Positions 1 to 64,000 of a stretch of DNA of 64,000 nucleotides are shown here, piece by piece. Within the stretch, counting starts at the first letter, position 1. Each line of letters starts with the position of its first letter. The stretch spans positions 1 through 64,000 of the forward strand of contig JAHDIN010000005.1 in NCBI GenBank assembly GCA_020630775.1, written 5' to 3'. The notes under the pieces were generated by a model that had not been told where the DNA came from, searched no databases, and worked only from the letters and a program-made list of their open reading frames with translations. Source of the stretch: Saprospiraceae bacterium (GTDB taxonomy: Bacteria; Bacteroidota; Bacteroidia; Chitinophagales; Saprospiraceae). A program made the position numbers and the translations under genes.

Positions 1-9
1 GTCGAGTAT

Positions 10-54
10 GGGAGATTATTTATAAAGTGTTGACACACTTTTATAAATACTCCC
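10..54. other. imperfect inverted repeat (possible terminator)
   Basis: An imperfect hairpin of about 20 bp with a 4-nt loop (positions 31-34): the arms run from gggag at 10-14 to ctccc at 50-54. It lies before the first gene of the window, so it may terminate a gene that ends to the left. No clear T-run follows, so the terminator reading is weak. Confidence 0.35.
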
Positions 55-123
55 GAGATTATACAACATTACTTTCTTTATTGTAACTTCCACCAAACTA
101 TTAAATAAATACATCTTATACTT

Positions 124-1092
124 ATGAAAATCATTCAGTTAATCTTCCTTTTGTTTATTACTTCTATTGTTTTTTCACAATCATTTACTTCAAGTAATCC
201 AGATTACATCAAATTTGTAAAATTGGGCGAAGAGGCTTTGAAGTCTGAGAAGTACGACTCTTGTATTGGCTACTACAAAGATGCATTCCAAATTAAACAA
301 ACAAGTTATTTGAGTACGATGCGTGCTGCAGCTTGTGGATTTAGTAAAGGTGATCAAGCCTATTATGATATGCAGATGAATAAGGCCTTTGAATTAAATT
401 GGGCAGGAGCTAAACAAGTATTTGATAATTATGAAGAATTCGATTATTTAAGATCTACACCATTCGAAGAAAAAGTAGTGGCTATGTTTGAAGGTGCTGC
501 AGAAGCTGAAGGTATAGATATTCAGTTAATGGAAGAATTTGCTGAAATTAATCGAACAGACCAACTGTATAGAAGAGAAATGCGTTCGGTCTCAGAAGAA
601 TTTGGATGGGATTCTCCACAAATGGATTCATTATGGGCACTTCAAAATCCCATAGATTCTGCAAACTTGTCTAGAATTTGTGAGATAATGGATGAGCACG
701 GTTATCCAGGTAAATCCTTAGTAGGCCCTTCTTATCAAGGTACCGCTTTTTTAGTCATCCAACATTCAGATATTGACCATCAACAAAAGTATTTACCACT
801 CATTAAAGAGGCTGCTGATAAAGGAGAAGTGCGCTGGTCCTCAGTCGCATTATTGATAGACAGAGTAAATTTGGGTATTGGTAAGCCACAGATATATGGC
901 AGCCAAATAGGAACCGATAAAGAAACCAATACTTATTATGTCTTGGAATTAGAGAATCCACACAAAGTGGATAGCCTACGTACTACCGTTGGATTAGGTC
1001 CGCTTCAAGAGTATACAAGCAGATGGAATTTTGATTGGAATCCCGAGACGCATGTGGAGAAGATTGCGGCTATGAAAACGAAGGAAGATTAA
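124..1092 (+). CDS. secreted DUF6624-family protein
   Basis: A 322-residue protein with a Sec signal peptide (residues 1-19, hydrophobic core IIQLIFLLFITSIVF). Residues about 28-110 are helical and tetratricopeptide-like: a 'YDSCIGYYKDAF' element is followed by conserved alanines and aromatics. Residues about 140-305 match the DUF6624 pattern as I know it (RTDQLYRREM, the EHGYPGKSLVG turn, VIQHSD, and PQIYGSQIG near the end). No enzymatic role is known for DUF6624. The protein probably acts in the periplasm. It stands alone ahead of the M16 peptidase gene, and an inverted repeat starts at its stop codon. Confidence 0.75.
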   Translation: MKIIQLIFLLFITSIVFSQSFTSSNPDYIKFVKLGEEALKSEKYDSCIGYYKDAFQIKQTSYLSTMRAAACGFSKGDQAYYDMQMNKAFELNWAGAKQVFDNYEEFDYLRSTPFEEKVVAMFEGAAEAEGIDIQLMEEFAEINRTDQLYRREMRSVSEEFGWDSPQMDSLWALQNPIDSANLSRICEIMDEHGYPGKSLVGPSYQGTAFLVIQHSDIDHQQKYLPLIKEAADKGEVRWSSVALLIDRVNLGIGKPQIYGSQIGTDKETNTYYVLELENPHKVDSLRTTVGLGPLQEYTSRWNFDWNPETHVEKIAAMKTKED

Positions 1093-1158
1093 GTATAAGC
1101 TTAAGTATAAGTCTAGGCTTAAGTCTAATATTTTAAACTTATACTTAAGCTTAAACTT
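1091..1158 (+). terminator. long inverted repeat overlapping the stop codon
   Basis: A perfect 17-bp inverted repeat (1096-1112 pairs with 1137-1153) extends to 22 paired positions with one mismatch (1091-1112 with 1137-1158) around a 24-nt loop. It starts inside the stop codon of the DUF6624 gene. It is AT-rich and has no terminal T-run, so it may be an RNA-stabilising or rho-type end rather than an intrinsic terminator. The loop repeats the same taagtcta-like words, which suggests local slippage or duplication. Confidence 0.5.
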
Positions 1159-1221
1159 GTAAAACACAATATATAACGGAAACATACGTTACCCTAGTAT
1201 TCTTAACAAACAACAACTAAC

Positions 1222-4113
1222 ATGAGAGTACTTAACATCCTTGTGGCGCTCGCCATTTTACTTATTTACGCCTGCTCTCCAAAATCCACAACTAAAATTC
1301 AAGAATCTCCTACTAAAGTTATTGACACGGTAGAAGATGATATGAAGCCAATGACTTCTAGTAATGAGTCAGACATACCTATTGACGATAGGTTGGTTAT
1401 GGGTGAATTGAGCAATGGCATGAAATACTACATTCAAAAAAATGCGAAGCCTGAAAACAGAGCTGAGCTTAGATTAGCTGTAAATGCTGGTTCTATTTTA
1501 GAAGATGAAGATCAAAGAGGACTGGCCCACTTTGTTGAACATATGGCTTTTAATGGTACAGAGAATTTTGAAAAAAGTGAGTTAGTGGATTACCTTGAAG
1601 GAGTCGGTACGCGATTTGGTCCAGATTTGAATGCATATACATCTTTTGATGAGACGGTATACATGCTTCAAGTGAGGACGGATAGTACAGAATTATTTGA
1701 CAAAGGGATGTTGATTATAAAAGATTGGGCGAGTGGTGTAACCTTCGATCATGAAGAAATTGATAAAGAAAGGGGCGTAGTTGAGTCAGAATGGCGTTCT
1801 CGATTAAGTCCTGACCAAAGAATGCAACAGAAAACTTTTCCTGTTTTATATCAAGGGTCTCAATACGCAAAGCGATTGCCCATAGGAGATCCTGAGATTA
1901 TCAGAAATGCGGATTATGCTACATTCAAAAGATTTTATAGAGATTGGTATAGGCCAGACTTGCAAGCGGTTGTGGTTGTCGGGGATGTTGATGTTGCAAA
2001 AGTCGAAGCTCAGATTCAAGAGATGTTTGGTGGTATCCCTTCTAGATTAACGCCAAGGCCAAGAACAAAATTTAATGTGCCAAGGCATGAAGAAACTTTG
2101 GTAAGTGTAGCATCAGATAAGGAAGCTTCTTTTACGAATGTGAGATTGGTTTATAAGCATGATAAGAAGCATACTGAGTCATTAGATGATTATAGATTTT
2201 CTCTAGTAAGAAGTTTGTATAATAACATGATGGGTCAGCGATTGGATGAACTCAGTAAGGTGGCTGATCCACCGTTTATGTTTGCAAATACAAGTTATGG
2301 TGGTGATGTAGGAGATATGGATGCTTATCGGTCTTTTGCATTTGTTCCTGAAGGTAAAGCCCCAGCGGCATTGGAAGCTTTATTGACTGAAAACAGAAGA
2401 GTGCTTTTACATGGTTTTACACAAGGAGAATTAGAAAGGGCTAAAAGTCGTTTGATGGAGCGTGCAGAAAAAGGCTATAAGGAAATGGATAAGACAGAGT
2501 CAGGAAGAATTGTAATGCGCTATGTGTATAGGTATTTAGATAATATTCCAATTCCAGGTCCAAAGCAAACATTGGATTTGTATGAAAAATATTTGCCATC
2601 TATTACATTGGATGAAATTAATGTTTTGCCATCTCAATGGATTAAAGATGATTCCAGAGTAGTAGTAGTCACGGGGCCTTTGAAACCAGATGCACCATTA
2701 CCGACTGAATCTGAAATTAAGAAAATGCTTGTTGCTGTAGATGCAACCAATCCCGAGCCTTATGAAGATGAGGTTATTGATGAACCATTTTTTGATAAAG
2801 AATTATCAAGTGTAGCTGTTGCTGAAACTAAAAACTTCGATGATGTAGATGTTGAATATTTGAAATTAGATAATGGTGTGCAGGTGTATTTGAAAAAGAC
2901 CACTTTCAAAAATGACGAGATATTGATGAATGCTAGTTCGCCGGGTGGTACTTCTTTGTACAATGATGAGGAGTATTTTACAGCTTCTAACTCTACAAGC
3001 ATAGTACAAGAGGCAGGACTTGGTGCCTTTAGTTCTACTCAGATGGATAAGATGATGGCAGGAAAGACGGTCTCTGTGTCTCCATTTATTGGTTCGTTAT
3101 CTGAAGGATTTAGTGGTTCAGCTTCTCCAGATGATTTGGAAATAATGTTCCAAATGATTTACCAGTATTTTAATGATCCAAGAATAGATGAGGAGTCTTT
3201 TATTTCTTTGATGACAAAGCAAAAAGGATTGTATAAGAATTTGATGTCTAATCCAAATTTCTATTTTTCGGATCATGTTTCCAGATTGAAATACAATAAT
3301 CACCCTAGGATGGGCTTCCCTTCTTCAGAAGATTGGGAAAAAATAGAATATGATAAGGCGATGCAGTTTTATAAGGAACGATTTGCAGATGCTTCAGATT
3401 TTACTTTTTTCTTCGTTGGGAATTACGATGATGCAACAATCAAATCTCATATACAAAAGTACCTTGGTAATTTGCCATCAATCAATAGGGAAGAAACCTG
3501 GAAGGATCTAGATATCGTTCCTGTTAAAGGTGGATTAAAAGATCGAATTGCAAAGGGTGTAGCGCCTAAAACAAATGTGCATATGTATTGGCATGGCGAT
3601 TTTGAGTATAATGAAGCAAATAGATATTTGATATCGTCTATGCAGGCCTATTTAAGAATCAAGTTGAGAGAGTCACTAAGAGAAGACTTAGGTGGTGTGT
3701 ATGGTGTTAGAGTCAGCGGAGGTGGTACGAAAAAACCGAAAGAAAGATATGGCATTACCATTTCCTTCAATGCTGATCCTCCTAAAACTGATACTTTAGT
3801 GATGGCTGCCAAAGTGGTTATCGAAAAAGCCATTAAAGAAGGTCCAAGCCCCGAGGATATGCAAAAGGTTGTAGAAACCCAACGACAAAACAGAATCAAG
3901 GATCTAGAGCAAAATAGATTTTGGAGCCGCCAAATCCAATCGGCAAGTGATAATGATGATGATTTTAGCAATATCTCTTTAGAGGCCCTTGAAGGAAAAA
4001 TTGATAACCTCACAGCCGAACAAATTCAATCAGCTATAAAGCGATATTTTAATTATAACAATTACATCGAAATAATTATGGAACCCGAACCCAAGGAAGA
4101 GGGTAGACCATAA
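1222..4113 (+). CDS. M16 (pitrilysin/insulinase) family zinc metalloprotease, lipoprotein
   Basis: A 963-residue protein with a lipobox-type signal (LLIYAC, Cys18), so probably an envelope lipoprotein. The N-terminal M16 domain carries the inverted zinc motif HxxEH (H103-E106-H107 in AHFVEHMAF), with the downstream glutamates of the third-ligand region in ERGVVESE (183-190). A second M16-like domain starts near residue 540 and lacks HxxEH, as is usual for the structural half of two-domain M16 proteins. The length fits the family. Expected role: hydrolysis of peptides in the periplasm; the substrate is unknown. A rho-independent terminator follows 11 bp after the stop. Confidence 0.93.
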   Translation: MRVLNILVALAILLIYACSPKSTTKIQESPTKVIDTVEDDMKPMTSSNESDIPIDDRLVMGELSNGMKYYIQKNAKPENRAELRLAVNAGSILEDEDQRGLAHFVEHMAFNGTENFEKSELVDYLEGVGTRFGPDLNAYTSFDETVYMLQVRTDSTELFDKGMLIIKDWASGVTFDHEEIDKERGVVESEWRSRLSPDQRMQQKTFPVLYQGSQYAKRLPIGDPEIIRNADYATFKRFYRDWYRPDLQAVVVVGDVDVAKVEAQIQEMFGGIPSRLTPRPRTKFNVPRHEETLVSVASDKEASFTNVRLVYKHDKKHTESLDDYRFSLVRSLYNNMMGQRLDELSKVADPPFMFANTSYGGDVGDMDAYRSFAFVPEGKAPAALEALLTENRRVLLHGFTQGELERAKSRLMERAEKGYKEMDKTESGRIVMRYVYRYLDNIPIPGPKQTLDLYEKYLPSITLDEINVLPSQWIKDDSRVVVVTGPLKPDAPLPTESEIKKMLVAVDATNPEPYEDEVIDEPFFDKELSSVAVAETKNFDDVDVEYLKLDNGVQVYLKKTTFKNDEILMNASSPGGTSLYNDEEYFTASNSTSIVQEAGLGAFSSTQMDKMMAGKTVSVSPFIGSLSEGFSGSASPDDLEIMFQMIYQYFNDPRIDEESFISLMTKQKGLYKNLMSNPNFYFSDHVSRLKYNNHPRMGFPSSEDWEKIEYDKAMQFYKERFADASDFTFFFVGNYDDATIKSHIQKYLGNLPSINREETWKDLDIVPVKGGLKDRIAKGVAPKTNVHMYWHGDFEYNEANRYLISSMQAYLRIKLRESLREDLGGVYGVRVSGGGTKKPKERYGITISFNADPPKTDTLVMAAKVVIEKAIKEGPSPEDMQKVVETQRQNRIKDLEQNRFWSRQIQSASDNDDDFSNISLEALEGKIDNLTAEQIQSAIKRYFNYNNYIEIIMEPEPKEEGRP

Positions 4114-4123
4114 GATTAAGTTT

Positions 4124-4161
4124 AAAGAGGCTGTCTGGTAAATTAGAAGCCTCTTTTTTTT
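4124..4161 (+). terminator. rho-independent terminator after the M16 protease
   Basis: A 9-bp stem (aaagaggct at 4124-4132 with agcctcttt at 4148-4156) is followed by a T-run to about 4161. It lies directly downstream of the M16 gene on the same strand. Confidence 0.85.
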
Positions 4162-4280
4162 GTGGCTACTATGATCAAAGCCATGATGCTATTCGTTATA
4201 CGGCAATAATCTTTTAATACAAATTTGATACTTCGACCTTGCTGAGAAGTCTTTTACTATGCAATTACCAGTTTTAATTC

Positions 4281-4520
4281 TGAACCTAAAAGTCATCTCC
4301 TTGCACTGCGTTTTATCTTGATAGAGGAGCTATTCCTTCTGCTTTTAGATATGCTGTTTATAGGAACTAGATTTAGTTGTTGAGCCTAAAAGTCATCTCC
4401 ATGTACTGCGTTTTATTTTGATAGAGGAGCTATTTCTTCTGTTTTTAAATATATTGTTTATAAGAGCTAAATGTAGTTATTGAAACTAAAAGTCATCTCC
4501 GTGCACTGCGTTTAGTCGAT
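4281..4520. repeat. 100-bp tandem repeat, about 2.4 copies
   Basis: The word agtcatctcc occurs at 4291, 4391 and 4491, giving a period of exactly 100 bp. Units 4281-4380 and 4381-4480 align along their whole length with scattered substitutions (for example gatagaggagctatt in both). The third unit breaks off after about 40 bp. The period is not a multiple of three and no reading frame covers it, so it is non-coding. It fills most of the 479-bp gap between the convergent M16 and arylsulfotransferase genes. Positions 4162-4280 of that gap hold nothing I can name. Confidence 0.85.
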
Positions 4521-4549
4521 GAGTAAAAGATTGTCATTTAGTAGCTTCT

Positions 4550-4589
4550 GTTAACATCGGACCCCAGTTCCGATTGTTAACATTGGACC
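4550..4589. repeat. 14-bp direct repeat with internal dyad
   Basis: gttaacatcggacc (4550-4563) recurs with one change at 4576-4589. The segment between them allows a short imperfect hairpin (aacatcgga with tccgattgtt). It lies just 3' of the arylsulfotransferase-like gene and might serve as part of its transcript end. Confidence 0.45.
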
Positions 4590-4592
4590 TAT

Positions 4593-6356
4593 TCAAGGAT
4601 ACAACGACATCCTCTCCACCCGATGCCAAACAATCCCCGATACATTCATACGCATTTCATAAACGACCTCTTGAGATTGAAAATCTAGCTCAATTAATTT
4701 AGCACCGAAGATGCCTGGTCCATTTAGGACACCTGCACCAGGAGCAAAGAGTATGTTGTCTTTTTCGGGAAGATAATCTACATCAGATACAATTCTTGAG
4801 TAGGTGTCGATGCCTCTTTCTTTGCCGTAGCTAAATACTTGTTCGACAGTGAGGTCGTCTTTATTAATTTTGTAGCCGACAGCACGACTGTATTTTTCTA
4901 TTGATGAATAATTTCTGAAGTCGCCATTGTCAAAACAAAATAGGGTGCCATCTGGATGTATAAAGGGTGCATGCTGATACCAAGGCCATTCAAAATCAGG
5001 ATGATTGTCGAGACCATCTAAAATTCTTTGATCTTCTATAAGAACGCCATTAGCATCTCTGGGCTTGAGTAAGACATCTTCAAAAAATTGGCCTTGTTTA
5101 TTGCGATCCCATCCTAAGTGATTATTTAAAACCCAAACAACTCTGTTGTTGTAGTCTAGTTTGGCGATGCCTTGTCTTCGAGTAGAAACAATGATGGTGT
5201 TGTCTGAAGGATCATGTATGACCGCATTCGTATGAACCCAATCAATCACACCACCCCAATTATCAAATCCTTGGACGACACGCATTTCATCTAGAGATAC
5301 TCTTAGGTCCCACTCTTGAATAATAAAGCCAGAATTACGATCTATTTCGACAACAAAGTCTTCAGTGGACAAATTACCGTCATGATAGAAGCTGCCATTT
5401 TTAGAAGCGGTTACCAGTAAATTGCCGTCCTCTTTCTCCTGTACATTATGATGAAAAGTGTATCCAGATAAAAACCATGTATTAATTGTATTGCCAAAAA
5501 TATCAACTTCAAATATATTAGGAGAAGGCCAAGCTCCGAAGTAAAAATTACCATTTTGTAGTCTTTCTATCCCAACATCATAATTTAGAAATTGCAATCT
5601 GTTCGAACTTGAAAAGTCCAATAAGTATCTTACTTCACCTTGTGGGTCAAGCATGAAAGGTACTGCAGGGCTTTCTTTGGCTCTATAAGAAATGAAGTTG
5701 AGCCCTGGCTCCATTTGGTCAGGTTTGTATACGTCAACAATGACTTCAGGAAGATAATCGGGCGTTTTAGGTGTTGCTTGTTCAAATCGATGTTGCCACA
5801 CTATATTATCATTGACTAAAAAGTCTACTTCAATTTCATTTATGTGATCGAAATACATCCCAAGTATGGGCACGTCGAAAGTACTTGATGTTTGATCGAA
5901 ATGCTTTTCAATAGTACCGGCATCATTATCTTTCCCTGTTACTCGAACTTTTAAAGTACCGTTTTGTTCTGGAAAACTAAATCGTAATCGACTGGACAAA
6001 GGCGTGAAGCCTTCAGGATTATAGTCATAGTCGAAAATAATAGGTTTGCCCAATCCGATAAATTTGACATCATCAGATTGTAGTTGTAACCTCAATAAAT
6101 TATTATCGAGAGCTTCGACATCTCTAATGCAAAGTAAACTGATGGCTATTGATGGAGTATCATTGAATTCTAAAATGAGGAAGTCACTCGTCTTTTCAAA
6201 TTTTGAAAGAAAATCATTTTTATCAAGCGCATCATCTATAATTTGGATAATGTCTTCTACATCTTCACAATTCTCAAATGTCTCATCCGCTTCATGACCA
6301 CAAGATACAATGGCAGAGATAACGAACACGCATAGTAAAAACCAATAGGCCCTCAT
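4593..6356 (-). CDS. arylsulfotransferase (ASST)-like lipoprotein
   Basis: A 587-residue protein with a lipoprotein signal (FVISAIVSCGHE, Cys19). Residues about 190-587 show the AssT/arylsulfotransferase beta-propeller pattern: FHHNVQEKEDGNLLVTAS, VVEIDRNSGFIIQEWDL, a DWVHTNAV segment, and KLDYNNRVVWVLNNHLGW, with later histidines in YQHAPFIHPDGTLFCFDNG. Family members move sulfate between phenolic compounds or act as propeller scaffolds; the true substrate cannot be read here. The N-terminal 190 residues look like a separate beta domain. The gene starts 5 bp after the BNR-repeat gene and is probably co-transcribed with it. Confidence 0.82.
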   Translation of the reverse strand: MRAYWFLLCVFVISAIVSCGHEADETFENCEDVEDIIQIIDDALDKNDFLSKFEKTSDFLILEFNDTPSIAISLLCIRDVEALDNNLLRLQLQSDDVKFIGLGKPIIFDYDYNPEGFTPLSSRLRFSFPEQNGTLKVRVTGKDNDAGTIEKHFDQTSSTFDVPILGMYFDHINEIEVDFLVNDNIVWQHRFEQATPKTPDYLPEVIVDVYKPDQMEPGLNFISYRAKESPAVPFMLDPQGEVRYLLDFSSSNRLQFLNYDVGIERLQNGNFYFGAWPSPNIFEVDIFGNTINTWFLSGYTFHHNVQEKEDGNLLVTASKNGSFYHDGNLSTEDFVVEIDRNSGFIIQEWDLRVSLDEMRVVQGFDNWGGVIDWVHTNAVIHDPSDNTIIVSTRRQGIAKLDYNNRVVWVLNNHLGWDRNKQGQFFEDVLLKPRDANGVLIEDQRILDGLDNHPDFEWPWYQHAPFIHPDGTLFCFDNGDFRNYSSIEKYSRAVGYKINKDDLTVEQVFSYGKERGIDTYSRIVSDVDYLPEKDNILFAPGAGVLNGPGIFGAKLIELDFQSQEVVYEMRMNVSGIVWHRVERMSLYP

Positions 6357-6361
6357 TTATA

Positions 6362-9300
6362 TTATTTCACCTTTATAAAGTCTTCTAGATTCTGTTTGAT
6401 TAATTGATTTAGAATAGGAATCTCTTTCAACTTGATGTCCTCAAACTTATTCAGCTCAACGTCAATTAAAGCACTTAATTCATCTCTTACTTCATACATC
6501 TGGCTACTTGGAGCGCCATCTCCAATTTGAGCTAGTGAATTAAGATGAGCTAGTTTGTTAGTGAGTCGAATAGGGTAGTTGAGGGGGTCTTGTCTGCTTT
6601 TGTTTTTAGTTTGGTACAAAGTCTTTTCTACTTCTCCAAGTGCCTCGTGGATAGTTTTAATTTTTGAGTTAACCGTGTCAATGTCGTGATGCTCTTGGAA
6701 AGTCTTCATTTGTTTTTTTAAAGCTCTGATGTCTTTGATGCAGTTGTGAGCTTCTGATACTTTTTTATTTACACTTTCGACAAAATCAAATTGTGATTTA
6801 TAATCGTCTTTGCTAATCATGAGTCTAGGGTCACCTTTGATTGTAAAGTTTTGTGTTTGCGTCTTTCCGTTAATATTTAGCGAAACAGCATAATTGCCAG
6901 GCACTATAGAAGCGCCACTTAATGAACCCCACCATAGGACCATGCCTTCGAAGTCGTCGGCACCTTTAGCTTTCATATTCCATCTATGCTTATTAGATCC
7001 TGCTTTTAGATCTTTAAGCTTAAGACCTTTTTCTTTAGAGTATGTACTAAAAGATCTTAAGGTATCTCCATTTGCATTTAAATAAGTAATTGAAATAGAG
7101 TCTTCTTTTTCATCGTATTCATTCAGATAAAAATAGCTGGTTACACCACCAGGATGATTTGTGCCAGCACCTTTAGTGTTTGTTCTTTGTCCACCAGGGA
7201 TGCGATAACTATCGACGGGTTTAAATAGGAAGTCTTGTCGCCCTTTAAATTCTAAAGATTGTTTGAGAATATTTAAGTCGTCAATCATCCAGATGCCTCT
7301 TCCTTGCGTGGCAGCAATTAAATTATCATTTTTAATAACGAGGTCTGTGATTGGAACTATAGGCAGATTAAGTTGAAGACTACTCCAGCTTTGTCCACCG
7401 TTATTTGAAATGTACATGCCCGATTCTGTACCCGCGTATAAGACGCCTTCTTTTTTATGGTCTACTCTTATGGCTCTTGTGAAATGTTCAGCACCAATCC
7501 CAGATACTATTTTGGTCCAACTAGCGCCATAATTTTCTGTTTTGTAGATATAGGGTTTAAAGTCGCCTTCCTTGTATAATGTTCCTGCGATGTAACAAGT
7601 ACCTTCATTGTGATAATCTGGTTCAATACAATTAATCATCAACCATTTAGGCATGTTCGTTGGGGTGACATTTGTCCAGCTTTGACCACCATCTTTAGTG
7701 ACATGAATCAATCCATCATCGGACCCCACCCAAATTAAACCTTCTTTTAATGGTGATTCTGCTGCCGCGAATATAGTGCAGTAGTATTCTACACTTGTAT
7801 TGTCTTTGGTGATAGGGCCTCCTGACGATTTGAGTTTAGTCGTGTCATTACGCGTGAGATCCTCACTAATTGTTTCCCAACTTTGACCACCATTAGTAGA
7901 AACATGGAGGTGGTTTGAAGCTGCGTATAATCGCTTGGGGTTATGTCTTGAAAAGAAAATTGGAAAGTTCCATTGAAACCTATAGCGCATGCCTTCAGCG
8001 CCGTGCCCCATAGGATTGTCTGGCCAAACATTTATGGCTTTTCGGCTGCCTGTCTTATGATTGATTCTAGTTAGGTAGCCGCCATAGCTTCCGCCATATA
8101 CAACATCATTGTCTAAAGGATCAATAGCTATATGTGCAGATTCTCCACCAGCAGTAGGTTCCCAATGACTATCATTAATTTCCGAACTGGAAGTTCTGTG
8201 ATCAATTCTTATGGTACTATTATCTTGCTGAGCGGCATATATTCTATATGGAAAATGGTTGTCCGTAGTCACGCGATAAAACTGCGCTGTAGGCTGGTTG
8301 TAATATGTTGACCAAGTTTCTCCACCATCATAAGTGACTTGTGCGCCACCATCATCACCTATTATCATCCTGTTAGGATTCTCTGGGGCAATCCATAAAT
8401 CATGATGGTCTCCATGAGGCGCTCTGAAAGATTTGAATGTTTTGCCACCATCCGTTGATTTATGATAGGCGACATTCATTACATAAACGAGGTCTTCATC
8501 TTTTGGGTCAGCGTATATTCTTGTATAGTACCAAGCTCGTTGTCTTAGAGATCGACTTTCATTTAACTTGCGCCATGTTTTACCTGCATCATCTGATCTA
8601 TACACACCACCTTTCTCGTTTTCTATAATGGCCCAGACTCTATCAGAGTTGGCCGGAGAAACAGTAACTCCTGAAATACCCCATATGCCTTCTGGTAATC
8701 CTTTGTTGCTGGAGATGTTTTCCCAAGTTTCTCCACTATCGGTACTTTTCCAAAGCGCAGAGCCTTCTCCTCCACTTAATAGACTATAAGGTGTCCTTCT
8801 AATATTCCAAGTGGAAGCATATAAAATTCTTGGATTATTGGGGTCAATAATTAAATCAACTGCGCCTGATCTTTCGTTGGCAAATAAAACACGTTTCCAG
8901 TTTTTGCCTCCATCAATACTTTTATAAATCCCTCTTTCTTGGGAATCTGCGAATAAATTCCCCATAACCGCAGCATAGACAATATTATGGTCTTTTGGAT
9001 GAATTCTAATTCTTGATACATGTCGAGATTTTTCTAGACCGACTTGCTGCCAATTCTTTCCACCATCTTCAGTTTTCCAAATGCCATATCCAAATGATAC
9101 ATTTCCTCTGACCGTTTTTTCTCCTCCGCCAACATAGATCACATTATTGTCGGATTCTGAGATGGCAATCGATCCAATCGATCCTCCAAAATGACCATCC
9201 GATATATTTTCCCAAGATCGACCTCCATCTATTGTTTTCCAAACACCACCGCCGGTTGCACCAAAGTAAAATAGGTTGGGTTGACCAGGTACTCCCGTTA

Positions 9301-9436
9301 CCGCACAAGATCGACCTCCTCTATAAGGGCCAATTTCTCGCCATTCAATAGCATCGACGTATTCTGGATTAAATTGAGCAGTTAATTCTACTGATAAAGT
9401 AAGGGCAATTAATAAGATGAGCCAAAGTCTTTTCAT
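6362..9436 (-). CDS. sortilin/VPS10-like BNR (Asp-box) repeat exported protein
   Basis: A 1024-residue protein with a Sec signal peptide (MKRLWLILLIALTLSVELTAQ). The first 740 residues carry many Asp-box repeats of the form S.DGG.(S/T)W (TIDGGRSW, TEDGGKNW, SIDGGKNW, STDSGETW, SDDAGKTW, STNGGQSW and others), which build one or two large beta-propellers. Proteins of this layout are usually labelled 'glycosyl hydrolase' or sortilin-like in Bacteroidota, but no catalytic site can be named. Residues about 790-870 resemble a FlgD-like/Ig beta-sandwich, followed by a helical C-terminus. First gene of a two-gene unit with the arylsulfotransferase-like gene. Confidence 0.85.
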   Translation of the reverse strand: MKRLWLILLIALTLSVELTAQFNPEYVDAIEWREIGPYRGGRSCAVTGVPGQPNLFYFGATGGGVWKTIDGGRSWENISDGHFGGSIGSIAISESDNNVIYVGGGEKTVRGNVSFGYGIWKTEDGGKNWQQVGLEKSRHVSRIRIHPKDHNIVYAAVMGNLFADSQERGIYKSIDGGKNWKRVLFANERSGAVDLIIDPNNPRILYASTWNIRRTPYSLLSGGEGSALWKSTDSGETWENISSNKGLPEGIWGISGVTVSPANSDRVWAIIENEKGGVYRSDDAGKTWRKLNESRSLRQRAWYYTRIYADPKDEDLVYVMNVAYHKSTDGGKTFKSFRAPHGDHHDLWIAPENPNRMIIGDDGGAQVTYDGGETWSTYYNQPTAQFYRVTTDNHFPYRIYAAQQDNSTIRIDHRTSSSEINDSHWEPTAGGESAHIAIDPLDNDVVYGGSYGGYLTRINHKTGSRKAINVWPDNPMGHGAEGMRYRFQWNFPIFFSRHNPKRLYAASNHLHVSTNGGQSWETISEDLTRNDTTKLKSSGGPITKDNTSVEYYCTIFAAAESPLKEGLIWVGSDDGLIHVTKDGGQSWTNVTPTNMPKWLMINCIEPDYHNEGTCYIAGTLYKEGDFKPYIYKTENYGASWTKIVSGIGAEHFTRAIRVDHKKEGVLYAGTESGMYISNNGGQSWSSLQLNLPIVPITDLVIKNDNLIAATQGRGIWMIDDLNILKQSLEFKGRQDFLFKPVDSYRIPGGQRTNTKGAGTNHPGGVTSYFYLNEYDEKEDSISITYLNANGDTLRSFSTYSKEKGLKLKDLKAGSNKHRWNMKAKGADDFEGMVLWWGSLSGASIVPGNYAVSLNINGKTQTQNFTIKGDPRLMISKDDYKSQFDFVESVNKKVSEAHNCIKDIRALKKQMKTFQEHHDIDTVNSKIKTIHEALGEVEKTLYQTKNKSRQDPLNYPIRLTNKLAHLNSLAQIGDGAPSSQMYEVRDELSALIDVELNKFEDIKLKEIPILNQLIKQNLEDFIKVK

Positions 9437-9609
9437 ATCATTCTAATTTATATTGGTTAGCCACTTTTCATGGCATTTAAAAATAATCAAAATGTGATGA
9501 TCAGTACACCAAATATTGAATAGTATATAAACTAATGACCGATTATCAGTGAATTCAACCTTTAGTTTGATATCAATTTAAGGTTAAGGCCAGGCAACTT
9601 ATTTTTAGA

Positions 9610-9640
9610 GCATATTAGGTTTGTTAATGTCCTAATATGC
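9610..9640 (+). promoter_or_regulatory. -7 box TAGGTTTG inside a perfect 10-bp dyad
   Basis: A perfect inverted repeat (gcatattagg at 9610-9619, cctaatatgc at 9631-9640, 11-nt spacer) overlaps TAGGTTTG (9616-9623), an exact match to the Bacteroidota -7 consensus TAnnTTTG. No -33 TTTG stands at the usual distance. The dyad is placed like an operator; alternatively it forms a hairpin at the RNA 5' end. It would start transcripts near 9629, ahead of the kinase gene. Confidence 0.5.
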
Positions 9641-9807
9641 GTATTAGAAAAAATGCACAAGAAAATCATTATAATACCCCATAAATACCAATTGAAGATG
9701 CATTTCTAAGGGAATTCATGTCAGTCTTGAGATTGAGTTTAACGATGATTTCTCTGAACTCTAATACATTATGATTGCTGCCAGAAAAGACTGGTGGCAA
9801 TTTTTTT
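9629..9807 (+). ncRNA. candidate structured leader RNA or small RNA (about 180 nt)
   Basis: The 405-bp gap before the histidine kinase holds no convincing gene, but it has a promoter-like box (9616-9623), complementary arms and a strong terminator (9774-9807). gtattaga (9641-9648) pairs with tctaatac (9760-9767), and agaaaatcat (9660-9669) pairs with atgatttct (9745-9753) with one bulge. Together they fold the segment into one long hairpin ahead of the terminator. It may be a free small RNA of roughly 180 nt, or a 5' leader that controls read-through into the kinase gene at 9842. I do not recognise an Rfam family. Positions 9437-9609 show nothing clear. Confidence 0.45.
9774..9807 (+). terminator. 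rho-independent terminator or attenuator before the kinase gene
   Basis: An 11-bp stem (9774-9784 with 9791-9801, two G-T wobbles) with a 6-nt loop is followed directly by a run of T. It points toward the kinase gene, whose start is only 34 bp downstream. No gene upstream on this strand needs a terminator. Confidence 0.8.
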
Positions 9808-9841
9808 ATATTTAATCATTTGAAGCGCTTAATTTAGAAAG

Positions 9842-12766
9842 TTGAATGGTCTGAATAATATATTCCTAAATCTCTTTTTACTACTCCCTTTCATATCGGT
9901 ATCTCAAACAGCGTTTCCAAAAGTTAAGTTTGAAAAACAAATCAATACTTCTGAAGGCCTGGAGGATAGAATTTGTTACCATGTTAATAGGCAACCTAAC
10001 GGTGTTTATAATTTTATAACCAGTAAACTACAATTTCATACTGGGTCGCAATTTTTAGATGAGTCTTTAGATGTGTCTCTAATAAAAATTGTTTCTCCTC
10101 AATATTTCATGACAGAGAATTATGAGGTCTTCGATTATAGCCTTAATAAATTAAGTAAGTCTTTTGATCAGTCTCTGGAAATCGTTAATGGATTTAAAGT
10201 TCAAGAAGAGATTTACATATTGGCTCGAAGTAAAGATGATTATCAAGTATCAAAATGGGATATAGATAAATGGAGTAAAGTTTTTGAATTTAAGAACAAA
10301 GAAGAAATCACTTCAGTAGCCTATTCGGAAGATACATGGTATGGCTTGTCGAAATCATTTCACTTAATTGATTTAAGTAATGACACTTTAATCTTTGATG
10401 CAACACAATATCCTGATCGATCAATTCCTAACGAATATGTAATTCACGAGCATGAAGGTGCAATGTTTTTTTCATTTGAAAGTAAGTATGGTGTATTTCG
10501 TTTTGCTAATGATAGGATTGATTTAATTTCCGATAATTATATTATTGACGAGTTCTGTCAAGATAAAAAAGGGAATGCCCTTATGTTGTTAAAGGATGAG
10601 GTGCGCGTCATTGAAAAAGTTATTTTGATAGATAAGAATTGCGCATTGAATCCTTGGGATGCATTACTGAATGATCACACGAATATCATAACCTCTGTTT
10701 ATAGCGATAACTTTTTAGACGATATGCTCATTTCTACTTATAGCGGCATTCGCTATTTAGATTTCGAGAATTCGGAAGGGTTTATAAAATCTCATTTGTC
10801 GACAGAAAAGGATAATTGGGGTTTTGGTCGATTAGTGATTGACGTTGCTGCAAATAAATCAAATCAAATTGTTTGTATAGATGAAGTTGGAAGAATATCC
10901 ATAAACTCTGATGAGGGTTTTAAAACGATTTGGGAAGCGCCTTTTGATGAGCGTATGAAGCAGGTTTATTATGATGATCATAGTCGGCAGTTTAAAATCA
11001 TATCCTATGAATCAAATGATCAAGGAGGAATATATAGTTTAGATATTGATGATCGGAAGCTCATCAAAGAATTTCAAACGGGCTCCCTGTTTTCTATATA
11101 CCAAAGAAATGATACAACATATATAGGAGGGCCACATTCTAGGTTCTATCGTTTGCTTGATGGTAATTTAAAGCAATTTGATTTATCTAGTGTATTGAAT
11201 GGCATGGATATCAGATCAATATATAAGTCTGATATCTTTTTAGTAGGCACGCCCCAAGGATTATTCAATCTTCAAGGGCCAATAGATGATATCGAGCTCA
11301 TACAACTTTGGCCGTCGGTAATTACCGAAGAAGTAAGAACCATCGAAATGTATAACAATCATTTTTTTATTGGTACCTATGGTAATGGGCTCATAGTGCT
11401 AGATGAAAAATTAGATTTGGTGGCTAAGATTGATGAGGAATGTTGTTCGGTTAATAATTATATCTATGCAGTTGTTCAAGACGATTATGATAGGTATTGG
11501 TTGAGTACAAACGATGGTTTGTTTGTGCTAGATAAGGCATTAAAGTTTCAAGATAGAATTGGGTTAAGTTATGGGATATCAGATTTGGAGTTTAATACTC
11601 AAGCGGCTGTTAAAAGCAAAGATGGGGATTTATTTTTTGGAACGGTAAATGGACTGACTGAAATACAACCATCAAAATATTTGAAGTCTGACAATGTAGA
11701 TTTTATCGTTAAGGAAATACGAGGCTATTTAGGAAATGATGTTTATTATAGTCCAACCAACGGTAATGTTGGTGAGTTTAATTTTAAACCAGATTCAGTA
11801 AAATTCTTCTTGGTACCAAGTAGTTTTAAAGAGGTGAACTATCATTATGCTTCTAAGAATGATTTCAAAATCGAAGGGCATTTAGATTTTAAAATATACA
11901 AGAATCAAATAACCTTAACGGATCTTGATTTCGGCCAACTTAATTTAGCTATCAATGCGCATTCTGACCATTTTACGCTTTTGATAAAAAGAAATTATTG
12001 GAAGTACGTTTCAAACTTTTTGCTACTAAGTATAGTTGTTTTGCTTACCTCTTCAGTTGTCTATACTTATGTTAATAAAGTGGCCAAGCGAAAAGTAAAA
12101 GAAATAAGTCTTCAAAAAGAGATCTCGCAAATTAAACTTGAAGCCCTTCGGTCACAAATGAATCCCCATTTTATCTTTAATTCTTTAGGTGCGATCAGTT
12201 ATTATATTCAATCTAAGGAAACAAGGGTAGCTAATAATTATTTAACAAAATTCGCAAAATTAATAAGGGCGTTTTTGGAGTCTTCTAAAAATGAATACTT
12301 ATCTCTAGCCGAAGAAATTAAGTTATTGAATTATTATCTACAACTTGAGAAACTGCGATTTGAAGATGCTTTTGATTATGAAATAAATTGTGATGCTTCG
12401 ATAGATAAACTTCATGAAGTGATCCCTACAATGATGGTGCAGCCTTTTGTTGAAAATGCATTAATCCATGGTGTTAGTCATTTGAAAGATAGAAAGGGAA
12501 TTATTAAAATCAATTTTTTAAAAGAAACGGAAGATGTTTTAAAGATTGTAATTGATGATAATGGAGTAGGTCGAATGCGTGCAGCAGAAATCAAAAAATC
12601 ATCTTTGAAAAAACATCAATCTAGAGCCATGCAAATTATAGAGGATAGAATTAAAGTATCTGAATTTTCAGATGAAATGGGTTTGACCTTAGAGATTATA
12701 GATAAATATGATGGTGAAAGTCCAATGGGTACTCAGGTTGTTATAAACGTCATTAATAAAAATTAG
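9842..12766 (+). CDS. LytS-type sensor histidine kinase with periplasmic propeller
   Basis: A 974-residue protein. The start is TTG at 9842: a stop lies 12 bp upstream in frame, and the TTG start leaves an intact signal peptide (LNNIFLNLFLLLPFISVSQ). Residues about 25-700 are a periplasmic beta-propeller with Reg_prop-like blades (TYSGIRYLDF, TPQGLFNLQG, GTYGNGLIVLDE, LSTNDGLFVLD, FGTVNGLTEI). A membrane helix spans about 720-742. The His_kinase domain (LytS/YehU class) has MNPHFIFNSL with His776, the N-box PFVENALIHG and the G-box IDDNGVGRM near residue 905. It should phosphorylate the LytTR regulator encoded 3 bp downstream. The ligand is unknown. Confidence 0.92.
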   Translation: MNGLNNIFLNLFLLLPFISVSQTAFPKVKFEKQINTSEGLEDRICYHVNRQPNGVYNFITSKLQFHTGSQFLDESLDVSLIKIVSPQYFMTENYEVFDYSLNKLSKSFDQSLEIVNGFKVQEEIYILARSKDDYQVSKWDIDKWSKVFEFKNKEEITSVAYSEDTWYGLSKSFHLIDLSNDTLIFDATQYPDRSIPNEYVIHEHEGAMFFSFESKYGVFRFANDRIDLISDNYIIDEFCQDKKGNALMLLKDEVRVIEKVILIDKNCALNPWDALLNDHTNIITSVYSDNFLDDMLISTYSGIRYLDFENSEGFIKSHLSTEKDNWGFGRLVIDVAANKSNQIVCIDEVGRISINSDEGFKTIWEAPFDERMKQVYYDDHSRQFKIISYESNDQGGIYSLDIDDRKLIKEFQTGSLFSIYQRNDTTYIGGPHSRFYRLLDGNLKQFDLSSVLNGMDIRSIYKSDIFLVGTPQGLFNLQGPIDDIELIQLWPSVITEEVRTIEMYNNHFFIGTYGNGLIVLDEKLDLVAKIDEECCSVNNYIYAVVQDDYDRYWLSTNDGLFVLDKALKFQDRIGLSYGISDLEFNTQAAVKSKDGDLFFGTVNGLTEIQPSKYLKSDNVDFIVKEIRGYLGNDVYYSPTNGNVGEFNFKPDSVKFFLVPSSFKEVNYHYASKNDFKIEGHLDFKIYKNQITLTDLDFGQLNLAINAHSDHFTLLIKRNYWKYVSNFLLLSIVVLLTSSVVYTYVNKVAKRKVKEISLQKEISQIKLEALRSQMNPHFIFNSLGAISYYIQSKETRVANNYLTKFAKLIRAFLESSKNEYLSLAEEIKLLNYYLQLEKLRFEDAFDYEINCDASIDKLHEVIPTMMVQPFVENALIHGVSHLKDRKGIIKINFLKETEDVLKIVIDDNGVGRMRAAEIKKSSLKKHQSRAMQIIEDRIKVSEFSDEMGLTLEIIDKYDGESPMGTQVVINVINKN

Positions 12767-12769
12767 ATT

Positions 12770-13495
12770 ATGAAGGCATTAATAGTAGATGACGAAATGA
12801 AGTCAGCACAATACCTTCAAAATCTATTAGCTGATATTGCTCCAGAAATCAATGTTTTGACTTTAATTCATGATCCTCAAGAAGCATTAGCCTATTTAAA
12901 TACGCATTCTATTGATCTACTATTTTTGGATATAGAAATGCCAAATTTATCAGGCCTTGATTTATTAAGTCAAATATCAGATCCTAGCTTTGAAGTTATT
13001 TTCGTTACAGGATATGATCAATATGCGATTGAAGCGATCACATTTTGTGCGATAGGTTATATTCTTAAGCCTGTGGATGAGGATGATCTTAAAGCTGCAT
13101 TGGTAAATGCGCAAAGAAGATTGTCTAAGCAAAATAGCTTAACGAAAAACCAGATGTTAGTACAGAATATCTCAAATGTAAATAATAAAAAAATAGGTAT
13201 TCAGACCTCAGACGGTCTTGAGTTTATAGATCTAATAAATATTATCAGATGTGAAGCTTCACAAAGAGTAACTAAGGTCGTAGAAAAAAATCGTGTCTTA
13301 ATTAGTTCATATAATATTGGTCACTTTTCAAAGTTGCTAGAAGAGCATAATTTTTTTAAAGTACATAAGTCTCACTTAGTCAATATTTCTTATGTAAGCA
13401 AAGTCTCGCATGATGGTTTTGTTATTATGAATGATGACGCCCGCATACCTCTCGCAAGAAGACGTAAAACTGAATTTCTGTCATTGTTTATATAG
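12770..13495 (+). CDS. LytTR-family response regulator
   Basis: A 241-residue protein. The N-terminal receiver domain has the acidic pair D8-D9, phospho-acceptor D54 (LLFLDIEMPN), the T/F switch region (VTGYDQYAIEA) and the KPVDEDDL lysine. The C-terminal LytTR DNA-binding domain (about 135-241) shows IIRCEASQRVTKVV, FFKVHKSHLVNISYV and IPLARRRKTEF. It starts 3 bp after the kinase stop and forms a kinase-regulator pair. Targets are unknown; LytTR proteins bind pairs of short direct repeats. Confidence 0.94.
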   Translation: MKALIVDDEMKSAQYLQNLLADIAPEINVLTLIHDPQEALAYLNTHSIDLLFLDIEMPNLSGLDLLSQISDPSFEVIFVTGYDQYAIEAITFCAIGYILKPVDEDDLKAALVNAQRRLSKQNSLTKNQMLVQNISNVNNKKIGIQTSDGLEFIDLINIIRCEASQRVTKVVEKNRVLISSYNIGHFSKLLEEHNFFKVHKSHLVNISYVSKVSHDGFVIMNDDARIPLARRRKTEFLSLFI

Positions 13496-13517
13496 AGCAA
13501 AGAATGGTCTGTTTACT

Positions 13518-13525
13518 TACCTTTG
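13518..13525 (+). promoter_or_regulatory. -7 box TACCTTTG, leaderless-type promoter of the MoxR gene
   Basis: An exact TAnnTTTG match ending 6 bp before the ATG at 13532. Transcription would start at or next to the start codon. The box overlaps the upstream TTG (13523), which argues against that codon as translation start. Confidence 0.55.
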
Positions 13526-13531
13526 TGTACT

Positions 13532-14443
13532 ATGGCGGATAAAACATTTTGGTTAGGCAGTGATAAATATCTATGTGATAGGCAGCTAGCGCAGGCCTTT
13601 CACATTTCAAGAACATTAGGCATGCCTTTACTTATCGAAGGCGAACCAGGAACAGGTAAGACTGAATTGCCCATACAATATGCAAGGGATTTAAATTTGG
13701 ATTTATTTGTTTATCCAGTGGGATCTAAAAGCAACGTTGAGCAGTTTGTCGCAAGATTTGATCATGTTAAGTATTTGCGTGATTCTCAAATAGAAATCTT
13801 AAATGCTCAAAGAGAGGAAAAGGGATTGGCATCAAAGCTGACGACGGGAGGTCGAGATCCTGAAAATTTATCTGATTATGTTGTCAATGGTCCGGCTGTT
13901 AATGCCTTTAAGTCTCCTAACTCCGTTTTATTGATAGATGAAATTGATAAAGCACCTAGAGAGTTTCCGAATGATTTATTGTATGCCTTAAGCCATCGTA
14001 AATTTATTCTACCTGAAAGTGGTGAAGAAATTGAAGTGAGTGAAGAAAATATGCCCGCTATTATCATTACTTCAAATCGAGAGCAAGAATTGCCAACGGC
14101 TTTTAAGGGGCGTTGTATTTATCATTACATACATTTTCCAGATGCGGATACCATGAAGGGTATAGTAGCTAAACATTTTCCGAAGGCAGAAACTAAAGTT
14201 GTAGATGTAGCTTTAGATGTCTTTTATCATCTACGTAATTTAGGCCTAGAGCGTGCACCAACTACAAGAGAGTTGCTGAATTGGTTGAAGTATGTCAAAA
14301 ACTTCACAACAGCTGAAGCCATCGAGAAAATCGAAAAATTAGAAGGCATAGGTACGCTGATAAAAACACAGTCAGATCTTGAAAAAATTCAGAAAAACAT
14401 CTTAGATCCTAGAGACTTTCAAAAAAGATCAACGCCTAATTAA
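13532..14443 (+). CDS. MoxR-like AAA+ ATPase
   Basis: A 303-residue AAA+ ATPase of the MoxR group, counted from ATG 13532. Walker A is GEPGTGKT (residues 37-44), Walker B is SVLLIDEIDKAP, sensor 1 lies in PAIIITSNRE and the arginine region in TAFKGRCIYHYIHFP. MoxR proteins act as chaperones that remodel or insert cofactors into partner complexes together with a VWA protein. The next gene, overlapping by one base (TAATG), encodes exactly such a VWA partner. A longer reading from TTG 13523 adds only three residues and overlaps a promoter-like box, so it is not preferred. Confidence 0.93.
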   Translation: MADKTFWLGSDKYLCDRQLAQAFHISRTLGMPLLIEGEPGTGKTELPIQYARDLNLDLFVYPVGSKSNVEQFVARFDHVKYLRDSQIEILNAQREEKGLASKLTTGGRDPENLSDYVVNGPAVNAFKSPNSVLLIDEIDKAPREFPNDLLYALSHRKFILPESGEEIEVSEENMPAIIITSNREQELPTAFKGRCIYHYIHFPDADTMKGIVAKHFPKAETKVVDVALDVFYHLRNLGLERAPTTRELLNWLKYVKNFTTAEAIEKIEKLEGIGTLIKTQSDLEKIQKNILDPRDFQKRSTPN

Positions 14444-15765
14444 TGTTTGAAACCTTACCAGAAAGATTCAGGACCTATGATTTGAAAGCCGATGTGCGGA
14501 CGCTCATGATATTACGTCAAGCCATTGATAAAGGTTTGGTTAAGACCTTAGGTGATGTGTATAATGTCTTGAAAGGAATAGTTGTTAAGGATCCAGAAGA
14601 TATGGGGCCTTTTACAAGAGCTTATTATGATTATTTCCTAAACATTGATATTGAAAACGGGGATACCTTAAGTGATGCTATTGCACGATCTGAAACCTTT
14701 AGAAAATGGAGAGATCACAAAATTGAGAAGAATGAAATATTCAAGACATTAAGTGACGAAGAACAGATAAATCATTTTTTAGATGATGTACATTTAAGCC
14801 AATATGATATAAAAGAGATCATTGCGGGCCGAGATATATTTGATAAAAACCCTGGTGATAAAACGGATGGTGATGAAGAAAGTATGGATGATATCCGCGA
14901 ACGCCTTTTGAATAAAATGGCAGATTATTCTGATATGTCACTTGAAGAGTTGCTGGATCGTTTAGATGAAATTGCTGAGCAGCAAAAGACAAAACACTCC
15001 GGAGGTGATCACTGGATAGGGACTGGAGGTATCTCACCTTATGGGCATGGTGGGGCAGCAAAAGATGGTATCAGGATTGGTGGTACAGGAGGTGGTAAGA
15101 TGGCTCGAATGGTTATGAATGACAGAAAATTTTTTCCTGTCGACATGGATTCAATAATTAATGATGATAATGTTGATGCTGCTTTGGCTTCTTTAAAAGG
15201 GGTTATTGAAGATTCAGCTCAGGAGGTTTTGGATGTCAATAACACGATTAAAAATGGCTTGAAAAGAGGCGGGTTGTTTTTGCCGGAAATTAAAAACTTA
15301 TCAGAACAAAAGCTTCAAGTCATATTGCTCATAGATAATGGGGGCTACTCTATGGATCCTTATGTCTATGTCATCAGAGAGCTTTTCAAGAAAATGAAAA
15401 CGCGTTTTGCGCATGATTTGGAGACTTATTATTTCCATAATACCATATATGATCGTGTCTATACGGATGTTAGAAGAAGACAGCCATTTATGATGGATCG
15501 TCTTTTGAGTAAGGACCCTAATTACAAAGTGTTTGTAATCGGAGACGCTTCCATGGCACCTTATGAACTCAATCGAATGAGTTTGAGGTCATATTTTCGA
15601 TTAAAAAAGAAGTTTAAAAAAGTAGCTTGGTTAAATCCTGAACCAGAAAAATATTGGCACCATACCTACACGCTTAATGTCATCAAGCAGATGATTGATA
15701 TGTATCCTCTTACCCCAAGAGGTATAGAAAAAGCAGTTTTAGAAATGAATAAGAAATCCAAATGA
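14443..15765 (+). CDS. VWA domain protein, partner of MoxR
   Basis: A 440-residue soluble protein. Residues about 1-160 are helical and acidic; a glycine-rich linker follows (SGGDHWIGTGGISPYGHGG, about 187-210). The C-terminal VWA fold (about 285-420) has LQVILLIDNGGYSMDP in place of the usual DxSxS MIDAS, so the metal site is altered: the first Asp is kept and the two serines are shifted or missing. VFVIGDASMAPYEL supplies the later Asp. It overlaps the MoxR gene by one base. Expected role: substrate-binding or adaptor partner of the MoxR ATPase. The client is not evident from the context. Confidence 0.85.
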   Translation: MFETLPERFRTYDLKADVRTLMILRQAIDKGLVKTLGDVYNVLKGIVVKDPEDMGPFTRAYYDYFLNIDIENGDTLSDAIARSETFRKWRDHKIEKNEIFKTLSDEEQINHFLDDVHLSQYDIKEIIAGRDIFDKNPGDKTDGDEESMDDIRERLLNKMADYSDMSLEELLDRLDEIAEQQKTKHSGGDHWIGTGGISPYGHGGAAKDGIRIGGTGGGKMARMVMNDRKFFPVDMDSIINDDNVDAALASLKGVIEDSAQEVLDVNNTIKNGLKRGGLFLPEIKNLSEQKLQVILLIDNGGYSMDPYVYVIRELFKKMKTRFAHDLETYYFHNTIYDRVYTDVRRRQPFMMDRLLSKDPNYKVFVIGDASMAPYELNRMSLRSYFRLKKKFKKVAWLNPEPEKYWHHTYTLNVIKQMIDMYPLTPRGIEKAVLEMNKKSK

Positions 15766-15790
15766 TCATTTTCTTGGTATATAATACTAA

Positions 15791-16393
15791 ATGATCAAAA
15801 TGAAATACTTATTTATCTTACTATTAGCGCTTTGTTTAGCATCGTGTACGGCCCAAAAATCTTCAATTTTTATTCCAGCAAATCAAACTGTTGAAATTGA
15901 CTACATTGACATTGATTATTATCAAATCACCCTTAAAAACAAAGGAATCAAAGATATTTCGATTGCTGTAAATTCTCGAAGTAGTAATGAGCAGGTAAAA
16001 GGATTTGGAATGGGTGATAGAGCAAAAGTCGAAGTATATGTAGAGGCTGAGAACAAATTATTAGTTACCAATAATTCTGACCAAGGTGGTATGTTGTCTT
16101 ATTGGATTGCTGAAAAGAATAGGCTAGTTGAAGAAAGAAGGGGAGAGTATGTAAGTTTTACCTTAAGGAATACTTCCGCAAAATCTATCCCACTTATCAT
16201 ACCTACAGTGATGAATCCCAATCTATCGCCCTTTTCAAAAAGTGGTGTAGACTTAAAAATTGGACAAGAAATATTCTTCAAAGCAAAAGGTAAGCGACAT
16301 GTATTATTAATCGTGGATAGTACTATTAATAATGGCGATGAGCTTGATGTAGCTAAATTATTGAAGAAACGAAAGAAAGAATTGGGCTTGTAA
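15791..16393 (+). CDS. hypothetical lipoprotein
   Basis: A 200-residue protein with a strong lipobox (FILLLALCLASC). ATG 15800 (MKYLFILL...) is an alternative start that gives the more usual short n-region. The rest is predominantly beta-strand (VEIDYIDIDYYQITLKNKG, VSFTLRNTSAKSIPLIIPTV), with a lysine-rich end. No known family was recognised. It lies 25 bp after the VWA gene on the same strand and just ahead of a strong terminator, so it may be the last gene of the MoxR-VWA unit. Confidence 0.7.
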   Translation: MIKMKYLFILLLALCLASCTAQKSSIFIPANQTVEIDYIDIDYYQITLKNKGIKDISIAVNSRSSNEQVKGFGMGDRAKVEVYVEAENKLLVTNNSDQGGMLSYWIAEKNRLVEERRGEYVSFTLRNTSAKSIPLIIPTVMNPNLSPFSKSGVDLKIGQEIFFKAKGKRHVLLIVDSTINNGDELDVAKLLKKRKKELGL

Positions 16394-16426
16394 TGCCAAT
16401 GAAACAGTCCTTATTATTGGATAAAT

Positions 16427-16470
16427 AATCCCCAAAAGACCAGTGTTTCTGGCCATTTTGGGGATTTTTT
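16427..16470 (+). terminator. strong rho-independent terminator
   Basis: A perfect 11-bp outer stem (aatccccaaaa at 16427-16437 with ttttggggatt at 16456-16466), an inner ccag/ctgg stem and a T-run ending at 16470. It ends the transcript of the MoxR-VWA-lipoprotein genes. Confidence 0.92.
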
Positions 16471-16594
16471 GATTTTAAAGAAATCAGAAAAACTAAAGGG
16501 GCTTACCAAAAACGGTATGTTTCTGCCAAAAAACTAAAACCTCCAATTTTCGGCGCTCTTCAGGTGATATTTGAAGTAATATAATATCTAAGAG

Positions 16595-19366
16595 ATGAAA
16601 ACGAACAATTTATTTCAAGAACTAAAAAGATTAATCCCAACAATAACTTTATGCTTTTGCATGCTTTCAATTGGACTTACCCAGGAGATATGCGATAATA
16701 GAATAGACGATGATGGAGATGGATTAATTGATTGTATGGATCCAGACTGTGATAACTACACAGATTGCTGGGAATGTATTGCTGAATTTTATCAAGTCCA
16801 TAGCAATTCAACTTTAGTTGCTTTGGATCCAGTATATGGAACTTATGAAGTTTTAGCAACAATATCAGGCGCAGAACAAATTAATGGTCTTCAGTTTAAC
16901 CACTTGGATGGACATGTTTATGCACCATGTATTATAAATGGTCAACACAGATTAGGGATGTTATCTCCAAGTGGAGTTGTAACAGACATGGGCTTAGACC
17001 TGCCTGGAAATGGAATATTTTATGTAGGGGCGATAGATGCTAATGGGGTGTTTTACTTAGCAAATGGCTCTGGATTGTTTAAAGTCGATCTAATGAAATC
17101 TCCGCTGGAGGTTGTGGATACTGGGGTGAGGAATTTGAGTGTAGCGGATTTTTCATTGGATATTACAAGAGCTTTATTTTATGGAATTACAAGTTCTTCA
17201 AAATTAAGAGTGTATGATCCTGCTACAAATCAATTAAGTACCTACGATCTTGCTGGTTCAATAAATAACGAAAGTGGTGCATTTGGTGCAGCATGGTCTT
17301 GTGTTGATGGTTCTTTTTATGCTTACAATAATTCTTCAGGTAAAATATATTCTGTTGATGTTAATGATTTAACTGCTACAGAAGTACTAAATGCAACAGG
17401 TAATCTTTCAATAAATGATGGTTTTAATTGTGTATTAGCACCACCACCATTTGAAAGTAATTGTAATAATGGGATCGATGACGATGGAGATGGTTTAGTA
17501 GATTGTGATGATCCAGATTGTGATAAATCAAATCAGTGTACAGTAGAAATTTGTGATAATGGTATAGATGATGATGGCGATGGATGGGCAGATTGCAGTG
17601 ATTCAGAATGTTATGCACTTCAGATATGTATTGAGATCTGTGATAATGGCATTGATGATAATGGTAACGGTTTAGTTGATGGTGACGACCCTCAGTGTAC
17701 AACAAGTTCTGGTGTTCGAGGTGGACTTGAGTCAAATAGAAGATTAGCAGATAAAATTACACAGAGAAATTTTAATATCGTAAAATCACCTACTGCAGAG
17801 TTTCAAATGAAATTGAAAGGTGAGATTCCTTTTCAAGGCGCACATTTCAAAAATAACTTCGATATAGGATCATTTATTCCTGTAGATGCTATCGGTAACT
17901 ATACTTCAGAAAGTTCTCCTAATGATTTGATCGGTATAACTAATGCTATTGAAGTAACAAGTGCGGATTATTTTTATGATCAACAAAGACTTGGTTCTAT
18001 ACTAGCTATTAAAAGTGAGAATGGCGTTTATGAGCACACAAAGTATATCTGCGATAGATTAGATGGGGCGAGACTATTAGATATTTCTTACTTGAATGTT
18101 TTTGGAGGTACTTATGTAGCGTATGAGCTGATGAACAAATATGGGCAGGTGGAATACTCTGTAAGTTTTGCTGGGTACTACAAAGAAGAAGTCAATGCGA
18201 TGTATGTTGAAAGTCATTGGAATATTCATAAGTATGCAGATGAAGATGTTTTTTACAACTTCCAAGTATGGGCTAATTCTTACCAAAACCTCATTGAATT
18301 AATGCAATCTCTGTTAGAGAAGATGCATATGAAAGTAGGAGTGAAAGGCCAGATCAGTTCTTACTATCCAAAAGTATTTATCCAACAAGCGGATTATGTA
18401 AATGGAGCTATTAGATTAGTCATCAAAAATAAGGCGAGAACAAAGCAGCTGAATATTCAGGCGCATTCAAGAGACTCTGAAGTAAGCACAGTAGATAAGT
18501 GGACTGTATCTATGCCATTAGAAGGTCGTGCTGAAGAGATTATATATGTTGAGACAGATGGGATATATGATGTAGGTATGTCTATCCAATGTGAAGAAAG
18601 TCCAGCTGACGAAATATTTTTAGCGGATGGTGCATGGGGTATCTCAAATGATAATCCAAATGCCCTTATTCATAATTTCGAGATAGAGCAAAGTCAAGGT
18701 AGTGCATGCACTGACTGCAGACAAATTGAAAGGAATATTCATGTGGAAGCAGATGTAAAAGACTACTTAAATATTTACAGATCTTTGAATGCCAAATTCG
18801 TAGCAGAAAACTTAAATGCATTTTCATCTCTAGAATTTGAAGCACAAGGAAATGGTTTGTTAGAAGTATGTTTAGTGAAATCATCAATTACAGACTGGAG
18901 TGAGCAGCATAAAGCTTATGTTGAGCTCAATGAAGATGGAGAGACTGTCGAGTTGAGTTGGTTGGATTTTGTTGCAGGTCAAAAATCTTTAGACAATTTA
19001 AGTGATATTAACATGCTTGTCTTTACATTAATTGGAGAAGGTGGTGTGACTTCAGAGCGAGTACTGGATTTAAGCGATGTAAGATTCGTGAATAATACAA
19101 TAACAAGTTCAACAGAAGCTATTTACAGTTCTGAATTCGAAGTGTCGCCAAATCCATTCAGTTCAGAATTAAATCTGACCTTACCAGATTCAAAGGAAGT
19201 ATCAGTTGTTATCTATGATCAATTAGGCAAAGAGATTTATACATTGTCCAATATCAATAATGACCGTGTTGCAATAGATACACGTCAATGGGTGCCAGGG
19301 CTTTATTTCGCTGCTATCTATGATCAAAAAGGTCACAAACAGACAAAGAAAATTATTAAAAAATAA
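16595..19366 (+). CDS. T9SS-sorted secreted protein with IDDDGDG repeats and a propeller
   Basis: A 923-residue protein with a long signal peptide (core ITLCFCMLSIGLT, about residues 16-29). Four cysteine/acid repeats of the type NGIDDDGDGLVDCDDPDC occur: one near residue 31 and three near 290-370; the last is degenerate and lost a Cys. Such repeats are calcium-binding by composition. Residues about 60-285 form a propeller-like region (GTYEVLATISGAEQINGLQF, DGHVYAP). Residues 370-840 are unassigned beta-rich sequence. The end is a type A T9SS sorting domain (VSPNPFSSELNLTLP to TKKIIKK). It should be exported across the outer membrane and anchored or released. Confidence 0.85.
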   Translation: MKTNNLFQELKRLIPTITLCFCMLSIGLTQEICDNRIDDDGDGLIDCMDPDCDNYTDCWECIAEFYQVHSNSTLVALDPVYGTYEVLATISGAEQINGLQFNHLDGHVYAPCIINGQHRLGMLSPSGVVTDMGLDLPGNGIFYVGAIDANGVFYLANGSGLFKVDLMKSPLEVVDTGVRNLSVADFSLDITRALFYGITSSSKLRVYDPATNQLSTYDLAGSINNESGAFGAAWSCVDGSFYAYNNSSGKIYSVDVNDLTATEVLNATGNLSINDGFNCVLAPPPFESNCNNGIDDDGDGLVDCDDPDCDKSNQCTVEICDNGIDDDGDGWADCSDSECYALQICIEICDNGIDDNGNGLVDGDDPQCTTSSGVRGGLESNRRLADKITQRNFNIVKSPTAEFQMKLKGEIPFQGAHFKNNFDIGSFIPVDAIGNYTSESSPNDLIGITNAIEVTSADYFYDQQRLGSILAIKSENGVYEHTKYICDRLDGARLLDISYLNVFGGTYVAYELMNKYGQVEYSVSFAGYYKEEVNAMYVESHWNIHKYADEDVFYNFQVWANSYQNLIELMQSLLEKMHMKVGVKGQISSYYPKVFIQQADYVNGAIRLVIKNKARTKQLNIQAHSRDSEVSTVDKWTVSMPLEGRAEEIIYVETDGIYDVGMSIQCEESPADEIFLADGAWGISNDNPNALIHNFEIEQSQGSACTDCRQIERNIHVEADVKDYLNIYRSLNAKFVAENLNAFSSLEFEAQGNGLLEVCLVKSSITDWSEQHKAYVELNEDGETVELSWLDFVAGQKSLDNLSDINMLVFTLIGEGGVTSERVLDLSDVRFVNNTITSSTEAIYSSEFEVSPNPFSSELNLTLPDSKEVSVVIYDQLGKEIYTLSNINNDRVAIDTRQWVPGLYFAAIYDQKGHKQTKKIIKK

Positions 19367-19390
19367 ACAAAGGAAGGTTAGTTGTTTTGC

Positions 19391-19435
19391 GCCGCATATT
19401 TCTTTGATGAACCATTGGAAATGTGCGGCTTTTTT
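19391..19435. terminator. bidirectional terminator between convergent genes
   Basis: A 12-bp stem with one wobble (gccgcatatttc at 19391-19402 with gaaatgtgcggc at 19418-19429) and a T-run to 19435. It ends the T9SS gene, and on the opposite strand it follows the serine-hydrolase gene. Confidence 0.88.
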
Positions 19436-19439
19436 AATT

Positions 19440-20789
19440 TTATAAAGCGGCTAATATTTTTTCAATAGTCCCATTTAAATCAAATGGTGGTCCTTTACTT
19501 AATCCCATTCTCACAATTACTAAGTCTTTTGATGGAATCATAATAACCCATTGCCCCTCATAGCCTCCAAAGTAATAAGTGTCTTCTGGAGCCGATGGCC
19601 AGAATTTTGGATTGTCCCCGTTTCTCCAAATTTGCATACCGTAAGAGGGCTGAGAGCCAGGTGTTTCCTTAAAACTATAGTTAACCCATTTAGGACTTAA
19701 AATGGTGTCGTTTTGCCAAATACCATCATTTAAATAAAGCAGTCCAAGTTTTCCCCAATCTCTTGTCGTCGCATGCATAAATGATGATAAGACATATGTG
19801 CCTGATGCATCTGGTTCTATTTGAGCAGAATAGATTTTTAATGGGTGAAATAATTTCGTGTACGGAAACGCAAAGTAATCTTGTGTGTTATCAAACTTAC
19901 TTTTAATCAGTGCACTTAGTAGGTTGGTTGTTCCACTGCTGTATTCGAAAACATCTCCAGGCGCATGTTCTGCTTTCGCTTTTTTAGCGTAGTCTGCAGC
20001 TGAGGTTTCTTTGAATAGCATAATCGTTGCGTCTGAATTATCTCCATAGTCTTCATTCCATTCCAGTCCACTATTCATTCTTAGAAGATTGTCTAACATA
20101 ATATCTGACCTTTCGTCATTTGCCCAATCGGCGAAAAGATTTTTATCATCCAACTTAAGTTTTCCTTCCTTAAACAAAATACCTATTAAGGCATTGGTAA
20201 TGCTTTTAGTCATAGACCAACCGAGGATAGGTGTTTCTTTATGCAAGCCATTCGCATACCTTTCAGCTATCAATGTGTCTTTGTGAATGACAACCATAGA
20301 TAAAGTTTGCTTCTCCCATTGATTATCTACATCAAATGCATAGTCTAAAGCCGCTTCAATTTTTTTATAATCGACACCAGTGACTTCAACGTCATTTTCT
20401 CGAATGCCGTAAGGCCATAATAGTGTATCGCTCTCTGATAAGAAGGATGGTGTTGGCTTTTTAAAGTTTAGTGTATCCTTCCCTTTTTGTGTTTGAATGC
20501 ATCCTAAGTTATTGTCAAAAACAACTCGAGACTTTTGAATACCTAAAAATGATGCTTCAACATATTGTTCTTTGTCATTGTACTTGACGCTCGTCAAGCT
20601 AAATGGAAAGTTATTTAATTCTTTTTCAGAGATAGATTCAGGAGTCCTGTTAGTTACGAAATAACATGAGCAAGCTCTCTTTGCTGAATAGGCATTAAGC
20701 ACAGGAAGCCTAGGGTTGAGATATAGAAAGAACACTGCTAGAATGGAAATGAATATGATTAAGAGGAGGTAAAGGATGATTTTTCTCAT
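19440..20789 (-). CDS. beta-lactamase-fold serine hydrolase
   Basis: A 449-residue protein with one N-terminal membrane helix (about 4-24), so probably anchored with the domain in the periplasm. The class C beta-lactamase/penicillin-binding fold has the SxxK motif SMTK (S192, K195), the YxS-type motif YSS (Y283-S285), and the later FGGYEGQWVIMIPSKDLVIVRMG strand region. Such proteins act as esterases, D-aminopeptidases or 6-aminohexanoate-type hydrolases; resistance function should not be assumed. It stands alone, convergent with the T9SS gene and divergent from a small beta-barrel gene. Confidence 0.9.
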   Translation of the reverse strand: MRKIILYLLLIIFISILAVFFLYLNPRLPVLNAYSAKRACSCYFVTNRTPESISEKELNNFPFSLTSVKYNDKEQYVEASFLGIQKSRVVFDNNLGCIQTQKGKDTLNFKKPTPSFLSESDTLLWPYGIRENDVEVTGVDYKKIEAALDYAFDVDNQWEKQTLSMVVIHKDTLIAERYANGLHKETPILGWSMTKSITNALIGILFKEGKLKLDDKNLFADWANDERSDIMLDNLLRMNSGLEWNEDYGDNSDATIMLFKETSAADYAKKAKAEHAPGDVFEYSSGTTNLLSALIKSKFDNTQDYFAFPYTKLFHPLKIYSAQIEPDASGTYVLSSFMHATTRDWGKLGLLYLNDGIWQNDTILSPKWVNYSFKETPGSQPSYGMQIWRNGDNPKFWPSAPEDTYYFGGYEGQWVIMIPSKDLVIVRMGLSKGPPFDLNGTIEKILAAL

Positions 20790-20985
20790 ACCATCAAGTT
20801 GGTTGTGAAATTCGATAATAAGAAATCTGAAATTAGTGCTTATTTCTAAAAGTATAGATCTTTAACATGAATCTAGTTACCCAAATACTAAATTTTCTTA
20901 AAGAATATTAAGTAATGGTTAAATGAGAATAAATTAGTTCCAATACTATTACATTAGTAGGTATTATAGAACAATATCAATTCTT

Positions 20986-21501
20986 ATGAAAAAATTAGTA
21001 TTCGTATTGGCGAGCCTATTCTGCATTTCATTTTGCCAAGCCCAAGACACATCCGATGACACCTTTAATCGTAAAGGCCGTATTTTACTAGAACATGGTT
21101 ATGGTTTAATATCTGGATTTTCGCAAGGTAGTGGATTAAGTATTTTAGTGGATGATGATGGAGAAAGCATTACTTCTATTGGTTTTGATGGTGGTTATTT
21201 TTTATCCCAAGATTTTGCATTAACTTTTAACCTAAGTGTATTGTCAGTTGAAGGGGGATCAATTAACGGGTATGGTGCAGGCGGAAAATATTATGCCGGT
21301 GGTAAGGTGCCAATTTCTTTTGGAGGCCAATTGTTTTCAATAGGTGGTGATTCCTCCTTTGTTACCAATTTGGGAGTAGGCTATGCATTTAATCTTGCAG
21401 ATAACATAACACTTGAACCTAATATCAGTGCCTTAGTAGAATTTAGAAACGGTAGTGGACTGATTTTAGATATAGGGGCTAAATTTTCAATGTTCCTATA
21501 A
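20986..21501 (+). CDS. small outer-membrane beta-barrel-like protein
   Basis: A 171-residue protein with a Sec signal (MKKLVFVLASLFCISFCQA). The mature part alternates hydrophobic and polar residues with many glycines and aromatic girdles (LLEHGYGLISGFSQGSG, FGGQLFSIGGDSSFVTNLGVGYAF, LDIGAKFSMFL), and it ends in phenylalanine-leucine, typical of an eight-stranded OmpX/OprF-like barrel. No specific function. A hairpin follows at 21545-21585. Confidence 0.7.
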   Translation: MKKLVFVLASLFCISFCQAQDTSDDTFNRKGRILLEHGYGLISGFSQGSGLSILVDDDGESITSIGFDGGYFLSQDFALTFNLSVLSVEGGSINGYGAGGKYYAGGKVPISFGGQLFSIGGDSSFVTNLGVGYAFNLADNITLEPNISALVEFRNGSGLILDIGAKFSMFL

Positions 21502-21544
21502 ATCTCAGTCTCTAAAAAATGTTTTAAGATTCATAAATCGGAAA

Positions 21545-21585
21545 GGAGGATAAATATATTGTGCTACTCATAAGATTTATCCTCC
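21545..21585. terminator. inverted repeat between convergent genes
   Basis: A perfect 11-bp inverted repeat (ggaggataaat at 21545-21555 with atttatcctcc at 21575-21585). No real T-run follows on either strand, so it may be a processing or rho-assisted end. It is the only hairpin between the beta-barrel gene and the TonB-receptor gene. Confidence 0.55.
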
Positions 21586-21616
21586 TCTCATTCATAATAA
21601 ACCTCAAATCATTGCA

Positions 21617-21651
21617 CCCTTAGACCCTTAGACCTTTACACCTCTACACCA
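21617..21651. repeat. short tandem repeat, cccttagac-like units
   Basis: Two exact copies of a 9-bp unit (cccttagac) are followed by degenerate ones (ctttacacc, tctacacc), close to the 3' end of the TonB-receptor gene. It resembles in style the cctagaaa array next to trpA at 30527-30574. Confidence 0.5.
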
Positions 21652-21666
21652 TATTCCCTCAAAGCC

Positions 21667-24024
21667 TTATCGTCTTCTCCCCGAATACTGCATCGCTTCT
21701 CCTTTACCGAAACCATAACTAAATCCAAGCGTCATAAAACGGCCTCTTAGTCGTCTAGAGAATGTAAAAAAGTCATTTTGTTCTACAGTGGATTGTCTTA
21801 CTCTGGAGGCGAATATATCTCGAACACTAAAGCTGAAAACAGTTTTTCCATTGAGTAGTTTGTACTTCATGCCTAAGTCGGCAAATAAGGCATCCGCTCG
21901 TGTACCTTGAATTGTTTGTACTGCAGATTCGTAATTACCAGTTACTTCAAAATCAAAAGCTTTAGAGACTTTGTATTTACTTGTTAATTTTCCAAACCAT
22001 TGATTCGCGGTGAAGTCAAAGCTTTGATCGCTAAATTGACCTTCTCTTTGGAAGATGTTGTAGTTTGCATCTCCATTGATAACCATCTTTTTGTTGGGGG
22101 TGTATTTGAAATTAGCTTCAATGCCTGTAGCCTTACTCGTGCCGATATTTTGGGGTGTCCAAAAAGTAACACCATTATCAAAAGTAGAAACACGCTCAAT
22201 CTTAGCATCTGTAAAACGGTAATATACATTTGTGTTGAAGGAAATATCGTCATAAATGAAGATAGCACCCACTTCATAGCTGTCTGTAAATTCTGGTAAA
22301 AGGTTGGGGTTGCCCACTCGGATATTAAAGTTGTTTCTGATGTTGAAAAAAGGATTTAAATCCCACAAACGTGGTCTAAAAATTCTTCTAGAATAACCAC
22401 CTTGAAATGATATCCTTTCCGATAGTTTATAAGAGGTGTGTAGTGAAGGAAATAGATTCGTAAAATTTTGATCATTGATTTCTCCAGTATTGATCAGTTC
22501 CGTTTCCAAATCTGTATTTTCTACGCGCATACCGACTTTGATGCCCCAAAATTCTCCTTCATAAGCACTCGTGGCATAAACGCCTAATACATTTTGACTA
22601 TACTCAAATATGTTTGTTAATCCAGGGTCCGTGATAAAAGCACCTGTGTTATCTTGATTTTGAACTTCAAAATCATTGTTAACATTGTTTCTTAAATATT
22701 GACTACCGGTTTCAATTGTCCATCCTTCTCCAAATGGCTTGGTATAATCTAAGTTGAATGTAAATTTTCCTTCTTCAAAATTTGTTGCGGTTTTTTGATC
22801 AGGGATATTATTTTCTCCTGAAGTGAAGCTGTTGGTGAAAGTAGAAGATTGATCTTTACCAAAATAATTACCAATAGCACTAAACAAAAGCTGATGATCT
22901 TTGTGATCCGTAAAATCTCTTTTGTATTGTAATTCGTATTGGAGCTTGGGATTGGTGGCCTCAGTCGTTTCGTTTCTTTCCCAACTTTGAATATTAATAC
23001 CATTATCCAGGAAGTTAAAAATCGTCGCTGATGGTTGGTCTTCTATTTCATATGCAAAACTTCCAGATAAGGTGAGGACATTATTTTCATTGATATAATA
23101 GTCTGTTCCTAATATTACATTATAGAAATTCTCATTTCTGAATTCTTCTCCAGTTGATCGGATTTCAGTGTTATTGATTAAGTCTTTATTGATGTTTTCT
23201 AGGTCCGTAGGCAGTTCTCTATAGCCTGCGCCCAATTGAGTAAATAAATTAAATTTATCCGTCCTTTTATTTAAGCTGAAACCAATGCTATGATTATGAG
23301 GAATCCCTGTGTTTACAGAAACAGAACCATTCACACCTCTTTTTTCATTCTTTTTTAATACAATATTGATGATCCCTGCGGTGCCTTCTGCTTCATATTT
23401 TGCTGATGGATTGGTGATGACTTCTACCTTCTCCATCATGTCTGCAGTAATGGTTCCTAGCGCATTGCTTGAATCATCAGCAAGTACAGAAGGTTTTCCA
23501 TTTATTAGTATCTGAACACCACTAGATCCACGAAGCGCTACATCGCCTTCAATACTTACATTGACTGATGGTACATTATTGAGTACTTCTAAAGCACTCG
23601 CTCCTGTGGAACTCAAGTCTGCGCCGACATTGAATACACGTTTGTCTAATTTAAATTCTGTCGTTGACTTATCTGCGGTAACGACAACTTCTTCAAGAAA
23701 TTCACTGTTCTCTCCTAATTGAATTTCTCCAAGATTCGCCTCGTTATTTTGAAATTCAATCTGATCAATCACAAGAGGGTCAAATCCGATAAAGCTGATT
23801 TCTACTATGATGTTTTGAGTTGGAGATTGAAGATTAAATAGTCCACCAGCTTCAGTAGTCGTGCCGCTAATTATAGCTTGATCGTTTTTGTCTTTAATGA
23901 CGACTGATGCAAAGTCAAGTGGGGTGTTTGATGAAGCTTCTATGACCTTTCCAGTTACATTGTATTGACCAAAAAGGAAGGTGCAGCTTAAAAAGCTAAA
24001 GATGATTGTTAAATGATGTTTCAT
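21667..24024 (-). CDS. TonB-dependent receptor-like outer membrane beta-barrel protein
   Basis: A 785-residue protein from the ATG at 24024. This start gives a clean signal peptide (KHHLTIIFSFLSCTFLFG), and a -7 box sits 23 bp upstream; an in-frame start 72 bp earlier would bury the signal. Order: carboxypeptidase-regulatory-like domain (YNVTGKVIEASSNTPLDFAS, about 20-105), plug domain (about 120-215; NPSAKYEAEGTAGIINIVLK), and a 22-strand-type barrel of the 'outer membrane beta-barrel family' ending GFSYGFGKGEAMQYSGRRR. No SusD neighbour, so it is not a typical glycan importer. The transported substrate is unknown. Confidence 0.92.
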   Translation of the reverse strand: MKHHLTIIFSFLSCTFLFGQYNVTGKVIEASSNTPLDFASVVIKDKNDQAIISGTTTEAGGLFNLQSPTQNIIVEISFIGFDPLVIDQIEFQNNEANLGEIQLGENSEFLEEVVVTADKSTTEFKLDKRVFNVGADLSSTGASALEVLNNVPSVNVSIEGDVALRGSSGVQILINGKPSVLADDSSNALGTITADMMEKVEVITNPSAKYEAEGTAGIINIVLKKNEKRGVNGSVSVNTGIPHNHSIGFSLNKRTDKFNLFTQLGAGYRELPTDLENINKDLINNTEIRSTGEEFRNENFYNVILGTDYYINENNVLTLSGSFAYEIEDQPSATIFNFLDNGINIQSWERNETTEATNPKLQYELQYKRDFTDHKDHQLLFSAIGNYFGKDQSSTFTNSFTSGENNIPDQKTATNFEEGKFTFNLDYTKPFGEGWTIETGSQYLRNNVNNDFEVQNQDNTGAFITDPGLTNIFEYSQNVLGVYATSAYEGEFWGIKVGMRVENTDLETELINTGEINDQNFTNLFPSLHTSYKLSERISFQGGYSRRIFRPRLWDLNPFFNIRNNFNIRVGNPNLLPEFTDSYEVGAIFIYDDISFNTNVYYRFTDAKIERVSTFDNGVTFWTPQNIGTSKATGIEANFKYTPNKKMVINGDANYNIFQREGQFSDQSFDFTANQWFGKLTSKYKVSKAFDFEVTGNYESAVQTIQGTRADALFADLGMKYKLLNGKTVFSFSVRDIFASRVRQSTVEQNDFFTFSRRLRGRFMTLGFSYGFGKGEAMQYSGRRR

Positions 24025-24047
24025 TTTCGTGGTTTCATTATAGCCAA

Positions 24048-24055
24048 CAAAGATA
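24048..24055 (-). promoter_or_regulatory. -7 box TATCTTTG for the TonB receptor
   Basis: An exact TAnnTTTG match on the minus strand, 23 bp upstream of the preferred ATG at 24024 and inside the longer alternative reading. It supports the shorter start. Confidence 0.5.
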
Positions 24056-24137
24056 GGGCAGATGTGTTTATGTTGATGCTTTTCAAAAGTGAACAATTAG
24101 TTAACCCAACCAGTTATTTTCCAAGAAATAATAGGAC

Positions 24138-25004
24138 ATGAGCCAGAAAAGTATCCGAAAAGTTATTCCTTCTCAAAAGGTGAATATGGGTGGCCATATC
24201 ATTGATCAACCCCTGCCCAATAGCTATATGGATCAGCTAGATCCCTTTTTGCTCATTCATCATGCAAAATGGCATTATTATGGCGATCAAAAATCTCGAG
24301 ATTTAGGCGTCGGTGGGCATCCCCATAGAGGTTTTTCTCCTGTGACTTTTGTTTTCGAAGGAGATGTAAGACATCAAGATAGCTTTGGGAATGATGTTAT
24401 CGTAGAAGCTGGTGGCACGCAATGGATGCATGCCGGTAAAGGGATTACCCATAGTGAAAGGCCTAGCCCTAAATTAGCCCAGGAAGGCGGTGTGCAAGAG
24501 TTTATTCAGTTTTGGGTTAATACACCATCAAAATATAAGATGGAGCCAGCCTACTATCTGCCGCTAAAACAAGAAGATACGCCACATATAAGTCATGATG
24601 ATTACGATTTATATGTAGTAGCTGGATCCTATAAAGGACACCAAGGGCCAGCTAAAACTTTTTCTCCAATGACCTTATTGAGAGGTGAAATTAGAAGTGA
24701 AGGGCATTTGGATATAAATCTCCCAATTGATTATAATACGCTAATTTATATTCTTAATGGCCAAGTTGAAATCAATGACACCACTGTGCAGCCTAAAGAT
24801 TTAGTTTGGTTTAATAATGACGGTGAGGATATGCTTTTAAAAGCAAAGTCTGATGCACGATTTATAATTTTGTCCGGCGCACCTATTAGCGAAGAGGTAA
24901 CTAGTTATGGCCCTTTCGTTATGAATACTCAAACGGAAATATTAGAAGCGATTAGAGATAGTCAAGTTGGGAAGATGGGGGTTTTGATAGAGTCTAAGGA
25001 TTAG
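24138..25004 (+). CDS. pirin family protein
   Basis: A 288-residue bicupin. The N-terminal pirin motif is complete: metal ligands H61 and H63 (GGHPHRGF), H105 and E107 (KGITHSERP), plus the following EFIQFWVN strand. A C-terminal pirin domain follows (about 185-285). Some bacterial pirins have quercetin 2,3-dioxygenase activity and others bind regulators or enzymes; the role here is unknown. Divergent from the TonB-receptor gene with 113 bp between start codons. Confidence 0.95.
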   Translation: MSQKSIRKVIPSQKVNMGGHIIDQPLPNSYMDQLDPFLLIHHAKWHYYGDQKSRDLGVGGHPHRGFSPVTFVFEGDVRHQDSFGNDVIVEAGGTQWMHAGKGITHSERPSPKLAQEGGVQEFIQFWVNTPSKYKMEPAYYLPLKQEDTPHISHDDYDLYVVAGSYKGHQGPAKTFSPMTLLRGEIRSEGHLDINLPIDYNTLIYILNGQVEINDTTVQPKDLVWFNNDGEDMLLKAKSDARFIILSGAPISEEVTSYGPFVMNTQTEILEAIRDSQVGKMGVLIESKD

Positions 25005-25194
25005 TTGATCACCTTAACAAGGTTATAAATTAGAATTAATGTTCATTTTTTTCATTGATAAAAAAACGAACCAAAAAAATCTAGTCAAAAGCTAGCCCAC
25101 CCATTCTGGTTCGGAAGTGTACTTCCTCATTTCCGGTCGAACAGTTTTTTGACACCCACCCGCTTGATAGATATTTAAAAACAGAATCAAGCGT

Positions 25195-26703
25195 TTATTG
25201 CTTCATCAACTGTTTAGTCCAAATCAACCGTTCAGGATTCTTGTCTGGAATGAACTCCAAATTGTACATCCCAGATTCCAGAAATGAAAAGTCCAATTGT
25301 CTTATTTCTGATCGTAGTCCGCTTCCCTTCCAAATAAGCTGTCCATTTAAATCAAATAGGAATAACTTACCACTTTGATTATCAGGAATCTCAATATTAA
25401 CAAAGTCGATGATAGGATTCGGATATACAGATAAGTCTCTACGATAATATACTTGATCACCAAAAATGGAGGTGATGGTTGGATCGCATTTGTCTTCTTC
25501 GTCTACGCGGAATCTGGGGAAGTTGGGCATATTGCCAAGCGAAGAAATATGCGGTAAGGTAATACCATGTTGAACAAAATCACAGGCTTGTCCTTTTTCG
25601 TTAGGTTTGTTTATAACGTGATAAGTACGTGTGCTACTTCCGCTGGCCATATATATTTTGCAATTAGGTGCCAATGCCATGATATGGAATGTTGTAGCGA
25701 AAGGATCGCTGGAACCGTCCCATACATCTATTAATTCTAAACCATCCTCTAAGTTAGGTTCAGTGATATCTAATTGCCAAAGGCTATCAGTGACACCGAA
25801 GTAAAGAAATTGACTGTTTGGTGAAAATTCTATGGTTGAAAAAATAACTTCTTCTGTATCCTTTATTTTTAGTTGTTTTAAATTACTTAACTCACCTGAT
25901 GATCTATCAAAATCATATAGTAGAAGATTGTCGTAAGCGTTGAATAATGCATACTTGGTACCGTCAGGTGAGAATTTGGCATGACCTGAACCTGAAATCC
26001 ATTTGTCAAAGTATGGTCCTATATTTTGAATGAAATTTTGACTAAACCCATTCTCGTCTAAAAGGATAGTTAAATAATCATTATTTGTATCTAAAGGTTG
26101 TATTATCCACCAATCTCTACCATTAATATGATTAATAGCAGTTAAGTAATTGTAGGCTAGTCTTAAACTATCGCTTAATACTTTATTTTTTTGAATGACA
26201 TCACCAAAGCCATTATTAAACTCAAGGTTTACAGATGAATGTCTTAATTCCCTATATCTTGCACTATCATTTGGCATTACAGGTTTATGTAAAATGTGAA
26301 AAATATTTTCTTCACTTGGATCTGGTAGGATTAAAATTTCCTGTTTGCCCAAATATCCTCTGCTCTTACAAGAATCACCGAGTGTTTCGAAATAATCATT
26401 ATTATTCAGTTCTCTGCCATTAGGCATAATATTATGATTTCGATCAATAACCACACAACCATTTGAATAGAATAATAAATTTCCATCGTTATCGCTTATT
26501 GAGGCGTTAAGACCACTTATACTTTGCGGAATAAGACCTTGCCAAGATTGCAAATGTTGTGATTCTTTAAAGTCGAAGCCATAACCTTCAGTGCCTTCAG
26601 ATGGCTCAGTATCGTTACTAAAAACCCAAACGTAATCTTGTTTATTTTGAGCTGGTAGAGATCCATATAACAGGCAAATAAATATGACTAAGAGTTGTTT
26701 CAT
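25195..26703 (-). CDS. T9SS-sorted secreted protein, paralogue of the neighbour at 27001
   Basis: A 502-residue protein with a signal peptide (MKQLLVIFICLLYGSLPAQ). The body is a propeller-like repeat region (DNDGNLLFYSNGCVVIDRN, HAKFSPDGTKYALFNAYDNLLLYDFDR, TIEFSPNSQFLYFG) and a conserved NKPNEKGQACDFVQHGI block. A type A sorting domain closes it (VYPNPIIDFVNIEIP to LIWTKQLMKQ). It shares long stretches with the divergently oriented gene at 27001-28521 (NKQDY after the signal, CDPTITSIFG before the sorting domain). The two are a duplicated pair. Function unknown. Confidence 0.85.
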   Translation of the reverse strand: MKQLLVIFICLLYGSLPAQNKQDYVWVFSNDTEPSEGTEGYGFDFKESQHLQSWQGLIPQSISGLNASISDNDGNLLFYSNGCVVIDRNHNIMPNGRELNNNDYFETLGDSCKSRGYLGKQEILILPDPSEENIFHILHKPVMPNDSARYRELRHSSVNLEFNNGFGDVIQKNKVLSDSLRLAYNYLTAINHINGRDWWIIQPLDTNNDYLTILLDENGFSQNFIQNIGPYFDKWISGSGHAKFSPDGTKYALFNAYDNLLLYDFDRSSGELSNLKQLKIKDTEEVIFSTIEFSPNSQFLYFGVTDSLWQLDITEPNLEDGLELIDVWDGSSDPFATTFHIMALAPNCKIYMASGSSTRTYHVINKPNEKGQACDFVQHGITLPHISSLGNMPNFPRFRVDEEDKCDPTITSIFGDQVYYRRDLSVYPNPIIDFVNIEIPDNQSGKLFLFDLNGQLIWKGSGLRSEIRQLDFSFLESGMYNLEFIPDKNPERLIWTKQLMKQ

Positions 26704-26769
26704 TTAATGTTTGACTACTTTTTCAATTTTCGTGATTCCATCATTAAAAATAACTCTAATTAAGTAAAT

Positions 26770-26807
26770 GCGCGCTGCGCTCGCTGCTCGAAGTCTTCAG
26801 ACTTCGA
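26770..26807. repeat. REP-like GC-rich palindrome between paralogues
   Basis: A GC-rich block (gcgcgctgcgctcgctgc) leads into a perfect 9-bp palindrome (26788-26796 with 26799-26807, 2-nt loop) in an otherwise AT-rich gap. The composition is unlike the flanks. It looks like a repetitive extragenic palindrome, and it sits midway between two divergent paralogues. Confidence 0.55.
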
Positions 26808-27000
26808 ATAAGTATCTTACATTGAATAATTTAGTTCTATAAATTCTAGAAATGTCAGACTTCAAGCAAAACAGATGAACTTTCTAAAAAAAGCTCGACT
26901 CAAATATTTTAAATTCAGGCTTATATGTCGTGACATACACCTATGGACAAAGCCTATTGGATTCTCAAAAAATATTAATTTGGAAGTAGAAGGTGTATCT

Positions 27001-28521
27001 ATGAAAGTATCACACATAATTATGTTATTCTTTGCATGTAGTGTTCAATTGCTGCAGGCTCAGAATAAACAAGACTACCATTGGTTTTTTGGAAATGCAG
27101 AGACATCAACTCATTTTGATTTTAATAAAGAAACATTTGATCCGCAATCAAATAGTCATCAACAAAAGATATCGTTTGATCGCAATAATGCTTCTGTATC
27201 AGATAAAAATGGGAATCTGTTATTTTATACAAATGGTTGTGCTGTAGCTGATGCCAGCCATGAAATAATGGAAAATGGTGATAGTATCAATGCAGGCGCA
27301 TTTTTTGATGAAATCTGGGAGGGCGATTGTTACTTTGGATATCCTGGTAAACAGGATGTTTTAATTTTGCAAGACCCTAATTATGAGTCAGGATACTACC
27401 TAATACATAAAACAAGGGAATATAACCAAGGTGGGAATCCTCAAACTTTTACAAAGTATCTTAAATACACCTATATAGATATGACCTTGAATAATGGATT
27501 GGGTGCTGTGACTGAAAAGAATAAAATATTCTTTGAATCTAATTTCCCGTATGGTTTTTTAAGTGCTATCAAAGCAAAAGATTCAGAGTCTTGGTGGATC
27601 ACACAAATGAAAGATTCATTGAATCTGCTGCATGTAATTGAGTTGAATGAACAAGGTTTTTCGATTAAAGATTCTTTGCTTTTAGGGGAAGAAAGGATTG
27701 ATACATTTCGGTCCTATGGTAGTGAAGTGCGCTTTTCACCAGACGGGACGAAGTTTGCCTACTTTACTAAAGAAAGGGGATTGTGGTTGTATGATTTTGA
27801 TAGGACGGATGCTTCATTTAGCAATTTAAGGCAAATATCCTTTTCAAAGCCAGAATCGATGTGGGCGTTTTCAAGTGTTGAATTTAGCCCTAATTCTGAG
27901 CTATTATATTTAATGTCCGGCGATTCTTTATGGCAAGTGGATTTAAATGAAGCCATCTTATCGAGGGGGTTAGAGCTTATAGATGTTCATGATGATGTAC
28001 CCGATCCCATCGATGGTACATTTTTTACAAGCGCTTTAGGCCCAGATTGTAGGATTTACATAAGGGAAGGCAATTCTTCCTATTCTATGCATGTCATCAA
28101 TAAGCCCAATGAAAAAGGCAAGGCATGTGAGTTTGTTCAGAGAGGAATAAAGTTGCCAATTTTCACATCCACAGGAAGTTTTCCAAACTTCCCAAGATAC
28201 AGAGTAGATGATGTGGATAAGTGTGACCCCACAATCACATCGATATTCGGAGAGGCCGTTTATTTTAGAAAAGACCTGATGGCTTATCCTAACCCATGTA
28301 TAGATATCTTAAAAGTGGACATTCCTTCTAATGAAAGTGGGCAGCTTTTTCTGTTTGATTTAAATGGGCGGATGATAAAAAGCTTCACTGTAGAAAGATC
28401 GGATAAGGTAGATATAGATTTATCTTTTCTGGAGTCGGGCAGTTATAGTTTGGAATTTGTGCCGAAGGATAATCAGGAGCGGTTGGTTTGGACAACGAGG
28501 GTGATCAAGACTTCGCTTTAG
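27001..28521 (+). CDS. T9SS-sorted secreted protein, paralogue of the neighbour at 25195
   Basis: A 506-residue protein from ATG 27001, chosen because it gives a signal peptide (MKVSHIIMLFFACSVQLLQA) aligned with the paralogue; an in-frame start 126 bp upstream would add a basic, non-signal extension. The body repeats the partner's features (DKNGNLLFYTNGCAVADAS, EVRFSPDGTKFAYFTKERGLWLYDFDR, VEFSPNSELLYL, NKPNEKGKACEFVQRGI) and ends with a type A sorting domain (AYPNPCIDILKVDIP). It arose by inverted duplication with 25195-26703. Function unknown. Confidence 0.85.
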   Translation: MKVSHIIMLFFACSVQLLQAQNKQDYHWFFGNAETSTHFDFNKETFDPQSNSHQQKISFDRNNASVSDKNGNLLFYTNGCAVADASHEIMENGDSINAGAFFDEIWEGDCYFGYPGKQDVLILQDPNYESGYYLIHKTREYNQGGNPQTFTKYLKYTYIDMTLNNGLGAVTEKNKIFFESNFPYGFLSAIKAKDSESWWITQMKDSLNLLHVIELNEQGFSIKDSLLLGEERIDTFRSYGSEVRFSPDGTKFAYFTKERGLWLYDFDRTDASFSNLRQISFSKPESMWAFSSVEFSPNSELLYLMSGDSLWQVDLNEAILSRGLELIDVHDDVPDPIDGTFFTSALGPDCRIYIREGNSSYSMHVINKPNEKGKACEFVQRGIKLPIFTSTGSFPNFPRYRVDDVDKCDPTITSIFGEAVYFRKDLMAYPNPCIDILKVDIPSNESGQLFLFDLNGRMIKSFTVERSDKVDIDLSFLESGSYSLEFVPKDNQERLVWTTRVIKTSL

Positions 28522-28562
28522 GGAGGTCTAGGGAATAGGGTTTAGGGTCTAAGGATTGACAG

Positions 28563-28770
28563 TTGACCGTTTCTTTTAATTTGTTTATAAATTTCATGTA
28601 CACTTTAGAACTCCTTCCCTTTGAAGGGAAGGTTGGGATGGGTCAAAAGAAGAGTCTAAGGATTGGCTATTGATGATGCTTGAATACAGTTGTTTTAAGC
28701 AAGTAATTATCTATATCGCATCGAGGTTACAAACCTCGACGATCGGGTGATTGACTATGCCTGAAAAAGG
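28563..28770. repeat. 208-bp REP/MITE-like repeat, copy A (intact)
   Basis: Starts ttgaccgtttctttt, contains the 20-bp palindrome ccttccctttgaagggaagg (28613-28632) and ends with a hairpin tcgaggtt-aca-aacctcga (28721-28739). Copy B begins directly after it at 28771 with the same word order. Non-coding. Its palindromes make it a candidate REP/BIME or MITE unit. Confidence 0.8.
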
Positions 28771-28833
28771 TTGACCGTTTCTTTTGATCTGTTTATAGAT
28801 TTATCTACAATTTAGAACTCCTTCCCTTTGAAG

Positions 28834-30301
28834 CTACCGTGTACACACATATTATAATAATTCGTTATATTTAGTTAAATAAGAAAACTATGTCACTAAA
28901 TGTAAAGTGTCCTGACCTACGTTTAGCAAAAAGGGGGCTGCCATTCACAATGGCTTAATAAATAATTTCACAAGCTCGATAAAGCGTTGTTTTTTAGATA
29001 GAAAAGATTGTGTTTCTGTCTATCGATATTTAGATAATTCAAAGATATCGGAACAATACCTAAAAGATTTGATGTACAGTAAATGTCGTAGTAGCTGTAC
29101 AGAAAAAGAGGTTTTAGTTCTATGTGATACTACCGAATTTAATATTGACAATCAAAAAGGAAGAATAAAAGATTTTACAGGTTTAGGTGCTACTTCACAT
29201 AATAGTACCATTGGATTTTTTGCTCATTCAGCTTTAGTTATTGACCGCTTTTCTAATCATAAATTAGGATGGGCACATATTAATTTGTTTAACAGAACAC
29301 TTAAGAATAAACCATTTGTAAGATCAAATTCATCCGTTGCTATTGAGCAAAAAGAGTCTTTCAAATGGCAAAAAGCATGTTTAGAAAGTATTGATAAAGT
29401 AGTAGATACAGCAAAGAAAGTATGGTATGTCATGGATCGGGAAGCGGACATCTATGAATTGATGGAAAGAGTAACACCAAGAGCAAACTATATTATACGA
29501 GCCAGACATAATAGAAGACTATTAAACTCTGAAGAGGAATCAGTGCTACTCATTGATGATATAAAATCGAAAGCTGTTCAATCTGATGTAACATTGCACA
29601 TAAATGGTGAATCAAGAGGTCAAATAAAAAGAGATATTAGATGTGAATTAAGGTATTATAAGTATACAATACCGATAAGCCGAAAAGTACTGAAAAAAGA
29701 GGAGTATGCACAAAGTGTAGAAGTGTATATAATTCATATAGAGCAACAAGAGAAAACAGTAAAAAAGGGAGAGAAGTTTTTAGGATGGACTTTACTAACA
29801 AACGAGCAGATAGAAACTAGTGATCAGGCTATGCAAATAATAGAATACTATAAGAAACGGTGGGAAATAGAAGAAGCATTTAGATTATTAAAGCAGCAAG
29901 GATTTAATATAGAAAGCAGTCAATTAGAAAGTGGTTCCCGAATAAGAAAATGGTTATTATTAGGTATGGATGCATCGATAACAATAATGAAATTAAAAAC
30001 CTCCAGAGCAGGAGATACAGATTTAAAAACACAAGAAGTTTTTGATGAGCAAGAAAGACAATGTTTGGAATTATTAAATACAAGGCTTCAAGGTAAAACA
30101 GAGAAATTGAAAAACCCTCATGATAAAAAGAATTTAGCTTGGGCAGCCTGGTTAATAGCAAGACTTGGAGGATGGGATGGTTATCAGTCACAAAGACCTC
30201 CAGGAACAATAACATTTAAAAGAGGATTGGATCGATTTTATCAACAAGCTATGATATTTAAACTCTTAAAAGATTCTTCTTAAGTTATGTGTACACGGTA
30301 G
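28834..30301 (+). mobile_element. IS4-family insertion sequence (1468 bp)
   Basis: Terminal inverted repeats ctaccgtgtacaca (28834-28847) and its complement (30288-30301), 14 of 14 identical. The direct target duplication is ctttgaag, 8 bp, at 28826-28833 and 30302-30309. The element encodes one transposase in two overlapping frames. Family by the DDE and YREK signatures. The perfect ends and duplication indicate a fairly recent insertion. Confidence 0.95.
28890..30283 (+). CDS. IS4-family transposase, -1 frameshifted
   Basis: Reading from ATG 28890 gives MSLNVKCPDLRLAKRG and then a stop at 28956-28958. A -1 shift in the A5G5 run (28928-28937) joins it to the long frame that continues AAIHNGLINNF through to 30283, giving about 464 residues, a normal length for the family. 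The DDE triad is visible: D in LCDTTEFN, D in YVMDREADIYEL, E in the signature Y-2-R-3-E-6-K (YYKKRWEIEEAFRLLK). The shift could be programmed, transcriptional slippage, or a disabling mutation. An internal TTG start at 29069 would give only 404 residues and omit the DNA-binding N-terminus. Confidence 0.85.
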
Positions 30302-30526
30302 CTTTGAAGGGAAGGTTGGGATGGGTCTAAAGAGGGTTTAGTGATTGGCTATTGATGATGTCTGAATACAGTTGATTTAAGCAAGTAATTATCTATACTG
30401 CATCGAGGTTGCAAACCTCGACGAACGGATATCAATTACATCAAATAATCGTGTATTCATTACAAATACGGAAACTATGTAAATAATCGCAAAATCCGCA
30501 ATCTTATAAATAAGCCAAAATTTGGA

Positions 30527-30574
30527 CCTAGAATCCTAGAAACCTAGAAACCTAGAAACCTAGAAACCTAGAAA
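30527..30574. repeat. 8-bp tandem repeat (cctagaaa) x 6
   Basis: Six consecutive units of cctagaaa (the first ends in t) stop 3 bp before the trpA stop codon. The array lies in the 3' untranslated region of the trp operon on the minus strand. It is a short microsatellite-like array, outside the coding region. Confidence 0.9.
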
Positions 30575-30577
30575 CCT

Positions 30578-31354
30578 TTACTCCTCTCCTCTAATCCTGC
30601 TAACAAACCCCTCGATACCTCCCACACCCTCACGCTTTAAATGACGAATAAAAGCGCTTCCGATAATCGCGCCATTCGCATGTTGACAGGCATCTTTGAA
30701 GCTTTGGTTATCGTGGATGCCAAACCCAATGAGTCTCGGACATGGCAGGTGCATATGGTTAATGCGTTCGAAATATGCTTTTTGTTGATTGTCTATATCG
30801 GATTGATTTCCTGTAATGCTTGATCTCGATACCATGTAAAGAAATCCTGAACTTTCATTAGCGGCTTCTTTGATCCTAAAGGCGTCGGTTTCAGGGGTAA
30901 TTAGAAAAGACATGCTCACATTGTTTTCTACAAATAAAGATTTGTGATGCGCTTTGTAGAAGTCGATAGGTAAGTCAGGGATGATCATGCCGTCCACACC
31001 AGAGCTATTAAGTTGTTGTAATAATTTTTCAAAGCCATATTGAAGAAATTGATTGTAATATCCCATGACTACTATTGGAATGTTTGAAGTAGATCTGGCT
31101 TCTTTTATTTGGTCTAAAGTCTTAGATAAGGAGATGCCGTTTTTAAGTGCTTGGCTGCTGCTTTCTTGTATCGCTAATCCATCAGCCAGAGGGTCAGAGT
31201 AGGGGATGCCTACTTCAATAATATCTACTCCATGTTTATCTAGCTCCAATATAATCTGACTTGTGTCTTCTAGATTAGGGTAGCCCGCAGTAAAGTAAAT
31301 GTTTAGTATGCCTGCATTCTTTTTCTTAAATAAATCAGCAATTCTATTGTTCAT
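30578..31354 (-). CDS. trpA: tryptophan synthase alpha chain
   Basis: A 258-residue TIM barrel that cleaves indole-3-glycerol phosphate to indole and glyceraldehyde 3-phosphate, in complex with TrpB. The family motif ILNIYFTAGYPNLEDT is followed by the catalytic glutamate E47 (DIIEVGIPYSDPLADG) and the catalytic aspartate region MIIPDLP. Phosphate-binding glycines occur near IGFGIHDN and AIIGSAFIRHL. Last gene of the trp operon; unlike its neighbours it is separated from trpB by 184 bp containing a hairpin element. Confidence 0.97.
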   Translation of the reverse strand: MNNRIADLFKKKNAGILNIYFTAGYPNLEDTSQIILELDKHGVDIIEVGIPYSDPLADGLAIQESSSQALKNGISLSKTLDQIKEARSTSNIPIVVMGYYNQFLQYGFEKLLQQLNSSGVDGMIIPDLPIDFYKAHHKSLFVENNVSMSFLITPETDAFRIKEAANESSGFLYMVSRSSITGNQSDIDNQQKAYFERINHMHLPCPRLIGFGIHDNQSFKDACQHANGAIIGSAFIRHLKREGVGGIEGFVSRIRGEE

Positions 31355-31538
31355 GATTTAAATTTTTGATGGAGTGATTTAATAACAAGGGTTAAAAAGA
31401 TATGTGAGTGCTTGATTCAGAAGACGAAGCTCATTTTGAGATGCATAGCAGTAGCTATGGATGGAAAAATAGCTGAAGCCTGCCTTGCTGTCATGCAGGT
31501 ATTTTGGATCAATGACTTGCATAGGATTTGACAATTTG
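31355..31538. repeat. trpB-trpA spacer with REP-like hairpin
   Basis: A 184-bp gap inside an otherwise closely packed operon. It contains a hairpin catagc-agta-gctatg (31444-31459) inside a mildly GC-richer block. The block resembles in style the element at 48099-48188, which carries catagc-ttt-gctatg. No reading frame was accepted. Likely an inserted extragenic palindrome element, possibly affecting trpA level. Confidence 0.5.
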
Positions 31539-32729
31539 TTATTTAATCATTTCAATGTAAGTATTTAAATCTTTATCACCTCTTCCCGAAAGATTAATAA
31601 CGACTATGTCCTCTTTCTTAAATTCCTTTTGCTCAAGGACAGCTAATGCATGCGCCGTTTCTAATGCTGGTATGATACCTTCAGTTTTTGAAAGATAGTA
31701 GGCAGCATCTAAAGCTTCTTGGTCGGTTGCAGTAAAGACTTCAGCACGTTTGGTGTCTATAAGATGTGCATGCATGGGGCCGATGCCAGGGTAGTCAAGG
31801 CCAGCTGATATGGAATAAGGTTCTAGTATTTGACCATCCTCGTCTTGCATTAAGAGTGTTTTACTTCCATGAATAATGCCATCTGTGCCTAATATAGATG
31901 TAGCTGCCGAGTGTCCAGAATGTATGCCTTTGCCTCCTGCTTCGGCTAGTATGAGTTTGCAATTTTCTTCATGTAGAAAATGATACATCGCTCCTGCTGC
32001 ATTTGATCCGCCGCCGACACAGGCTAGTATGTAATCTGGATATGCGCGCCCACATTTATCAATCAGTTGATATTGTATCTCCTGCGAAATCACTGATTGA
32101 AAGCGCGCAACCATATCTGGAAATGGGTGTGGCCCTACAACGGATCCAATAATGTAATGGGTGTCTATAGGGTTGTCAATCCAGTCTCTAATGGCTTCAT
32201 TTGTCGCGTCTTTTAAAGTCTTACTGCCACTTGTAGCAGGCTTAACTGTTGCGCCAAGCATCTTCATTCTTGCCACATTTGGTGCTTGCCGTTCTATATC
32301 TACTTCGCCCATATATACGATGCATTCGATACCCATTAGAGCACAAACAGTAGCAGTGGCTACACCATGTTGACCTGCTCCAGTTTCTGCAATTATTCTT
32401 GTTTTACCAAGGCGTTTAGCAAGTATGATTTGACCTATCGTGTTATTGATCTTATGTGCACCAGTATGACAGAGGTCTTCTCTTTTCAGGTAAATTTGAC
32501 ATCCATAATTTTCGGACAAGTTTGTGGCAAAGTATAAAGGTGTTGGACGACCTACAAAATCTTTAAGCAATGCTTTAAACTCTTCTTGAAAACTTACTTC
32601 ACCAATAATACTTAAATATTGCTTTTGTAAATTGGCGATATTAGAATGAAGCATCTCTGGAATAAAGGCACCGCCAAATTTTCCATAAAAACCATTTTTG
32701 TCTATATCGTATTTTTTAACTGAATTCAT
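31539..32729 (-). CDS. trpB: tryptophan synthase beta chain
   Basis: A 396-residue PLP enzyme that condenses indole with serine to tryptophan. The PLP lysine is K93 in CHTGAHKINN. Also present are GAGQHGVA, the phosphate-binding GGGSNAAG loop and the C-terminal SGRGDKDL. N-terminal YGKFGGAFIPE is the TrpB1 type that pairs with TrpA. It overlaps trpF by 4 bp, so the two are translationally coupled. Confidence 0.98.
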   Translation of the reverse strand: MNSVKKYDIDKNGFYGKFGGAFIPEMLHSNIANLQKQYLSIIGEVSFQEEFKALLKDFVGRPTPLYFATNLSENYGCQIYLKREDLCHTGAHKINNTIGQIILAKRLGKTRIIAETGAGQHGVATATVCALMGIECIVYMGEVDIERQAPNVARMKMLGATVKPATSGSKTLKDATNEAIRDWIDNPIDTHYIIGSVVGPHPFPDMVARFQSVISQEIQYQLIDKCGRAYPDYILACVGGGSNAAGAMYHFLHEENCKLILAEAGGKGIHSGHSAATSILGTDGIIHGSKTLLMQDEDGQILEPYSISAGLDYPGIGPMHAHLIDTKRAEVFTATDQEALDAAYYLSKTEGIIPALETAHALAVLEQKEFKKEDIVVINLSGRGDKDLNTYIEMIK

Positions 32730-33340
32730 TTCCTCTCTTTTATCTGATTTATAAATTCTTGTACCAGTTTTAAGTCTTTTAGTCCTGGCTTTATTTCAAA
32801 TTTTGAATTAATATCTACACCACGAAATTCTGGGTGATTGATTGATTGTATCTCGTCACTATCATTAGGTCCGATACCACCAGCTAATAAAAATGGCGTC
32901 TTACCTTGGTAGCTATTTAAAATACGCCAATCAAATTTTTGTCCAGAGCCGCCATGTTGTTTTGTTTTGGTATCAAACAAAAAGTAATCGCAAAAATCGA
33001 AATCCTTAGTTTGTTGAATGTCGCTTTCTGAACTGACAGAGAATACTTTAATGCACTTTGTGAAAGTCTTTACCTCTTGGCAGAATGCAATTGATTCGTT
33101 TCCATGGCATTGTACATATTCTAAATTAAAGTCTCGTGTTGTACTTTTTATTTGGTCAATGGAAGCATTTACAAAAACACCTGCAAGTGGGGTCTTGATT
33201 TGAGAAAAGTTATATGCAGCATCTTCTGGCCAATGTCTAGGACTTGGATTGTAAAAATTGATACCAATGAAGTCAACAGCTAAGTTGTCCATAGCTTCTA
33301 AGTTATTTGGATTATTTATGCCGCAAACTTTGACTAACAT
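32726..33340 (-). CDS. trpF: phosphoribosylanthranilate isomerase
   Basis: A 204-residue TIM barrel that converts phosphoribosylanthranilate to CdRP by Amadori rearrangement. The catalytic Cys is C6 in KVCGINNP, and the catalytic Asp is in LFDTKTKQHGGSGQKFDW. LAGGIGPND and GVDINSKFE match the phosphate-binding end of the family. It starts 2 bp after trpC and overlaps trpB by 4 bp. Confidence 0.96.
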   Translation of the reverse strand: MLVKVCGINNPNNLEAMDNLAVDFIGINFYNPSPRHWPEDAAYNFSQIKTPLAGVFVNASIDQIKSTTRDFNLEYVQCHGNESIAFCQEVKTFTKCIKVFSVSSESDIQQTKDFDFCDYFLFDTKTKQHGGSGQKFDWRILNSYQGKTPFLLAGGIGPNDSDEIQSINHPEFRGVDINSKFEIKPGLKDLKLVQEFINQIKERK

Positions 33341-33342
33341 AT

Positions 33343-34122
33343 TTATAAGCTATCTTTTATGAATTGACTTAATGCTTTTTCTGGTTTTGATGATTTCATA
33401 AAGTGTTCGCCAATAAGAAAGCCATCAAAATTTGCTGCTTTAAGTTTTTTGACGACTTCAGGATTGGAGATCCCACTTTCTGAAATGCATACTCTATCTT
33501 TTGGTAATGACTGTCTTATGTTTATGCTGTGTTCATAATTAACATCAAAAGTTTTTAGGTTTCGATTATTTACGCCAATGATATCTATTTCGTTATTTAT
33601 CTTTTTCAATTCTTCAGGATCATGAATTTCGCAGATGATTTCCAAATCCAAACTATGAGCTATCTCTGTAAATTTTGAAATCTCTTCTTTCGACAGTATG
33701 GCCGCTATTAATAAAATGAGATCAGCGCCCATGCTTTTGCTTTCATGTATTTGATAACTGTCTACGATGAACTCTTTTCTTAGTATTGGGATATCCACAA
33801 GAGTTCTTATTTGATGGAAATCATTGTCCTGGGCCCCAAAGAAAGTTTTATCTGTTAATACAGAAATGGCCGATGCACCTCCTTTTTGATAATTTAAAGC
33901 CACAGAGGTAGAGTGGTCATGTACGTTTATTAGGTCTTTAGAAGGTGATTTACGTTTGAACTCTGCAATGATATGCGTTTCCTCACTGCCCAATGCATGA
34001 GCCAGTTTATAGCATTGACGCTGATAATGCGGACTAGCTGAAAGGGCTTCGAGAGATATTGTTTTTCGAGTATTATTGACTTCTTCGATTTTGTACTTAT
34101 ATATTTTTTCAAGAATATTCAT
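33343..34122 (-). CDS. trpC: indole-3-glycerol phosphate synthase
   Basis: A 259-residue TIM barrel that closes the indole ring from CdRP. Motifs: IIAEFKRKSPSK (catalytic Lys), ISVLTDKTFFGA, ILRKEFIVDSYQ (second Lys), IGVNNRNLKTF and CISESGI. It is separate from trpF here, unlike the fused enterobacterial enzyme. Overlaps trpD by 4 bp. Confidence 0.97.
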   Translation of the reverse strand: MNILEKIYKYKIEEVNNTRKTISLEALSASPHYQRQCYKLAHALGSEETHIIAEFKRKSPSKDLINVHDHSTSVALNYQKGGASAISVLTDKTFFGAQDNDFHQIRTLVDIPILRKEFIVDSYQIHESKSMGADLILLIAAILSKEEISKFTEIAHSLDLEIICEIHDPEELKKINNEIDIIGVNNRNLKTFDVNYEHSINIRQSLPKDRVCISESGISNPEVVKKLKAANFDGFLIGEHFMKSSKPEKALSQFIKDSL

Positions 34123-35111
34123 GATAGTTCAACAACCTTTTCAAGTGTTTTAAATGCTGATCCATTTTCTAATGCTTCTTTCCCAATTTCATAGCATTCT
34201 GAAAGTGTTTTCTGCGTTTCAAAATTTTTAATGGCTACTGCAGCATTGGCTAAAACAACTTCTGTTTGAGTGGCACTTGCTTCGTTTTTTAAAATGCTGG
34301 TAAGAATATCTCCAGCTTCAGCAATACTTTCCCCGCCGAAAAGGGCTTCTGCTTTTTTAGCAGCTAGATTAAAATCGGACGCATTCACTAATTTTTCCCC
34401 GTGTCTTTGGATGACCAAAGCATCTCCAGTCAAAGACAATTCATCATAACCATCCAATGCATGAATGACGGAATAGTTTCTATTTTCTTTATCAAGGATG
34501 TAATTATAAAGGCGAGCCAATTCTAGTGAAAAGACACCAACTGATTGGTGTGTGGGTCTAGCAGGATTAACTAGTGGTCCAAGCATATTGAAAAAGGTCT
34601 TCACGCCCAACTCTCTTCTAATCGGTGCTACAAACTTCATAGCTGGATGGAAAAGTGGGGCATGTATAAAACAAATATTACTAGCATCTAATTGCCTTTT
34701 AAGTTTGTCTACGTCATCTGAAAATTTATAACCAAGATGCTCCAATACATTTGAAGAACCACATATAGACGAAACACCATAGTTGCCGTGCTTGCTTACT
34801 TTGTATCCTGCGCCTGCTACAATAAATGCTGTCGTTGTAGAGATGTTGAAAGTATTTTTACCATCACCTCCAGTACCGCACAAATCCGTTGATTCGACAC
34901 CATCTAAATCTATAGGTTTACATAATTCTAATAAGGCATCTTTAAAACCAGTCAGTTCTTCTACGTCAACAGACCGCATCATAAATACTGTGATAAAGGA
35001 AGCCACTTGAGAGCTATTGTATTCTCCTTTAGAGATCTTGATTAGAATCTCTTTCGATTGTTCTCTTGTGAGATGATTATGATCAAATAAGTAATTAAGT
35101 ATTGCCTTCAT
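34119..35111 (-). CDS. trpD: anthranilate phosphoribosyltransferase
   Basis: A 330-residue class III phosphoribosyltransferase. The PRPP-binding glycine loop GTGGDGKNTFNIST begins at residue 79, and KHGNYGVSS (107-115) and the DE region (DGYDELSLTG) follow. It transfers PRPP to anthranilate. It begins 1 bp after trpG and overlaps trpC by 4 bp. Confidence 0.97.
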   Translation of the reverse strand: MKAILNYLFDHNHLTREQSKEILIKISKGEYNSSQVASFITVFMMRSVDVEELTGFKDALLELCKPIDLDGVESTDLCGTGGDGKNTFNISTTTAFIVAGAGYKVSKHGNYGVSSICGSSNVLEHLGYKFSDDVDKLKRQLDASNICFIHAPLFHPAMKFVAPIRRELGVKTFFNMLGPLVNPARPTHQSVGVFSLELARLYNYILDKENRNYSVIHALDGYDELSLTGDALVIQRHGEKLVNASDFNLAAKKAEALFGGESIAEAGDILTSILKNEASATQTEVVLANAAVAIKNFETQKTLSECYEIGKEALENGSAFKTLEKVVELS

Positions 35112-35112
35112 C

Positions 35113-35685
35113 TTATAGCTTTAAAAAATTAGCGATCATAGTATTGCCTTCTGGTGTCATGATAGATTCTGGGTGAAATTGGACAGCATATAAAGGATAT
35201 TCGTTATGTTCAATACCCATGACTTCGTCATCTTTATCGATACAGTTAATTTTTAATTCGTCTGGAAATCCATTTTTATCTGCCACCCATGAATGATATC
35301 TGCCCGCCATAAAAGGGTCAGGAATGTTTTCGTAAATGGGACTTTGACTTGAGATAAACATTTCCGTTTCTATGCCGTGTAGCACTGTTGCTAAGTTTTT
35401 TAATCGGCCCCCTAAAGCAACGACAATGGACTGCAGGCCTAGGCATACACCAAATATCTTTTTACTGGATTTATAAGTTTTAATTAAGTCTAAGCAAATG
35501 CCAGATTCTTCAGGTAAGCCTGGGCCAGGTGAAATGATGATGTGTTCATATCTGTCGCATGCTGGCACATCAATTTGGTCGTTTCTAAATACGTCAGGTG
35601 CTTGTCCAGTAATTTCTTCTACGGCATGTACCAAATTGTAGGTGAATGAATCGTAATTATCTAATATTAATATATTCGATGACAT
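35113..35685 (-). CDS. trpG: anthranilate synthase component II (glutamine amidotransferase)
   Basis: A 190-residue class I glutamine amidotransferase that supplies ammonia to TrpE. Catalytic triad: Cys in FGVCLGLQ, His and Glu in VQFHPESIM. The N-terminus NILILDNYDSFTYNLVH is typical. The chosen ATG (35685) lies 4 bp after the trpE stop; a start 24 bp further upstream would overlap trpE by 20 bp and is less likely. It could also serve folate synthesis as a shared amidotransferase, as in some bacteria. Confidence 0.95.
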   Translation of the reverse strand: MSSNILILDNYDSFTYNLVHAVEEITGQAPDVFRNDQIDVPACDRYEHIIISPGPGLPEESGICLDLIKTYKSSKKIFGVCLGLQSIVVALGGRLKNLATVLHGIETEMFISSQSPIYENIPDPFMAGRYHSWVADKNGFPDELKINCIDKDDEVMGIEHNEYPLYAVQFHPESIMTPEGNTMIANFLKL

Positions 35686-35689
35686 AGGT

Positions 35690-37069
35690 TTAATAGTTTT
35701 GGGCGTCACTAATAGCTTTCTTAAGGGCGCCTAATTTGTTATTTACTTCTTGTAGTTCTTTTTCTTCGTTTGAGTCTATGACTATACCTGCGCCTGCTTG
35801 ATAATGTAGTTTGTTATTTATAGCTAAAAAGGATCTAATTAAAATGGCCTGATTGATATCACCATTTAAGCCAAGCATGCCAATAGCGCCTCCATAGAAA
35901 CCTCTCTTAGTATTTTCTAGTTTATCAATTATTTGCATCGCTTTATATTTCGGTGCACCAGATAGCGTCCCTGCCGGAAAGGTATCTGCATATACTTTTA
36001 AAGCATCATTTTTATCTTTTAGTTTACCTTCTACTATTGAGGTAAGGTGAATTACATGACTGAAGTATTGAATTTCTTTTAGCTTTTTTACATGTACATT
36101 CTTGGCGTGTCTACTTAAGTCGTTTCTTGCTAAGTCTACGAGCATGACATGTTCTGCATTTTCCTTTGGGTCTTTTCTTAATGCTTCTGCTTGCTCCAAA
36201 TCTGTGGCATGATGCCCTGTTCTTTTAAATGTCCCCGCTATGGGATGAATTTCTGCAAATTGATTTGAGATAACAATTTGTGCTTCAGGAGAAGAACCAA
36301 AGATTCTGTAATCACCATATTCAAAGAAGTACAGGTATGGACTAGGGTTGATAGATCTTAGTCTTCGGTAAACATTAAATACATCGCCTTGATAAGATTG
36401 GTTAAATGCCCTTGAAAGGACTATTTGGAATATATCTCCTCTTTGCAAATGCTCTTTGGCTACACGGATATTATTCTTAAATGTTTCTCCGTCAATATTG
36501 CTGCCTTCTTCTCCAGTAATTTTAAAATCAAAAGTGAGGACATCTTGATAGTTTAATTGCTGTATGATTTTATCTATTTGACTTTCTTCACTATCCGAAA
36601 GGTACTCTCTGATTTCTAGAGTAGAATGATGATGGTCGAAGATGAGAATGTATTTGTAAAAGTCATATCTCAAGACCGGCGTACCAAGATCTGCTTTTGC
36701 ATCATTTAGTTCAATAGTTTCAAAAAACTCTACAGATTCAAAATTTGAATAGCCAAAAATACCGTCAGAGCCGTCTTGTTCATCTATTTCAATTTGATCA
36801 ATAAAAGCATCTATTTGATTCAGGACTGTATGCTTTGAAAGACCAGATTGGTTGGTCTCTTTTTGATTGTATGCAATAAAGCTATTGTCTTTAATCCTGA
36901 TTCCCTCGAGTGCCTTAAAGCATATAAAAGATCGGCTATTTTCCTTAGAGGAATAGTCGGAACTCTCTAACAAAAGTACTTGATGATATTTTTGTCTCAG
37001 TTTTAGGAATGTCCCAACAGGCGTGTAGAGGTCACTTAATATGCGTTTAGTATGCTTTGTGTATTTCAT
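35690..37069 (-). CDS. trpE: anthranilate synthase component I
   Basis: A 459-residue chorismate-utilising enzyme making anthranilate with TrpG. The LLES element near residues 33-37 (VLLLESSDYS) is the tryptophan feedback site, so the enzyme should be inhibited by tryptophan. The catalytic part holds FGSSPEAQIV, IAGTFKRTG, LVDLARNDL, FPAGTLSGAPKYKA and YQAGAGIV. First structural gene of the operon, 78 bp downstream of the leader-peptide stop codon and 13 bp downstream of the terminator hairpin's T-run. Confidence 0.97.
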   Translation of the reverse strand: MKYTKHTKRILSDLYTPVGTFLKLRQKYHQVLLLESSDYSSKENSRSFICFKALEGIRIKDNSFIAYNQKETNQSGLSKHTVLNQIDAFIDQIEIDEQDGSDGIFGYSNFESVEFFETIELNDAKADLGTPVLRYDFYKYILIFDHHHSTLEIREYLSDSEESQIDKIIQQLNYQDVLTFDFKITGEEGSNIDGETFKNNIRVAKEHLQRGDIFQIVLSRAFNQSYQGDVFNVYRRLRSINPSPYLYFFEYGDYRIFGSSPEAQIVISNQFAEIHPIAGTFKRTGHHATDLEQAEALRKDPKENAEHVMLVDLARNDLSRHAKNVHVKKLKEIQYFSHVIHLTSIVEGKLKDKNDALKVYADTFPAGTLSGAPKYKAMQIIDKLENTKRGFYGGAIGMLGLNGDINQAILIRSFLAINNKLHYQAGAGIVIDSNEEKELQEVNNKLGALKKAISDAQNY

Positions 37070-37082
37070 TTAGTTTAATTCT

Positions 37083-37122
37083 AAAAAACAGAAAAGGCTT
37101 GTCGGGTGTCGACAAGCCTTTT
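37083..37122 (-). terminator. trp attenuator terminator hairpin
   Basis: A perfect 13-bp stem (37092-37104 with 37110-37122) with a 5-nt loop. On the minus strand it is followed after three bases by six T (37088-37083), and trpE begins 13 bp later. Together with the Trp-rich leader peptide upstream, this is the terminator of a transcription attenuator. It could also end read-through from the AsmA-like gene. Confidence 0.88.
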
Positions 37123-37147
37123 ATATATTGTTAATACTGATAATAAG

Positions 37148-37210
37148 CTACATCTTACCCAAATTGTGAGTATAAATGCACCACCACCATGTATTTGTAA
37201 TTCTTCGCAT
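37148..37210 (-). CDS. trpL: trp operon leader peptide with three consecutive Trp codons
   Basis: A 20-codon reading frame, MRRITNTWWWCIYTHNLGKM, ending in TAG. The three TGG codons lie together at 37181-37189. Tryptophan is the rarest residue, and three in a row directly upstream of trpE, ahead of a strong terminator (37083-37122), is the hallmark of ribosome-stalling attenuation. When charged tRNA-Trp is scarce the ribosome should stall here and allow read-through into trpEGDCFBA. The antiterminator pairing was not resolved by eye. Confidence 0.88.
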   Translation of the reverse strand: MRRITNTWWWCIYTHNLGKM

Positions 37211-37214
37211 GATT

Positions 37215-37222
37215 CAAATCTA
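37215..37222 (-). promoter_or_regulatory. -7 box TAGATTTG of the trp operon
   Basis: An exact TAnnTTTG match between the AsmA-like stop and the leader peptide, ending 4 bp before the leader ATG. Transcription would start at or beside the ATG, giving a leaderless or nearly leaderless leader-peptide mRNA. No -33 TTTG was found at the usual spacing. Confidence 0.5.
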
Positions 37223-37242
37223 TATCAATCTCAATAATTTTC

Positions 37243-40200
37243 CTAATCTTTTTTCTTCTTTTTAAATGGATTCCATCCATCTAACTTAGCTTTAATCGAA
37301 TCAGCTTCAGATTTGCCGCTGTCTTTCAAAAGTCCTCCAAGTTTATCTTCCAAGATACTACCTAGGGTGTCTGTGACTTCTCCAGCAACTGTAGAATCAA
37401 TTCTATTTTTGATTTCTTCTTTTACAATGTCTTTGGCCTCATCAGTCTTTTTCTCTAACTCAGATTTCGCTACTGCTTTTAAAGTATCTGTCTTCTCTTT
37501 GACAACTGCAGTAACTGTATCCTTTAATGCCTCAGTTCGTTTTTCAGCTTCTTGCTGAAGGGTGTCCATCAATATTTCTTTTTGTTTGTTGACTTCATCT
37601 GCAACGACTTGTTTTAAGGTTTTACCACCGCTGCCTACAGGTATTATTTTTACTTTTGGTTTTAGTATTGTGCCAGTTAGGAAAATATCTAGGTAAACAT
37701 AGTCTCCCAATGAAATATCAACACCTCGGCTCTTAGCTTGCTTTTCTATTTCTGACATTCCCATTTCCAAGGTCTTGCCTAATTGTGCTTTACTGAGTTT
37801 TTCACGAGGTATTTTGGCATTTATCGTATAGTCTAAATTTTGATCTATGGAATGTCGACCTCCAACATTGAAATTCATACCGTCGAATTCATAGTCATGA
37901 GGTTTTAAAATAACGTATCCATCTTTAACTTCAAACCAGTTTTTAGAATCTTTAATATTGACATTTTTGAAAGAGGATATGCCTAATTGATCTCCAATGT
38001 TTTGTAGTGGTTTAAAGCCATCAATAGTTCCTTGGATAGTTTCCATGAAGCCCGAAGCATCAATCTTGAATAGATCCGGCATCATATCTTTCTTTAGTGG
38101 TCCTTCAATAACTAGGGTAGAGTTGAAGACCCCATTGATGTATTGAGCCAAAGGTGCTAGAATTTTGAAAGTTTCATTCTTTTCAATGAATCGTCCAAAA
38201 TTCATATTGCTTATATCATATTTAAAGTTGAATAATGGGTTGCCTAAATCACTGCTATCGTAAGCACCTTCAAAATTGAATTTACCTTCGAACATATGTG
38301 CTACACCATTGGTTAGAGCAGCTATACCATCTTCGACATCTATTTTTCCAGATACTTTATTTAATACATAGTCATCATAAATTACTTCTCCAATTTCTGG
38401 ATATATCTCTAGATCGAAATTTTTAGGCACTTCGACAACGCCATCTATCTCTTCTGAGGATCCTGACTCATTCATGTATTTGTTTGTATTCAATTTGTCA
38501 GTTTCAAAAAACAATTCTCCAGTCAATGTCTTTTCTTCAAATACAAAATCTATGATGTTGTTGAATTTTCCTCTCATTGCACTTGGAGAATTATCAAGCT
38601 TGAATGCTGAATTATTTATAGCAAGTGCGTTTTGGTCATAGCTGATATTTGTACTGAGATTTTTGATGTCATAATTTTCGTAACGAATGTCTTCAATAGA
38701 AAACTGTCCATCCAGTTTGTAATTCTTGAATGTGTCATAATTGCTTGTAATTGTATCAGAACTTGTTTGTTCTTTACTTGACCAAGCGTACAACTCATCT
38801 AGGTCAAGTAGCTTGCTAATACTCTTTATTTTAGTTGTGACCAATTGATCACTTCCAAGAGCATTCAAAGGATTGATGACATCTATATCTCCATTGAAAT
38901 CACTTTTGCCAATAGTTAAGTTATTGAATGAACTGTTGATTTTAGAAGGATTCAGTTCAGCATCAAAATTGTTTAGATTTATAGCCAACTCGTCATAAAT
39001 TAAATCTACATTCTCTCCTTTTACAGAGCCATCAAAATCTATGTTTGTATAATTACTGCTTTCTATGTCGCTCTGTCTCGCATCAATTTTGAAGTCAGAG
39101 TTGATAATGCCAGACCTTATGTCATATTCAGGAATAGGGAATGCTTCAGAAAATTTCTTGAGATCTATTGTTCCAATATTAGAAGCTTTAATGTGTGCAT
39201 TGTTAAAAATGTTATTAACTATCAAATCTCCTTTCATCTCATCGCCATCAATATTGAAGTTGTAGGTAGGTATATTGACTGATAGGTCATTCCATGCACC
39301 TTCATTAGCGGTTACGCCCATTTTTAGGTCAATGTCTTCTATCGGGTATTTTAGTGCAGGATACTTGACTTGACCGTTGTCTAAGTTGATATCAAAATTA
39401 ACTTTTGGGAAGGTGCCTTTGTCTGCCAAGTATTTTCCATTGATAAGTCCTTTTATAGACCCAGTTCCTTTTGAAGAAATATTTTCAAAGTCCTTTGAAA
39501 AAGCATTAGGTATCAATGACAAAATTGAGGCAACGGAGTTATTAATAGCATTTAGTTTTAAGTCAAAATCAAATCCCTCATCTAATATTGTTGTAGTACC
39601 AACTATCTCGAAATGTAGACCATTAAGTTTAACTAAGTTTTCTTTGATAGTATAAACGTTTTGGTCAAGATCGATACCTAATTTAAGATCAGCATTTAGT
39701 TTTGCATTTTTCATATAAGGAATAGCGCCGTTATAAACACTGATTTCTTCTATGTCTGTTTCTGTATCCAGATCAAAAACGACGTTTTTGAATGCACCTC
39801 TTCCTGAGTGATTTATATCAGAGAGTACAGCTTTTGAATTTGATGTTTTATCGATATAAGAAAATTGGCCGTCTCTAATTTCATAGTATTCAATATTACC
39901 AAAGAGATCATTGTCTGAAGAGCTGTTGGCTGTTTCTTTTGTAATGTCATAATTAGCCTTTCCGTCTTCATTGACCTTTATATTTATGACTGGTCTGTCT
40001 AATAGAATTTCGCTGACAGTGATGCCTTCGCTTGATTTGATTATTGACTTCCAATCTGTAGCTAGGTATATTTCGTCGGCTTTCATTAAATTTTGACCTT
40101 CAAATGCGTCTACTCCTGTTAGGCTAGGCTGCGAAATCTCGATAGAGATTTTAGGAAATGCTTTAAATAATGAAAGATCAAGATCACTAAAATCCAATTC

Positions 40201-40332
40201 TGCATCTATGTTTTTGTTAGCCTCTTTTTTTATCGCTTCAGCGATTTGATCCTTAAAAAGAATAGGTGCTAGTAACAATAAAACGATGAGTGCTACAAAC
40301 AACCAGAATAATATTTTAAAAAATTTCTTCAT
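37243..40332 (-). CDS. AsmA-like (AsmA/TamB-superfamily) envelope protein
   Basis: A 1029-residue protein with one N-terminal membrane helix (FFKILFWLFVALIVLLLLAPILF, about 4-26). A long beta-rich AsmA-type body follows: the DLSLFKAFPKISIEISQPSLTG opening is characteristic of Bacteroidota AsmA proteins, and an AsmA_2-like C-terminal part runs to about residue 910. The last 120 residues are a lysine/glutamate coiled coil ending in NPFKKKKKD. Relatives form hydrophobic bridges thought to carry phospholipids between membranes. Single gene upstream of the trp leader; a distant -7-like box lies at 40474-40481. Confidence 0.88.
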   Translation of the reverse strand: MKKFFKILFWLFVALIVLLLLAPILFKDQIAEAIKKEANKNIDAELDFSDLDLSLFKAFPKISIEISQPSLTGVDAFEGQNLMKADEIYLATDWKSIIKSSEGITVSEILLDRPVINIKVNEDGKANYDITKETANSSSDNDLFGNIEYYEIRDGQFSYIDKTSNSKAVLSDINHSGRGAFKNVVFDLDTETDIEEISVYNGAIPYMKNAKLNADLKLGIDLDQNVYTIKENLVKLNGLHFEIVGTTTILDEGFDFDLKLNAINNSVASILSLIPNAFSKDFENISSKGTGSIKGLINGKYLADKGTFPKVNFDINLDNGQVKYPALKYPIEDIDLKMGVTANEGAWNDLSVNIPTYNFNIDGDEMKGDLIVNNIFNNAHIKASNIGTIDLKKFSEAFPIPEYDIRSGIINSDFKIDARQSDIESSNYTNIDFDGSVKGENVDLIYDELAINLNNFDAELNPSKINSSFNNLTIGKSDFNGDIDVINPLNALGSDQLVTTKIKSISKLLDLDELYAWSSKEQTSSDTITSNYDTFKNYKLDGQFSIEDIRYENYDIKNLSTNISYDQNALAINNSAFKLDNSPSAMRGKFNNIIDFVFEEKTLTGELFFETDKLNTNKYMNESGSSEEIDGVVEVPKNFDLEIYPEIGEVIYDDYVLNKVSGKIDVEDGIAALTNGVAHMFEGKFNFEGAYDSSDLGNPLFNFKYDISNMNFGRFIEKNETFKILAPLAQYINGVFNSTLVIEGPLKKDMMPDLFKIDASGFMETIQGTIDGFKPLQNIGDQLGISSFKNVNIKDSKNWFEVKDGYVILKPHDYEFDGMNFNVGGRHSIDQNLDYTINAKIPREKLSKAQLGKTLEMGMSEIEKQAKSRGVDISLGDYVYLDIFLTGTILKPKVKIIPVGSGGKTLKQVVADEVNKQKEILMDTLQQEAEKRTEALKDTVTAVVKEKTDTLKAVAKSELEKKTDEAKDIVKEEIKNRIDSTVAGEVTDTLGSILEDKLGGLLKDSGKSEADSIKAKLDGWNPFKKKKKD

Positions 40333-40489
40333 ATTGCTTCTTTTCTGCTAAATGTTAAAGCTTATAACGGTATGATAATCTTAATTACTCCGAAATTCAC
40401 CAAATTATGATTTTCTTAAGGCAAAAAACGGTGAAAACCCTTTTGAGTGCTCAGTATTTCCCCTTAAAAATTGCAAATATATCACCAGC

Positions 40490-41941
40490 TTGACTGCTAT
40501 TTTAGACATACGTGATTTAAACCTTTATATAGGTCCAAATAAAAGCAAGTATCATATTTTAAAGGATATTAATTGTGTTTTTATAAAAGGGAATATTAGT
40601 GCTGTTGTTGGCGCTTCTGGCAGCGGTAAAAGTATGTTTCTGAGGTCGCTTCTTAATCTCTTTGATACTTTTGACCATTGTCAAATTGAAGGACATATCC
40701 TTTTTCATAAAAAAGAAAGCGTAGCCGATATATTACAGTTATCAAATCAAGATTTATCTGATTATAGGGCAAAGCAAGTCGGTATTGTGTTTCAGCAATC
40801 TGCGAGTGTTTTAAATCCAAGTCAAAAGATTGGACAACAGTTGGTGGATTGTTTGTGGGCGGAAGGATTGTCAAAAAAGGATAAGCGCGATAAGGCAAAA
40901 GGGTACTTAGAATCTGTAGAATTGAGTGATTCAGATAGGTATTTTAATGCTTATCCCCATCAATTATCAGGGGGAGAGATTCAACGGGTCCTTATTTCAA
41001 TGGCTCTAATTACAGAACCAGAATTAGTTTTAGCCGATGAGCCGTTTTCTAATCTTGATGAAGCGACAAGAAATGAGATTGTGGCTTTATTGTTAGAAAA
41101 GCAGAATAAGGAAAAGTTCACACTGATTATTTCTTCTCATGACTTGGCTTTTTGTCGAAGATATGCTGATGACATTTTTCAAATGGATAATGGTCACTTA
41201 AGTGCTTATGAATCCAAAAAGGATATGTCGTTTTCTTGGCCCAAGAGGAATGAGGCATTAACGAAGCCATTCATAGAATTAAAGTCGGTTACGAAAAAAT
41301 ATAAACATGGAGGAGTATTAAGCTTTAAGAAAAAAACTGTAGAAGTACTTCATGATTTTTCTATGTCTATACTTAAAGGTGAGGTTTTGGGCTTGGTGGG
41401 TCCCTCTGGGTCTGGTAAATCGACAATTGCAAATATTCTTTGTGGTTTAGATGTAAACTATAAAGGCCAGTATTTTTTCGATAACCAAAACATTGGTCGA
41501 TATAGCCAGTCTCAAATGAATGCATTTCGAAAAAAATGTCAAATCGTTTTTCAAGATCCACTTAAATCATTAGCGCCACATTTAACAATTTATAATCAAC
41601 TTAAGGATGTAATCAATGCTATGCAATTAGATGAAGGTGATAAAGAGCTTTATGAAATGACTGAAACGTTTAAGCTCTCGAAGGATTTATTAAATAAACT
41701 GCCAAGACAATTATCGGGCGGTCAACGACAAAGATTTATGGTCATTAAGGCCTTGTTGCCTCATCCTGAGTTTTTAATTTGTGATGAGATACTTTCATCG
41801 TTAGATGGTCAGAATAAAGATGTCATTTTGAAAGTTTTGTGTGAACGGAATGTTAATAAAGATTTAACTATCCTGTATATATCGCATAATATGGCGCAAG
41901 TCGATGATATTTGTGATAGAATTATTCAAATAAACTCCTAG
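40490..41941 (+). CDS. fused double-ATPase of a peptide/nickel-type ABC transporter
   Basis: A 483-residue protein with two ABC ATPase domains in one chain, DppD-DppF or YejF-like. Domain 1: Walker A GASGSGKS (41-48), signature LSGGEIQRV, Walker B LVLADEPFSNLD. Domain 2: Walker A GPSGSGKS, signature LSGGQRQRF, Walker B FLICDEILSSLD. The start is TTG at 40490, since no ATG occurs nearby in frame and MTAILDIRDLNL is a normal ATPase beginning. No permease or binding protein is adjacent, so its membrane partners must be encoded elsewhere. Confidence 0.9.
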   Translation: MTAILDIRDLNLYIGPNKSKYHILKDINCVFIKGNISAVVGASGSGKSMFLRSLLNLFDTFDHCQIEGHILFHKKESVADILQLSNQDLSDYRAKQVGIVFQQSASVLNPSQKIGQQLVDCLWAEGLSKKDKRDKAKGYLESVELSDSDRYFNAYPHQLSGGEIQRVLISMALITEPELVLADEPFSNLDEATRNEIVALLLEKQNKEKFTLIISSHDLAFCRRYADDIFQMDNGHLSAYESKKDMSFSWPKRNEALTKPFIELKSVTKKYKHGGVLSFKKKTVEVLHDFSMSILKGEVLGLVGPSGSGKSTIANILCGLDVNYKGQYFFDNQNIGRYSQSQMNAFRKKCQIVFQDPLKSLAPHLTIYNQLKDVINAMQLDEGDKELYEMTETFKLSKDLLNKLPRQLSGGQRQRFMVIKALLPHPEFLICDEILSSLDGQNKDVILKVLCERNVNKDLTILYISHNMAQVDDICDRIIQINS

Positions 41942-42124
41942 GTTTTATATGTCTGTTTAATATTTACCTAGATTTATTAGAAAATGTTTTAATATACTCG
42001 ATATTATTAGATGAATTTTAGGTTGAAGTAGGTGCGAAAATAGAGCAGATCGAAAAGTTCATCCCCATGTAACCTTTATTGGTATATTAACGTTTGATTA
42101 TTATAGACGTTCAAATTCCTACAG

Positions 42125-42343
42125 ATGAAAAAATCTACTTTTAATCGCCTTCTTGCTATTTGTATCGGTGTTTCCCTTATTTGCACTGCTTATATCTCAC
42201 ACACCAAGAATCAATTGGATGCTAATTTAGATAGCGAAGTGGAGGATTTAGAGATACCACAATCTAACTCAACTTTAAAAAGTGCTAAGATTTTTAGTCT
42301 GAAGTTAGATGAAGTATTAAGAAAAATAGTGAATGCTTATTAA
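42125..42343 (+). CDS. small single-pass or secreted hypothetical protein
   Basis: A 72-residue protein with an N-terminal hydrophobic segment (LLAICIGVSLICTAYI, 9-24) and an acidic, then basic tail. Its stop codon overlaps the fmt stop on the other strand. No family recognised. The plausible membrane or signal segment and clean ATG argue that it is real, but it is short. Confidence 0.5.
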   Translation: MKKSTFNRLLAICIGVSLICTAYISHTKNQLDANLDSEVEDLEIPQSNSTLKSAKIFSLKLDEVLRKIVNAY

Positions 42344-43269
42344 TTAGCTTCAGCATTTAAGTCTACAGTATATCCATTAAGCCAATCTTTTACGGACATC
42401 TTCTTTTTACCTGTCATCTGTAATTCATCCAAGTAAATACTTCCATCTTTACAGTAGATTTTAAAGTAAGATTTTTGATCAGTTTCAACAGTGCCTGTTG
42501 ATTTACTGTGCGTTTCAATTTTAAAGTTGCTCTTATATACTTTTATTTTCTTACCAGTAAGATTAAACCAAGCGCATGGATATTGGCTAAGGCCTCTTAT
42601 TAAGTTGTGAATAGATTGAGCACTTTTGGAGAAGTCTATTTTGGTGTTATCAGGATTTAATTTAGGAGCATGTGTGGCAGCTGTGTCTTCTTGAGCATGT
42701 AGATCAATTTGTCCTAATTCTATGCCTTTCACCGTTTCATATATAACATCAGCTGCAATAAATTTCATTCGATCATGCACTGCAGTTGCATTATCGCTAG
42801 GGTAGATTTTTATTCTTTTTTGTATAGCTATGGACCCCGTATCTATTTCATGCTTTAGCTTGAAACTTGTTACACCAGTTTCTTGATCTCCATTAATTAT
42901 AGACCAATTTATCGGAGCAGCACCTCTGTACTTTGGTAATAAAGAACCATGAAGATTATATGTCCCTAAAGGTGGCATATTCCAAACTACTTCAGGAAGC
43001 ATTCTGAATGCAACTACAATTTGCAGATCTGCTTTCAAAGATCGGAGCTCTTCAACAAATTGTTTATTCTTAAGATTAGGTGGTTGAAGGATGTTTATTC
43101 CTTTTAATTGTGCAAACTTTTTTACGGCAGACTCAATTTTAACTTTTCTGCCTCTGCCGCCCCATTTATCCGTAGAAGTTATGACTCCGGCAATATCATA
43201 GCCCGCATTATATAGAATTTCCAGCGTCGGTACTGCAAATTCTGGTGTTCCCATGAAAATAATCCTCAT
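42340..43269 (-). CDS. fmt: methionyl-tRNA formyltransferase
   Basis: A 309-residue enzyme that formylates Met-tRNAi with 10-formyl-THF. N-terminus RIIFMGTPEFAVPTLEIL. The formyltransferase core has the catalytic Asn/His/Asp context in YNLHGSLLPKYRGAAPINWSI and GDQETGVTSFKL. The C-terminal OB-fold domain (about 205-309) includes IRGLSQYPCAWF. The length fits. No def gene beside it. Confidence 0.97.
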   Translation of the reverse strand: MRIIFMGTPEFAVPTLEILYNAGYDIAGVITSTDKWGGRGRKVKIESAVKKFAQLKGINILQPPNLKNKQFVEELRSLKADLQIVVAFRMLPEVVWNMPPLGTYNLHGSLLPKYRGAAPINWSIINGDQETGVTSFKLKHEIDTGSIAIQKRIKIYPSDNATAVHDRMKFIAADVIYETVKGIELGQIDLHAQEDTAATHAPKLNPDNTKIDFSKSAQSIHNLIRGLSQYPCAWFNLTGKKIKVYKSNFKIETHSKSTGTVETDQKSYFKIYCKDGSIYLDELQMTGKKKMSVKDWLNGYTVDLNAEAN

Positions 43270-43341
43270 TTTAAAGCGCTACTCTTTATTTAAAGCCAAT
43301 AAAATTATAATTTTCGATTCCTTTAATAACATCCTGTTCTC

Positions 43342-44877
43342 ATGAAATACATATTATCCCTTATCTTGATATGTTTCCTATCTTCTTATGCTTACTCACA
43401 AAACGTTATTATTGATGGCTATACCTTTGAAACTGGTAACAGAGGGTATATCGCCAATGCGAAGGTAACAGTTAAAAGTGGAGATAAAGTTTTAAAAACC
43501 TCTATTGCAGATAATGAAGGTCATTTTGTTATCACTGTTCCAGAAAAAAGCGATTATACCTTGGAGGTCACCGCTGACTTGTATGAAGATTTAATCATGC
43601 AAGTTAGTGGCAGTTCAAAAAATTCAGAAGGCAAGATATTTACCAAGGTTCAAATGAAAAGATTGCCAGGTTATTTATTCGAGGTAACCTTAGCAGATTC
43701 CAGAAAAGACGAGAATGTGGTCGTAGATGCGATACAAGGGGCTAGAATTGATGTTTTTAATAACACCACCTTTGAGGAAGTATTTGTTTTATATGACCAT
43801 CCTGATCCTCAATTTCAAGTACCATTATTTAAAGGTAATCACTATACTGTTTTGGTTAGAAAGGAAGGGTATATAGCAAAGCGTATTGAAGCATTCGTTG
43901 ATGTAGAAGGATGTATTCTTTGTTTTGAAGGGCTTGGAACAATTACACCTGGCGTAGCTGATAATTTAAGTCGAGGTAATCAAATTGGTGTTCTATTAGC
44001 TAATGTGTCACTTGAGAAAGTATTCTCTGGAAAGACAATTGTTCTTAAGGATTTGTACTATGATTTTGCTAAAGCTTTTTTGAAGCCTGGTGCTAAGAAA
44101 GAATTAGACAAGCTTGTCTTATTAATGAATGATAACCCAGAGATTAAAGTAGAATTGGGTGCCCATACCGATTCAAGAGGGGCTGCGGATAAAAATCAAA
44201 CACTATCGCAAAGAAGAGCTCAAAATGCAGTGAATTATTTAGTTAAAAAAGGTATTGCTGAAGAACGCATTATCGCTTATGGTTATGGTGAAACGCAATT
44301 GAGAAATGAATGCAAAGATGGGGTGCAATGTACTGAAACTGAACATGCATATAATAGACGGACTGAGCTTAAGATTCTTGATGTTGCTAAGACAGAGGAA
44401 CGTGTAAAATCTCTAGCAGAATTAAAAATGCTTGAAAAGGGTGAAAAGGAATTGGCAGACTTCGCTTTTTCGGGAGTGGTAGAAGTGAAAGATGATGAAA
44501 CATTAGAAGAGGCTCAAGAGGCAAAGGAAGCTATGGATAAGGTCATTGAAAGTGAAGTGAAGCCATTAGAAATAGAGGAAGAAGTAGTTGAAGCGTCAGC
44601 AGTGAATTCTGATAAGGTCAGTAGTGAAATGACAGATAAAGATTTAATTTTTTATAAGATTATCATCCATAGTTCAGCTGAACCATTGTCAAAAACAGAC
44701 AAGTTATATACGACTCATTCAGATCTCATAGAAGTGAAAACAGATAACGAGTATAAATATCTTGTTGGTAATTTCGAAGGATTAAAGGAGGTAAGTAACT
44801 ATCTAAATACGACGATTAAAATGGTCTATCCCAAAGCACAGATAGTTAAATTTAAAGATGGTCAAATTATAAAGTAA
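43342..44877 (+). CDS. OmpA-family protein with Cna/CarboxypepD-like and SPOR-like ends
   Basis: A 511-residue protein with a signal peptide (MKYILSLILICFLSSYAYS). Residues about 22-110 are a carboxypeptidase-regulatory/Cna-B-like domain. The OmpA C-like peptidoglycan-binding domain (about 232-350) holds LYYDFAKAFLKPGAK, GAHTDSRGAADKNQTLSQRRA and YGETQLRN. An acidic coiled linker and a SPOR-like end (YLVGNFEGLKEVSNYLNT, FKDGQIIK) close it. Role: peptidoglycan-linked outer-membrane or periplasmic scaffold. Related Bacteroidota genes often accompany gliding or T9SS components; no such partner is adjacent here. Confidence 0.85.
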   Translation: MKYILSLILICFLSSYAYSQNVIIDGYTFETGNRGYIANAKVTVKSGDKVLKTSIADNEGHFVITVPEKSDYTLEVTADLYEDLIMQVSGSSKNSEGKIFTKVQMKRLPGYLFEVTLADSRKDENVVVDAIQGARIDVFNNTTFEEVFVLYDHPDPQFQVPLFKGNHYTVLVRKEGYIAKRIEAFVDVEGCILCFEGLGTITPGVADNLSRGNQIGVLLANVSLEKVFSGKTIVLKDLYYDFAKAFLKPGAKKELDKLVLLMNDNPEIKVELGAHTDSRGAADKNQTLSQRRAQNAVNYLVKKGIAEERIIAYGYGETQLRNECKDGVQCTETEHAYNRRTELKILDVAKTEERVKSLAELKMLEKGEKELADFAFSGVVEVKDDETLEEAQEAKEAMDKVIESEVKPLEIEEEVVEASAVNSDKVSSEMTDKDLIFYKIIIHSSAEPLSKTDKLYTTHSDLIEVKTDNEYKYLVGNFEGLKEVSNYLNTTIKMVYPKAQIVKFKDGQIIK

Positions 44878-44913
44878 CTATACCATTGAGCTATTTAACC
44901 GCAGTGAAATGTG

Positions 44914-45474
44914 TTAAAAGTTGATGACTAGGTTAAGACCGGGAGAAGGGTCATATAGTCTAAAGCTTACTTCAAGATCATCCTCGACATCAAATTCGAT
45001 AAGATGTCTATCAACAAATGCATCTGCAGCTGCGATGATATGAATACCTGCTAAAATGACCCAAGCGTAGTCTTTATTTTGACGTGCATTATTACGAATT
45101 CTTCTTGTGCTTTCTAAAGTAAGATTGGCATTAATGGTCGGTGGATTACCGCTGACGACACTTCTATACTCGGTGTCCCATGTTTGAAACTGATCTATCC
45201 TATAAATTAAATAATATATACCTGCTACTTCGGCACCTACAAATAAAGGGGCTTTCCACCAACGTTTATTATATGCCTGTCCTGCGCCTGGTATAATAAT
45301 AGAGTAGAGTGCGGCCTTACCTGGATTGCCATCAAACATTTGAAATATGCCATAGCCGTCATCTGTGTCTGTCTGGCCAGGATTTATCTTTTCAACATTG
45401 ATAAGTGTATCACTTTGGCATAGTGCTATTTGGCTAAGCCATAAAGTTGTACAAATTATCAGCGCGTATTTCAC
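44914..45474 (-). CDS. DUF5683 membrane protein
   Basis: A 186-residue protein from a GTG start at 45474, with a signal peptide or N-terminal helix (LIICTTLWLSQIALC). The characteristic DUF5683 core PGKAALYSIIIPGAGQAYNKRWWKAP is split over residues about 50-76; a second helix follows (APLFVGAEVAGIYYLIYRI), and the protein ends LNLVINF. It is encoded downstream of parB, an arrangement common in Bacteroidota. Function unknown. A -7 box ends 4 bp before its GTG, so it may also be transcribed separately. Confidence 0.85.
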   Translation of the reverse strand: MKYALIICTTLWLSQIALCQSDTLINVEKINPGQTDTDDGYGIFQMFDGNPGKAALYSIIIPGAGQAYNKRWWKAPLFVGAEVAGIYYLIYRIDQFQTWDTEYRSVVSGNPPTINANLTLESTRRIRNNARQNKDYAWVILAGIHIIAAADAFVDRHLIEFDVEDDLEVSFRLYDPSPGLNLVINF

Positions 45475-45478
45475 AAAT

Positions 45479-45486
45479 CAAATTTA
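45479..45486 (-). promoter_or_regulatory. -7 box TAAATTTG before DUF5683
   Basis: An exact TAnnTTTG match ending 4 bp upstream of the GTG start at 45474, the same spacing as at the trp leader. It lies in the 83-bp gap after parB. Confidence 0.42.
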
Positions 45487-45557
45487 AGTTTTAATGGTAG
45501 AGCTTGTTGGAGTTTATGATTTTTTTAATCATTATAGTCAGCTCTAGTGATTACATT

Positions 45558-46463
45558 TTAGTCCATCATTGAATCAATGATGTCATTAAATTGATCATCT
45601 GAATTGAAATGAATCATAATTTTACCTTTACCGGCGTTGGATCTTTTTATATCTATTTTAGAGCCGAAATGCAATGAAAGTCGATCCCTTATTTTTTTAA
45701 CTTCAGGATGCATTTTATCCGCTTTCTTCTTCTTGGATTTATTGGCTCCTGCTTTGGCTTGTTTTACTAGTTTTTCAGCGTTTCGAACAGACAGTTTTTC
45801 TTTTAATATTTTTTTAAAGAAGTAAAGTTGCTTACTCTTATCTGAAACCGATAGTAATGCTTTAGCATGCCCCATACTAATATCCTGAGATTTTAACGCG
45901 GACTGTATGTCTGGAGGTAATTTGAGAAGGCGTATATAATTGGTAACGGTACTTCTTTCTTTGCCAACTCTTTGAGCTAATTCATCATGCTGCAAATCAC
46001 ATTCGTCGATCAATCTTTGGTAAGAGATAGCCACTTCTAAAGCATTTAAATTGCTTCTTTGGATATTTTCTACTAGAGCCATTTCTAGTAGACCTTGATC
46101 GTCGGCAATTCTTATGTATGCGGGTACTTTTTTAAGTCCTGCTAATTTCGATGCACGCCATCTTCTTTCACCTGATATGATTTGATATTCTTCCTTTCCT
46201 AAATATCTTAATGTGATAGGCTGAATGATGCCCAAAGTTTTTATTGACTGGGCTAATTCTAATAATTCTGTTTTGTCGAATTCTATTCTTGGTTGAAAAG
46301 GATTGGGAGAAATCTTTTTAATATCTACTTCAGCAATAGATTTACTTAAGGATTCTACAACCTTTTCTTTCCTAGCTTTTGAAACTGGTTTATCGCCTTT
46401 TTCAATATTGCCTAGAAGGGCTCTTAAACCTTTGCCTAATTGTTCTTTCTTTTTCTTAGTCAT
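45558..46463 (-). CDS. parB: ParB-family chromosome partitioning CTPase
   Basis: A 301-residue protein. N-terminal ParB/Spo0J domain: IKKISPNPFQPRIEFD, the GERRWRASKLAG motif and LVENIQRSNLNALE. Central helix-turn-helix HDELAQRVGKERSTVTNYIRLLKLP; C-terminal dimerisation domain. The basic linker KKKKADK is typical. It binds parS sites and slides as a CTP-dependent clamp. Starts 10 bp after parA. No parS sequence was noticed nearby. Confidence 0.96.
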   Translation of the reverse strand: MTKKKKEQLGKGLRALLGNIEKGDKPVSKARKEKVVESLSKSIAEVDIKKISPNPFQPRIEFDKTELLELAQSIKTLGIIQPITLRYLGKEEYQIISGERRWRASKLAGLKKVPAYIRIADDQGLLEMALVENIQRSNLNALEVAISYQRLIDECDLQHDELAQRVGKERSTVTNYIRLLKLPPDIQSALKSQDISMGHAKALLSVSDKSKQLYFFKKILKEKLSVRNAEKLVKQAKAGANKSKKKKADKMHPEVKKIRDRLSLHFGSKIDIKRSNAGKGKIMIHFNSDDQFNDIIDSMMD

Positions 46464-46473
46464 ACGAAATTAT

Positions 46474-47253
46474 TTAGGCGTGAGATAAAGATTCATTTTT
46501 GGTAATGAATTCGTGAGCTAAATTCAAGAAGTTCTTAGCACCTTTACTCGAAACATCATATAGTATAACTGGCTTACCTACACTTGGTGCTTCTCCGATC
46601 TTTGAATTTCTATGAATGATTGTGTCAAATATTTTATCAGATAACATTTCATGCACCTCTTCAACAACCATTTTAGCCATTCTTAATCTCTTATCAAACA
46701 TAGAAAGGACGATGCCTTCAATTTCTAGTTTTGGATTTAAGCTGTCTCTGACTAGGCCTATTGTGTTTTTTAATTTACCTAATCCTTGTAAAGAAAAGAC
46801 TTCACATTGCACAGGTACTAATACAGAGTCAGCTGCTGACAAAGCATTGACAGTAATGATACCCAAAGAGGGTAGACAGTCTATGAAGATATAGTCATAG
46901 TCCTCTTTGATTTGATCTACTACAGATTCTAAAACATATTCTCTGTTTTCGATTTCTGCTAATTCTAATTCTGCTCCTACTAGATCAATACTTGCTCCAA
47001 GGATATCTAGGTTTTCAATTTCAGTTTCTTTAATAGCCTCCTTAGGATCTATGTCATTAATGAGGCAGTCGTATATGGTTGGGCCATAATCGTCTGGATC
47101 AAAACCTAAACCAGAAGTCGCATTAGCTTGCGGGTCGCAATCAATTAAAAGCACACGTTTGTCAAGTATGGCCACAGCAGCAGCTAAATTTATCGCTGTA
47201 GTAGTTTTTCCAACACCACCTTTTTGATTGGCTATAGTTATAACTTTTCCCAT
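46474..47253 (-). CDS. parA: ParA-family chromosome partitioning ATPase
   Basis: A 259-residue Walker-type ATPase: deviant Walker [17 protein letters not shown], switch I-region [13 protein letters not shown], Walker [19 protein letters not shown], and [13 protein letters not shown]. Chromosomal Soj type, without the N-terminal DNA-binding extension of plasmid ParAs. It overlaps the upstream hydrolase gene by one base and precedes parB by 10 bp. Confidence 0.97.
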
Positions 47254-47933
47254 TAGAGTGTTATCGTTTCTCCAATTTTTGGTAATAATAATTTTTTGCC
47301 TGCATTCTTAAATGCCTGAATCGCTTTAGAAGTATCTATTTCAATATAAGGAAATGTATCATAGTGGCAACCGATAATGGTGTCACATTCAATCATTTTA
47401 GCAGCTATAACCGCGTCTTCGTATCCCATTGTGAAATTATCACCAATAGGTAGGACGGCAAAATCCAGCTTAGGACAAGTCATCGGTATTAATTCCATAT
47501 CTTTTGTCAATGCTGTATCTCCAGCAAAATAAAAGCAACTGTCTTCATTCCAAACCACAAAACCGCCAGGGTTACCTCCATAGCTGCCATCTGGCAAACC
47601 AGAAGTATGAATGGCGTTCACATATTTGACATAACCGAAATCAAACTGCCATTTTCCACCATGGTTCATCGGGTGTCCTTTTAAGTCTTTGGCACCGTAC
47701 CATTGAACAATCTCGTAATTAGATATGATAGTTTTACCTGTCCTTTTTGCTATAGATTCTACATCAGCGACATGATCTCCATGCCCATGAGATACCAAGA
47801 TATAGTCAGGGTTTAAATCGTCAGGATTTAATGTTGTTGCTTTTGGATTACCAGTAATAAAAGGATCGAAAAGTAGTTGTGTGCCATGGAAATCAAGGAG
47901 AAATCCCATGTGACTAAGGTAAGTCAGCTTCAT
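47253..47933 (-). CDS. UPF0173-type metallo-beta-lactamase-fold hydrolase
   Basis: A 226-residue protein of the UlaG/UPF0173 metal-dependent hydrolase group: [29 protein letters not shown] at the start (spread over residues 1-29), the metal motif [21 protein letters not shown] and the late histidine in [12 protein letters not shown]. The substrate is unknown. First gene of the parA-parB unit, with a -7 box 26 bp upstream of its ATG. Confidence 0.93.
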
Positions 47934-47959
47934 ATGAATAGATTCTTGTTAAGAACGTC

Positions 47960-47967
47960 CAAATATA
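47960..47967 (-). promoter_or_regulatory. -7 box TATATTTG of the hydrolase-parA-parB unit
   Basis: An exact TAnnTTTG match on the minus strand, ending 26 bp before the ATG at 47933. No -33 TTTG at the normal distance. Confidence 0.5.
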
Positions 47968-48098
47968 AGGAGCTTTAAGGATATGTGTGGTGATGTTGGT
48001 AAATAGTAAGCCTCCTCCATTATTCCCTAAGTTATACTATTTATGTTTTATATTGTCTCATTGGATTTGAATAAATAATGAAGAAGTTTAAGGCATGA

Positions 48099-48188
48099 GC
48101 GAATGATTTCGCGAAGCGAACCGAGTATGCTCGGAAAGAGCGAACCATGAAATGGATGGGCTGGCTCTAAAAACATAGCTTTGCTATG
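48099..48188. repeat. REP-like multi-hairpin element
   Basis: Within the 403-bp gap between the hydrolase gene and the HYR-protein gene is a block with three hairpins: gcgaa-tgat-ttcgc (48099-48112; ttcgc can also pair with gcgaa at 48116), ccgag-tatg-ctcgg (48121-48134) and catagc-ttt-gctatg (48174-48188). It is richer in GC than the flanks. It looks like a repetitive extragenic palindrome cluster. The remaining parts of the gap show only the promoter box and the terminator at 48284-48315. Confidence 0.55.
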
Positions 48189-48283
48189 GTGAGGCTTTCT
48201 AACGAAGAAATTCAAAATTATTTATCAATTATATGGGACAATTATAACCATAAATAGTATTACTAGTCTCAGCGACTATCAAT

Positions 48284-48315
48284 AAAAAAAGGGCGACACC
48301 TAAGCATCGCCCTTT
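48284..48315 (-). terminator. rho-independent terminator of the HYR/lectin gene
   Basis: A 9-bp stem (aaagggcga at 48288-48296 with tcgcccttt at 48307-48315) with the T-run on the minus strand at 48290-48284. It lies just downstream of the stop at 48337. Confidence 0.9.
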
Positions 48316-48336
48316 CAATCAAACCAACTTTATAAT

Positions 48337-51300
48337 CTAGTGATTAATTGTAATCTTTTTAGTAGTTACATTTCCATCAGCTTCTGCAATTCTTAATAAG
48401 TACATTCCATTTTGAATATCGGCAACTTCAATAGTGTTACTATAATCAATATTATTAAGTGATCTAATCACTTTTCCTTCAATTGAGAATAAACTTACTT
48501 CTATGACGTTATCTGGATTTTCAATATTAATAGTTAAGTATTCTGATACTGGGTTAGGGAATACCTCAAAATTGTTATCAACTTGCTCAGCACTTAATAA
48601 TACGGCATCATTAATATTGTATCTTTTTTCGATATCGTTAGTATTTGTTATATCGTTATCTGTATCTACGAAGATGCAGTAATCTTCCGTTTCTCCATGA
48701 GGGAATACTTCACATGGTGATTTTGGATATCCACCTGGCTTCATAGCGATTCTCATAACTGTATTGCCTCTCCATAAAGTGTAAGGCGTTGTTACAGTTC
48801 CTGATAAAACATTATTGCCACAACCATAGGCGATAAATTCACCTGAATCCGTAAAGTCACCATCCATGTTATAATCTATCCAAACTTTCCAGTAAACTTT
48901 AGAAGCCGCTACACCAGCAAAGCCAGGATCTAAAATTAATGGATACGAAGTGTTAGGTTGAACAGTAACACAACCTGCGTTTGTAAAGTCTTTATATCCG
49001 CCGTTTGAGCCAGAATGACTATTTAATGCGCCAAATACAATTGATTCAATAAAGTAGTGGTTTCCATTTTCTCCTCCTGAAGTGCAATATCCATTACCTA
49101 CAGGTATTGATGCTACGTTGATATCAAAAGAACATGTTTCAACATTGCCGCATCCGTCTGTTGCTCTGTAGGTCACCGTATGAGAAGAACCAGGTGCTAA
49201 TACGCTTCCAGAAACTGGACCACCTATTTGCTCTACATTGATGCATCCTGGTAGCTCCATGATGTATTCTAAAGCAAAGTGATTGTATTGATCATTCCAT
49301 TGACCATTATTCAACATCTCCACATAGTCTTGAGAATTGTTGTAGTTATTAGGTTGTCCAGGATACCAATTTGTATAGTTCAATGCATCTCCATTTACCC
49401 AAGAGAAATTACCTTCAGAAGCTGCGTCAGAGCAGCCTATCCATGCTGATTGCAAGGTCAATATATTGGCTAAGAAAGCATTTTCTTGCGCTGAATTTAT
49501 GACTGCTAAATGTCCGCCGTTAGCTTGACAGTGCTGTTGCGCTGCTGGCCATGTAGCTGGATTTAGTGAACAATAATAATGATGTCCACCAAATGATCCC
49601 ATATACATGAAACCTGGAATATCTTGTCCACTTTGACTGCAGTTTGAGCAGCAACTAGAAGCGGTTGGTGCATTCCATGTAACAGGGATACCATTTGTAT
49701 TTGCAGGAGCTGAAGTATTTATATCATTAGGGCAATGAATACTAATGCCCCCTTCTACTGTAATTGTAAAGCTACATCTATCGTTAGATCCACAAGCATC
49801 ACTGGCTTCATATACCACTTCATATGTACCTCCAGGTAAAAATTCACCTGGTTTTGGTCCAGATATTTGATTTACATTATTACAAGGTTTTTCCATGATA
49901 AACTCCAACTTGTAAGTACAGTATTGATCATTCCATTGACCATTGTTCAGCATCTCAACACAGTGTTGGCTACCATTGTAGTTATTTGGTTGACCTGGAT
50001 ACCAGTTATTGTAATTTACTGGCGAACCATCTGACCACTCAAATGATCCATTTGATCTATGTAATCCTATCCAAGCTGATTGGATAGTTAAAATATTTGC
50101 TAAGAATTGATTTTCTTCTGCAGAATTGATACTTGCTAAATAACCACCATTTTGCTGGCAAATAGCGTTTGCATCATTCCAAGTTGCATTAGATAATGAA
50201 CAGTAATATTGATTACCATTTAATGTACCCATGTAAATAAATCCTGGAATATGTTCTGCATTTGTGCAATTGCTACAAGTGCCTTCATATACAGGCGGTG
50301 CCCAGTCAACAACTGAACCACCATTGTTTCCGCATTGTACAACAATGTCTGAAGGACAAGTTATAGATCCAGGGATGTTTACTGCAACTGTAAATGAACA
50401 TGTTGAAATATTACCACAACCGTCTTGTGCTGTGTAAACAACACCAGTCGTACCTATAGGGAATACCGTACCTGGGTTGAAGTTGCTATTCAATGTTACA
50501 CTACCACAGTTATCAGTTGCGGAAGGTGCCGTCCAAGTGATGGCCGTGTTCGCATTACTTACAACTATGTCAGATGGACAATTAGTAATCACTGGAGCTG
50601 TATTATCTACAGCTGCAATATTTTGTATACATGTAGCTTCTAAATTGCTGCCATTATTATACGAGGCTTTCCAAACTCTCAAAACAGCTCTTGTGCAACT
50701 ATTGCCGGTTTCTACTTGATCCTGATATGTAATAATTGGAGCAGGACAATTTGGACCGCCAGTCGCAGTCGCTGTGCCTAATAGACTTGGAGATGTATCT
50801 GCATTTACACACACTGCTTGGTCTGCAGGACAACTAATGGTTGGTGCAGTGGTACATCCTTGAGCGCAACTTACTGTAACGCTAAATGAACAAGTCGCTG
50901 TATTATTGCATCCGTCAGTAGCTGTGTATGTTATAGTATGTGTGCCTTCAGCGAATGAACTTCCATTTACAACAAAAGCACCATTTTGATTTACAGCGCT
51001 CAATGAAGGCGTTACACAATTGTCAGTAGCCATTACATTCGACCAAGTAACTGGAACCGTACAATTTGTTCCTGTTCCAGAAACTACAAATGAACTAGGA
51101 CAAGAAATAAAACTAGGTGCAACATTATCTTGGAGTGTAATAGTTTGAACGCAAGAAGTTGATAATGCACTATTTGCAGGATCAGATGCTGTCCAAGTTC
51201 TATTAATTGTTTTTGCATTTACACATGGCCCATTGCTTATTATAGCATCACTAAAAGTAACAATCGGATTTCCGCATTGTGCACTTCCTGCAGTGGCTAC

Positions 51301-53067
51301 TGCGCTACCCGTAACAGCTGGTCCAGGATTGCCTGGAGTAGGGCATGCCATATAATTTGAAGGACAACTTATAGAAGGTGGCGTTGTACAAGAAGCAGTA
51401 CAAATTACTGTAACAGTAAATGATGCTGTATTTGTATTTCCACAATTATCCATAGCTGTGTAAGTGACAGTAGTTGTGCCTTCAGAGAATGCTGTTCCAC
51501 TAGCAAAATTGGAACCTGAACTCGCAACACCACAGTTGTCTGTGATGAATGGTTGGTTCCAAGTTGCTACTGCACTACATCCGTTACCAGTCCCATTTAC
51601 AGTTATATCTGAAGGAATAGATTGGATTGTAGGTGCTTGAGTATCGGTCAGTGTTATTAACTGAATACAAGTGGCATTAAATGCACTATTAGAAGGTTCA
51701 GTAGCTGTCCATGTTCTTTGTACTGTCTGTGTACCAGCACAATTTCCTGTTGAAATGACTTGATCACTAAAAGTTACAATAGGTGAACCACAAAGTGAAC
51801 TTCCAGGTACTGCAGTTGCTGACCCCGCAACAACTGGCATAGGTACAGAACTAGAAGGACAAGCTGTATAATTTGAAGGACATGTAATTACCGGATTGGC
51901 ATTACATCCTGTACATTGTATGGTGATTTGGAATGCACCTGTCGATTGATTGCCACAATTATCTACGGCAGTATAAGTAACTAGGGTAGAGCCTTGAGGG
52001 AATATTGTTCCACTTGCATGCGTAGAAGTGAAACTTGATAGTCCACAATCGTCAGTTGCTAGAGGTTCAGACCATGTTACAGGCGCAGAGCAATTGATAC
52101 CGTTAACGCTTATGATTTGATCTGAAGGTATATTTGTAATGACTGGATTTTGTAAATCAGCTACATTGATAGTTTGCGTACAAGATGACGAAGCACCTGA
52201 ATCAGCATCAACGGCTGTCCAAACTCTTGTTATCGCTGAGTTTTGTCCATTACAGCCCGCTAACGCAGCTACAGAATCATTAAATGTAACTGTTGGTACA
52301 CCGCAAGAAGCATCACTAGGAGTGGCGATTGCACTTCCTGTAGCTGTTGGATCTGTACTTGAGCCAGGACATACATTTAAGTTGAATGGACAAGTTATCA
52401 TAGGCGCTTGGCAACAAGAACCCACTACTGTTACATTAAATGAGCAGGTTGTTGAATTTCCGCAAAAATCGGTAGCAGTGTATGTTACTGTGGTTGTTCC
52501 TAGCGGAAATGAAGCACCACTAAAATGTGTTGTTGTAAAAAATTGAATCCCACAATCATCGTTTGCCGTTGGTAAAGCCCATGTCGCTGTTCCGTCACAA
52601 TTATTAGCTAGGTCAACAGTCATGTCTGCTGGGCAGTTACTAATAGTTGGTACTTGTGAATCTTCTAAATAAAGTGTTTGTTGGCAAGATGAATGCAATT
52701 TAAGACTGGCTGACCCCGGTGGGTACTCAGCTTTCCATGTCCTATGGTATATTTGAACGCAACCAGTACTTTGAACTAAAGAATCTGTGTAAGACACAAC
52801 TGGCATTGGACAGTTAGCGTCTCCTGGTTGAGCTGTAGCTACTCCTGTATTTGCAGGATCTAAATTATCACCTGGGCATCCTAAATAGGTTGGAGGACAG
52901 ATGATAATAGGTGCAGTCAAGCACATAGCTTCGAAATTCATTTGGGCTTCTGGGAGATCTGCATTAAAACAGAAATTCTCATCAGGATTATTATTCCCTG
53001 ATAAGTTGAAAGTTAGCATTGAGAAACCAATAAGGAAGGTAAACACCTTAGGTAAAGTAATTCTCAT
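48337..53067 (-). CDS. giant T9SS adhesin-like protein: HYR repeats, two C-type lectin domains, GEVED
   Basis: A 1576-residue protein with a signal peptide (core VFTFLIGFSMLTFNLSG). Seven HYR-type domains alternate with five copies of a Cys-rich module whose strongest words are CP....(P)VTF.D and RTWTA. HYR 6 and 7 each hold a C-type lectin domain in their middle (about residues 942-1061 and 1149-1270), with AWIG, a QPN element and WND. The first lectin domain keeps the inner Cys pair (HCVEMLNNGQWNDQYC); the second has lost both. A GEVED domain (about 1326-1455) and a type A T9SS sorting domain (NPVSEYLTINIEN to KKITINH) follow. A calcium-dependent sugar-binding surface adhesin is likely. Confidence 0.88.
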   Translation of the reverse strand: MRITLPKVFTFLIGFSMLTFNLSGNNNPDENFCFNADLPEAQMNFEAMCLTAPIIICPPTYLGCPGDNLDPANTGVATAQPGDANCPMPVVSYTDSLVQSTGCVQIYHRTWKAEYPPGSASLKLHSSCQQTLYLEDSQVPTISNCPADMTVDLANNCDGTATWALPTANDDCGIQFFTTTHFSGASFPLGTTTVTYTATDFCGNSTTCSFNVTVVGSCCQAPMITCPFNLNVCPGSSTDPTATGSAIATPSDASCGVPTVTFNDSVAALAGCNGQNSAITRVWTAVDADSGASSSCTQTINVADLQNPVITNIPSDQIISVNGINCSAPVTWSEPLATDDCGLSSFTSTHASGTIFPQGSTLVTYTAVDNCGNQSTGAFQITIQCTGCNANPVITCPSNYTACPSSSVPMPVVAGSATAVPGSSLCGSPIVTFSDQVISTGNCAGTQTVQRTWTATEPSNSAFNATCIQLITLTDTQAPTIQSIPSDITVNGTGNGCSAVATWNQPFITDNCGVASSGSNFASGTAFSEGTTTVTYTAMDNCGNTNTASFTVTVICTASCTTPPSISCPSNYMACPTPGNPGPAVTGSAVATAGSAQCGNPIVTFSDAIISNGPCVNAKTINRTWTASDPANSALSTSCVQTITLQDNVAPSFISCPSSFVVSGTGTNCTVPVTWSNVMATDNCVTPSLSAVNQNGAFVVNGSSFAEGTHTITYTATDGCNNTATCSFSVTVSCAQGCTTAPTISCPADQAVCVNADTSPSLLGTATATGGPNCPAPIITYQDQVETGNSCTRAVLRVWKASYNNGSNLEATCIQNIAAVDNTAPVITNCPSDIVVSNANTAITWTAPSATDNCGSVTLNSNFNPGTVFPIGTTGVVYTAQDGCGNISTCSFTVAVNIPGSITCPSDIVVQCGNNGGSVVDWAPPVYEGTCSNCTNAEHIPGFIYMGTLNGNQYYCSLSNATWNDANAICQQNGGYLASINSAEENQFLANILTIQSAWIGLHRSNGSFEWSDGSPVNYNNWYPGQPNNYNGSQHCVEMLNNGQWNDQYCTYKLEFIMEKPCNNVNQISGPKPGEFLPGGTYEVVYEASDACGSNDRCSFTITVEGGISIHCPNDINTSAPANTNGIPVTWNAPTASSCCSNCSQSGQDIPGFMYMGSFGGHHYYCSLNPATWPAAQQHCQANGGHLAVINSAQENAFLANILTLQSAWIGCSDAASEGNFSWVNGDALNYTNWYPGQPNNYNNSQDYVEMLNNGQWNDQYNHFALEYIMELPGCINVEQIGGPVSGSVLAPGSSHTVTYRATDGCGNVETCSFDINVASIPVGNGYCTSGGENGNHYFIESIVFGALNSHSGSNGGYKDFTNAGCVTVQPNTSYPLILDPGFAGVAASKVYWKVWIDYNMDGDFTDSGEFIAYGCGNNVLSGTVTTPYTLWRGNTVMRIAMKPGGYPKSPCEVFPHGETEDYCIFVDTDNDITNTNDIEKRYNINDAVLLSAEQVDNNFEVFPNPVSEYLTINIENPDNVIEVSLFSIEGKVIRSLNNIDYSNTIEVADIQNGMYLLRIAEADGNVTTKKITINH

Positions 53068-53367
53068 CGTTAAGATTTTTATTGACTATTTGATTATAGA
53101 TTAGAAGTACAATATTGATAGGGAACAGCTGCAATTCTATTCCATATACGTCTACGTACTCGGAAACGCTCCTTAAATTCAATTAAAAAAAATGTTAAAC
53201 TCAGGAAGGTATAGTTTCAAATACTATTGGATGGGGAAAATTAATTATTCTATTTATATAAAACGCTGATAACCAGAGTGATATAAATTATAAATAATTG
53301 TAATGTAAAATTAAGGATTTTACACCAAATAGTCCTAAAAAATGCGGCATTTCAATGAATTAAAGAC
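53068..53367. other. intergenic region, no feature seen
   Basis: A 300-bp AT-rich gap upstream of the giant HYR-protein gene. It should hold that gene's promoter, but no TAnnTTTG box, hairpin terminator or credible small gene was found on either strand. Confidence 0.5.
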
Positions 53368-54396
53368 TTATTTGCCGTCTACATCTCCAGTTTTTACAGC
53401 TTGAATGTTAAAATTTTGAGTGGCGCCTGGCTGTAAATCAATTTCAATTTCATTTGGGACAAATTGATAAGCATCTACATTTGGAAATGTACTGTCTTTA
53501 CCAAGAATGACTCTCTGTATTGTAAAGAGGTCCAAAGCTGATATCGCCCCATCACCATTCGCGTCTGCAGCTAATTTGATTAGATCATCTTCAATAGCTT
53601 CTTTGTCTAAGATATGTCTCACAATTACAAAAAGATCTAAAGCCGATAGATTATCTGATACGCCATTGGTTTTCTTAAACCTGATGTATGGATTACTTAT
53701 GTCTGGATATTCTTCAGCTAAATTACTGATAACCAAGTCGTTACTTGGGTCAATGTCATATGAAACTGTCCCATCTTGTGATTCTAATGTAATGTCTACA
53801 TCATTTATAACTGTACCAAAATTGGTAGCCACCTCAAATTGAAATGTTGATGGTGCTGGAGCATTACCGCCAGTCGCACCAGTGGCTTCTATCGCCGCAT
53901 TAAGATTAGCAATTCGCCCAGCTATACCTCCGCCTCCTAAACCGTAAGCCACCTCTCCATTTGGACTAATAACCGCAAAACTAGGTGTGCCGTAATACCC
54001 ACCATAAGTACCATTTCTAAAAGGTAAAGATGCCGCTGCAGCTCCTCCATCATCACCAACCCCTGGCATAGTTAAGCCTAGTTGTGTTTTGTAGGCAGCA
54101 ACTTCAGAGCTAGAATCATTAGTTAGCACTGTGAATTCGAAGAATTCTACATCGTGTTCTCCTGCGCCCCATTCTTCATATAAATCTTGGAAAGCTGGAG
54201 CTATCGATCTACATGGAGGACAATTTATAAAGAATAGCTTTACGACTACAGTTGTTCCTTTATCAAGGTAATCTTCATAAAGTCTGTGTCTTTGACCATC
54301 AGAATCTATGACATCGAAATCTACCGCTTGCTGCGAAAAACCATTTGGCAGAAAGAATATGATGGTAATTATGAATGTAAATAGTGATTTTTGCAT
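53368..54396 (-). CDS. secreted redoxin fused to a dockerin-like domain
   Basis: A 342-residue protein with a signal peptide (LFTFIITIIFFLPNGFSQ). The thioredoxin/AhpC-type domain (about 22-175) has the active site C59-P-P-C62 (FFINCPPCRS) and a cis-Pro region YYGTPSFAVISP. Residues about 235-302 form a type I dockerin-like pair of calcium-binding repeats (NLSALDLFVIVRHILDK and DANGDGAISALDLFTIQRV). Dockerin-like modules in Bacteroidota secreted proteins are usually not cellulosomal. The end does not show a complete T9SS sorting motif. It is divergent from lipB with only 25 bp between starts. The fusion is unusual. Confidence 0.85.
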   Translation of the reverse strand: MQKSLFTFIITIIFFLPNGFSQQAVDFDVIDSDGQRHRLYEDYLDKGTTVVVKLFFINCPPCRSIAPAFQDLYEEWGAGEHDVEFFEFTVLTNDSSSEVAAYKTQLGLTMPGVGDDGGAAAASLPFRNGTYGGYYGTPSFAVISPNGEVAYGLGGGGIAGRIANLNAAIEATGATGGNAPAPSTFQFEVATNFGTVINDVDITLESQDGTVSYDIDPSNDLVISNLAEEYPDISNPYIRFKKTNGVSDNLSALDLFVIVRHILDKEAIEDDLIKLAADANGDGAISALDLFTIQRVILGKDSTFPNVDAYQFVPNEIEIDLQPGATQNFNIQAVKTGDVDGK

Positions 54397-54421
54397 GAGT
54401 TTGATTTTTAAATGAGCTGAG

Positions 54422-55129
54422 ATGTCACTATTGCTTACACAATATCATGAGTTAAACGGATTGAAATACCAAGATGTTTGGGATTTTCAAGCCTTACTTC
54501 ATAATAGTATCAAATATCATAAGCTTGATAAAGCTACTTCTTACCCTAAAGCTAAAGCGAAAATTTTAAACCATTTGGTCTTTTGCGAACATTATCCCGT
54601 AATTACTATGGGAAAAAGCACTAAAATCAATCATTTGGTAAGTTCTGAAGCAGATCTTGATAAAAGTAATATTGAATTATTTAAAATTAATAGAGGAGGT
54701 GACATCACCTATCATGGTCCTGGTCAAATAACGGGTTATCTTATTTTTGATGTGGAGCTATTATACAGAGACGTCCATCGATTTGTTAGAGAAATAGAAG
54801 CATGTATTATTCGTCTGTTGGCAAAGTATGACATTATTGCAAGGCGACTGGAAGGGTATACTGGTGTTTGGGTGGAGGATCGTCACGAATTCAGAAAAAT
54901 TTGCGCAATTGGTATTCATTTAAGCCGTTGGGTGAGTATGCATGGATTTGCTTTGAATGTCAATACATTGCTTGATCATTTTAATCATATTGTGCCATGT
55001 GGTATTGATGAACCGAATAAAGCTGTGACATCTATGGCTAATGAATTACAATCTGAATTAATTTTTAGTGAAGTTCAAGCACAGTTGAAAAAAGTAGTGG
55101 GTGAAGTGTTTGGCTTGAAGTTTATTTGA
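54422..55129 (+). CDS. lipB: octanoyl-[ACP]:protein N-octanoyltransferase
   Basis: A 235-residue enzyme that transfers octanoyl from ACP to lipoyl domains, the first step of lipoate assembly. Signature RGGDITYHGPGQ (91-102), catalytic Lys K149 in RKICAIGI, catalytic Cys C183 in VPCGI. An insertion-free LipB of normal length. No lipA is adjacent. Confidence 0.96.
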   Translation: MSLLLTQYHELNGLKYQDVWDFQALLHNSIKYHKLDKATSYPKAKAKILNHLVFCEHYPVITMGKSTKINHLVSSEADLDKSNIELFKINRGGDITYHGPGQITGYLIFDVELLYRDVHRFVREIEACIIRLLAKYDIIARRLEGYTGVWVEDRHEFRKICAIGIHLSRWVSMHGFALNVNTLLDHFNHIVPCGIDEPNKAVTSMANELQSELIFSEVQAQLKKVVGEVFGLKFI

Positions 55130-55144
55130 AATGTTGGCTCTAAA

Positions 55145-56341
55145 TTACTTCATTAAATGATTTACAGTTGGAACAGCATATAGTGATTCTGTAGTAGCTA
55201 AATATTTCCAATAATCATCTAAGATACTGGCCTTAAGATCATACAGATCTATTTTTAATTGAATCAAGAATATATTTAAATTGAGAATCATTCCAATGTT
55301 TCGCATTGTCGGATTGGTTTTAAGTTCTTCCTCAATTGCATGTATTTCTTCACTTAGATTTTTTATTCTCGAATCTTGAAACTCATAAATTGCGATATCA
55401 TTTTGAAGATCTAAAAAGTCTTCTCGTTGTTCATTTTTAATGTCCAGTTGATTTGAATTATATTCCGATAATAATTCTCTTTGATTAAGTTTTAATTCAG
55501 CTTGTTTTAATCTTGAATTATTGTTGGCAAAAGGCAATTGGAAAGCTGCAGTGACAGAAAATCGTTCTTTTAATAAATCATCGTGAGGTCCTCTATAATC
55601 GAATTGTATAAAATCAATAATCTGCTTGGACTCTATTTTTTCCAATTCTAGTTCCTTTAAAAGAATCTCTTGATCAATTTGCAATTCTTCTTGCACTGAG
55701 TTGATAGATGCATTGGACAAAGTGCTAGTTATTTTTGATTTAACATCGGCAACCGTTACCAATCTGTTCCAACTAATATCTACGGGGCTTGGACTAAGTG
55801 CAGATAAATTATTTTCGTGTTGAAGAATTTCTTGCTGGACTTCTTTGATGTCACTTTTAATCTCAAGCCAATCATCGATATTGGTAGCTTTCTCTTGAAT
55901 TTCATGATAGTATACTTTTTCTAAATCGTATAACACATTCAAAAGGGAATCTTTTAAAGTGATGGATTGGCTCATTGTATATGCAGAAATCAATGCATCG
56001 TAGGCAGCATTAATTTTATATCTACTTAACTTGTTTTCTTGGAAACCAAACTTTTGTTTTTGAGCATCCAAAAGCGATTTGATTGACTGCTGATATTTTT
56101 TTGAGCTTGGAGAAAATCGAATGGCATATCGCTGTCTTTCAAAATCAAATTCATCTGTTTCTGTTCTGATTTCAGCAGACTCTATCCAAGTAGTTTTAAT
56201 ATCTGGATCTTCTTCTACGAGAGGTGTCTCTTTATTTTCTAGAATTTCAAAAAAGAGTACATTAAAGTTTTTAGATTCCTGTGCATAAAGAAATCCGATG
56301 TTATAGATAAAGAAAGTGGTTATTAAAACTTTTATGCTCAT
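55145..56341 (-). CDS. TolC-like outer-membrane channel protein (tentative)
   Basis: A 398-residue protein with a signal peptide (VLITTFFIYNIGFLYA). The body is almost all alpha-helical and coiled-coil prone. A TolC-type hinge is suggested by FSVTAAFQLPFANNNSRLKQAELKLNQ (about 260-290), which is the place where TolC proteins have 'P..DGG..RA....A'; the segment QREDFLDLQNDI matches the following helix. It is shorter than TolC (about 400 rather than 450-490), so a reduced or divergent member. Last gene of the CotH operon, 5 bp after the HlyD-like gene. Presumed role: outer-membrane exit duct. Confidence 0.62.
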   Translation of the reverse strand: MSIKVLITTFFIYNIGFLYAQESKNFNVLFFEILENKETPLVEEDPDIKTTWIESAEIRTETDEFDFERQRYAIRFSPSSKKYQQSIKSLLDAQKQKFGFQENKLSRYKINAAYDALISAYTMSQSITLKDSLLNVLYDLEKVYYHEIQEKATNIDDWLEIKSDIKEVQQEILQHENNLSALSPSPVDISWNRLVTVADVKSKITSTLSNASINSVQEELQIDQEILLKELELEKIESKQIIDFIQFDYRGPHDDLLKERFSVTAAFQLPFANNNSRLKQAELKLNQRELLSEYNSNQLDIKNEQREDFLDLQNDIAIYEFQDSRIKNLSEEIHAIEEELKTNPTMRNIGMILNLNIFLIQLKIDLYDLKASILDDYWKYLATTESLYAVPTVNHLMK

Positions 56342-56346
56342 TCAAT

Positions 56347-57390
56347 CTATTTCATTGATATTTTATGAGTATTGGTACTTTCTTTTTTATTAGGAATGAG
56401 CTCAAGTATCGTTTTTTCTTTTTGTAAAAACTCATTGTCCTTCGGAATGCTAATGATGACCTCTCTTCCAAAAGTTTTAACTTCTTGTCGTTTTCTTAAC
56501 CTTGCAGGAATTTCTACAATTCGCGATCCTAAGCCTATTACTTTCCCTTTATAATCTAATCCACTTTGTTTAGTAGATTTTACAATGATGGAATCGTTAA
56601 TAGCGATTTGCATTATGAAATCTTCTTGTATGTATCCTTTTATAATCGAAGGGTTGGGTTCGTAAATTGAAAGTATTGTTTTGTAAGAACTAAAATGTTC
56701 AGCCTCCTTGCAATTAATATTACCAATTAATCCGTCTTCAGGTGCTAACATAGAAATATCAATGACTTGATTATTTTCTCTATGTTGAATCATGTATTCT
56801 AGTCTGTTTACACGGACGTTAAATTCTTTTTCTCCGTTTAGTAACTCTGATTTTTTGGCTTGTATTTTTTTATCAAATAAAGCAGTTAAGTTTTTGTATT
56901 CAGTTTCTAGAAGCTTAACTTTTTCTGTGTGTCTATTGGAAGCGTTAGCAGGCACAGATACAGTACTTAGACTGTTAAGTAAGTTTTGTTCTGTTGAAGA
57001 AGCTGTTTGGGTTTCCTTAATTTCATTTTTGATTTTGGAAAGCTCTAATGATTTTTCCTCTTCTAGAATATTTATTTCTTCATTTATTTTTTTTGACCAA
57101 ATATTTCTTTCTTCATTCACAAGTTGAATCTTGTAAATTTCGTCCTCTAGCTTTAAATCATCCTCTAGTCTTATTACGTCAATAAGTGGCTGATCTTTTT
57201 TAATAGCTTGTCCAGGACTGACGTAGATCTTTTTTATTTGTATAGGGTGGTTGAAATTAACTTCCGTTTCTTTATTCTCTGCAAAACCATAGAATAGAAT
57301 AACTGAACTTTTATGGTCTTTGTTAAACATGAACAAAGAAGCGCCAACGCCAATGACTGCCAAATAATATAAAATTGCAGAACCTTTCAT
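56347..57390 (-). CDS. HlyD/RND-type periplasmic adaptor protein
   Basis: A 347-residue protein with one N-terminal membrane helix (AILYYLAVIGVGASLFMF, 4-21). A lipoyl-like half-motif (KKIYVSPGQAIKKDQPLIDV, about 53-72), a long coiled coil (about 75-205), the second lipoyl half (ISMLAPEDGLIGNINC) and a beta-barrel part (IKGYIQEDFIMQIAINDSIIV) follow. This is the standard membrane-fusion-protein layout. The start overlaps the DUF4956 stop by 1 bp. No ABC or RND pump is encoded beside it, so DUF4956 may stand in as inner-membrane partner. Confidence 0.82.
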   Translation of the reverse strand: MKGSAILYYLAVIGVGASLFMFNKDHKSSVILFYGFAENKETEVNFNHPIQIKKIYVSPGQAIKKDQPLIDVIRLEDDLKLEDEIYKIQLVNEERNIWSKKINEEINILEEEKSLELSKIKNEIKETQTASSTEQNLLNSLSTVSVPANASNRHTEKVKLLETEYKNLTALFDKKIQAKKSELLNGEKEFNVRVNRLEYMIQHRENNQVIDISMLAPEDGLIGNINCKEAEHFSSYKTILSIYEPNPSIIKGYIQEDFIMQIAINDSIIVKSTKQSGLDYKGKVIGLGSRIVEIPARLRKRQEVKTFGREVIISIPKDNEFLQKEKTILELIPNKKESTNTHKISMK

Positions 57391-58139
57391 TAAAGTAAAG
57401 TCGTGTTATCTCCAAGTCTTAATCTTACATTATCGATAGACTTGATGTTATTTAATCCCAAAGCGATTTTATCTACATTTTGCCTTGAACTAACGGTGAA
57501 TTTGAAATGATATTCCTTAGATACAGGGACCTCCATGAGATGCGTTATAGCACCTTCTTCATTTTTAATTTTTTTTGTTCTGTTTATGTCTAAATACCTT
57601 TCTGAAATTAATTTGTAGCTATTGCATTCTTTTGAAAGCATGTCTTCCAAATTTTTTATTTGTTCAATTTCTTTCAGTGGAATTTGAAACTTCAAAGAGC
57701 CAGTTAGTTTCTCATTTGTGCCGAGCTTTGCAAATCTAAAAATGATTGCCGCTGCACAAAACCCAAGGGTGCCTATGAGTGCAATTGTAAAGCCATAAAC
57801 ACCACAAGCAATACCAATAGCAATAGAAGAGAAAACAAATGCCATATTCCTGGGATTGTCCAGCTTAGTTCTAAATCTGATAATGGCTAAAGCACCCATC
57901 ATACCAAGACCCCTAGCTAAAGAGTCGCCTATGGCTTGCATTACCATAGCAGCGACAATGCTAATGAGCACCATGGTCTGTAACATGTTATTCGACTTCT
58001 CAATAGATTCAGTAGTCCAAGTGTAGGTTATAGCTACAAGCGAGGATAGAAAAAAAGAAGACAATACAGTTATTGTTATCCCTACTGCAGTAGGGTTTTC
58101 AGAGTAATTGTTTGTCGATAAAAAGTCAAAAAATTCCAT
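57390..58139 (-). CDS. DUF4956 inner-membrane protein
   Basis: A 249-residue protein. Four predicted membrane helices lie in residues about 15-145. The DUF4956 hallmark is present: LGMMGALAIIRFRTKLDNPR and FVFSSIAIGIACGVYGF. The C-terminal 100 residues are a soluble cytoplasmic domain (ferredoxin-like by pattern). In other bacteria DUF4956 genes are often found next to VTC-type polyphosphate polymerase and CotH genes; no VTC gene is in this window. It begins 20 bp after the CotH gene. Biochemical role unknown. Confidence 0.9.
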   Translation of the reverse strand: MEFFDFLSTNNYSENPTAVGITITVLSSFFLSSLVAITYTWTTESIEKSNNMLQTMVLISIVAAMVMQAIGDSLARGLGMMGALAIIRFRTKLDNPRNMAFVFSSIAIGIACGVYGFTIALIGTLGFCAAAIIFRFAKLGTNEKLTGSLKFQIPLKEIEQIKNLEDMLSKECNSYKLISERYLDINRTKKIKNEEGAITHLMEVPVSKEYHFKFTVSSRQNVDKIALGLNNIKSIDNVRLRLGDNTTLL

Positions 58140-58159
58140 TCAAATGGAAATATACTCTT

Positions 58160-61100
58160 TTATTGAATAATAACCTTTGAAACAAATTTATCATTTGCCA
58201 TCACAGTATATAAACCTGGCGTTAAACTAGAAACATCGAGTTTGTGCTGTCTATCATTAAGCTGATTTAATAGCATGACTTCTCTTCCCATAACATCTGT
58301 TATTCTTAATTTTTCAATTAAATGCCCATTGGTCTTAAATTGAACAGTTAAGGAATGCGAAGTAGGGTTAGGGAATGTCACGAGTCTATCACTAACAAAA
58401 TCATTTTCGGTGACGCTTGTTGATATGTCATTGTTTTGATTAAAAGTAGGCGTGGATAACTCAAATAATCCCGTACCATTAGGCTTCCTAGCAAAACTCA
58501 CGTCTGTCTCTTGTTCTGCGTATTCGATTCTATCAATAACTAATGTGTCAGGATTTAAAAGTGATATAGCTTCTCCAGATCGTGATAATTTGAAATTTGC
58601 ATGAAGGCCTTCTTGTTCTCCATCTTCGTCAGCCCAAATGATTAAATAATCATCAGGTCTAATACTTGTGCCATCAGGAAATTCAAACTTATCTAAGTTT
58701 TCGTCATTATCCGTTAAGAAATATCCTGATAAGTCTATAGTTGAAGCACTTCCATTATATAACTCAATCCAATCGTCAAACTCACCATCTTGATCTGCAA
58801 CCGTGACATTGTTAGAAGCCATAAATTCATTTATTACTAATCCATCCATATTTCCTCCGGATCCCTCTAATTTAAAATGTGCAACCAAAGTGTCTGGCAT
58901 TGATAAACGATACATCATATTTGGACTATCTACATTAGGTTGAATGTCATTACCGTTTTTACTTTCCCAATGACTGAACACATATTGATTGGCGAAAACA
59001 TCCTTTACCGATGCGTTTGCCAGATTATCCATGTCGCCAAAGTAATCTCCTGTCCAAGGTAATATGTTGTGCGAAATCGTATTAAAAGTTAAATCGCCAA
59101 CTCCTGGAGGATCTGAAACTAAAGTAACAGAATAGGTTCCTTGAATTTCTCCATAGCATTCCATGGCTCCGTCGCCTAGAAATTCACATCTATCGGCTAT
59201 AAAGTTTCTTAATTGATCTACGTTGCTTTCCCATTCATTCATAGTGCCGCCCCATCTTTCAATTTGTCTTGGCATCTCTGGGGCAATCTTTTCGATCATT
59301 CTATCTAATAGTTCAATCATGTTTTCACAAGTGAAAACAGTATTCATTAAATCCGCATATCTCGAATAATACAGTTGATTGAATTCTGGACTTTCTTCAA
59401 ATAATTTTAAAAGGATCTTTTCATGACCGCCAATATTACCAAGAATGCCCGTTGTCGCAGGATCATCTGGTTCAGCAAATTGATCTCCTCCTAAAAGTCT
59501 ATAATCTCTATCGCATGAAAATCCCCATTCGTCGCAGCAATCAGGATTGAGGTCAATCACAAAAGCAACTTTAGGATCTGCGGGGTCATAAGCGAAATTA
59601 GGATCTTGAGCAGCTGGACAATCTGAAGCATTGTTTCCACCATTCGTGCTAAAGTCTTGATACCAATTCTCACAAAAAGGTGTCCATTCGTCACAACATT
59701 CAGGAAAGAATCTAATGACGTCTTCGAGTATTGGATCGTCAGCAGGATAGGGACTTGTGCCATCAACAATAATTGGGCATGATTCTACATCGACGGTATT
59801 ATCTAGAAAATTATAAGTGTCTTGACAGAATGCACCCCATTCGTTACAACAGCCTGGTAGAAATTCAATGACTTGGGCAAGTATTGGATCATCTGCGGGA
59901 TAAGGACTTGTGCCATTGACAATGATTGGGCAATCTTCAATGATTACCTCAGTTTGTATAGTGGATGGATCGTCATAGAATCCTTGACATTCCATAGTCC
60001 AGTCTGAACAACATTCAGGGTGAAAATTTACTACTTGTTGGAATGTCGGATCATTATCTTCGTAAGGTGAATTATTGCCTCCGTAATAGTCGCAGACATT
60101 ACCGAAAAACCCGTCAAAAAAGAAATCTGTTTGGGTTGAAACTTCATAAATGTCGCAGAAGCTGGCTTGAGGACTTACGTCAGGGATTCCAGTATAATTT
60201 ATATAATAGTCAAATGTTGCATCTAAATCCCAAAGGATATATCCCCACTTTTTTTGACCTCCATTTTCAGCTAAGCCTCTCCACCAGCCTGTATTATAGA
60301 TAAGCCAGTCAGAAGCCACAGTAGCTTGATTCATGACGAAATAATCAATCAAACTAACCATGTCTATAGTGTCTTGTGCTATTTTATAATTAGCAGCTGT
60401 AGACATGTCATTTTGTAAGATAAAATCTCTAATATCAATCCATTCTCTCAGCGCTTTCTGGCCTCCGTACTCAATCTCGGTATCTCCCCAAGTACTTAAA
60501 AATTGAACATCTTCTTTACCCTGGTTGTAATAGTAATCGGTGTAGTCATGATCAACTACTTTTTCTCTCATGCCGTATACGCCCCAATACTGACCATTAA
60601 GAAAAACAATAACTCTCTCTACTTTTCTGACATCTAATTTCATGTTGCCTTCTTGAGCTAGGGTTTGTACATATTCGTCCCGTACATGTGTGCTGCCTTC
60701 GTGATCAAAATCATTAATAGCAGGGTAGTTGTCATCACCTGAATTTCTAAACATAAATCTTTGGTAACTATCTCTGTCTGAGCTTGAGAAGATATCAGAA
60801 TCTATATCTTTCGAGTATCCCATTTCGTCTCGAGAAATCCAATCGATACTTCTGTGAGGTAGTACCCAAGAATCTTGTCCATGTCTATTTAGCTCTCCAA
60901 ATGATCTGGATTGGAGCTCACCATCTCTAAAGTATTCCAGAGATCCTTCAGGAAGTAACTCACCTATGCCACCTGCTAATTCTACAACTCTGTCAGCAGC
61001 TACAGAGAAAACAGGTAGCGTAAAAGACTCGTTTATAAAGAATGTGTTGAATTGTATCTTTCCTGGAAGAATATTATTGTCATTGCTATATGCTCTTGCT

Positions 61101-61798
61101 TTAATTACCGTCGTCTCAGATATGTTTATAGGGTCAGTATAAATAGGAGAGTTCGGCAAAGGGTTAGATCCATCAATGGTATATCTCAACGTCGAGTTTG
61201 ATTCATTATTTGTTAACTCTACAGTTATCTCGTTATTGTAGAAACCTGCGTCTAAACTCATTGAAGGTTCATTCGTGTAGCCTTTGAAGTTGGGTGTTGT
61301 ATTGTTTGATAGGCCAAAACTAGGAGCAGTACTTACTGCCCATTCATCTGCACCATCAGTTAATCTACAATTGGAGTGCTCTGCAAGCGTTAGGCTTAAT
61401 GCGGCCTGATCTACTATAGTTTGTTGAGCATCTGCAATTACTAAGACATCATCACCTGAGGTTTGTGTTAATTTAAAGTTCGTGTGATATTCTCCATTGT
61501 AGAGACCATCTTTACCTGAACAGAAAAAGGTTAAGAATCCATTAGCAGGTAATAGGGTTCCTTGTGGAATAAGCCATTTATCAATGCTGTCTTCTTTGTC
61601 TGATAAGTACCAGCCACTTATATCAATATCTTGATTACTAGCATTGTAAATTTCGAGCCAATCTTCAGTCTTATTAAAGCTATCTTTAATATTATCAAGA
61701 TTTGAGGCTGAATATTCATTGATATAGACTTGAGAAAAGGCTTGGGATACACTACATATGAGTGTCACTAAGGTGATAATTCTTAAATACATGTACAT
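58160..61798 (-). CDS. CotH kinase with Cys-rich insert, lamin-tail domains and T9SS signal
   Basis: A 1212-residue protein with a signal peptide (MYMYLRIITLVTLICSVSQAF). Order: lamin-tail domain (about 24-140), chitobiase/hexosaminidase C-terminal-like domain (YTIDGSNPLPNSPIY, about 180-260), CotH kinase part 1 (about 285-545; RFMFRNSGDDNY, LNGQYWGVYGMREK, YILWDLDATFDYY), a Cys-rich insert of four repeats (about 545-770; SPYPADDPIL, PECCDEW..FC), CotH part 2 (EESPEFNQLYYSRYADLMNT), an InlB-B-like region, a second lamin-tail domain (about 985-1105) and a type A T9SS sorting domain (TFPNPTSHSLTVQF). CotH proteins are atypical protein kinases that phosphorylate secreted proteins. First gene of a four-gene operon. 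Confidence 0.9.
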   Translation of the reverse strand: MYMYLRIITLVTLICSVSQAFSQVYINEYSASNLDNIKDSFNKTEDWLEIYNASNQDIDISGWYLSDKEDSIDKWLIPQGTLLPANGFLTFFCSGKDGLYNGEYHTNFKLTQTSGDDVLVIADAQQTIVDQAALSLTLAEHSNCRLTDGADEWAVSTAPSFGLSNNTTPNFKGYTNEPSMSLDAGFYNNEITVELTNNESNSTLRYTIDGSNPLPNSPIYTDPINISETTVIKARAYSNDNNILPGKIQFNTFFINESFTLPVFSVAADRVVELAGGIGELLPEGSLEYFRDGELQSRSFGELNRHGQDSWVLPHRSIDWISRDEMGYSKDIDSDIFSSSDRDSYQRFMFRNSGDDNYPAINDFDHEGSTHVRDEYVQTLAQEGNMKLDVRKVERVIVFLNGQYWGVYGMREKVVDHDYTDYYYNQGKEDVQFLSTWGDTEIEYGGQKALREWIDIRDFILQNDMSTAANYKIAQDTIDMVSLIDYFVMNQATVASDWLIYNTGWWRGLAENGGQKKWGYILWDLDATFDYYINYTGIPDVSPQASFCDIYEVSTQTDFFFDGFFGNVCDYYGGNNSPYEDNDPTFQQVVNFHPECCSDWTMECQGFYDDPSTIQTEVIIEDCPIIVNGTSPYPADDPILAQVIEFLPGCCNEWGAFCQDTYNFLDNTVDVESCPIIVDGTSPYPADDPILEDVIRFFPECCDEWTPFCENWYQDFSTNGGNNASDCPAAQDPNFAYDPADPKVAFVIDLNPDCCDEWGFSCDRDYRLLGGDQFAEPDDPATTGILGNIGGHEKILLKLFEESPEFNQLYYSRYADLMNTVFTCENMIELLDRMIEKIAPEMPRQIERWGGTMNEWESNVDQLRNFIADRCEFLGDGAMECYGEIQGTYSVTLVSDPPGVGDLTFNTISHNILPWTGDYFGDMDNLANASVKDVFANQYVFSHWESKNGNDIQPNVDSPNMMYRLSMPDTLVAHFKLEGSGGNMDGLVINEFMASNNVTVADQDGEFDDWIELYNGSASTIDLSGYFLTDNDENLDKFEFPDGTSIRPDDYLIIWADEDGEQEGLHANFKLSRSGEAISLLNPDTLVIDRIEYAEQETDVSFARKPNGTGLFELSTPTFNQNNDISTSVTENDFVSDRLVTFPNPTSHSLTVQFKTNGHLIEKLRITDVMGREVMLLNQLNDRQHKLDVSSLTPGLYTVMANDKFVSKVIIQ

Positions 61799-61802
61799 TA
61801 TA

Positions 61803-61820
61803 TTAATATTCTAATATTAA
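61803..61820 (-). promoter_or_regulatory. perfect AT-rich dyad at the CotH start codon
   Basis: ttaatatt-ct-aatattaa, an 18-bp dyad, ends 4 bp before the CotH ATG at 61798. The position suggests an operator or a translation-blocking hairpin. Its AT richness allows a chance occurrence. Confidence 0.4.
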
Positions 61821-61933
61821 GATATAGTAGTCAGATCGTTGCATCTGCTGTAATTAGAGTACCAATAAATGTTTTTTAAGACAAATACTGATGAATTCTA
61901 AGCAATTAAGCTAATAATTTTTGGAAAAAACAC

Positions 61934-62917
61934 TCAAAGCTTGGGGCAGCCACCATTATCTATCGGGCCTTTTTGTGTGGGGCAGTTATCTTTATGATCT
62001 GGTATACCATCTTCATCTTTATCAGGGCATCCGAAAGTTTTTGCTGGTCCTGCAATTTGGGGGCAATTATCATAGGCATCCATAATACCATCTTCATCAA
62101 AATCTGGACAACCAAACAAAAGTTTAGAACCAGGAACATCAGGGCACTCGTCTTTACTATCAGCAATGCCATCTCCATCTCTATCTCCCGATAGTATGTC
62201 AAATCGGAGGCCTACATTGATCCCGAAAATTTGATAGGCATCATTTTTTTCAGGGTTAGCAGATTCGCTGATACCATCTAAATAATCGCTTACAGGAAGT
62301 CTGAAATTATAAAATAGGTCAGTATAAGCATATGGAGACAATTCAAGCCGTAATCCAAGGCCAAATGGAAATTGTTTACCTCCTACAGATCCTTCGGCTT
62401 GATCCAATAGGACATCATTCATTCTAAATTCAGGTGGATTACCCCAATCTCTTAAGTTTTCATCATCATTAATGATTGCAAGAGCAATACCTCCATTAAT
62501 AAATGGAAAGACACGTGGAGTGAATTGAGCGCCTTCGCTCAAATTAATTTCTTTTTTAAATAAGACATATTCTACAAGTGCGCCGAATTCGTGTAATGCA
62601 CTTCTATAAGCAAAATCTCTTATAAATAGTTGAGGTCCCCATTCAGATTTATCTTCAAGGTTCATGTCGTCGCCTTCTAATTCGGTTCCTCTGTATTGGA
62701 GTTTTAGTCCGACGTTTTTACTGATTCCTAAAGTGATATGACCACCGTATGCTAACTTGGTGTTTTCTAAAAATCCTTGTCCATGCCTTGCCCAACTGTT
62801 TGAATCTGATCCATGTGTGGATAAGCCTAAAGTAAAACCTGCATCAACATATTTTTGGGCTGAAATAAATAGACAGTTAAAGCATAGACATATAATAGAA
62901 AGGTATTTCATGATCAT
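61934..62917 (-). CDS. outer-membrane beta-barrel protein with thrombospondin type 3 repeats
   Basis: A 327-residue protein with a signal peptide (MKYLSIICLCFNCLFISA; ATG 62911 is an equally good start). Residues about 20-240 are a beta-barrel with glycine/aromatic alternation. The end carries three TSP3-like calcium repeats (DRDGDGIADSKDECPDVPG, DFDEDGIMDAYDNCP, DKDEDGIPDHKDNCP). It resembles OprF-type porins, but the OmpA peptidoglycan-binding domain that normally follows the TSP3 linker is missing; the protein stops at GGCPKL. A -7 box lies 46 bp upstream. Confidence 0.82.
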   Translation of the reverse strand: MIMKYLSIICLCFNCLFISAQKYVDAGFTLGLSTHGSDSNSWARHGQGFLENTKLAYGGHITLGISKNVGLKLQYRGTELEGDDMNLEDKSEWGPQLFIRDFAYRSALHEFGALVEYVLFKKEINLSEGAQFTPRVFPFINGGIALAIINDDENLRDWGNPPEFRMNDVLLDQAEGSVGGKQFPFGLGLRLELSPYAYTDLFYNFRLPVSDYLDGISESANPEKNDAYQIFGINVGLRFDILSGDRDGDGIADSKDECPDVPGSKLLFGCPDFDEDGIMDAYDNCPQIAGPAKTFGCPDKDEDGIPDHKDNCPTQKGPIDNGGCPKL

Positions 62918-62963
62918 TTACTCAGGTGATATTCTATAAACGAAAAAAGTTCTACGATTGTAG

Positions 62964-62971
62964 CAAATATA
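62964..62971 (-). promoter_or_regulatory. -7 box TATATTTG of the TSP3 porin gene
   Basis: An exact TAnnTTTG match on the minus strand, ending 46 bp before the ATG. It is identical to the box ahead of the hydrolase-parAB unit. Confidence 0.48.
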
Positions 62972-62995
62972 ATTCTCTCAGTGAATTTATTTGTT

Positions 62996-63760
62996 TTATC
63001 CTCTGCCGGATCTATCTATGAAATTGCTGCTGGCTTGTTGTGTACCCATAACTAGAATGTCTTGAATATTTACATGAGGTGCTTGGGTGGCAATAAAATA
63101 TACAATGTTGGCAATATCTGCAGAATTTACAGGCACAAAGTCTTCGTAGATCTTAGCCTTCTCGCTATCACCATGAAATCTAACTTTCGCAAATTCTGTC
63201 TGCTCTACATGTCCTGGTGCCACTTGACTCACTCTAATGCCATATTTATGTAAGTCTATGCGCATAGCTTTAGTAAGGGCGTCAACTGCATGTTTGGTTG
63301 CACAGTAGACATTGCCTTTTGGATAAACTTCTTTTCCTGCTGTAGAGGCGATATTAATTATATGTCCACTTTTTTTCTTCACCATCTCGGCAGAAATGAT
63401 TTTGGTTATATATAAAAGACCTTTCAAATTCGTATCTATCATAGTTTCCCAATCATCTAATAAGCCTTCATGGATTTCATCGAAACCTCGAGCTAATCCT
63501 GCATTGTTTAAAAGAATGTCTACTTCAGCACCATTCTTATCTAAGCTTGAAATGGCCTCAATGACTTGCTCATTGTTCCGTATGTCAAAGCAAAGTGTTT
63601 GACATGTAATCTTATGCTCTGCAATTAGCTTTTCTTGAATCATTTGAAGTCTATCAGCGCGACGTCCAGTAATAATAAGGTGAAATCCTTTAGAAGCAAA
63701 GAGCTCTGCTGATGCTTTGCCAATGCCAGAGGTAGCGCCAGTAATTAAAATTGTTTTCAT
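62996..63760 (-). CDS. short-chain dehydrogenase/reductase (YdfG-like)
   Basis: A 254-residue SDR. The NAD(P)-binding motif is GATSGIGKASAELFA with a following TGRRADRL that suggests NADP, NNAGLA, the catalytic Ser in IINIASTAGKE and YCATK (YxxxK). The best match in my knowledge is the YdfG/3-hydroxy-acid dehydrogenase group. It overlaps the thioredoxin-like gene by 4 bp, so the two are co-transcribed. Confidence 0.93.
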   Translation of the reverse strand: MKTILITGATSGIGKASAELFASKGFHLIITGRRADRLQMIQEKLIAEHKITCQTLCFDIRNNEQVIEAISSLDKNGAEVDILLNNAGLARGFDEIHEGLLDDWETMIDTNLKGLLYITKIISAEMVKKKSGHIINIASTAGKEVYPKGNVYCATKHAVDALTKAMRIDLHKYGIRVSQVAPGHVEQTEFAKVRFHGDSEKAKIYEDFVPVNSADIANIVYFIATQAPHVNIQDILVMGTQQASSNFIDRSGRG

Positions 63761-64000
63761 GACTTATAAAGAGATTGAATCTTTTCTAGATATTCACTTT
63801 TAAAACTTTGATATTCTTCAGTCGCTGGGCCATAGAAACCAGTGTGGATATCTACTACTTGATTGTTCTTATCAACTAATAGTAGAGTAGGGTAAGAATA
63901 TATTTTGTCAACAAATTCTAGTATTTCCGAATTCTCTTTTTTATTGGCATAACCACCTAGTAAAATCGGCCAATCAAAGTCCATTGAGGATTTATATTTT
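63757..64000 (-). CDS. thioredoxin-like (TlpA/AhpC) protein, C-terminal part
   Basis: The reading frame runs off the right edge of the window without a start; the Met at 63984 is internal, and KYKSS precedes it in frame. The visible part (81 residues) has the end of a redoxin fold: PILLGG, SYPTLLLVDKNNQVVDIHTGF with the conserved cis-Pro. The catalytic CxxC lies outside. The stop overlaps the SDR start by 4 bp. Confidence 0.8.
   Translation of the reverse strand, partial: KYKSSMDFDWPILLGGYANKKENSEILEFVDKIYSYPTLLLVDKNNQVVDIHTGFYGPATEEYQSFKSEYLEKIQSLYKS

Follow-up and report, generated by a model that had tools for sequence, protein, structure and literature searches.

Between a Sortilin/Vps10 beta-propeller gene and the divergent gene of a LytS-type histidine kinase, the DNA analysed here (a stretch of 64,000 nucleotides, hereafter the window) contains a strong intrinsic terminator oriented toward the kinase gene. 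Which transcript ends at this terminator, and what does its position imply for expression of the kinase and of the response regulator encoded after it? The genes and the terminator are as follows.

6362-9436, minus strand: Sortilin/Vps10 beta-propeller gene, the divergent upstream neighbour
9437-9841: intergenic gap between the beta-propeller gene and the kinase gene
9773-9807, plus strand: intrinsic terminator, stem at 9773-9802 followed by a T run to 9807 (hairpin of -15.8 kcal/mol)
9842-12766, plus strand: propeller LytS-type histidine kinase with a TTG start (PF07494, PF06580)
12770-13495, plus strand: response regulator with a LytTR domain (PF00072, PF04397)

The terminator stem consists of 12 pairs, and 34 nt separate the end of the T run from the TTG at 9842, the very distance given by the first-pass annotation of this DNA. 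That annotation had called the terminator excellent and had seen no upstream gene to account for it. We agree on both points: one terminator was found in 600 bp against a mean of 0.2 in shuffled sequences, and the upstream neighbour lies on the minus strand, transcribed away from it. As a baseline, sense terminators at or below -12 were present in 2 of 47 divergent gaps, the window's included, in 292 kb of the same genome. The sole other strong one in a divergent gap of this sampled genome (L098, G000:C10; -15.6) is located 132 nt ahead of a gene for a 904-residue protein and has no Rfam match.

We compared the window with loci carrying related kinases. Only G002 (38% identity, with conserved neighbours) and G279 (36%) yielded full-length orthologs of the kinase; searches of 397 family and 396 order genomes with a profile built from the three sequences gained only more distant relatives. 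The upstream neighbour is divergent in all three loci, and all three carry a strong terminator in the same position, 36 nt ahead of the kinase gene in G002 (-22.2) and 56 nt ahead of it in G279 (-14.9), the terminators themselves being unrelated in sequence. As a control, we fetched 44 stretches with other propeller-LytS kinases and obtained the kinase ORF in 41 of them. None of the 16 paralogs with a divergent neighbour had a sense terminator at or below -8, as compared with three of the three orthologs (p = 0.001). The terminator thus persists in the orthologs despite the turnover of its sequence, and a BLAST comparison of the window leader with that of G002 remained at chance level. As to more distant relatives, G069, in which the upstream gene is co-directional, has an operator of the kind described below, a promoter box 33 bp past it and a terminator that touches the ATG (-16.4), and no terminator was seen in G115, whose neighbour is divergent. 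The terminator of G206 is weak (-10.4). The G002 leader (L088; kinase at 13698-16664) contains two tandem terminators, the first of which has a 3′ arm complementary to an early GGAGAAGAG in the same leader.

The elements that could drive a transcript into the terminator are the following, together with a box located after it.

9538-9566, plus strand: predicted LytTR response-regulator operator, ACCGATTAT-N11-ACCTTTAGT, the best site in the window by position weight matrix (PWM)
9600-9607, plus strand: predicted -7 box TATTTTTA, a 5/6 match 33 bp past the operator, giving a start near 9613
9616-9623, plus strand: rival -7 box TAGGTTTG, an exact 6/6 match to a motif that occurs at chance frequency in the window
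9807-9814: possible promoter box of the kinase gene's own, TATATTTA, after the terminator, a 5/6 match read by eye

Direct repeats of the ACCG type are common to several kinase-operon gaps. The exact pattern ACCGNTNNT-N12-ACCGNTNNT was found in 8 of 109 loci, which represent four distinct places, all of them upstream of kinase or regulator genes. From these four kinase operons (G279, G232, G003 and G069), none of which belongs to the genome of the window, we built the LytTR direct-repeat PWM. The site at 9538-9566 scored 18.2, the runner-up in the window 15.7, and no other site across 292 kb of this genome (G000) reached 16.5. Of its two half-sites the second is weak, and they are separated by 11 rather than 12 nt; the strict operator pattern is absent from G000. 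The LytTR regulator encoded at 12770-13495 is presumably the owner of this operator.

A -7-like box (at least 5/6) starts 32-34 bp past the operator in six of eight operator regions and is missing at that distance in two (G003 and G279b). With a correction for bin choice, six in eight would arise by chance with a probability of about 1e-6, based on a per-site rate calculated by hand. The passages on LytTR-autoregulated operons cited here from PMC6193735 describe repeats 11-13 bp apart that mostly lie 10 bp ahead of the -35 box, a repeat-to-box spacing of 10+6+17 bp, and, in Bacteroides, a spacing of 34 bp with the layout 11 bp + TGTA + 19 bp + TATCTTTG. The operator at 9538-9566, combined with this published geometry, points to 9600-9607 as the promoter box and to a start near 9613. 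Such a start would place the fourth base of each repeat at -72 and -52, respectively; in the portion of PMC10602386 that treats the RgaR-activated spoZ sRNA promoter, the matching mutations are at G-72 and G-51.

The -7 motif of Bacteroidota-type promoters has the consensus TAnnTTTG; the type of promoter, together with the gene content, points to a host among the Bacteroidota. The first-pass annotation had chosen the box at 9616, with a start at 9629. The exact match does exist inside the region, but 74 occurrences of the motif were counted in the window where 81 were expected; because it occurs at chance frequency, the match carries no weight alone, and it is less consistent with the operator spacing than the box at 9600-9607. 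The LytTR-linked box is therefore the more likely promoter, and the start assigned earlier is probably off by about 16 bp. The RNA expected from the revised start has these features.

9613-9807, plus strand: inferred short transcript of about 195 nt, from operator, box and terminator
9610-9640, plus strand: perfect 10-bp dyad, arms at 9610-9619 and 9631-9640 matching exactly
9718-9774, plus strand: possible short ORF MSVLRLSLTMISLNSNTL, with its stop 2 nt into the terminator stem

The end of the proposed transcript unit is kept, and its expected length grows from about 180 to about 195 nt. The dyad, also reported before, is one of seven in the window with arms of at least 10 and loops of 3-30 nt. 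With a start at 9613 it would be mostly transcribed and would fold as a 5′ hairpin; it is probably such a hairpin, the alternative being a repressor operator. The long-range arms GUAUUAGA (9641-9648) and UCUAAUAC (9760-9767) do pair in the minimum free energy fold but are not significant, and a special structure of the RNA was not confirmed: without its terminator the fold was at chance level (z = -0.82; 47 of 200 shuffles folded equally well), and with it the z-score was -2.1 from 9625 and -2.4 from 9613. The transcript stretch contains only ORFs of at most 20 codons. The Rfam search that had been suggested, 6S RNA included, gave no family matching the window at the gathering threshold; the relaxed threshold returned chance-level matches only, mostly to snoRNAs and none resembling 6S. 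A 6S-Flavo search of 30 relatives produced zero matches, in the control genomes too, and is therefore uninformative.

To see how often the arrangement recurs, we searched 398 family genomes for the unit operator + N31-35 + TANNTTTG, with the reversed pattern as a control. The search gave 21 matches in 17 genomes against three for the control; three matches were inside genes and 18 were intergenic, and 10 of these 18 adjoin a kinase or regulator gene (labels assigned from sequence motifs by eye, with Pfam for two genes). Half of the intergenic units (9/18) have a terminator before any ORF of at least 60 residues on that strand, at or below -13 in seven cases, and the other half have none before the next gene. 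The frequency of strong terminators, 7/18 in the units against 1/46 in divergent gaps, differs with p = 3e-4, in sets that are imperfectly matched, as their upstream neighbours differ. The bare operator without a box gave 17 matches against 12 for the control (8 genomes), and relaxing the box to TANNTT gave 38 against 18 (219 genomes), so that about half of the latter are noise; we examined 30 of the 38.

Some of the units lie ahead of a kinase or regulator gene, in G340, G317, G099 and G240. No Rfam family covers any of the 16 unit loci tested. As a candidate for a conserved pairing region, only the hexamer ACCCCA emerged: four of eight leaders ahead of kinase or regulator genes have it, and an equally extreme result came from 3 of 200 shuffle sets. 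The window and G002 have it unpaired, G069 and G340 not clearly so, and as a shared element it is suggestive only. In G236 (L142/L188, contig C2), an operator, an exact -7 box and a terminator are found 14 bp past a membrane-like ORF of 451 residues that is not evidently a regulator.

How would such a unit serve the operon behind it? We consider it fairly probable, judging from the arrangement of the sites, that a promoter activated by the LytTR regulator yields a transcript that mostly ends before the kinase gene, with read-through feeding the operon. The phosphorylated regulator would bind at 9538-9566 and activate the promoter with the -7 box at 9600-9607; most transcripts would stop at 9773-9807, giving an RNA of about 195 nt, and a fraction would continue into the kinase and regulator genes, so that positive autoregulation would be damped by attenuation. 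The extent of read-through might be set by a fixed leak, by translation of the short leader ORF or by a protein factor, and the short RNA may act itself. The first-pass description, 'a small RNA or attenuator-like leader', was in the right field, and the terminator position is kept in both other orthologs; no riboswitch-like sequence conservation is seen. Operator, box spacing, terminator and the persistence of the terminator among orthologs are results of computation; from them we infer that the regulator binds and activates, that the RNA is made, that part of it reads through, and whatever the short RNA may do.

The strongest competing explanation, to which we give roughly a one-in-four standing, holds that the short RNA is the product, an sRNA acting in trans on the regulator's command, and that the operon is served mainly by another promoter. 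It gains from the units that stand alone after LytTR regulator genes, in G279 and G030 (both before a convergent lipA), G106, G151 and G308, with no gene on the strand before the terminator, and from the LytTR-activated sRNAs of Firmicutes described in the part of PMC10602386 drawn on here. In one genus, moreover, such RNAs share a conserved 13-nt element, CACCACGATAGCC, just ahead of the terminator. The motif was first seen in two unit RNAs and then sought in 21 genomes of the genus, which gave 11 matches in 8 genomes against one for the control; five were inside genes, and the six intergenic ones all share CACCACGATAGCC just ahead of a terminator. Four of these six directly follow a regulator gene, in one the place of the regulator falls beyond the sequence that was fetched, and one has no regulator. 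Against a trans-acting role, the window RNA has no long element in common with the other units, DNA homology to its leader among 60 relatives is confined to 47 bp within a G002 gene on another contig, and in G069, where the T run touches the kinase ATG, read-through seems to be needed.

In G279 (L119/L129, contig C13) and G030 (L130, contig C38), a LytTR operator and an exact -7 box lie between the regulator gene and the convergent lipA, named by eye, followed by about 65-105 nt of noncoding sequence and then a terminator. The copies of the 13-nt element are in L148, L151, L153, L154, L155 and L157 (near position 1500 in match orientation, 454 in L155) and make up a candidate sRNA family, most members of which come immediately after a LytTR regulator gene and its operator; L157 is the extra copy without a regulator.

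Attenuation by a ribosome, in which translation of the leader ORF as far as its stop codon at the terminator base would keep the hairpin from forming and allow the polymerase to pass, is an unlikely alternative. The ORF of the window ends 2 nt into the stem, and a 22-codon ORF in the G279 leader ends 1 nt into its stem; however, a placement like that in the window was matched in 6-11% of shuffles, depending on the length cut-off, and that in G279 has a chance of 2-3% (for that placement, ATG starts). Moreover, the G002 leader has no ATG-started equivalent, and the peptides of the window and G279 are dissimilar, with no telling codon run. A stray strong hairpin and T run in an ordinary intergenic gap would fit the occurrence of such hairpins in 2 of 47 divergent gaps, the window's among them, but chance is an improbable explanation, as both other orthologs and G069 have terminators of unrelated sequence and the one in the window is linked to an operator whose distance to the box is conserved. 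A folding switch with an antiterminator, whether a riboswitch or protein-dependent, as a terminator in a 5′ leader might suggest, is the most improbable alternative by our estimate, because no arm of the four terminators has an upstream complement beyond those in shuffles; comparison of the relatives' leaders also revealed no conserved aptamer- or riboswitch-like sequence, and Rfam gave no match.

Beyond read-through attenuation at the window itself, a wider reading can be offered tentatively, with odds well short of even: LytS/LytTR systems of this family may commonly own terminated short RNAs driven by the response regulator, a trans-acting output arm that evolves fast, is unrelated between genera and would be a Bacteroidota counterpart of AgrA-RNAIII. 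Such RNAs would lie either before the operon (the window, G002, G279, G069, G340, G099, G240 and G317) or after the regulator gene (G279, G030, G106, G151, G308 and others).

Comparison with known systems, each as represented in the cited passages, suggests that the unit functions in the manner of a LytTR-autoregulated promoter whose leader is attenuated, and also in that of regulator-driven sRNA genes; by sequence it is a member of none of them. The LytTR autoregulatory operons (LRS; HdrRM/BrsRM of Streptococcus mutans, and Bacteroides; PMC6193735) have ACC-type direct repeats of 9 bp with 11-13 bp between them and a distance of about 33 bp between the repeat end and the -10/-7 box, and their operator precedes the operon of the regulator itself. 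The window likewise has two 9-bp repeats (spacer 11, the second weak) and 33 bp to TATTTTTA, but with a histidine kinase/response regulator pair and with a terminator between promoter and operon. In RNAIII (AgrA), VR-RNA (VirR) and SpoZ (RgaR), repeats of the LytTR type at about -72/-51 drive a short noncoding RNA (PMC10602386), and the window has the same order of operator, promoter and terminator around a noncoding stretch. In contrast to these Firmicutes cases, it has Bacteroidota-type promoters, an RNA directly ahead of the kinase gene and no sequence relation, and the unit is known here as a prediction from DNA. The gene order resembles that of glmY-qseEGF in Proteus mirabilis (PMC8745638), where an sRNA gene with the regulator's sites lies directly upstream of, and is co-transcribed with, a two-component operon; that system has another type of regulator, sigma54 promoter elements and an unrelated RNA. 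The premature-terminator attenuators of Naville and Gautheret (PMC2965389) also keep the terminator position ahead of one gene family while the sequence turns over; unlike in those, no alternative fold was found in the window unit.

The literature we searched, with most subscription papers outside its scope, contained no report of a LytTR-controlled short RNA in Bacteroidota. If the proposal is true, the signature of direct repeats, 33 bp, a -7 box and a terminator before any gene would serve to locate RNAs tied to regulators in a large group that is rich in LytS/LytTR pairs and in which little RNA regulation is known, would predict the start, the end and the controlling regulator of each RNA, and would also provide a likely binding motif for these LytTR regulators.

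Two other repeats in the window were noted. A 13-bp perfect inverted repeat with a loop of 5 nt (37092-37122) immediately precedes a run of trp-like genes, labelled by eye, on the minus strand; it either terminates the gene before the run or is a trp attenuator. In an intergenic gap, two 17-bp arms of a perfect inverted repeat enclose a loop of 24 nt (1096-1153).

Follow-up and report, generated by a model that had tools for sequence, protein, structure and literature searches.

The region ahead of trpE in the window (the whole 64 kb stretch of DNA that was analysed) most probably contains a ribosome-mediated transcription attenuator of the trp operon, in which the RNA around the leader stop codon would serve as the antiterminator and whose parts suggest a response to tryptophan. 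We propose that the antiterminator strand consists of the last codons of the leader together with its stop codon, and that it pairs with the loop and the upper 3′ arm of the terminator, referred to below as the terminator apex. Judging from the comparison of sequences, the leader ORF, its Trp codons, the terminator, the pairing of the leader end with the terminator apex and a competing 1:2 pairing are all supported. Ribosome-mediated attenuation had already been put forward in a preliminary description of this DNA, and with the Trp codons conserved in relatives it remains the best reading.

Organization of the trp leader region

The window combines a leader rich in codons for the end product (WWW) with an intrinsic terminator before the first gene (Table 1). 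As the preliminary description had stated, a 20-codon leader with three adjacent TGG codons is present, the coordinates being correct when read on the minus strand (ATG at 37210-37208, TAG at 37150-37148), and the -7 box lies upstream with a gap of 4 nt to the ATG. The same description took the peptide to be too short for the usual gene finders, which is plausible. A 25-nt spacer separates the leader stop codon from the stem of the strong terminator that had been placed ahead of trpE at 37083-37122; the latter indeed has a stem of 13 pairs and a U-rich tract. In total, 78 nt lie between the leader stop and the start of trpE. The full operon announced in the same description is borne out by NCBIfam matches, which give the order trpE-G-D-C-F-B-A; those of TrpE and TrpF are strong, yet under the equivalog cut-offs.

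Table 1. Elements of the trp attenuator region and the genes downstream of it.
Feature	Position	Strand	Basis
-7 promoter box TAGATTTG (Bacteroidetes TAnnTTTG)	37215-37222	minus	sequence; TAnnTTTG enrichment in relatives
Leader peptide ORF, MRRITNTWWWCIYTHNLGKM then stop, 20 aa	37148-37210	minus	sequence; WW leader ORFs in relatives
Three adjacent Trp codons, predicted sensing site	37181-37189	minus	sequence; conservation
Strand 1, 5′ arm of the 1:2 hairpin, right after the Trp codons	37167-37180	minus	MFE fold (UGCAUUU-UACUCA with UGGGUA-AGAUGUA, 37180-37167 with 37161-37149); class-wide swap test
Strand 2 as in the 1:2 hairpin, leader end including the stop codon	37149-37161	minus	MFE fold
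Candidate antiterminator helix A, 5′ half UUGGGU	37157-37162	minus	pairing with 37107-37102; class-wide signal
Candidate antiterminator helix A, 3′ half ACCCGA (terminator loop and top of 3′ arm)	37102-37107	minus	pairing; partial-transcript fold
Candidate inner antiterminator helix B, 5′ half GAUG.AGCUU	37145-37154	minus	partial-transcript fold of the window; class-wide support weak
Terminator 5′ arm AAAAGGCTTGTCG	37110-37122	minus	sequence
Terminator loop ACACC	37105-37109	minus	sequence
Terminator 3′ arm CGACAAGCCTTTT	37092-37104	minus	sequence
Terminator U-rich tract CTGTTTTTT	37083-37091	minus	sequence
trpE, first controlled gene	35690-37069	minus	ORF; NCBIfam
trpG, trpD, trpC, trpF, trpB, trpA	30578-35709	minus	ORFs; NCBIfam

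The stop codon of a large AsmA-family gene (37243-40332) is found 20 nt before the -7 box, so that the promoter region overlaps the 3′ end of that gene; visual inspection upstream of the leader revealed no good -33 element. At the other end of the operon, trpB and trpA are separated by a gap of 184 nt (31355-31538) in which no clear feature was apparent by eye, whereas the remaining trp genes overlap or abut. A DDE transposase gene lies just past trpA on the opposite strand (29069-30283).

Within the 64 kb of the window, the minus strand contains (TGG)3 at two places and the plus strand at none; the second minus-strand copy is antisense, within a large gene. The 131-nt leader RNA folds with -39.6 kcal/mol compared to -23.3 kcal/mol for shuffled sequences (z -5.24, 0 of 200 shuffles).

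Conservation of the leader in relatives

We collected 209 regions upstream of trpE, 201 of them distinct. The preliminary description had tied its reading to the conservation of the Trp codons in related genomes, and a short ORF with adjacent Trp codons is present in 172 of the 201 distinct regions, with a terminator next in nearly all cases. Among the other 29, several show W-x-W leaders (WQW, WLW, WCW, WRW), start codons other than ATG or upstream DNA that is too short. As judged by TrpE, the nearest named relatives are Saprospiraceae metagenome assemblies with 66-69% identity; the source genome is estimated to be 54% complete. Tandem trp attenuators also occur: locus L183 has three Trp-leader ORFs in a row, with a separate terminator for each, and two attenuators follow one another upstream of trpE in both L174 and L025.

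The pairing tests described below are based on the 171 leaders that have a usable terminator. In 95 of these, the 70 nt ahead of the leader ATG include an exact TAnnTTTG, the background frequency being about 0.03 in 71 nt. The distances between box and ATG fall into two groups, 4-10 nt and 18-23 nt, some gaps being overstated because the ATG closest to the Trp codons was chosen. With a box 4-10 nt from the ATG, the known geometry of Bacteroidetes promoters would point to a leaderless or almost leaderless mRNA. Taken together, the conserved leaders, the fold score, the rarity of (TGG)3 and the enrichment of the promoter box make it clear that the trp leader in the window is a feature that did not arise by chance.

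Predicted pairing of the leader end with the terminator apex

In many relatives, inspection by eye shows a CCGAGTGA-like sequence at the leader end, in which the stop codon is often contained, and the loop and 3′ arm of the terminator carry the complement TCACTCGG. This was evaluated by a swap test, in which each leader is combined with the terminator apex of its own locus and with those of other loci, and the pairing energies are compared. The stretch from stop-18 to stop+4 pairs with the apex at -10.5 kcal/mol in own combinations and at -7.2 kcal/mol in swapped ones (171 loci), with a z of -17.6 that, like all such permutation values, overstates independence because the sequences are related; controls sharing the same relatedness gave z 0.1 for the ORF start, 0.3 for upstream DNA and 0.7 for the spacer. 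When a 12-nt segment is moved along the RNA, the signal peaks with z -18.7 at -12 to 0 of the stop-codon end, and it has fallen to zero by -24 and +6. It is found within the family Saprospiraceae (z -15.3, n=120) and also outside it, among further families belonging to the class and order (z -7.3, n=51). At least 7 contiguous pairs are formed by 56% of the own combinations compared to 20% of the swapped ones, and the 5′ halves of these helices are diverse, 79 being different among 96. Indeed, the match is kept between loci with differing terminators, as in L008 (CGAGAG/CTCTCG), L062 (GAAGTT/GAACTTC), L074 (ACCAGGAAGT/ATTTCCTGGT) and L028 (CGCTGTGA/TCACAGCG).

L008 belongs with L079 and L115 to a subgroup whose terminators are quite different (GAACTTGCAAATC... 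or AAAGAGCTTGTAGC...), and the matching complement is still located at the leader end.

The preliminary description had not found a convincing antiterminator by eye. A candidate can now be proposed with strong support from the comparison, while in the window alone only the 6 bp of helix A are seen (UUGGGU:ACCCGA, one G-U pair, -7.9 kcal/mol), which taken alone are not significant against shuffles of their own sequence (p 0.32). The eight members of the genus yield a z of only -2.0 for apex pairing. For this locus, the proposal draws its support from the class. Pairing of the leader-end strand with the terminator 5′ arm shows little class-wide signal (z -1.5, 171 loci), the swap test being weak for this arm because its sequence is itself conserved.

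Leaders of a similar kind precede his genes. On contig C21 of the same genome, a His leader (MNYKNLHHHFHFCPQAM, then stop) followed by a terminator is located upstream of hisG (L221), with a TATATTTG box 10 nt before its ATG, and similar His-rich leaders are present in most family members that have hisG. The same pairing test gave z -1.6 for the His leaders, not significant with only n=17; pairing at the stop codon is suggestive in L231, L220 and L214.

Ribosome position and order of folding

The leader-end strand has a competing partner in the RNA from the Trp-codon stretch onward, with which it forms the 1:2 hairpin (own versus swapped, z -11.6). The stop codon ends a median of 30 nt after the last Trp codon, and the 5′ half of the antiterminator spans -12 to -1 from the stop-codon end (median); in the window it begins 18 nt past the last TGG. 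A ribosome covers about 15 nt beyond the first base of its P-site codon. Such a footprint fits with a ribosome that, with a Trp codon in the A site, would cover most of strand 1 and free the leader end, and with a ribosome at the stop codon that would cover the leader end.

The stalled ribosome was modelled by folding partial transcripts in which the RNA is free from 10 nt past the last Trp codon. The leader-end pairing is dominant in 85% of loci when 6 nt of the terminator 3′ arm are out, in 60% at 8 nt and in 11% at 12 nt. A ribosome placed at the stop codon makes the leader-end pairing impossible in the partial folds and lets the terminator grow at once, and with no ribosome the leader-end pairing is mostly hidden. 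For the window, the partial fold with at most 6 nt of the 3′ arm out combines helix A with the inner helix B, GAUG.AGCUU paired with AGGCUUGUC (37119-37111) in the terminator 5′ arm, at -15.1 kcal/mol. In the full-length fold, thermodynamics favour the terminator even if a ribosome is stalled, and antitermination would thus hinge on the structure that forms first and on the speed with which the polymerase departs. Full-length MFE folding was itself discarded as a test of antitermination, the terminator winning nearly always and the result being uninformative.

Comparison and folding both point to an alternative pairing that would exclude the terminator, and its dependence on the ribosome would follow from the geometry. 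In the model that we propose, we infer the start of transcription, the stretches covered by ribosomes, the kinetic race between the structures and the reaction to tryptophan. The leader ATG, or a position just ahead of it, would be the point at which transcription starts. Under a shortage of Trp-tRNA, the ribosome would stall on the three Trp codons and cover strand 1, thereby opening the 1:2 hairpin; the freed leader end could then pair with the emerging terminator loop and upper 3′ arm and, in the window, the RNA following the stop codon would also hold the terminator 5′ arm. With its apex captured by the leader end, the terminator would fail and trpE would be transcribed. When tryptophan is plentiful, the ribosome would get to the stop codon and cover the leader-end strand, so that the terminator could form. 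In the case of no translation, the 1:2 hairpin would keep the leader-end strand, again resulting in termination.

Alternative explanations

The leader end engages the loop together with 5 nt of the 3′ arm (median), which leaves the lower part of the stem available for pairing, and the two pairings cross. The pairing of the leader end might form a pseudoknot with the lower terminator stem that weakens or delays the terminator without excluding it. We consider this rather unlikely, since nested folds lacking the lower stem account for the partial transcripts.

A second alternative is that the only antiterminator is of the E. coli type, in which the terminator 5′ arm pairs with the post-stop RNA (2:3), the pairing of the leader end with the apex being secondary. 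The window by itself does speak for such a pairing, which has the same energy as that of leader end and apex (both -7.9 kcal/mol) and coexists with it in the partial-transcript fold. However, over the 171 loci the 5′-arm pairing gives z values of -0.6 to -2.3 as opposed to -17.6 for the apex, in a swap test that is low-powered here as the 5′ arm is conserved in sequence; 11% of loci are at p<=0.05 compared to 3-5% in the controls. As the main antiterminator, pairing of the post-stop RNA with the 5′ arm was set aside, being present in the window fold but with little class-wide signal, and we judge that an exclusive role for it is quite improbable.

It is scarcely credible that we are dealing with the plain terminator of the upstream AsmA-like gene next to a chance ORF: the stem is near-perfect and lies about 120 nt past the end of that gene, but Trp codons, ORF position and terminator recur before trpE in most relatives, whatever the upstream DNA, and this conservation already contradicts a chance ORF even before the pairing of leader end and apex is considered. 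Equally hard to conceive is a leader ORF that works only via translational coupling or reinitiation at trpE, without transcription attenuation; an association with reinitiation has been described for leader ORFs close to downstream genes (PMC4833913), but here the 78 nt and the strong terminator intervene.

Comparison with known attenuators

The attenuator that we propose resembles the Bacteroid-trp motif (RF01692), which is likewise found before trp genes in Bacteroidetes and combines a short ORF containing tandem Trp codons with a terminator downstream. Rfam lists this motif as a tryptophan peptide leader, and in Weinberg et al. 2010 it is tabulated as a likely cis-regulator (PMC2864571). 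An Rfam scan of the window at gathering thresholds gave no match. Compared directly to RF01692, the window scores 42.3 bits with a gathering cut-off of 49 (E 4.8e-4 over 211 nt), model positions 1-131 being aligned full-length, and it is the sole match in its genome at E<=0.01. The cut-off is passed in only 2 of 160 Saprospiraceae genomes; L009, from the same family as the window, passes it. The element is formally under the curated line and yet clearly related. The model ends in the terminator 5′ arm (the window match ends at 37111) and consequently cannot hold the pairing between leader end and terminator apex.

In Flavobacterium psychrophilum, Bacteroid-trp has been read as an E. coli-like attenuator (PMC6414381), and the transcriptome of this organism, in the accessible part of its description, provides strong clues for leader-peptide attenuation before amino-acid biosynthesis operons (PMC9723704). 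The window would share leader-peptide attenuation with these leaders; an antiterminator scheme does not feature in that part of the text. In the main texts, mostly of freely readable papers, that our search covered, we found no description of a pairing between leader end and terminator apex. The kind of attenuator is already known, and its wiring appears to be new, though an earlier description is possible.

Attenuation by tryptophan is a textbook form of regulation. If our reading is true, the switching strand would lie under the terminating ribosome and would target the last-made rather than the first-made half of the terminator, a wiring that would provide a clear test of the race between ribosome position and RNA folding. 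The pairing rule, missing from the Rfam model, could also aid the finding of attenuators in Bacteroidota. We are evenly divided as to whether it extends to the trp (and perhaps his) attenuators of Bacteroidia at large, as a class that is often near-leaderless and in which the stop-codon strand would kinetically capture the emerging terminator loop and 3′ arm, unlike the 2:3 pairing of E. coli.

In the textbook scheme of the E. coli trp attenuator, the 2:3 antiterminator uses the 5′ arm of the terminator. The window shares with E. coli trpL a leader peptide with tandem Trp codons, a 1:2 hairpin and a terminator, with the position of the ribosome as the probable sensor. The attenuation had been called classical in the preliminary description, which holds for order and spacing, both resembling E. 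coli, and is otherwise only partly right because the pairing scheme that is supported differs from the 2:3 antiterminator. When E. coli trpL was used as a control, the RNA following the stop codon paired with the terminator 5′ arm at -14.0 kcal/mol compared to -4.9 kcal/mol with the loop and 3′ arm. In E. coli it is thus a post-stop strand that pairs with the 5′ arm, whereas in the class of the window a strand straddling the stop codon would pair with the loop and the upper 3′ arm. Since the trpL control fits the 2:3 scheme, the design proposed here would represent a different wiring of the same principle.

Follow-up and report, generated by a model that had tools for sequence, protein, structure and literature searches.

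Organization of the operon

The window, i.e., the whole stretch of 64,000 nucleotides that we analyzed, is part of contig C67 in a draft genome of 3.1 Mb, with a completeness of only 54%. The nearest named relative detected is an uncultured Lewinella MAG (L032), which makes a Saprospiraceae-like member of Bacteroidota the probable host. The window contains four ORFs on the minus strand, separated by 20, -1, and 5 bp, which confirms the gene positions and tight packing reported in the first-pass annotation of this DNA. In the direction of transcription, they are:

58160..61798 (-), CotH kinase, 1212 aa (ORF and Pfam)
57390..58139 (-), DUF4956 membrane protein, 249 aa (ORF and Pfam PF16316)
56347..57390 (-), predicted HlyD-type membrane-fusion adaptor, 347 aa, with an N-terminal membrane anchor (HlyD_3 and family profile)
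55145..56341 (-), predicted TolC-fold outer-membrane factor (OMF), 398 aa (model compared with TolC, and OEP in homologues)

The gene beyond the OMF (54422-55129) is on the opposite strand to the operon. No pump gene adjoins the operon among the window ORFs and their Pfam matches, DUF4956 being the sole adjoining inner-membrane candidate. The initial claim that there is no ABC or RND pump holds for the operon, and no pump recurs at the homologous loci described below. A VTC gene had also been reported as missing here; indeed, Pfam detects no VTC domain (PF09359) in the operon, and none was found in the window's own genome, of which 54% is covered. As for the surroundings, the gene immediately upstream of the CotH gene (61934-62917, minus strand) encodes C-terminal thrombospondin type 3 repeats, while 53368-54396 (minus strand) encodes a thioredoxin-like AhpC/TSA protein with a dockerin type I domain, an unusual combination (both by Pfam).

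Predicted adaptor and outer-membrane factor

The last protein of the operon (55145-56341) had been labeled TolC-like. For its sequence alone, no relation to TolC/OEP was detected in Pfam, NCBIfam, or a PDB profile search. However, OEP is matched by five of 25 homologues (best 4.8e-8), and the AlphaFold model (pLDDT 84) aligns with TolC with Z scores of 20.5-21.2 over 365-372 residues (rmsd 4.4 at Z 21.2, 365 residues), the best Foldseek E value being 1.3e-10. Homologues and fold agree with the label, and the model indicates that this protein is an OMF with a TolC fold along its whole chain. The third gene product matches Pfam HlyD_3 (E 3.3e-5; 25 bits against a cut-off of 22.2), and its family profile is related to the solved structures of HlyD (1.9e-8), EmrA (1e-7), and MacA (1.6e-6). 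By this profile relation to solved adaptors, it is predicted to be a HlyD-type membrane-fusion adaptor.

The DUF4956 protein

DUF4956 is clearly assigned by PF16316 (E 3.3e-16; 59.9 bits against a curated cut-off of 30.6), while its sequence has no match among solved structures. Its model, of moderate confidence (pLDDT 75), displays approximately five membrane helices followed by a C-terminal ferredoxin-like domain, and contains no NTPase. Fold matches are confined to the ferredoxin-like domain, the C-terminal domains of MgtC being among many. The MgtC profile (PF02308) reaches 18.2 bits on the window protein against a cut-off of 31.4, with weak subthreshold matches in 16 of 28 homologues. As modeled, the topology of DUF4956 resembles that of MgtC. 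Where one of the membrane helices ends, a short segment (IRFRT) contains two arginines, R88 and R90, that are conserved across the three DUF4956 clades defined below, while Q54, D72, and R97 are specific to the clade of the window. The conservation of R88 and R90 would be compatible with an anionic cargo. In the literature searched, DUF4956 is named in three papers, of which the CotH-related one (PMC7112168) shows neither adaptor nor OMF, and our search found no report on Bacteroidetes that combines polyphosphate and VTC with HlyD and the outer membrane.

Conservation of the DUF4956-adaptor-OMF trio

Using DUF4956 searches and reading of the flanking genes, we assembled 90 loci of the window's DUF4956 clade. 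An adaptor gene is found downstream of DUF4956 in 89 of these, wherever the contig reaches, and an OMF in 87 (86 by profile and one, L140, by Pfam). The exceptions to the full trio are two contig ends (L040 and L197) and a second copy without OMF (L059). The genes are tightly packed, with median gaps of 3 bp between DUF4956 and adaptor, and -4 bp between adaptor and OMF. The trio occurs in the window's family (f1), in 17 genomes of a family from another class (f44), and in genomes G110 and G158, i.e., in at least two Bacteroidota classes. The co-occurrence of these genes in other genomes is far beyond chance, and the last gene product is identified as an OMF; the first-pass annotation withstands both of the checks by which it was to be judged. 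No constant ABC, RND, or MFS pump neighbors the trio at the homologous loci, and in the first 29 loci no widely recurring neighbor other than CotH was found. CotH is the one neighbor that recurs from genus to genus.

In f44 (loci L123-L124, L126-L139, and L141), the neighboring genes are ordinary and their order is fixed: YceI, a DUF6580 membrane protein, the trio, and a short-chain dehydrogenase whose gene overlaps that of the OMF. This last gene was considered as a candidate VTC, which was rejected upon its identification as a short-chain dehydrogenase. At two other loci, the adaptor (L214) or the OMF (L216) is split, the adaptor into two ORFs, which might in both cases reflect an assembly error.

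The CotH protein and its association with the trio

The window CotH protein matches Pfam PF08757 (E 1.9e-27; 97.1 bits against a cut-off of 23.8) and consists of a signal peptide-like start, LTD, Fn3-associated, and CotH domains, and a T9SS type A sorting tail (Por_Secre_tail). Since it keeps, as D497 and D524, the two Asp residues conserved in 98-100% of 42 CotH domains, it may be active as a kinase. Residues ~566-765 (59500-60110, minus strand), inserted behind the catalytic portion of the CotH domain, form four repeats of ~50 residues with the motif CCxEWxxxC, which are also found in L033 (four) and L032 (two) and are absent from the other CotH proteins compared.

Outside f44, 24 of 73 loci have a CotH gene no more than two genes away from the trio, where ~0.7 would be expected for nine CotH genes distributed among 4000 (round numbers), i.e., about 37 times chance. 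Several lineages are represented among the adjacent CotH proteins, which led us to reject a single co-inherited CotH lineage as the cause of adjacency, and the genes of these proteins lie upstream, downstream, or once inside the operon (in L233, between DUF4956 and adaptor). Across 395 Bacteroidota genomes, CotH is present in 57 of 58 with DUF4956 versus 78 of 337 without (Fisher p 7e-30, relatedness being ignored). In G110, the single detectable CotH of the genome adjoins the trio. Some genomes, e.g., G582, have a CotH protein of the window's kind and yielded no DUF4956 in our searches. Since many genomes have CotH without DUF4956, while all but one of those with DUF4956 have CotH, it seems that DUF4956 relies on CotH or serves it, and not the opposite. 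CotH was also considered as an obligate, fixed part of the operon, which we rejected because it is adjacent in only about one third of the loci. This, together with the many CotH genomes lacking DUF4956, makes CotH a partner that is frequent but not a constant fourth component. The proposal that CotH and DUF4956 are often neighbors is supported, both by adjacency and across genomes.

Sister DUF4956 clades and the link to VTC

A maximum-likelihood tree of 135 DUF4956 proteins, midpoint rooted and with a bootstrap that had not fully settled, splits into three clades: (a) DUF4956-CotH-like-VTC, (b) VTC and DUF4956 with a protein of ~356 aa, and (c) the trio. In clade (b), this ~356-aa protein matches the MacA (1.4e-9), EmrA, and AcrA structures by profile, and an hhalign comparison with the trio adaptor gives 97.6%, while HlyD_3 is matched by five of 19 of these proteins and most members have no clear Pfam match. 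It is therefore predicted to be a membrane-fusion adaptor of a different family from that of the trio. In L065, the gene order is adaptor-VTC-DUF4956-OMF (OEP 2.7e-29), whereas VTC is missing in L246 and L251, which are both adaptor-DUF4956-TolC (L251, at 3751-6991 of a Hymenobacter volaticus plasmid, has its adaptor annotated as hypothetical). The set of adaptor, DUF4956, and OMF thus occurs in two DUF4956 clades that differ in adaptor family and in gene order, as independent pairings. This strengthens the initial suggestion that DUF4956 is an inner-membrane base, the contact between it and the adaptor being what we infer.

L140, which branches off deepest within the trio clade, has the order CotH-DUF4956-HlyD-OMF-VTC-LTD protein, which ties the trio to VTC systems. 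Two Bacillota plasmids carry CotH, VTC, and DUF4956 side by side, and their gene tables, which are incomplete, list no adaptor or OMF nearby. CotH and DUF4956 likewise occur with polyphosphate polymerase in the Pel clusters of Gram-positive bacteria (PMC7112168). A second DUF4956 clade, found in Saprospiraceae-like genomes (loci L067-L092), has the order DUF4956, a divergent CotH of ~950 aa with a beta-helix C terminus, and VTC. The trio is best read as a two-membrane derivative of the VTC/DUF4956 module, with DUF4956 as its inner-membrane part, the simplest reading of adaptor and OMF being that they are additions for crossing a second membrane. Since the tree is midpoint rooted and its bootstrap unsettled, we can only suggest that VTC disappeared from the trio and was not instead gained elsewhere.

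VTC itself was genome-wide absent from all 17 near-complete f44 genomes with the trio, and also from several near-complete f1 genomes with it. VTC as a necessary partner of the trio was rejected on these grounds, and polyphosphate made by VTC cannot be the cargo in general. PPK1 was present in 25 of 25 genomes tested, which says little because PPK1 is common and has no linkage to the trio.

Discussion

Our best overall explanation, to which we give a probability of roughly 0.55, is that the trio is a DUF4956-based export conduit related by descent to a VTC module, with a likely phosphate-rich cargo. DUF4956 would occupy the inner-membrane place usually taken by an ABC, RND, or MFS pump, the HlyD-type adaptor would dock onto it and span the periplasm, and the TolC-like protein would be the opening in the outer membrane. 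This module would derive from, or share descent with, DUF4956 systems working with VTC polyphosphate polymerase: CotH-VTC-DUF4956 would be enough in one-membrane bacteria, while in two-membrane bacteria adaptor and OMF would have been added, VTC being dropped from the operon in the window's clade. The cargo would most likely be an anion rich in phosphate, either small or polymeric, that serves at the cell surface, which is where T9SS-secreted CotH kinases would act. The identity of the genes, their conservation, the TolC fold, the independent adaptor pairings, and the CotH association are what the analysis shows; we infer the physical assembly, the direction of transport, the cargo, the energy source, and the service to CotH. 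Taken separately, assembly of the trio as a conduit is probable and better supported than a phosphate-rich cargo, which we put forward tentatively and with some doubt. In yeast VTC, the growing polyphosphate chain passes through a channel lined by basic residues (PMC9911596); this and the conserved R88 and R90 make a phosphate-rich anion our leading guess. A peptide had been suggested as another possible cargo, and nothing pointing to one was found in this analysis.

Other explanations for the trio have to be weighed. Adaptors and OMFs may be shared between pumps, and the adaptor and TolC-like protein might serve an ordinary pump encoded elsewhere, DUF4956 being its regulator or sensor in the manner of MgtC-like proteins, which act on other membrane proteins. 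The subthreshold MgtC signal in 16 of 28 DUF4956 members would fit this, as would the C-terminal fold that matches those of MgtC among many others. However, two unrelated gene orders join DUF4956 directly to adaptor and OMF while a pump is never constant, and in Bacillota VTC systems DUF4956 is the sole evident membrane protein beside the polymerase, so that we consider such a regulator rather improbable. A specific exporter of polyphosphate, supplied by VTC or PPK1, is a little harder to sustain: it would explain the homology and linkage of DUF4956 with VTC in the sister clades and L140, and the presence of PPK1 in every genome tested, but not the absence of VTC from the operon and the 17 f44 genomes, nor a widespread PPK1 without linkage to the trio.

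We regard as least likely of these that the trio is an exporter unrelated to CotH, adjacency being a by-product of how common CotH is or of a shared habitat. Two thirds of the loci have no CotH beside the trio, f44 has another fixed neighborhood (YceI, DUF6580, and SDR), and CotH occurs without DUF4956 in many genomes. Against this stand an adjacency ~37 times above chance that involves several CotH lineages on either side of the operon and, in L233, within it, the position of the only detectable CotH of G110, and the fact that VTC-type DUF4956 has a CotH neighbor too.

A DUF4956-based conduit would matter in several respects. To our knowledge, the source of the phosphoryl donor for kinases secreted outside bacterial cells is unsolved. 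The operon suggests an undescribed supply route to the cell surface, perhaps for something phosphate-rich, and the donor question becomes testable through a small, conserved conduit that accompanies CotH and has relatives in a module with polyphosphate polymerase. The known partners of TolC-type exporters are ABC, RND, MFS, and FUSC-type. If DUF4956 is the inner-membrane part, it would add a class to this short list, and a widespread domain would have its first functional hypothesis. In the boldest version, DUF4956 would be a new inner-membrane class for TolC-type conduits, energized by polymer synthesis or membrane potential instead of a pump, that carries polyphosphate or some other phosphoryl donor through the two membranes to T9SS-secreted CotH kinases for surface phosphorylation; so complete a scheme is a long shot.

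Comparison with known systems

DUF4956 shows a distant resemblance to the MgtC family (PF02308), with a remote signal in the sequence of its membrane part and a C-terminal domain of the ferredoxin-like type, but scores under the curated cut-off, and we know of no linkage of MgtC to adaptor and OMF genes. In DUF4956 systems related to that of the window, a VTC polymerase domain is accompanied by a membrane protein, as in the yeast VTC complex (PMC9911596), whose basic-lined channel finds a parallel in the conserved basic residues of DUF4956 near the membrane. However, the membrane protein is different, and the window operon has neither a VTC nor an SPX domain. A further counterpart is the CotH-VTC-DUF4956 cluster (PMC7112168), in which CotH also adjoins a homologous DUF4956; that cluster has VTC, while the window operon has an adaptor and an outer-membrane factor and no VTC polymerase. 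With no pump and with DUF4956 at its core, the adaptor/OMF operon of the window is a two-membrane form of the CotH-VTC-DUF4956 system. Finally, HlyB-HlyD-TolC, EmrAB-TolC, and MacAB-TolC bring together, as in the window, a HlyD-type adaptor and a TolC-fold OMF; where these systems have an ABC, MFS, or RND pump, the window has DUF4956.
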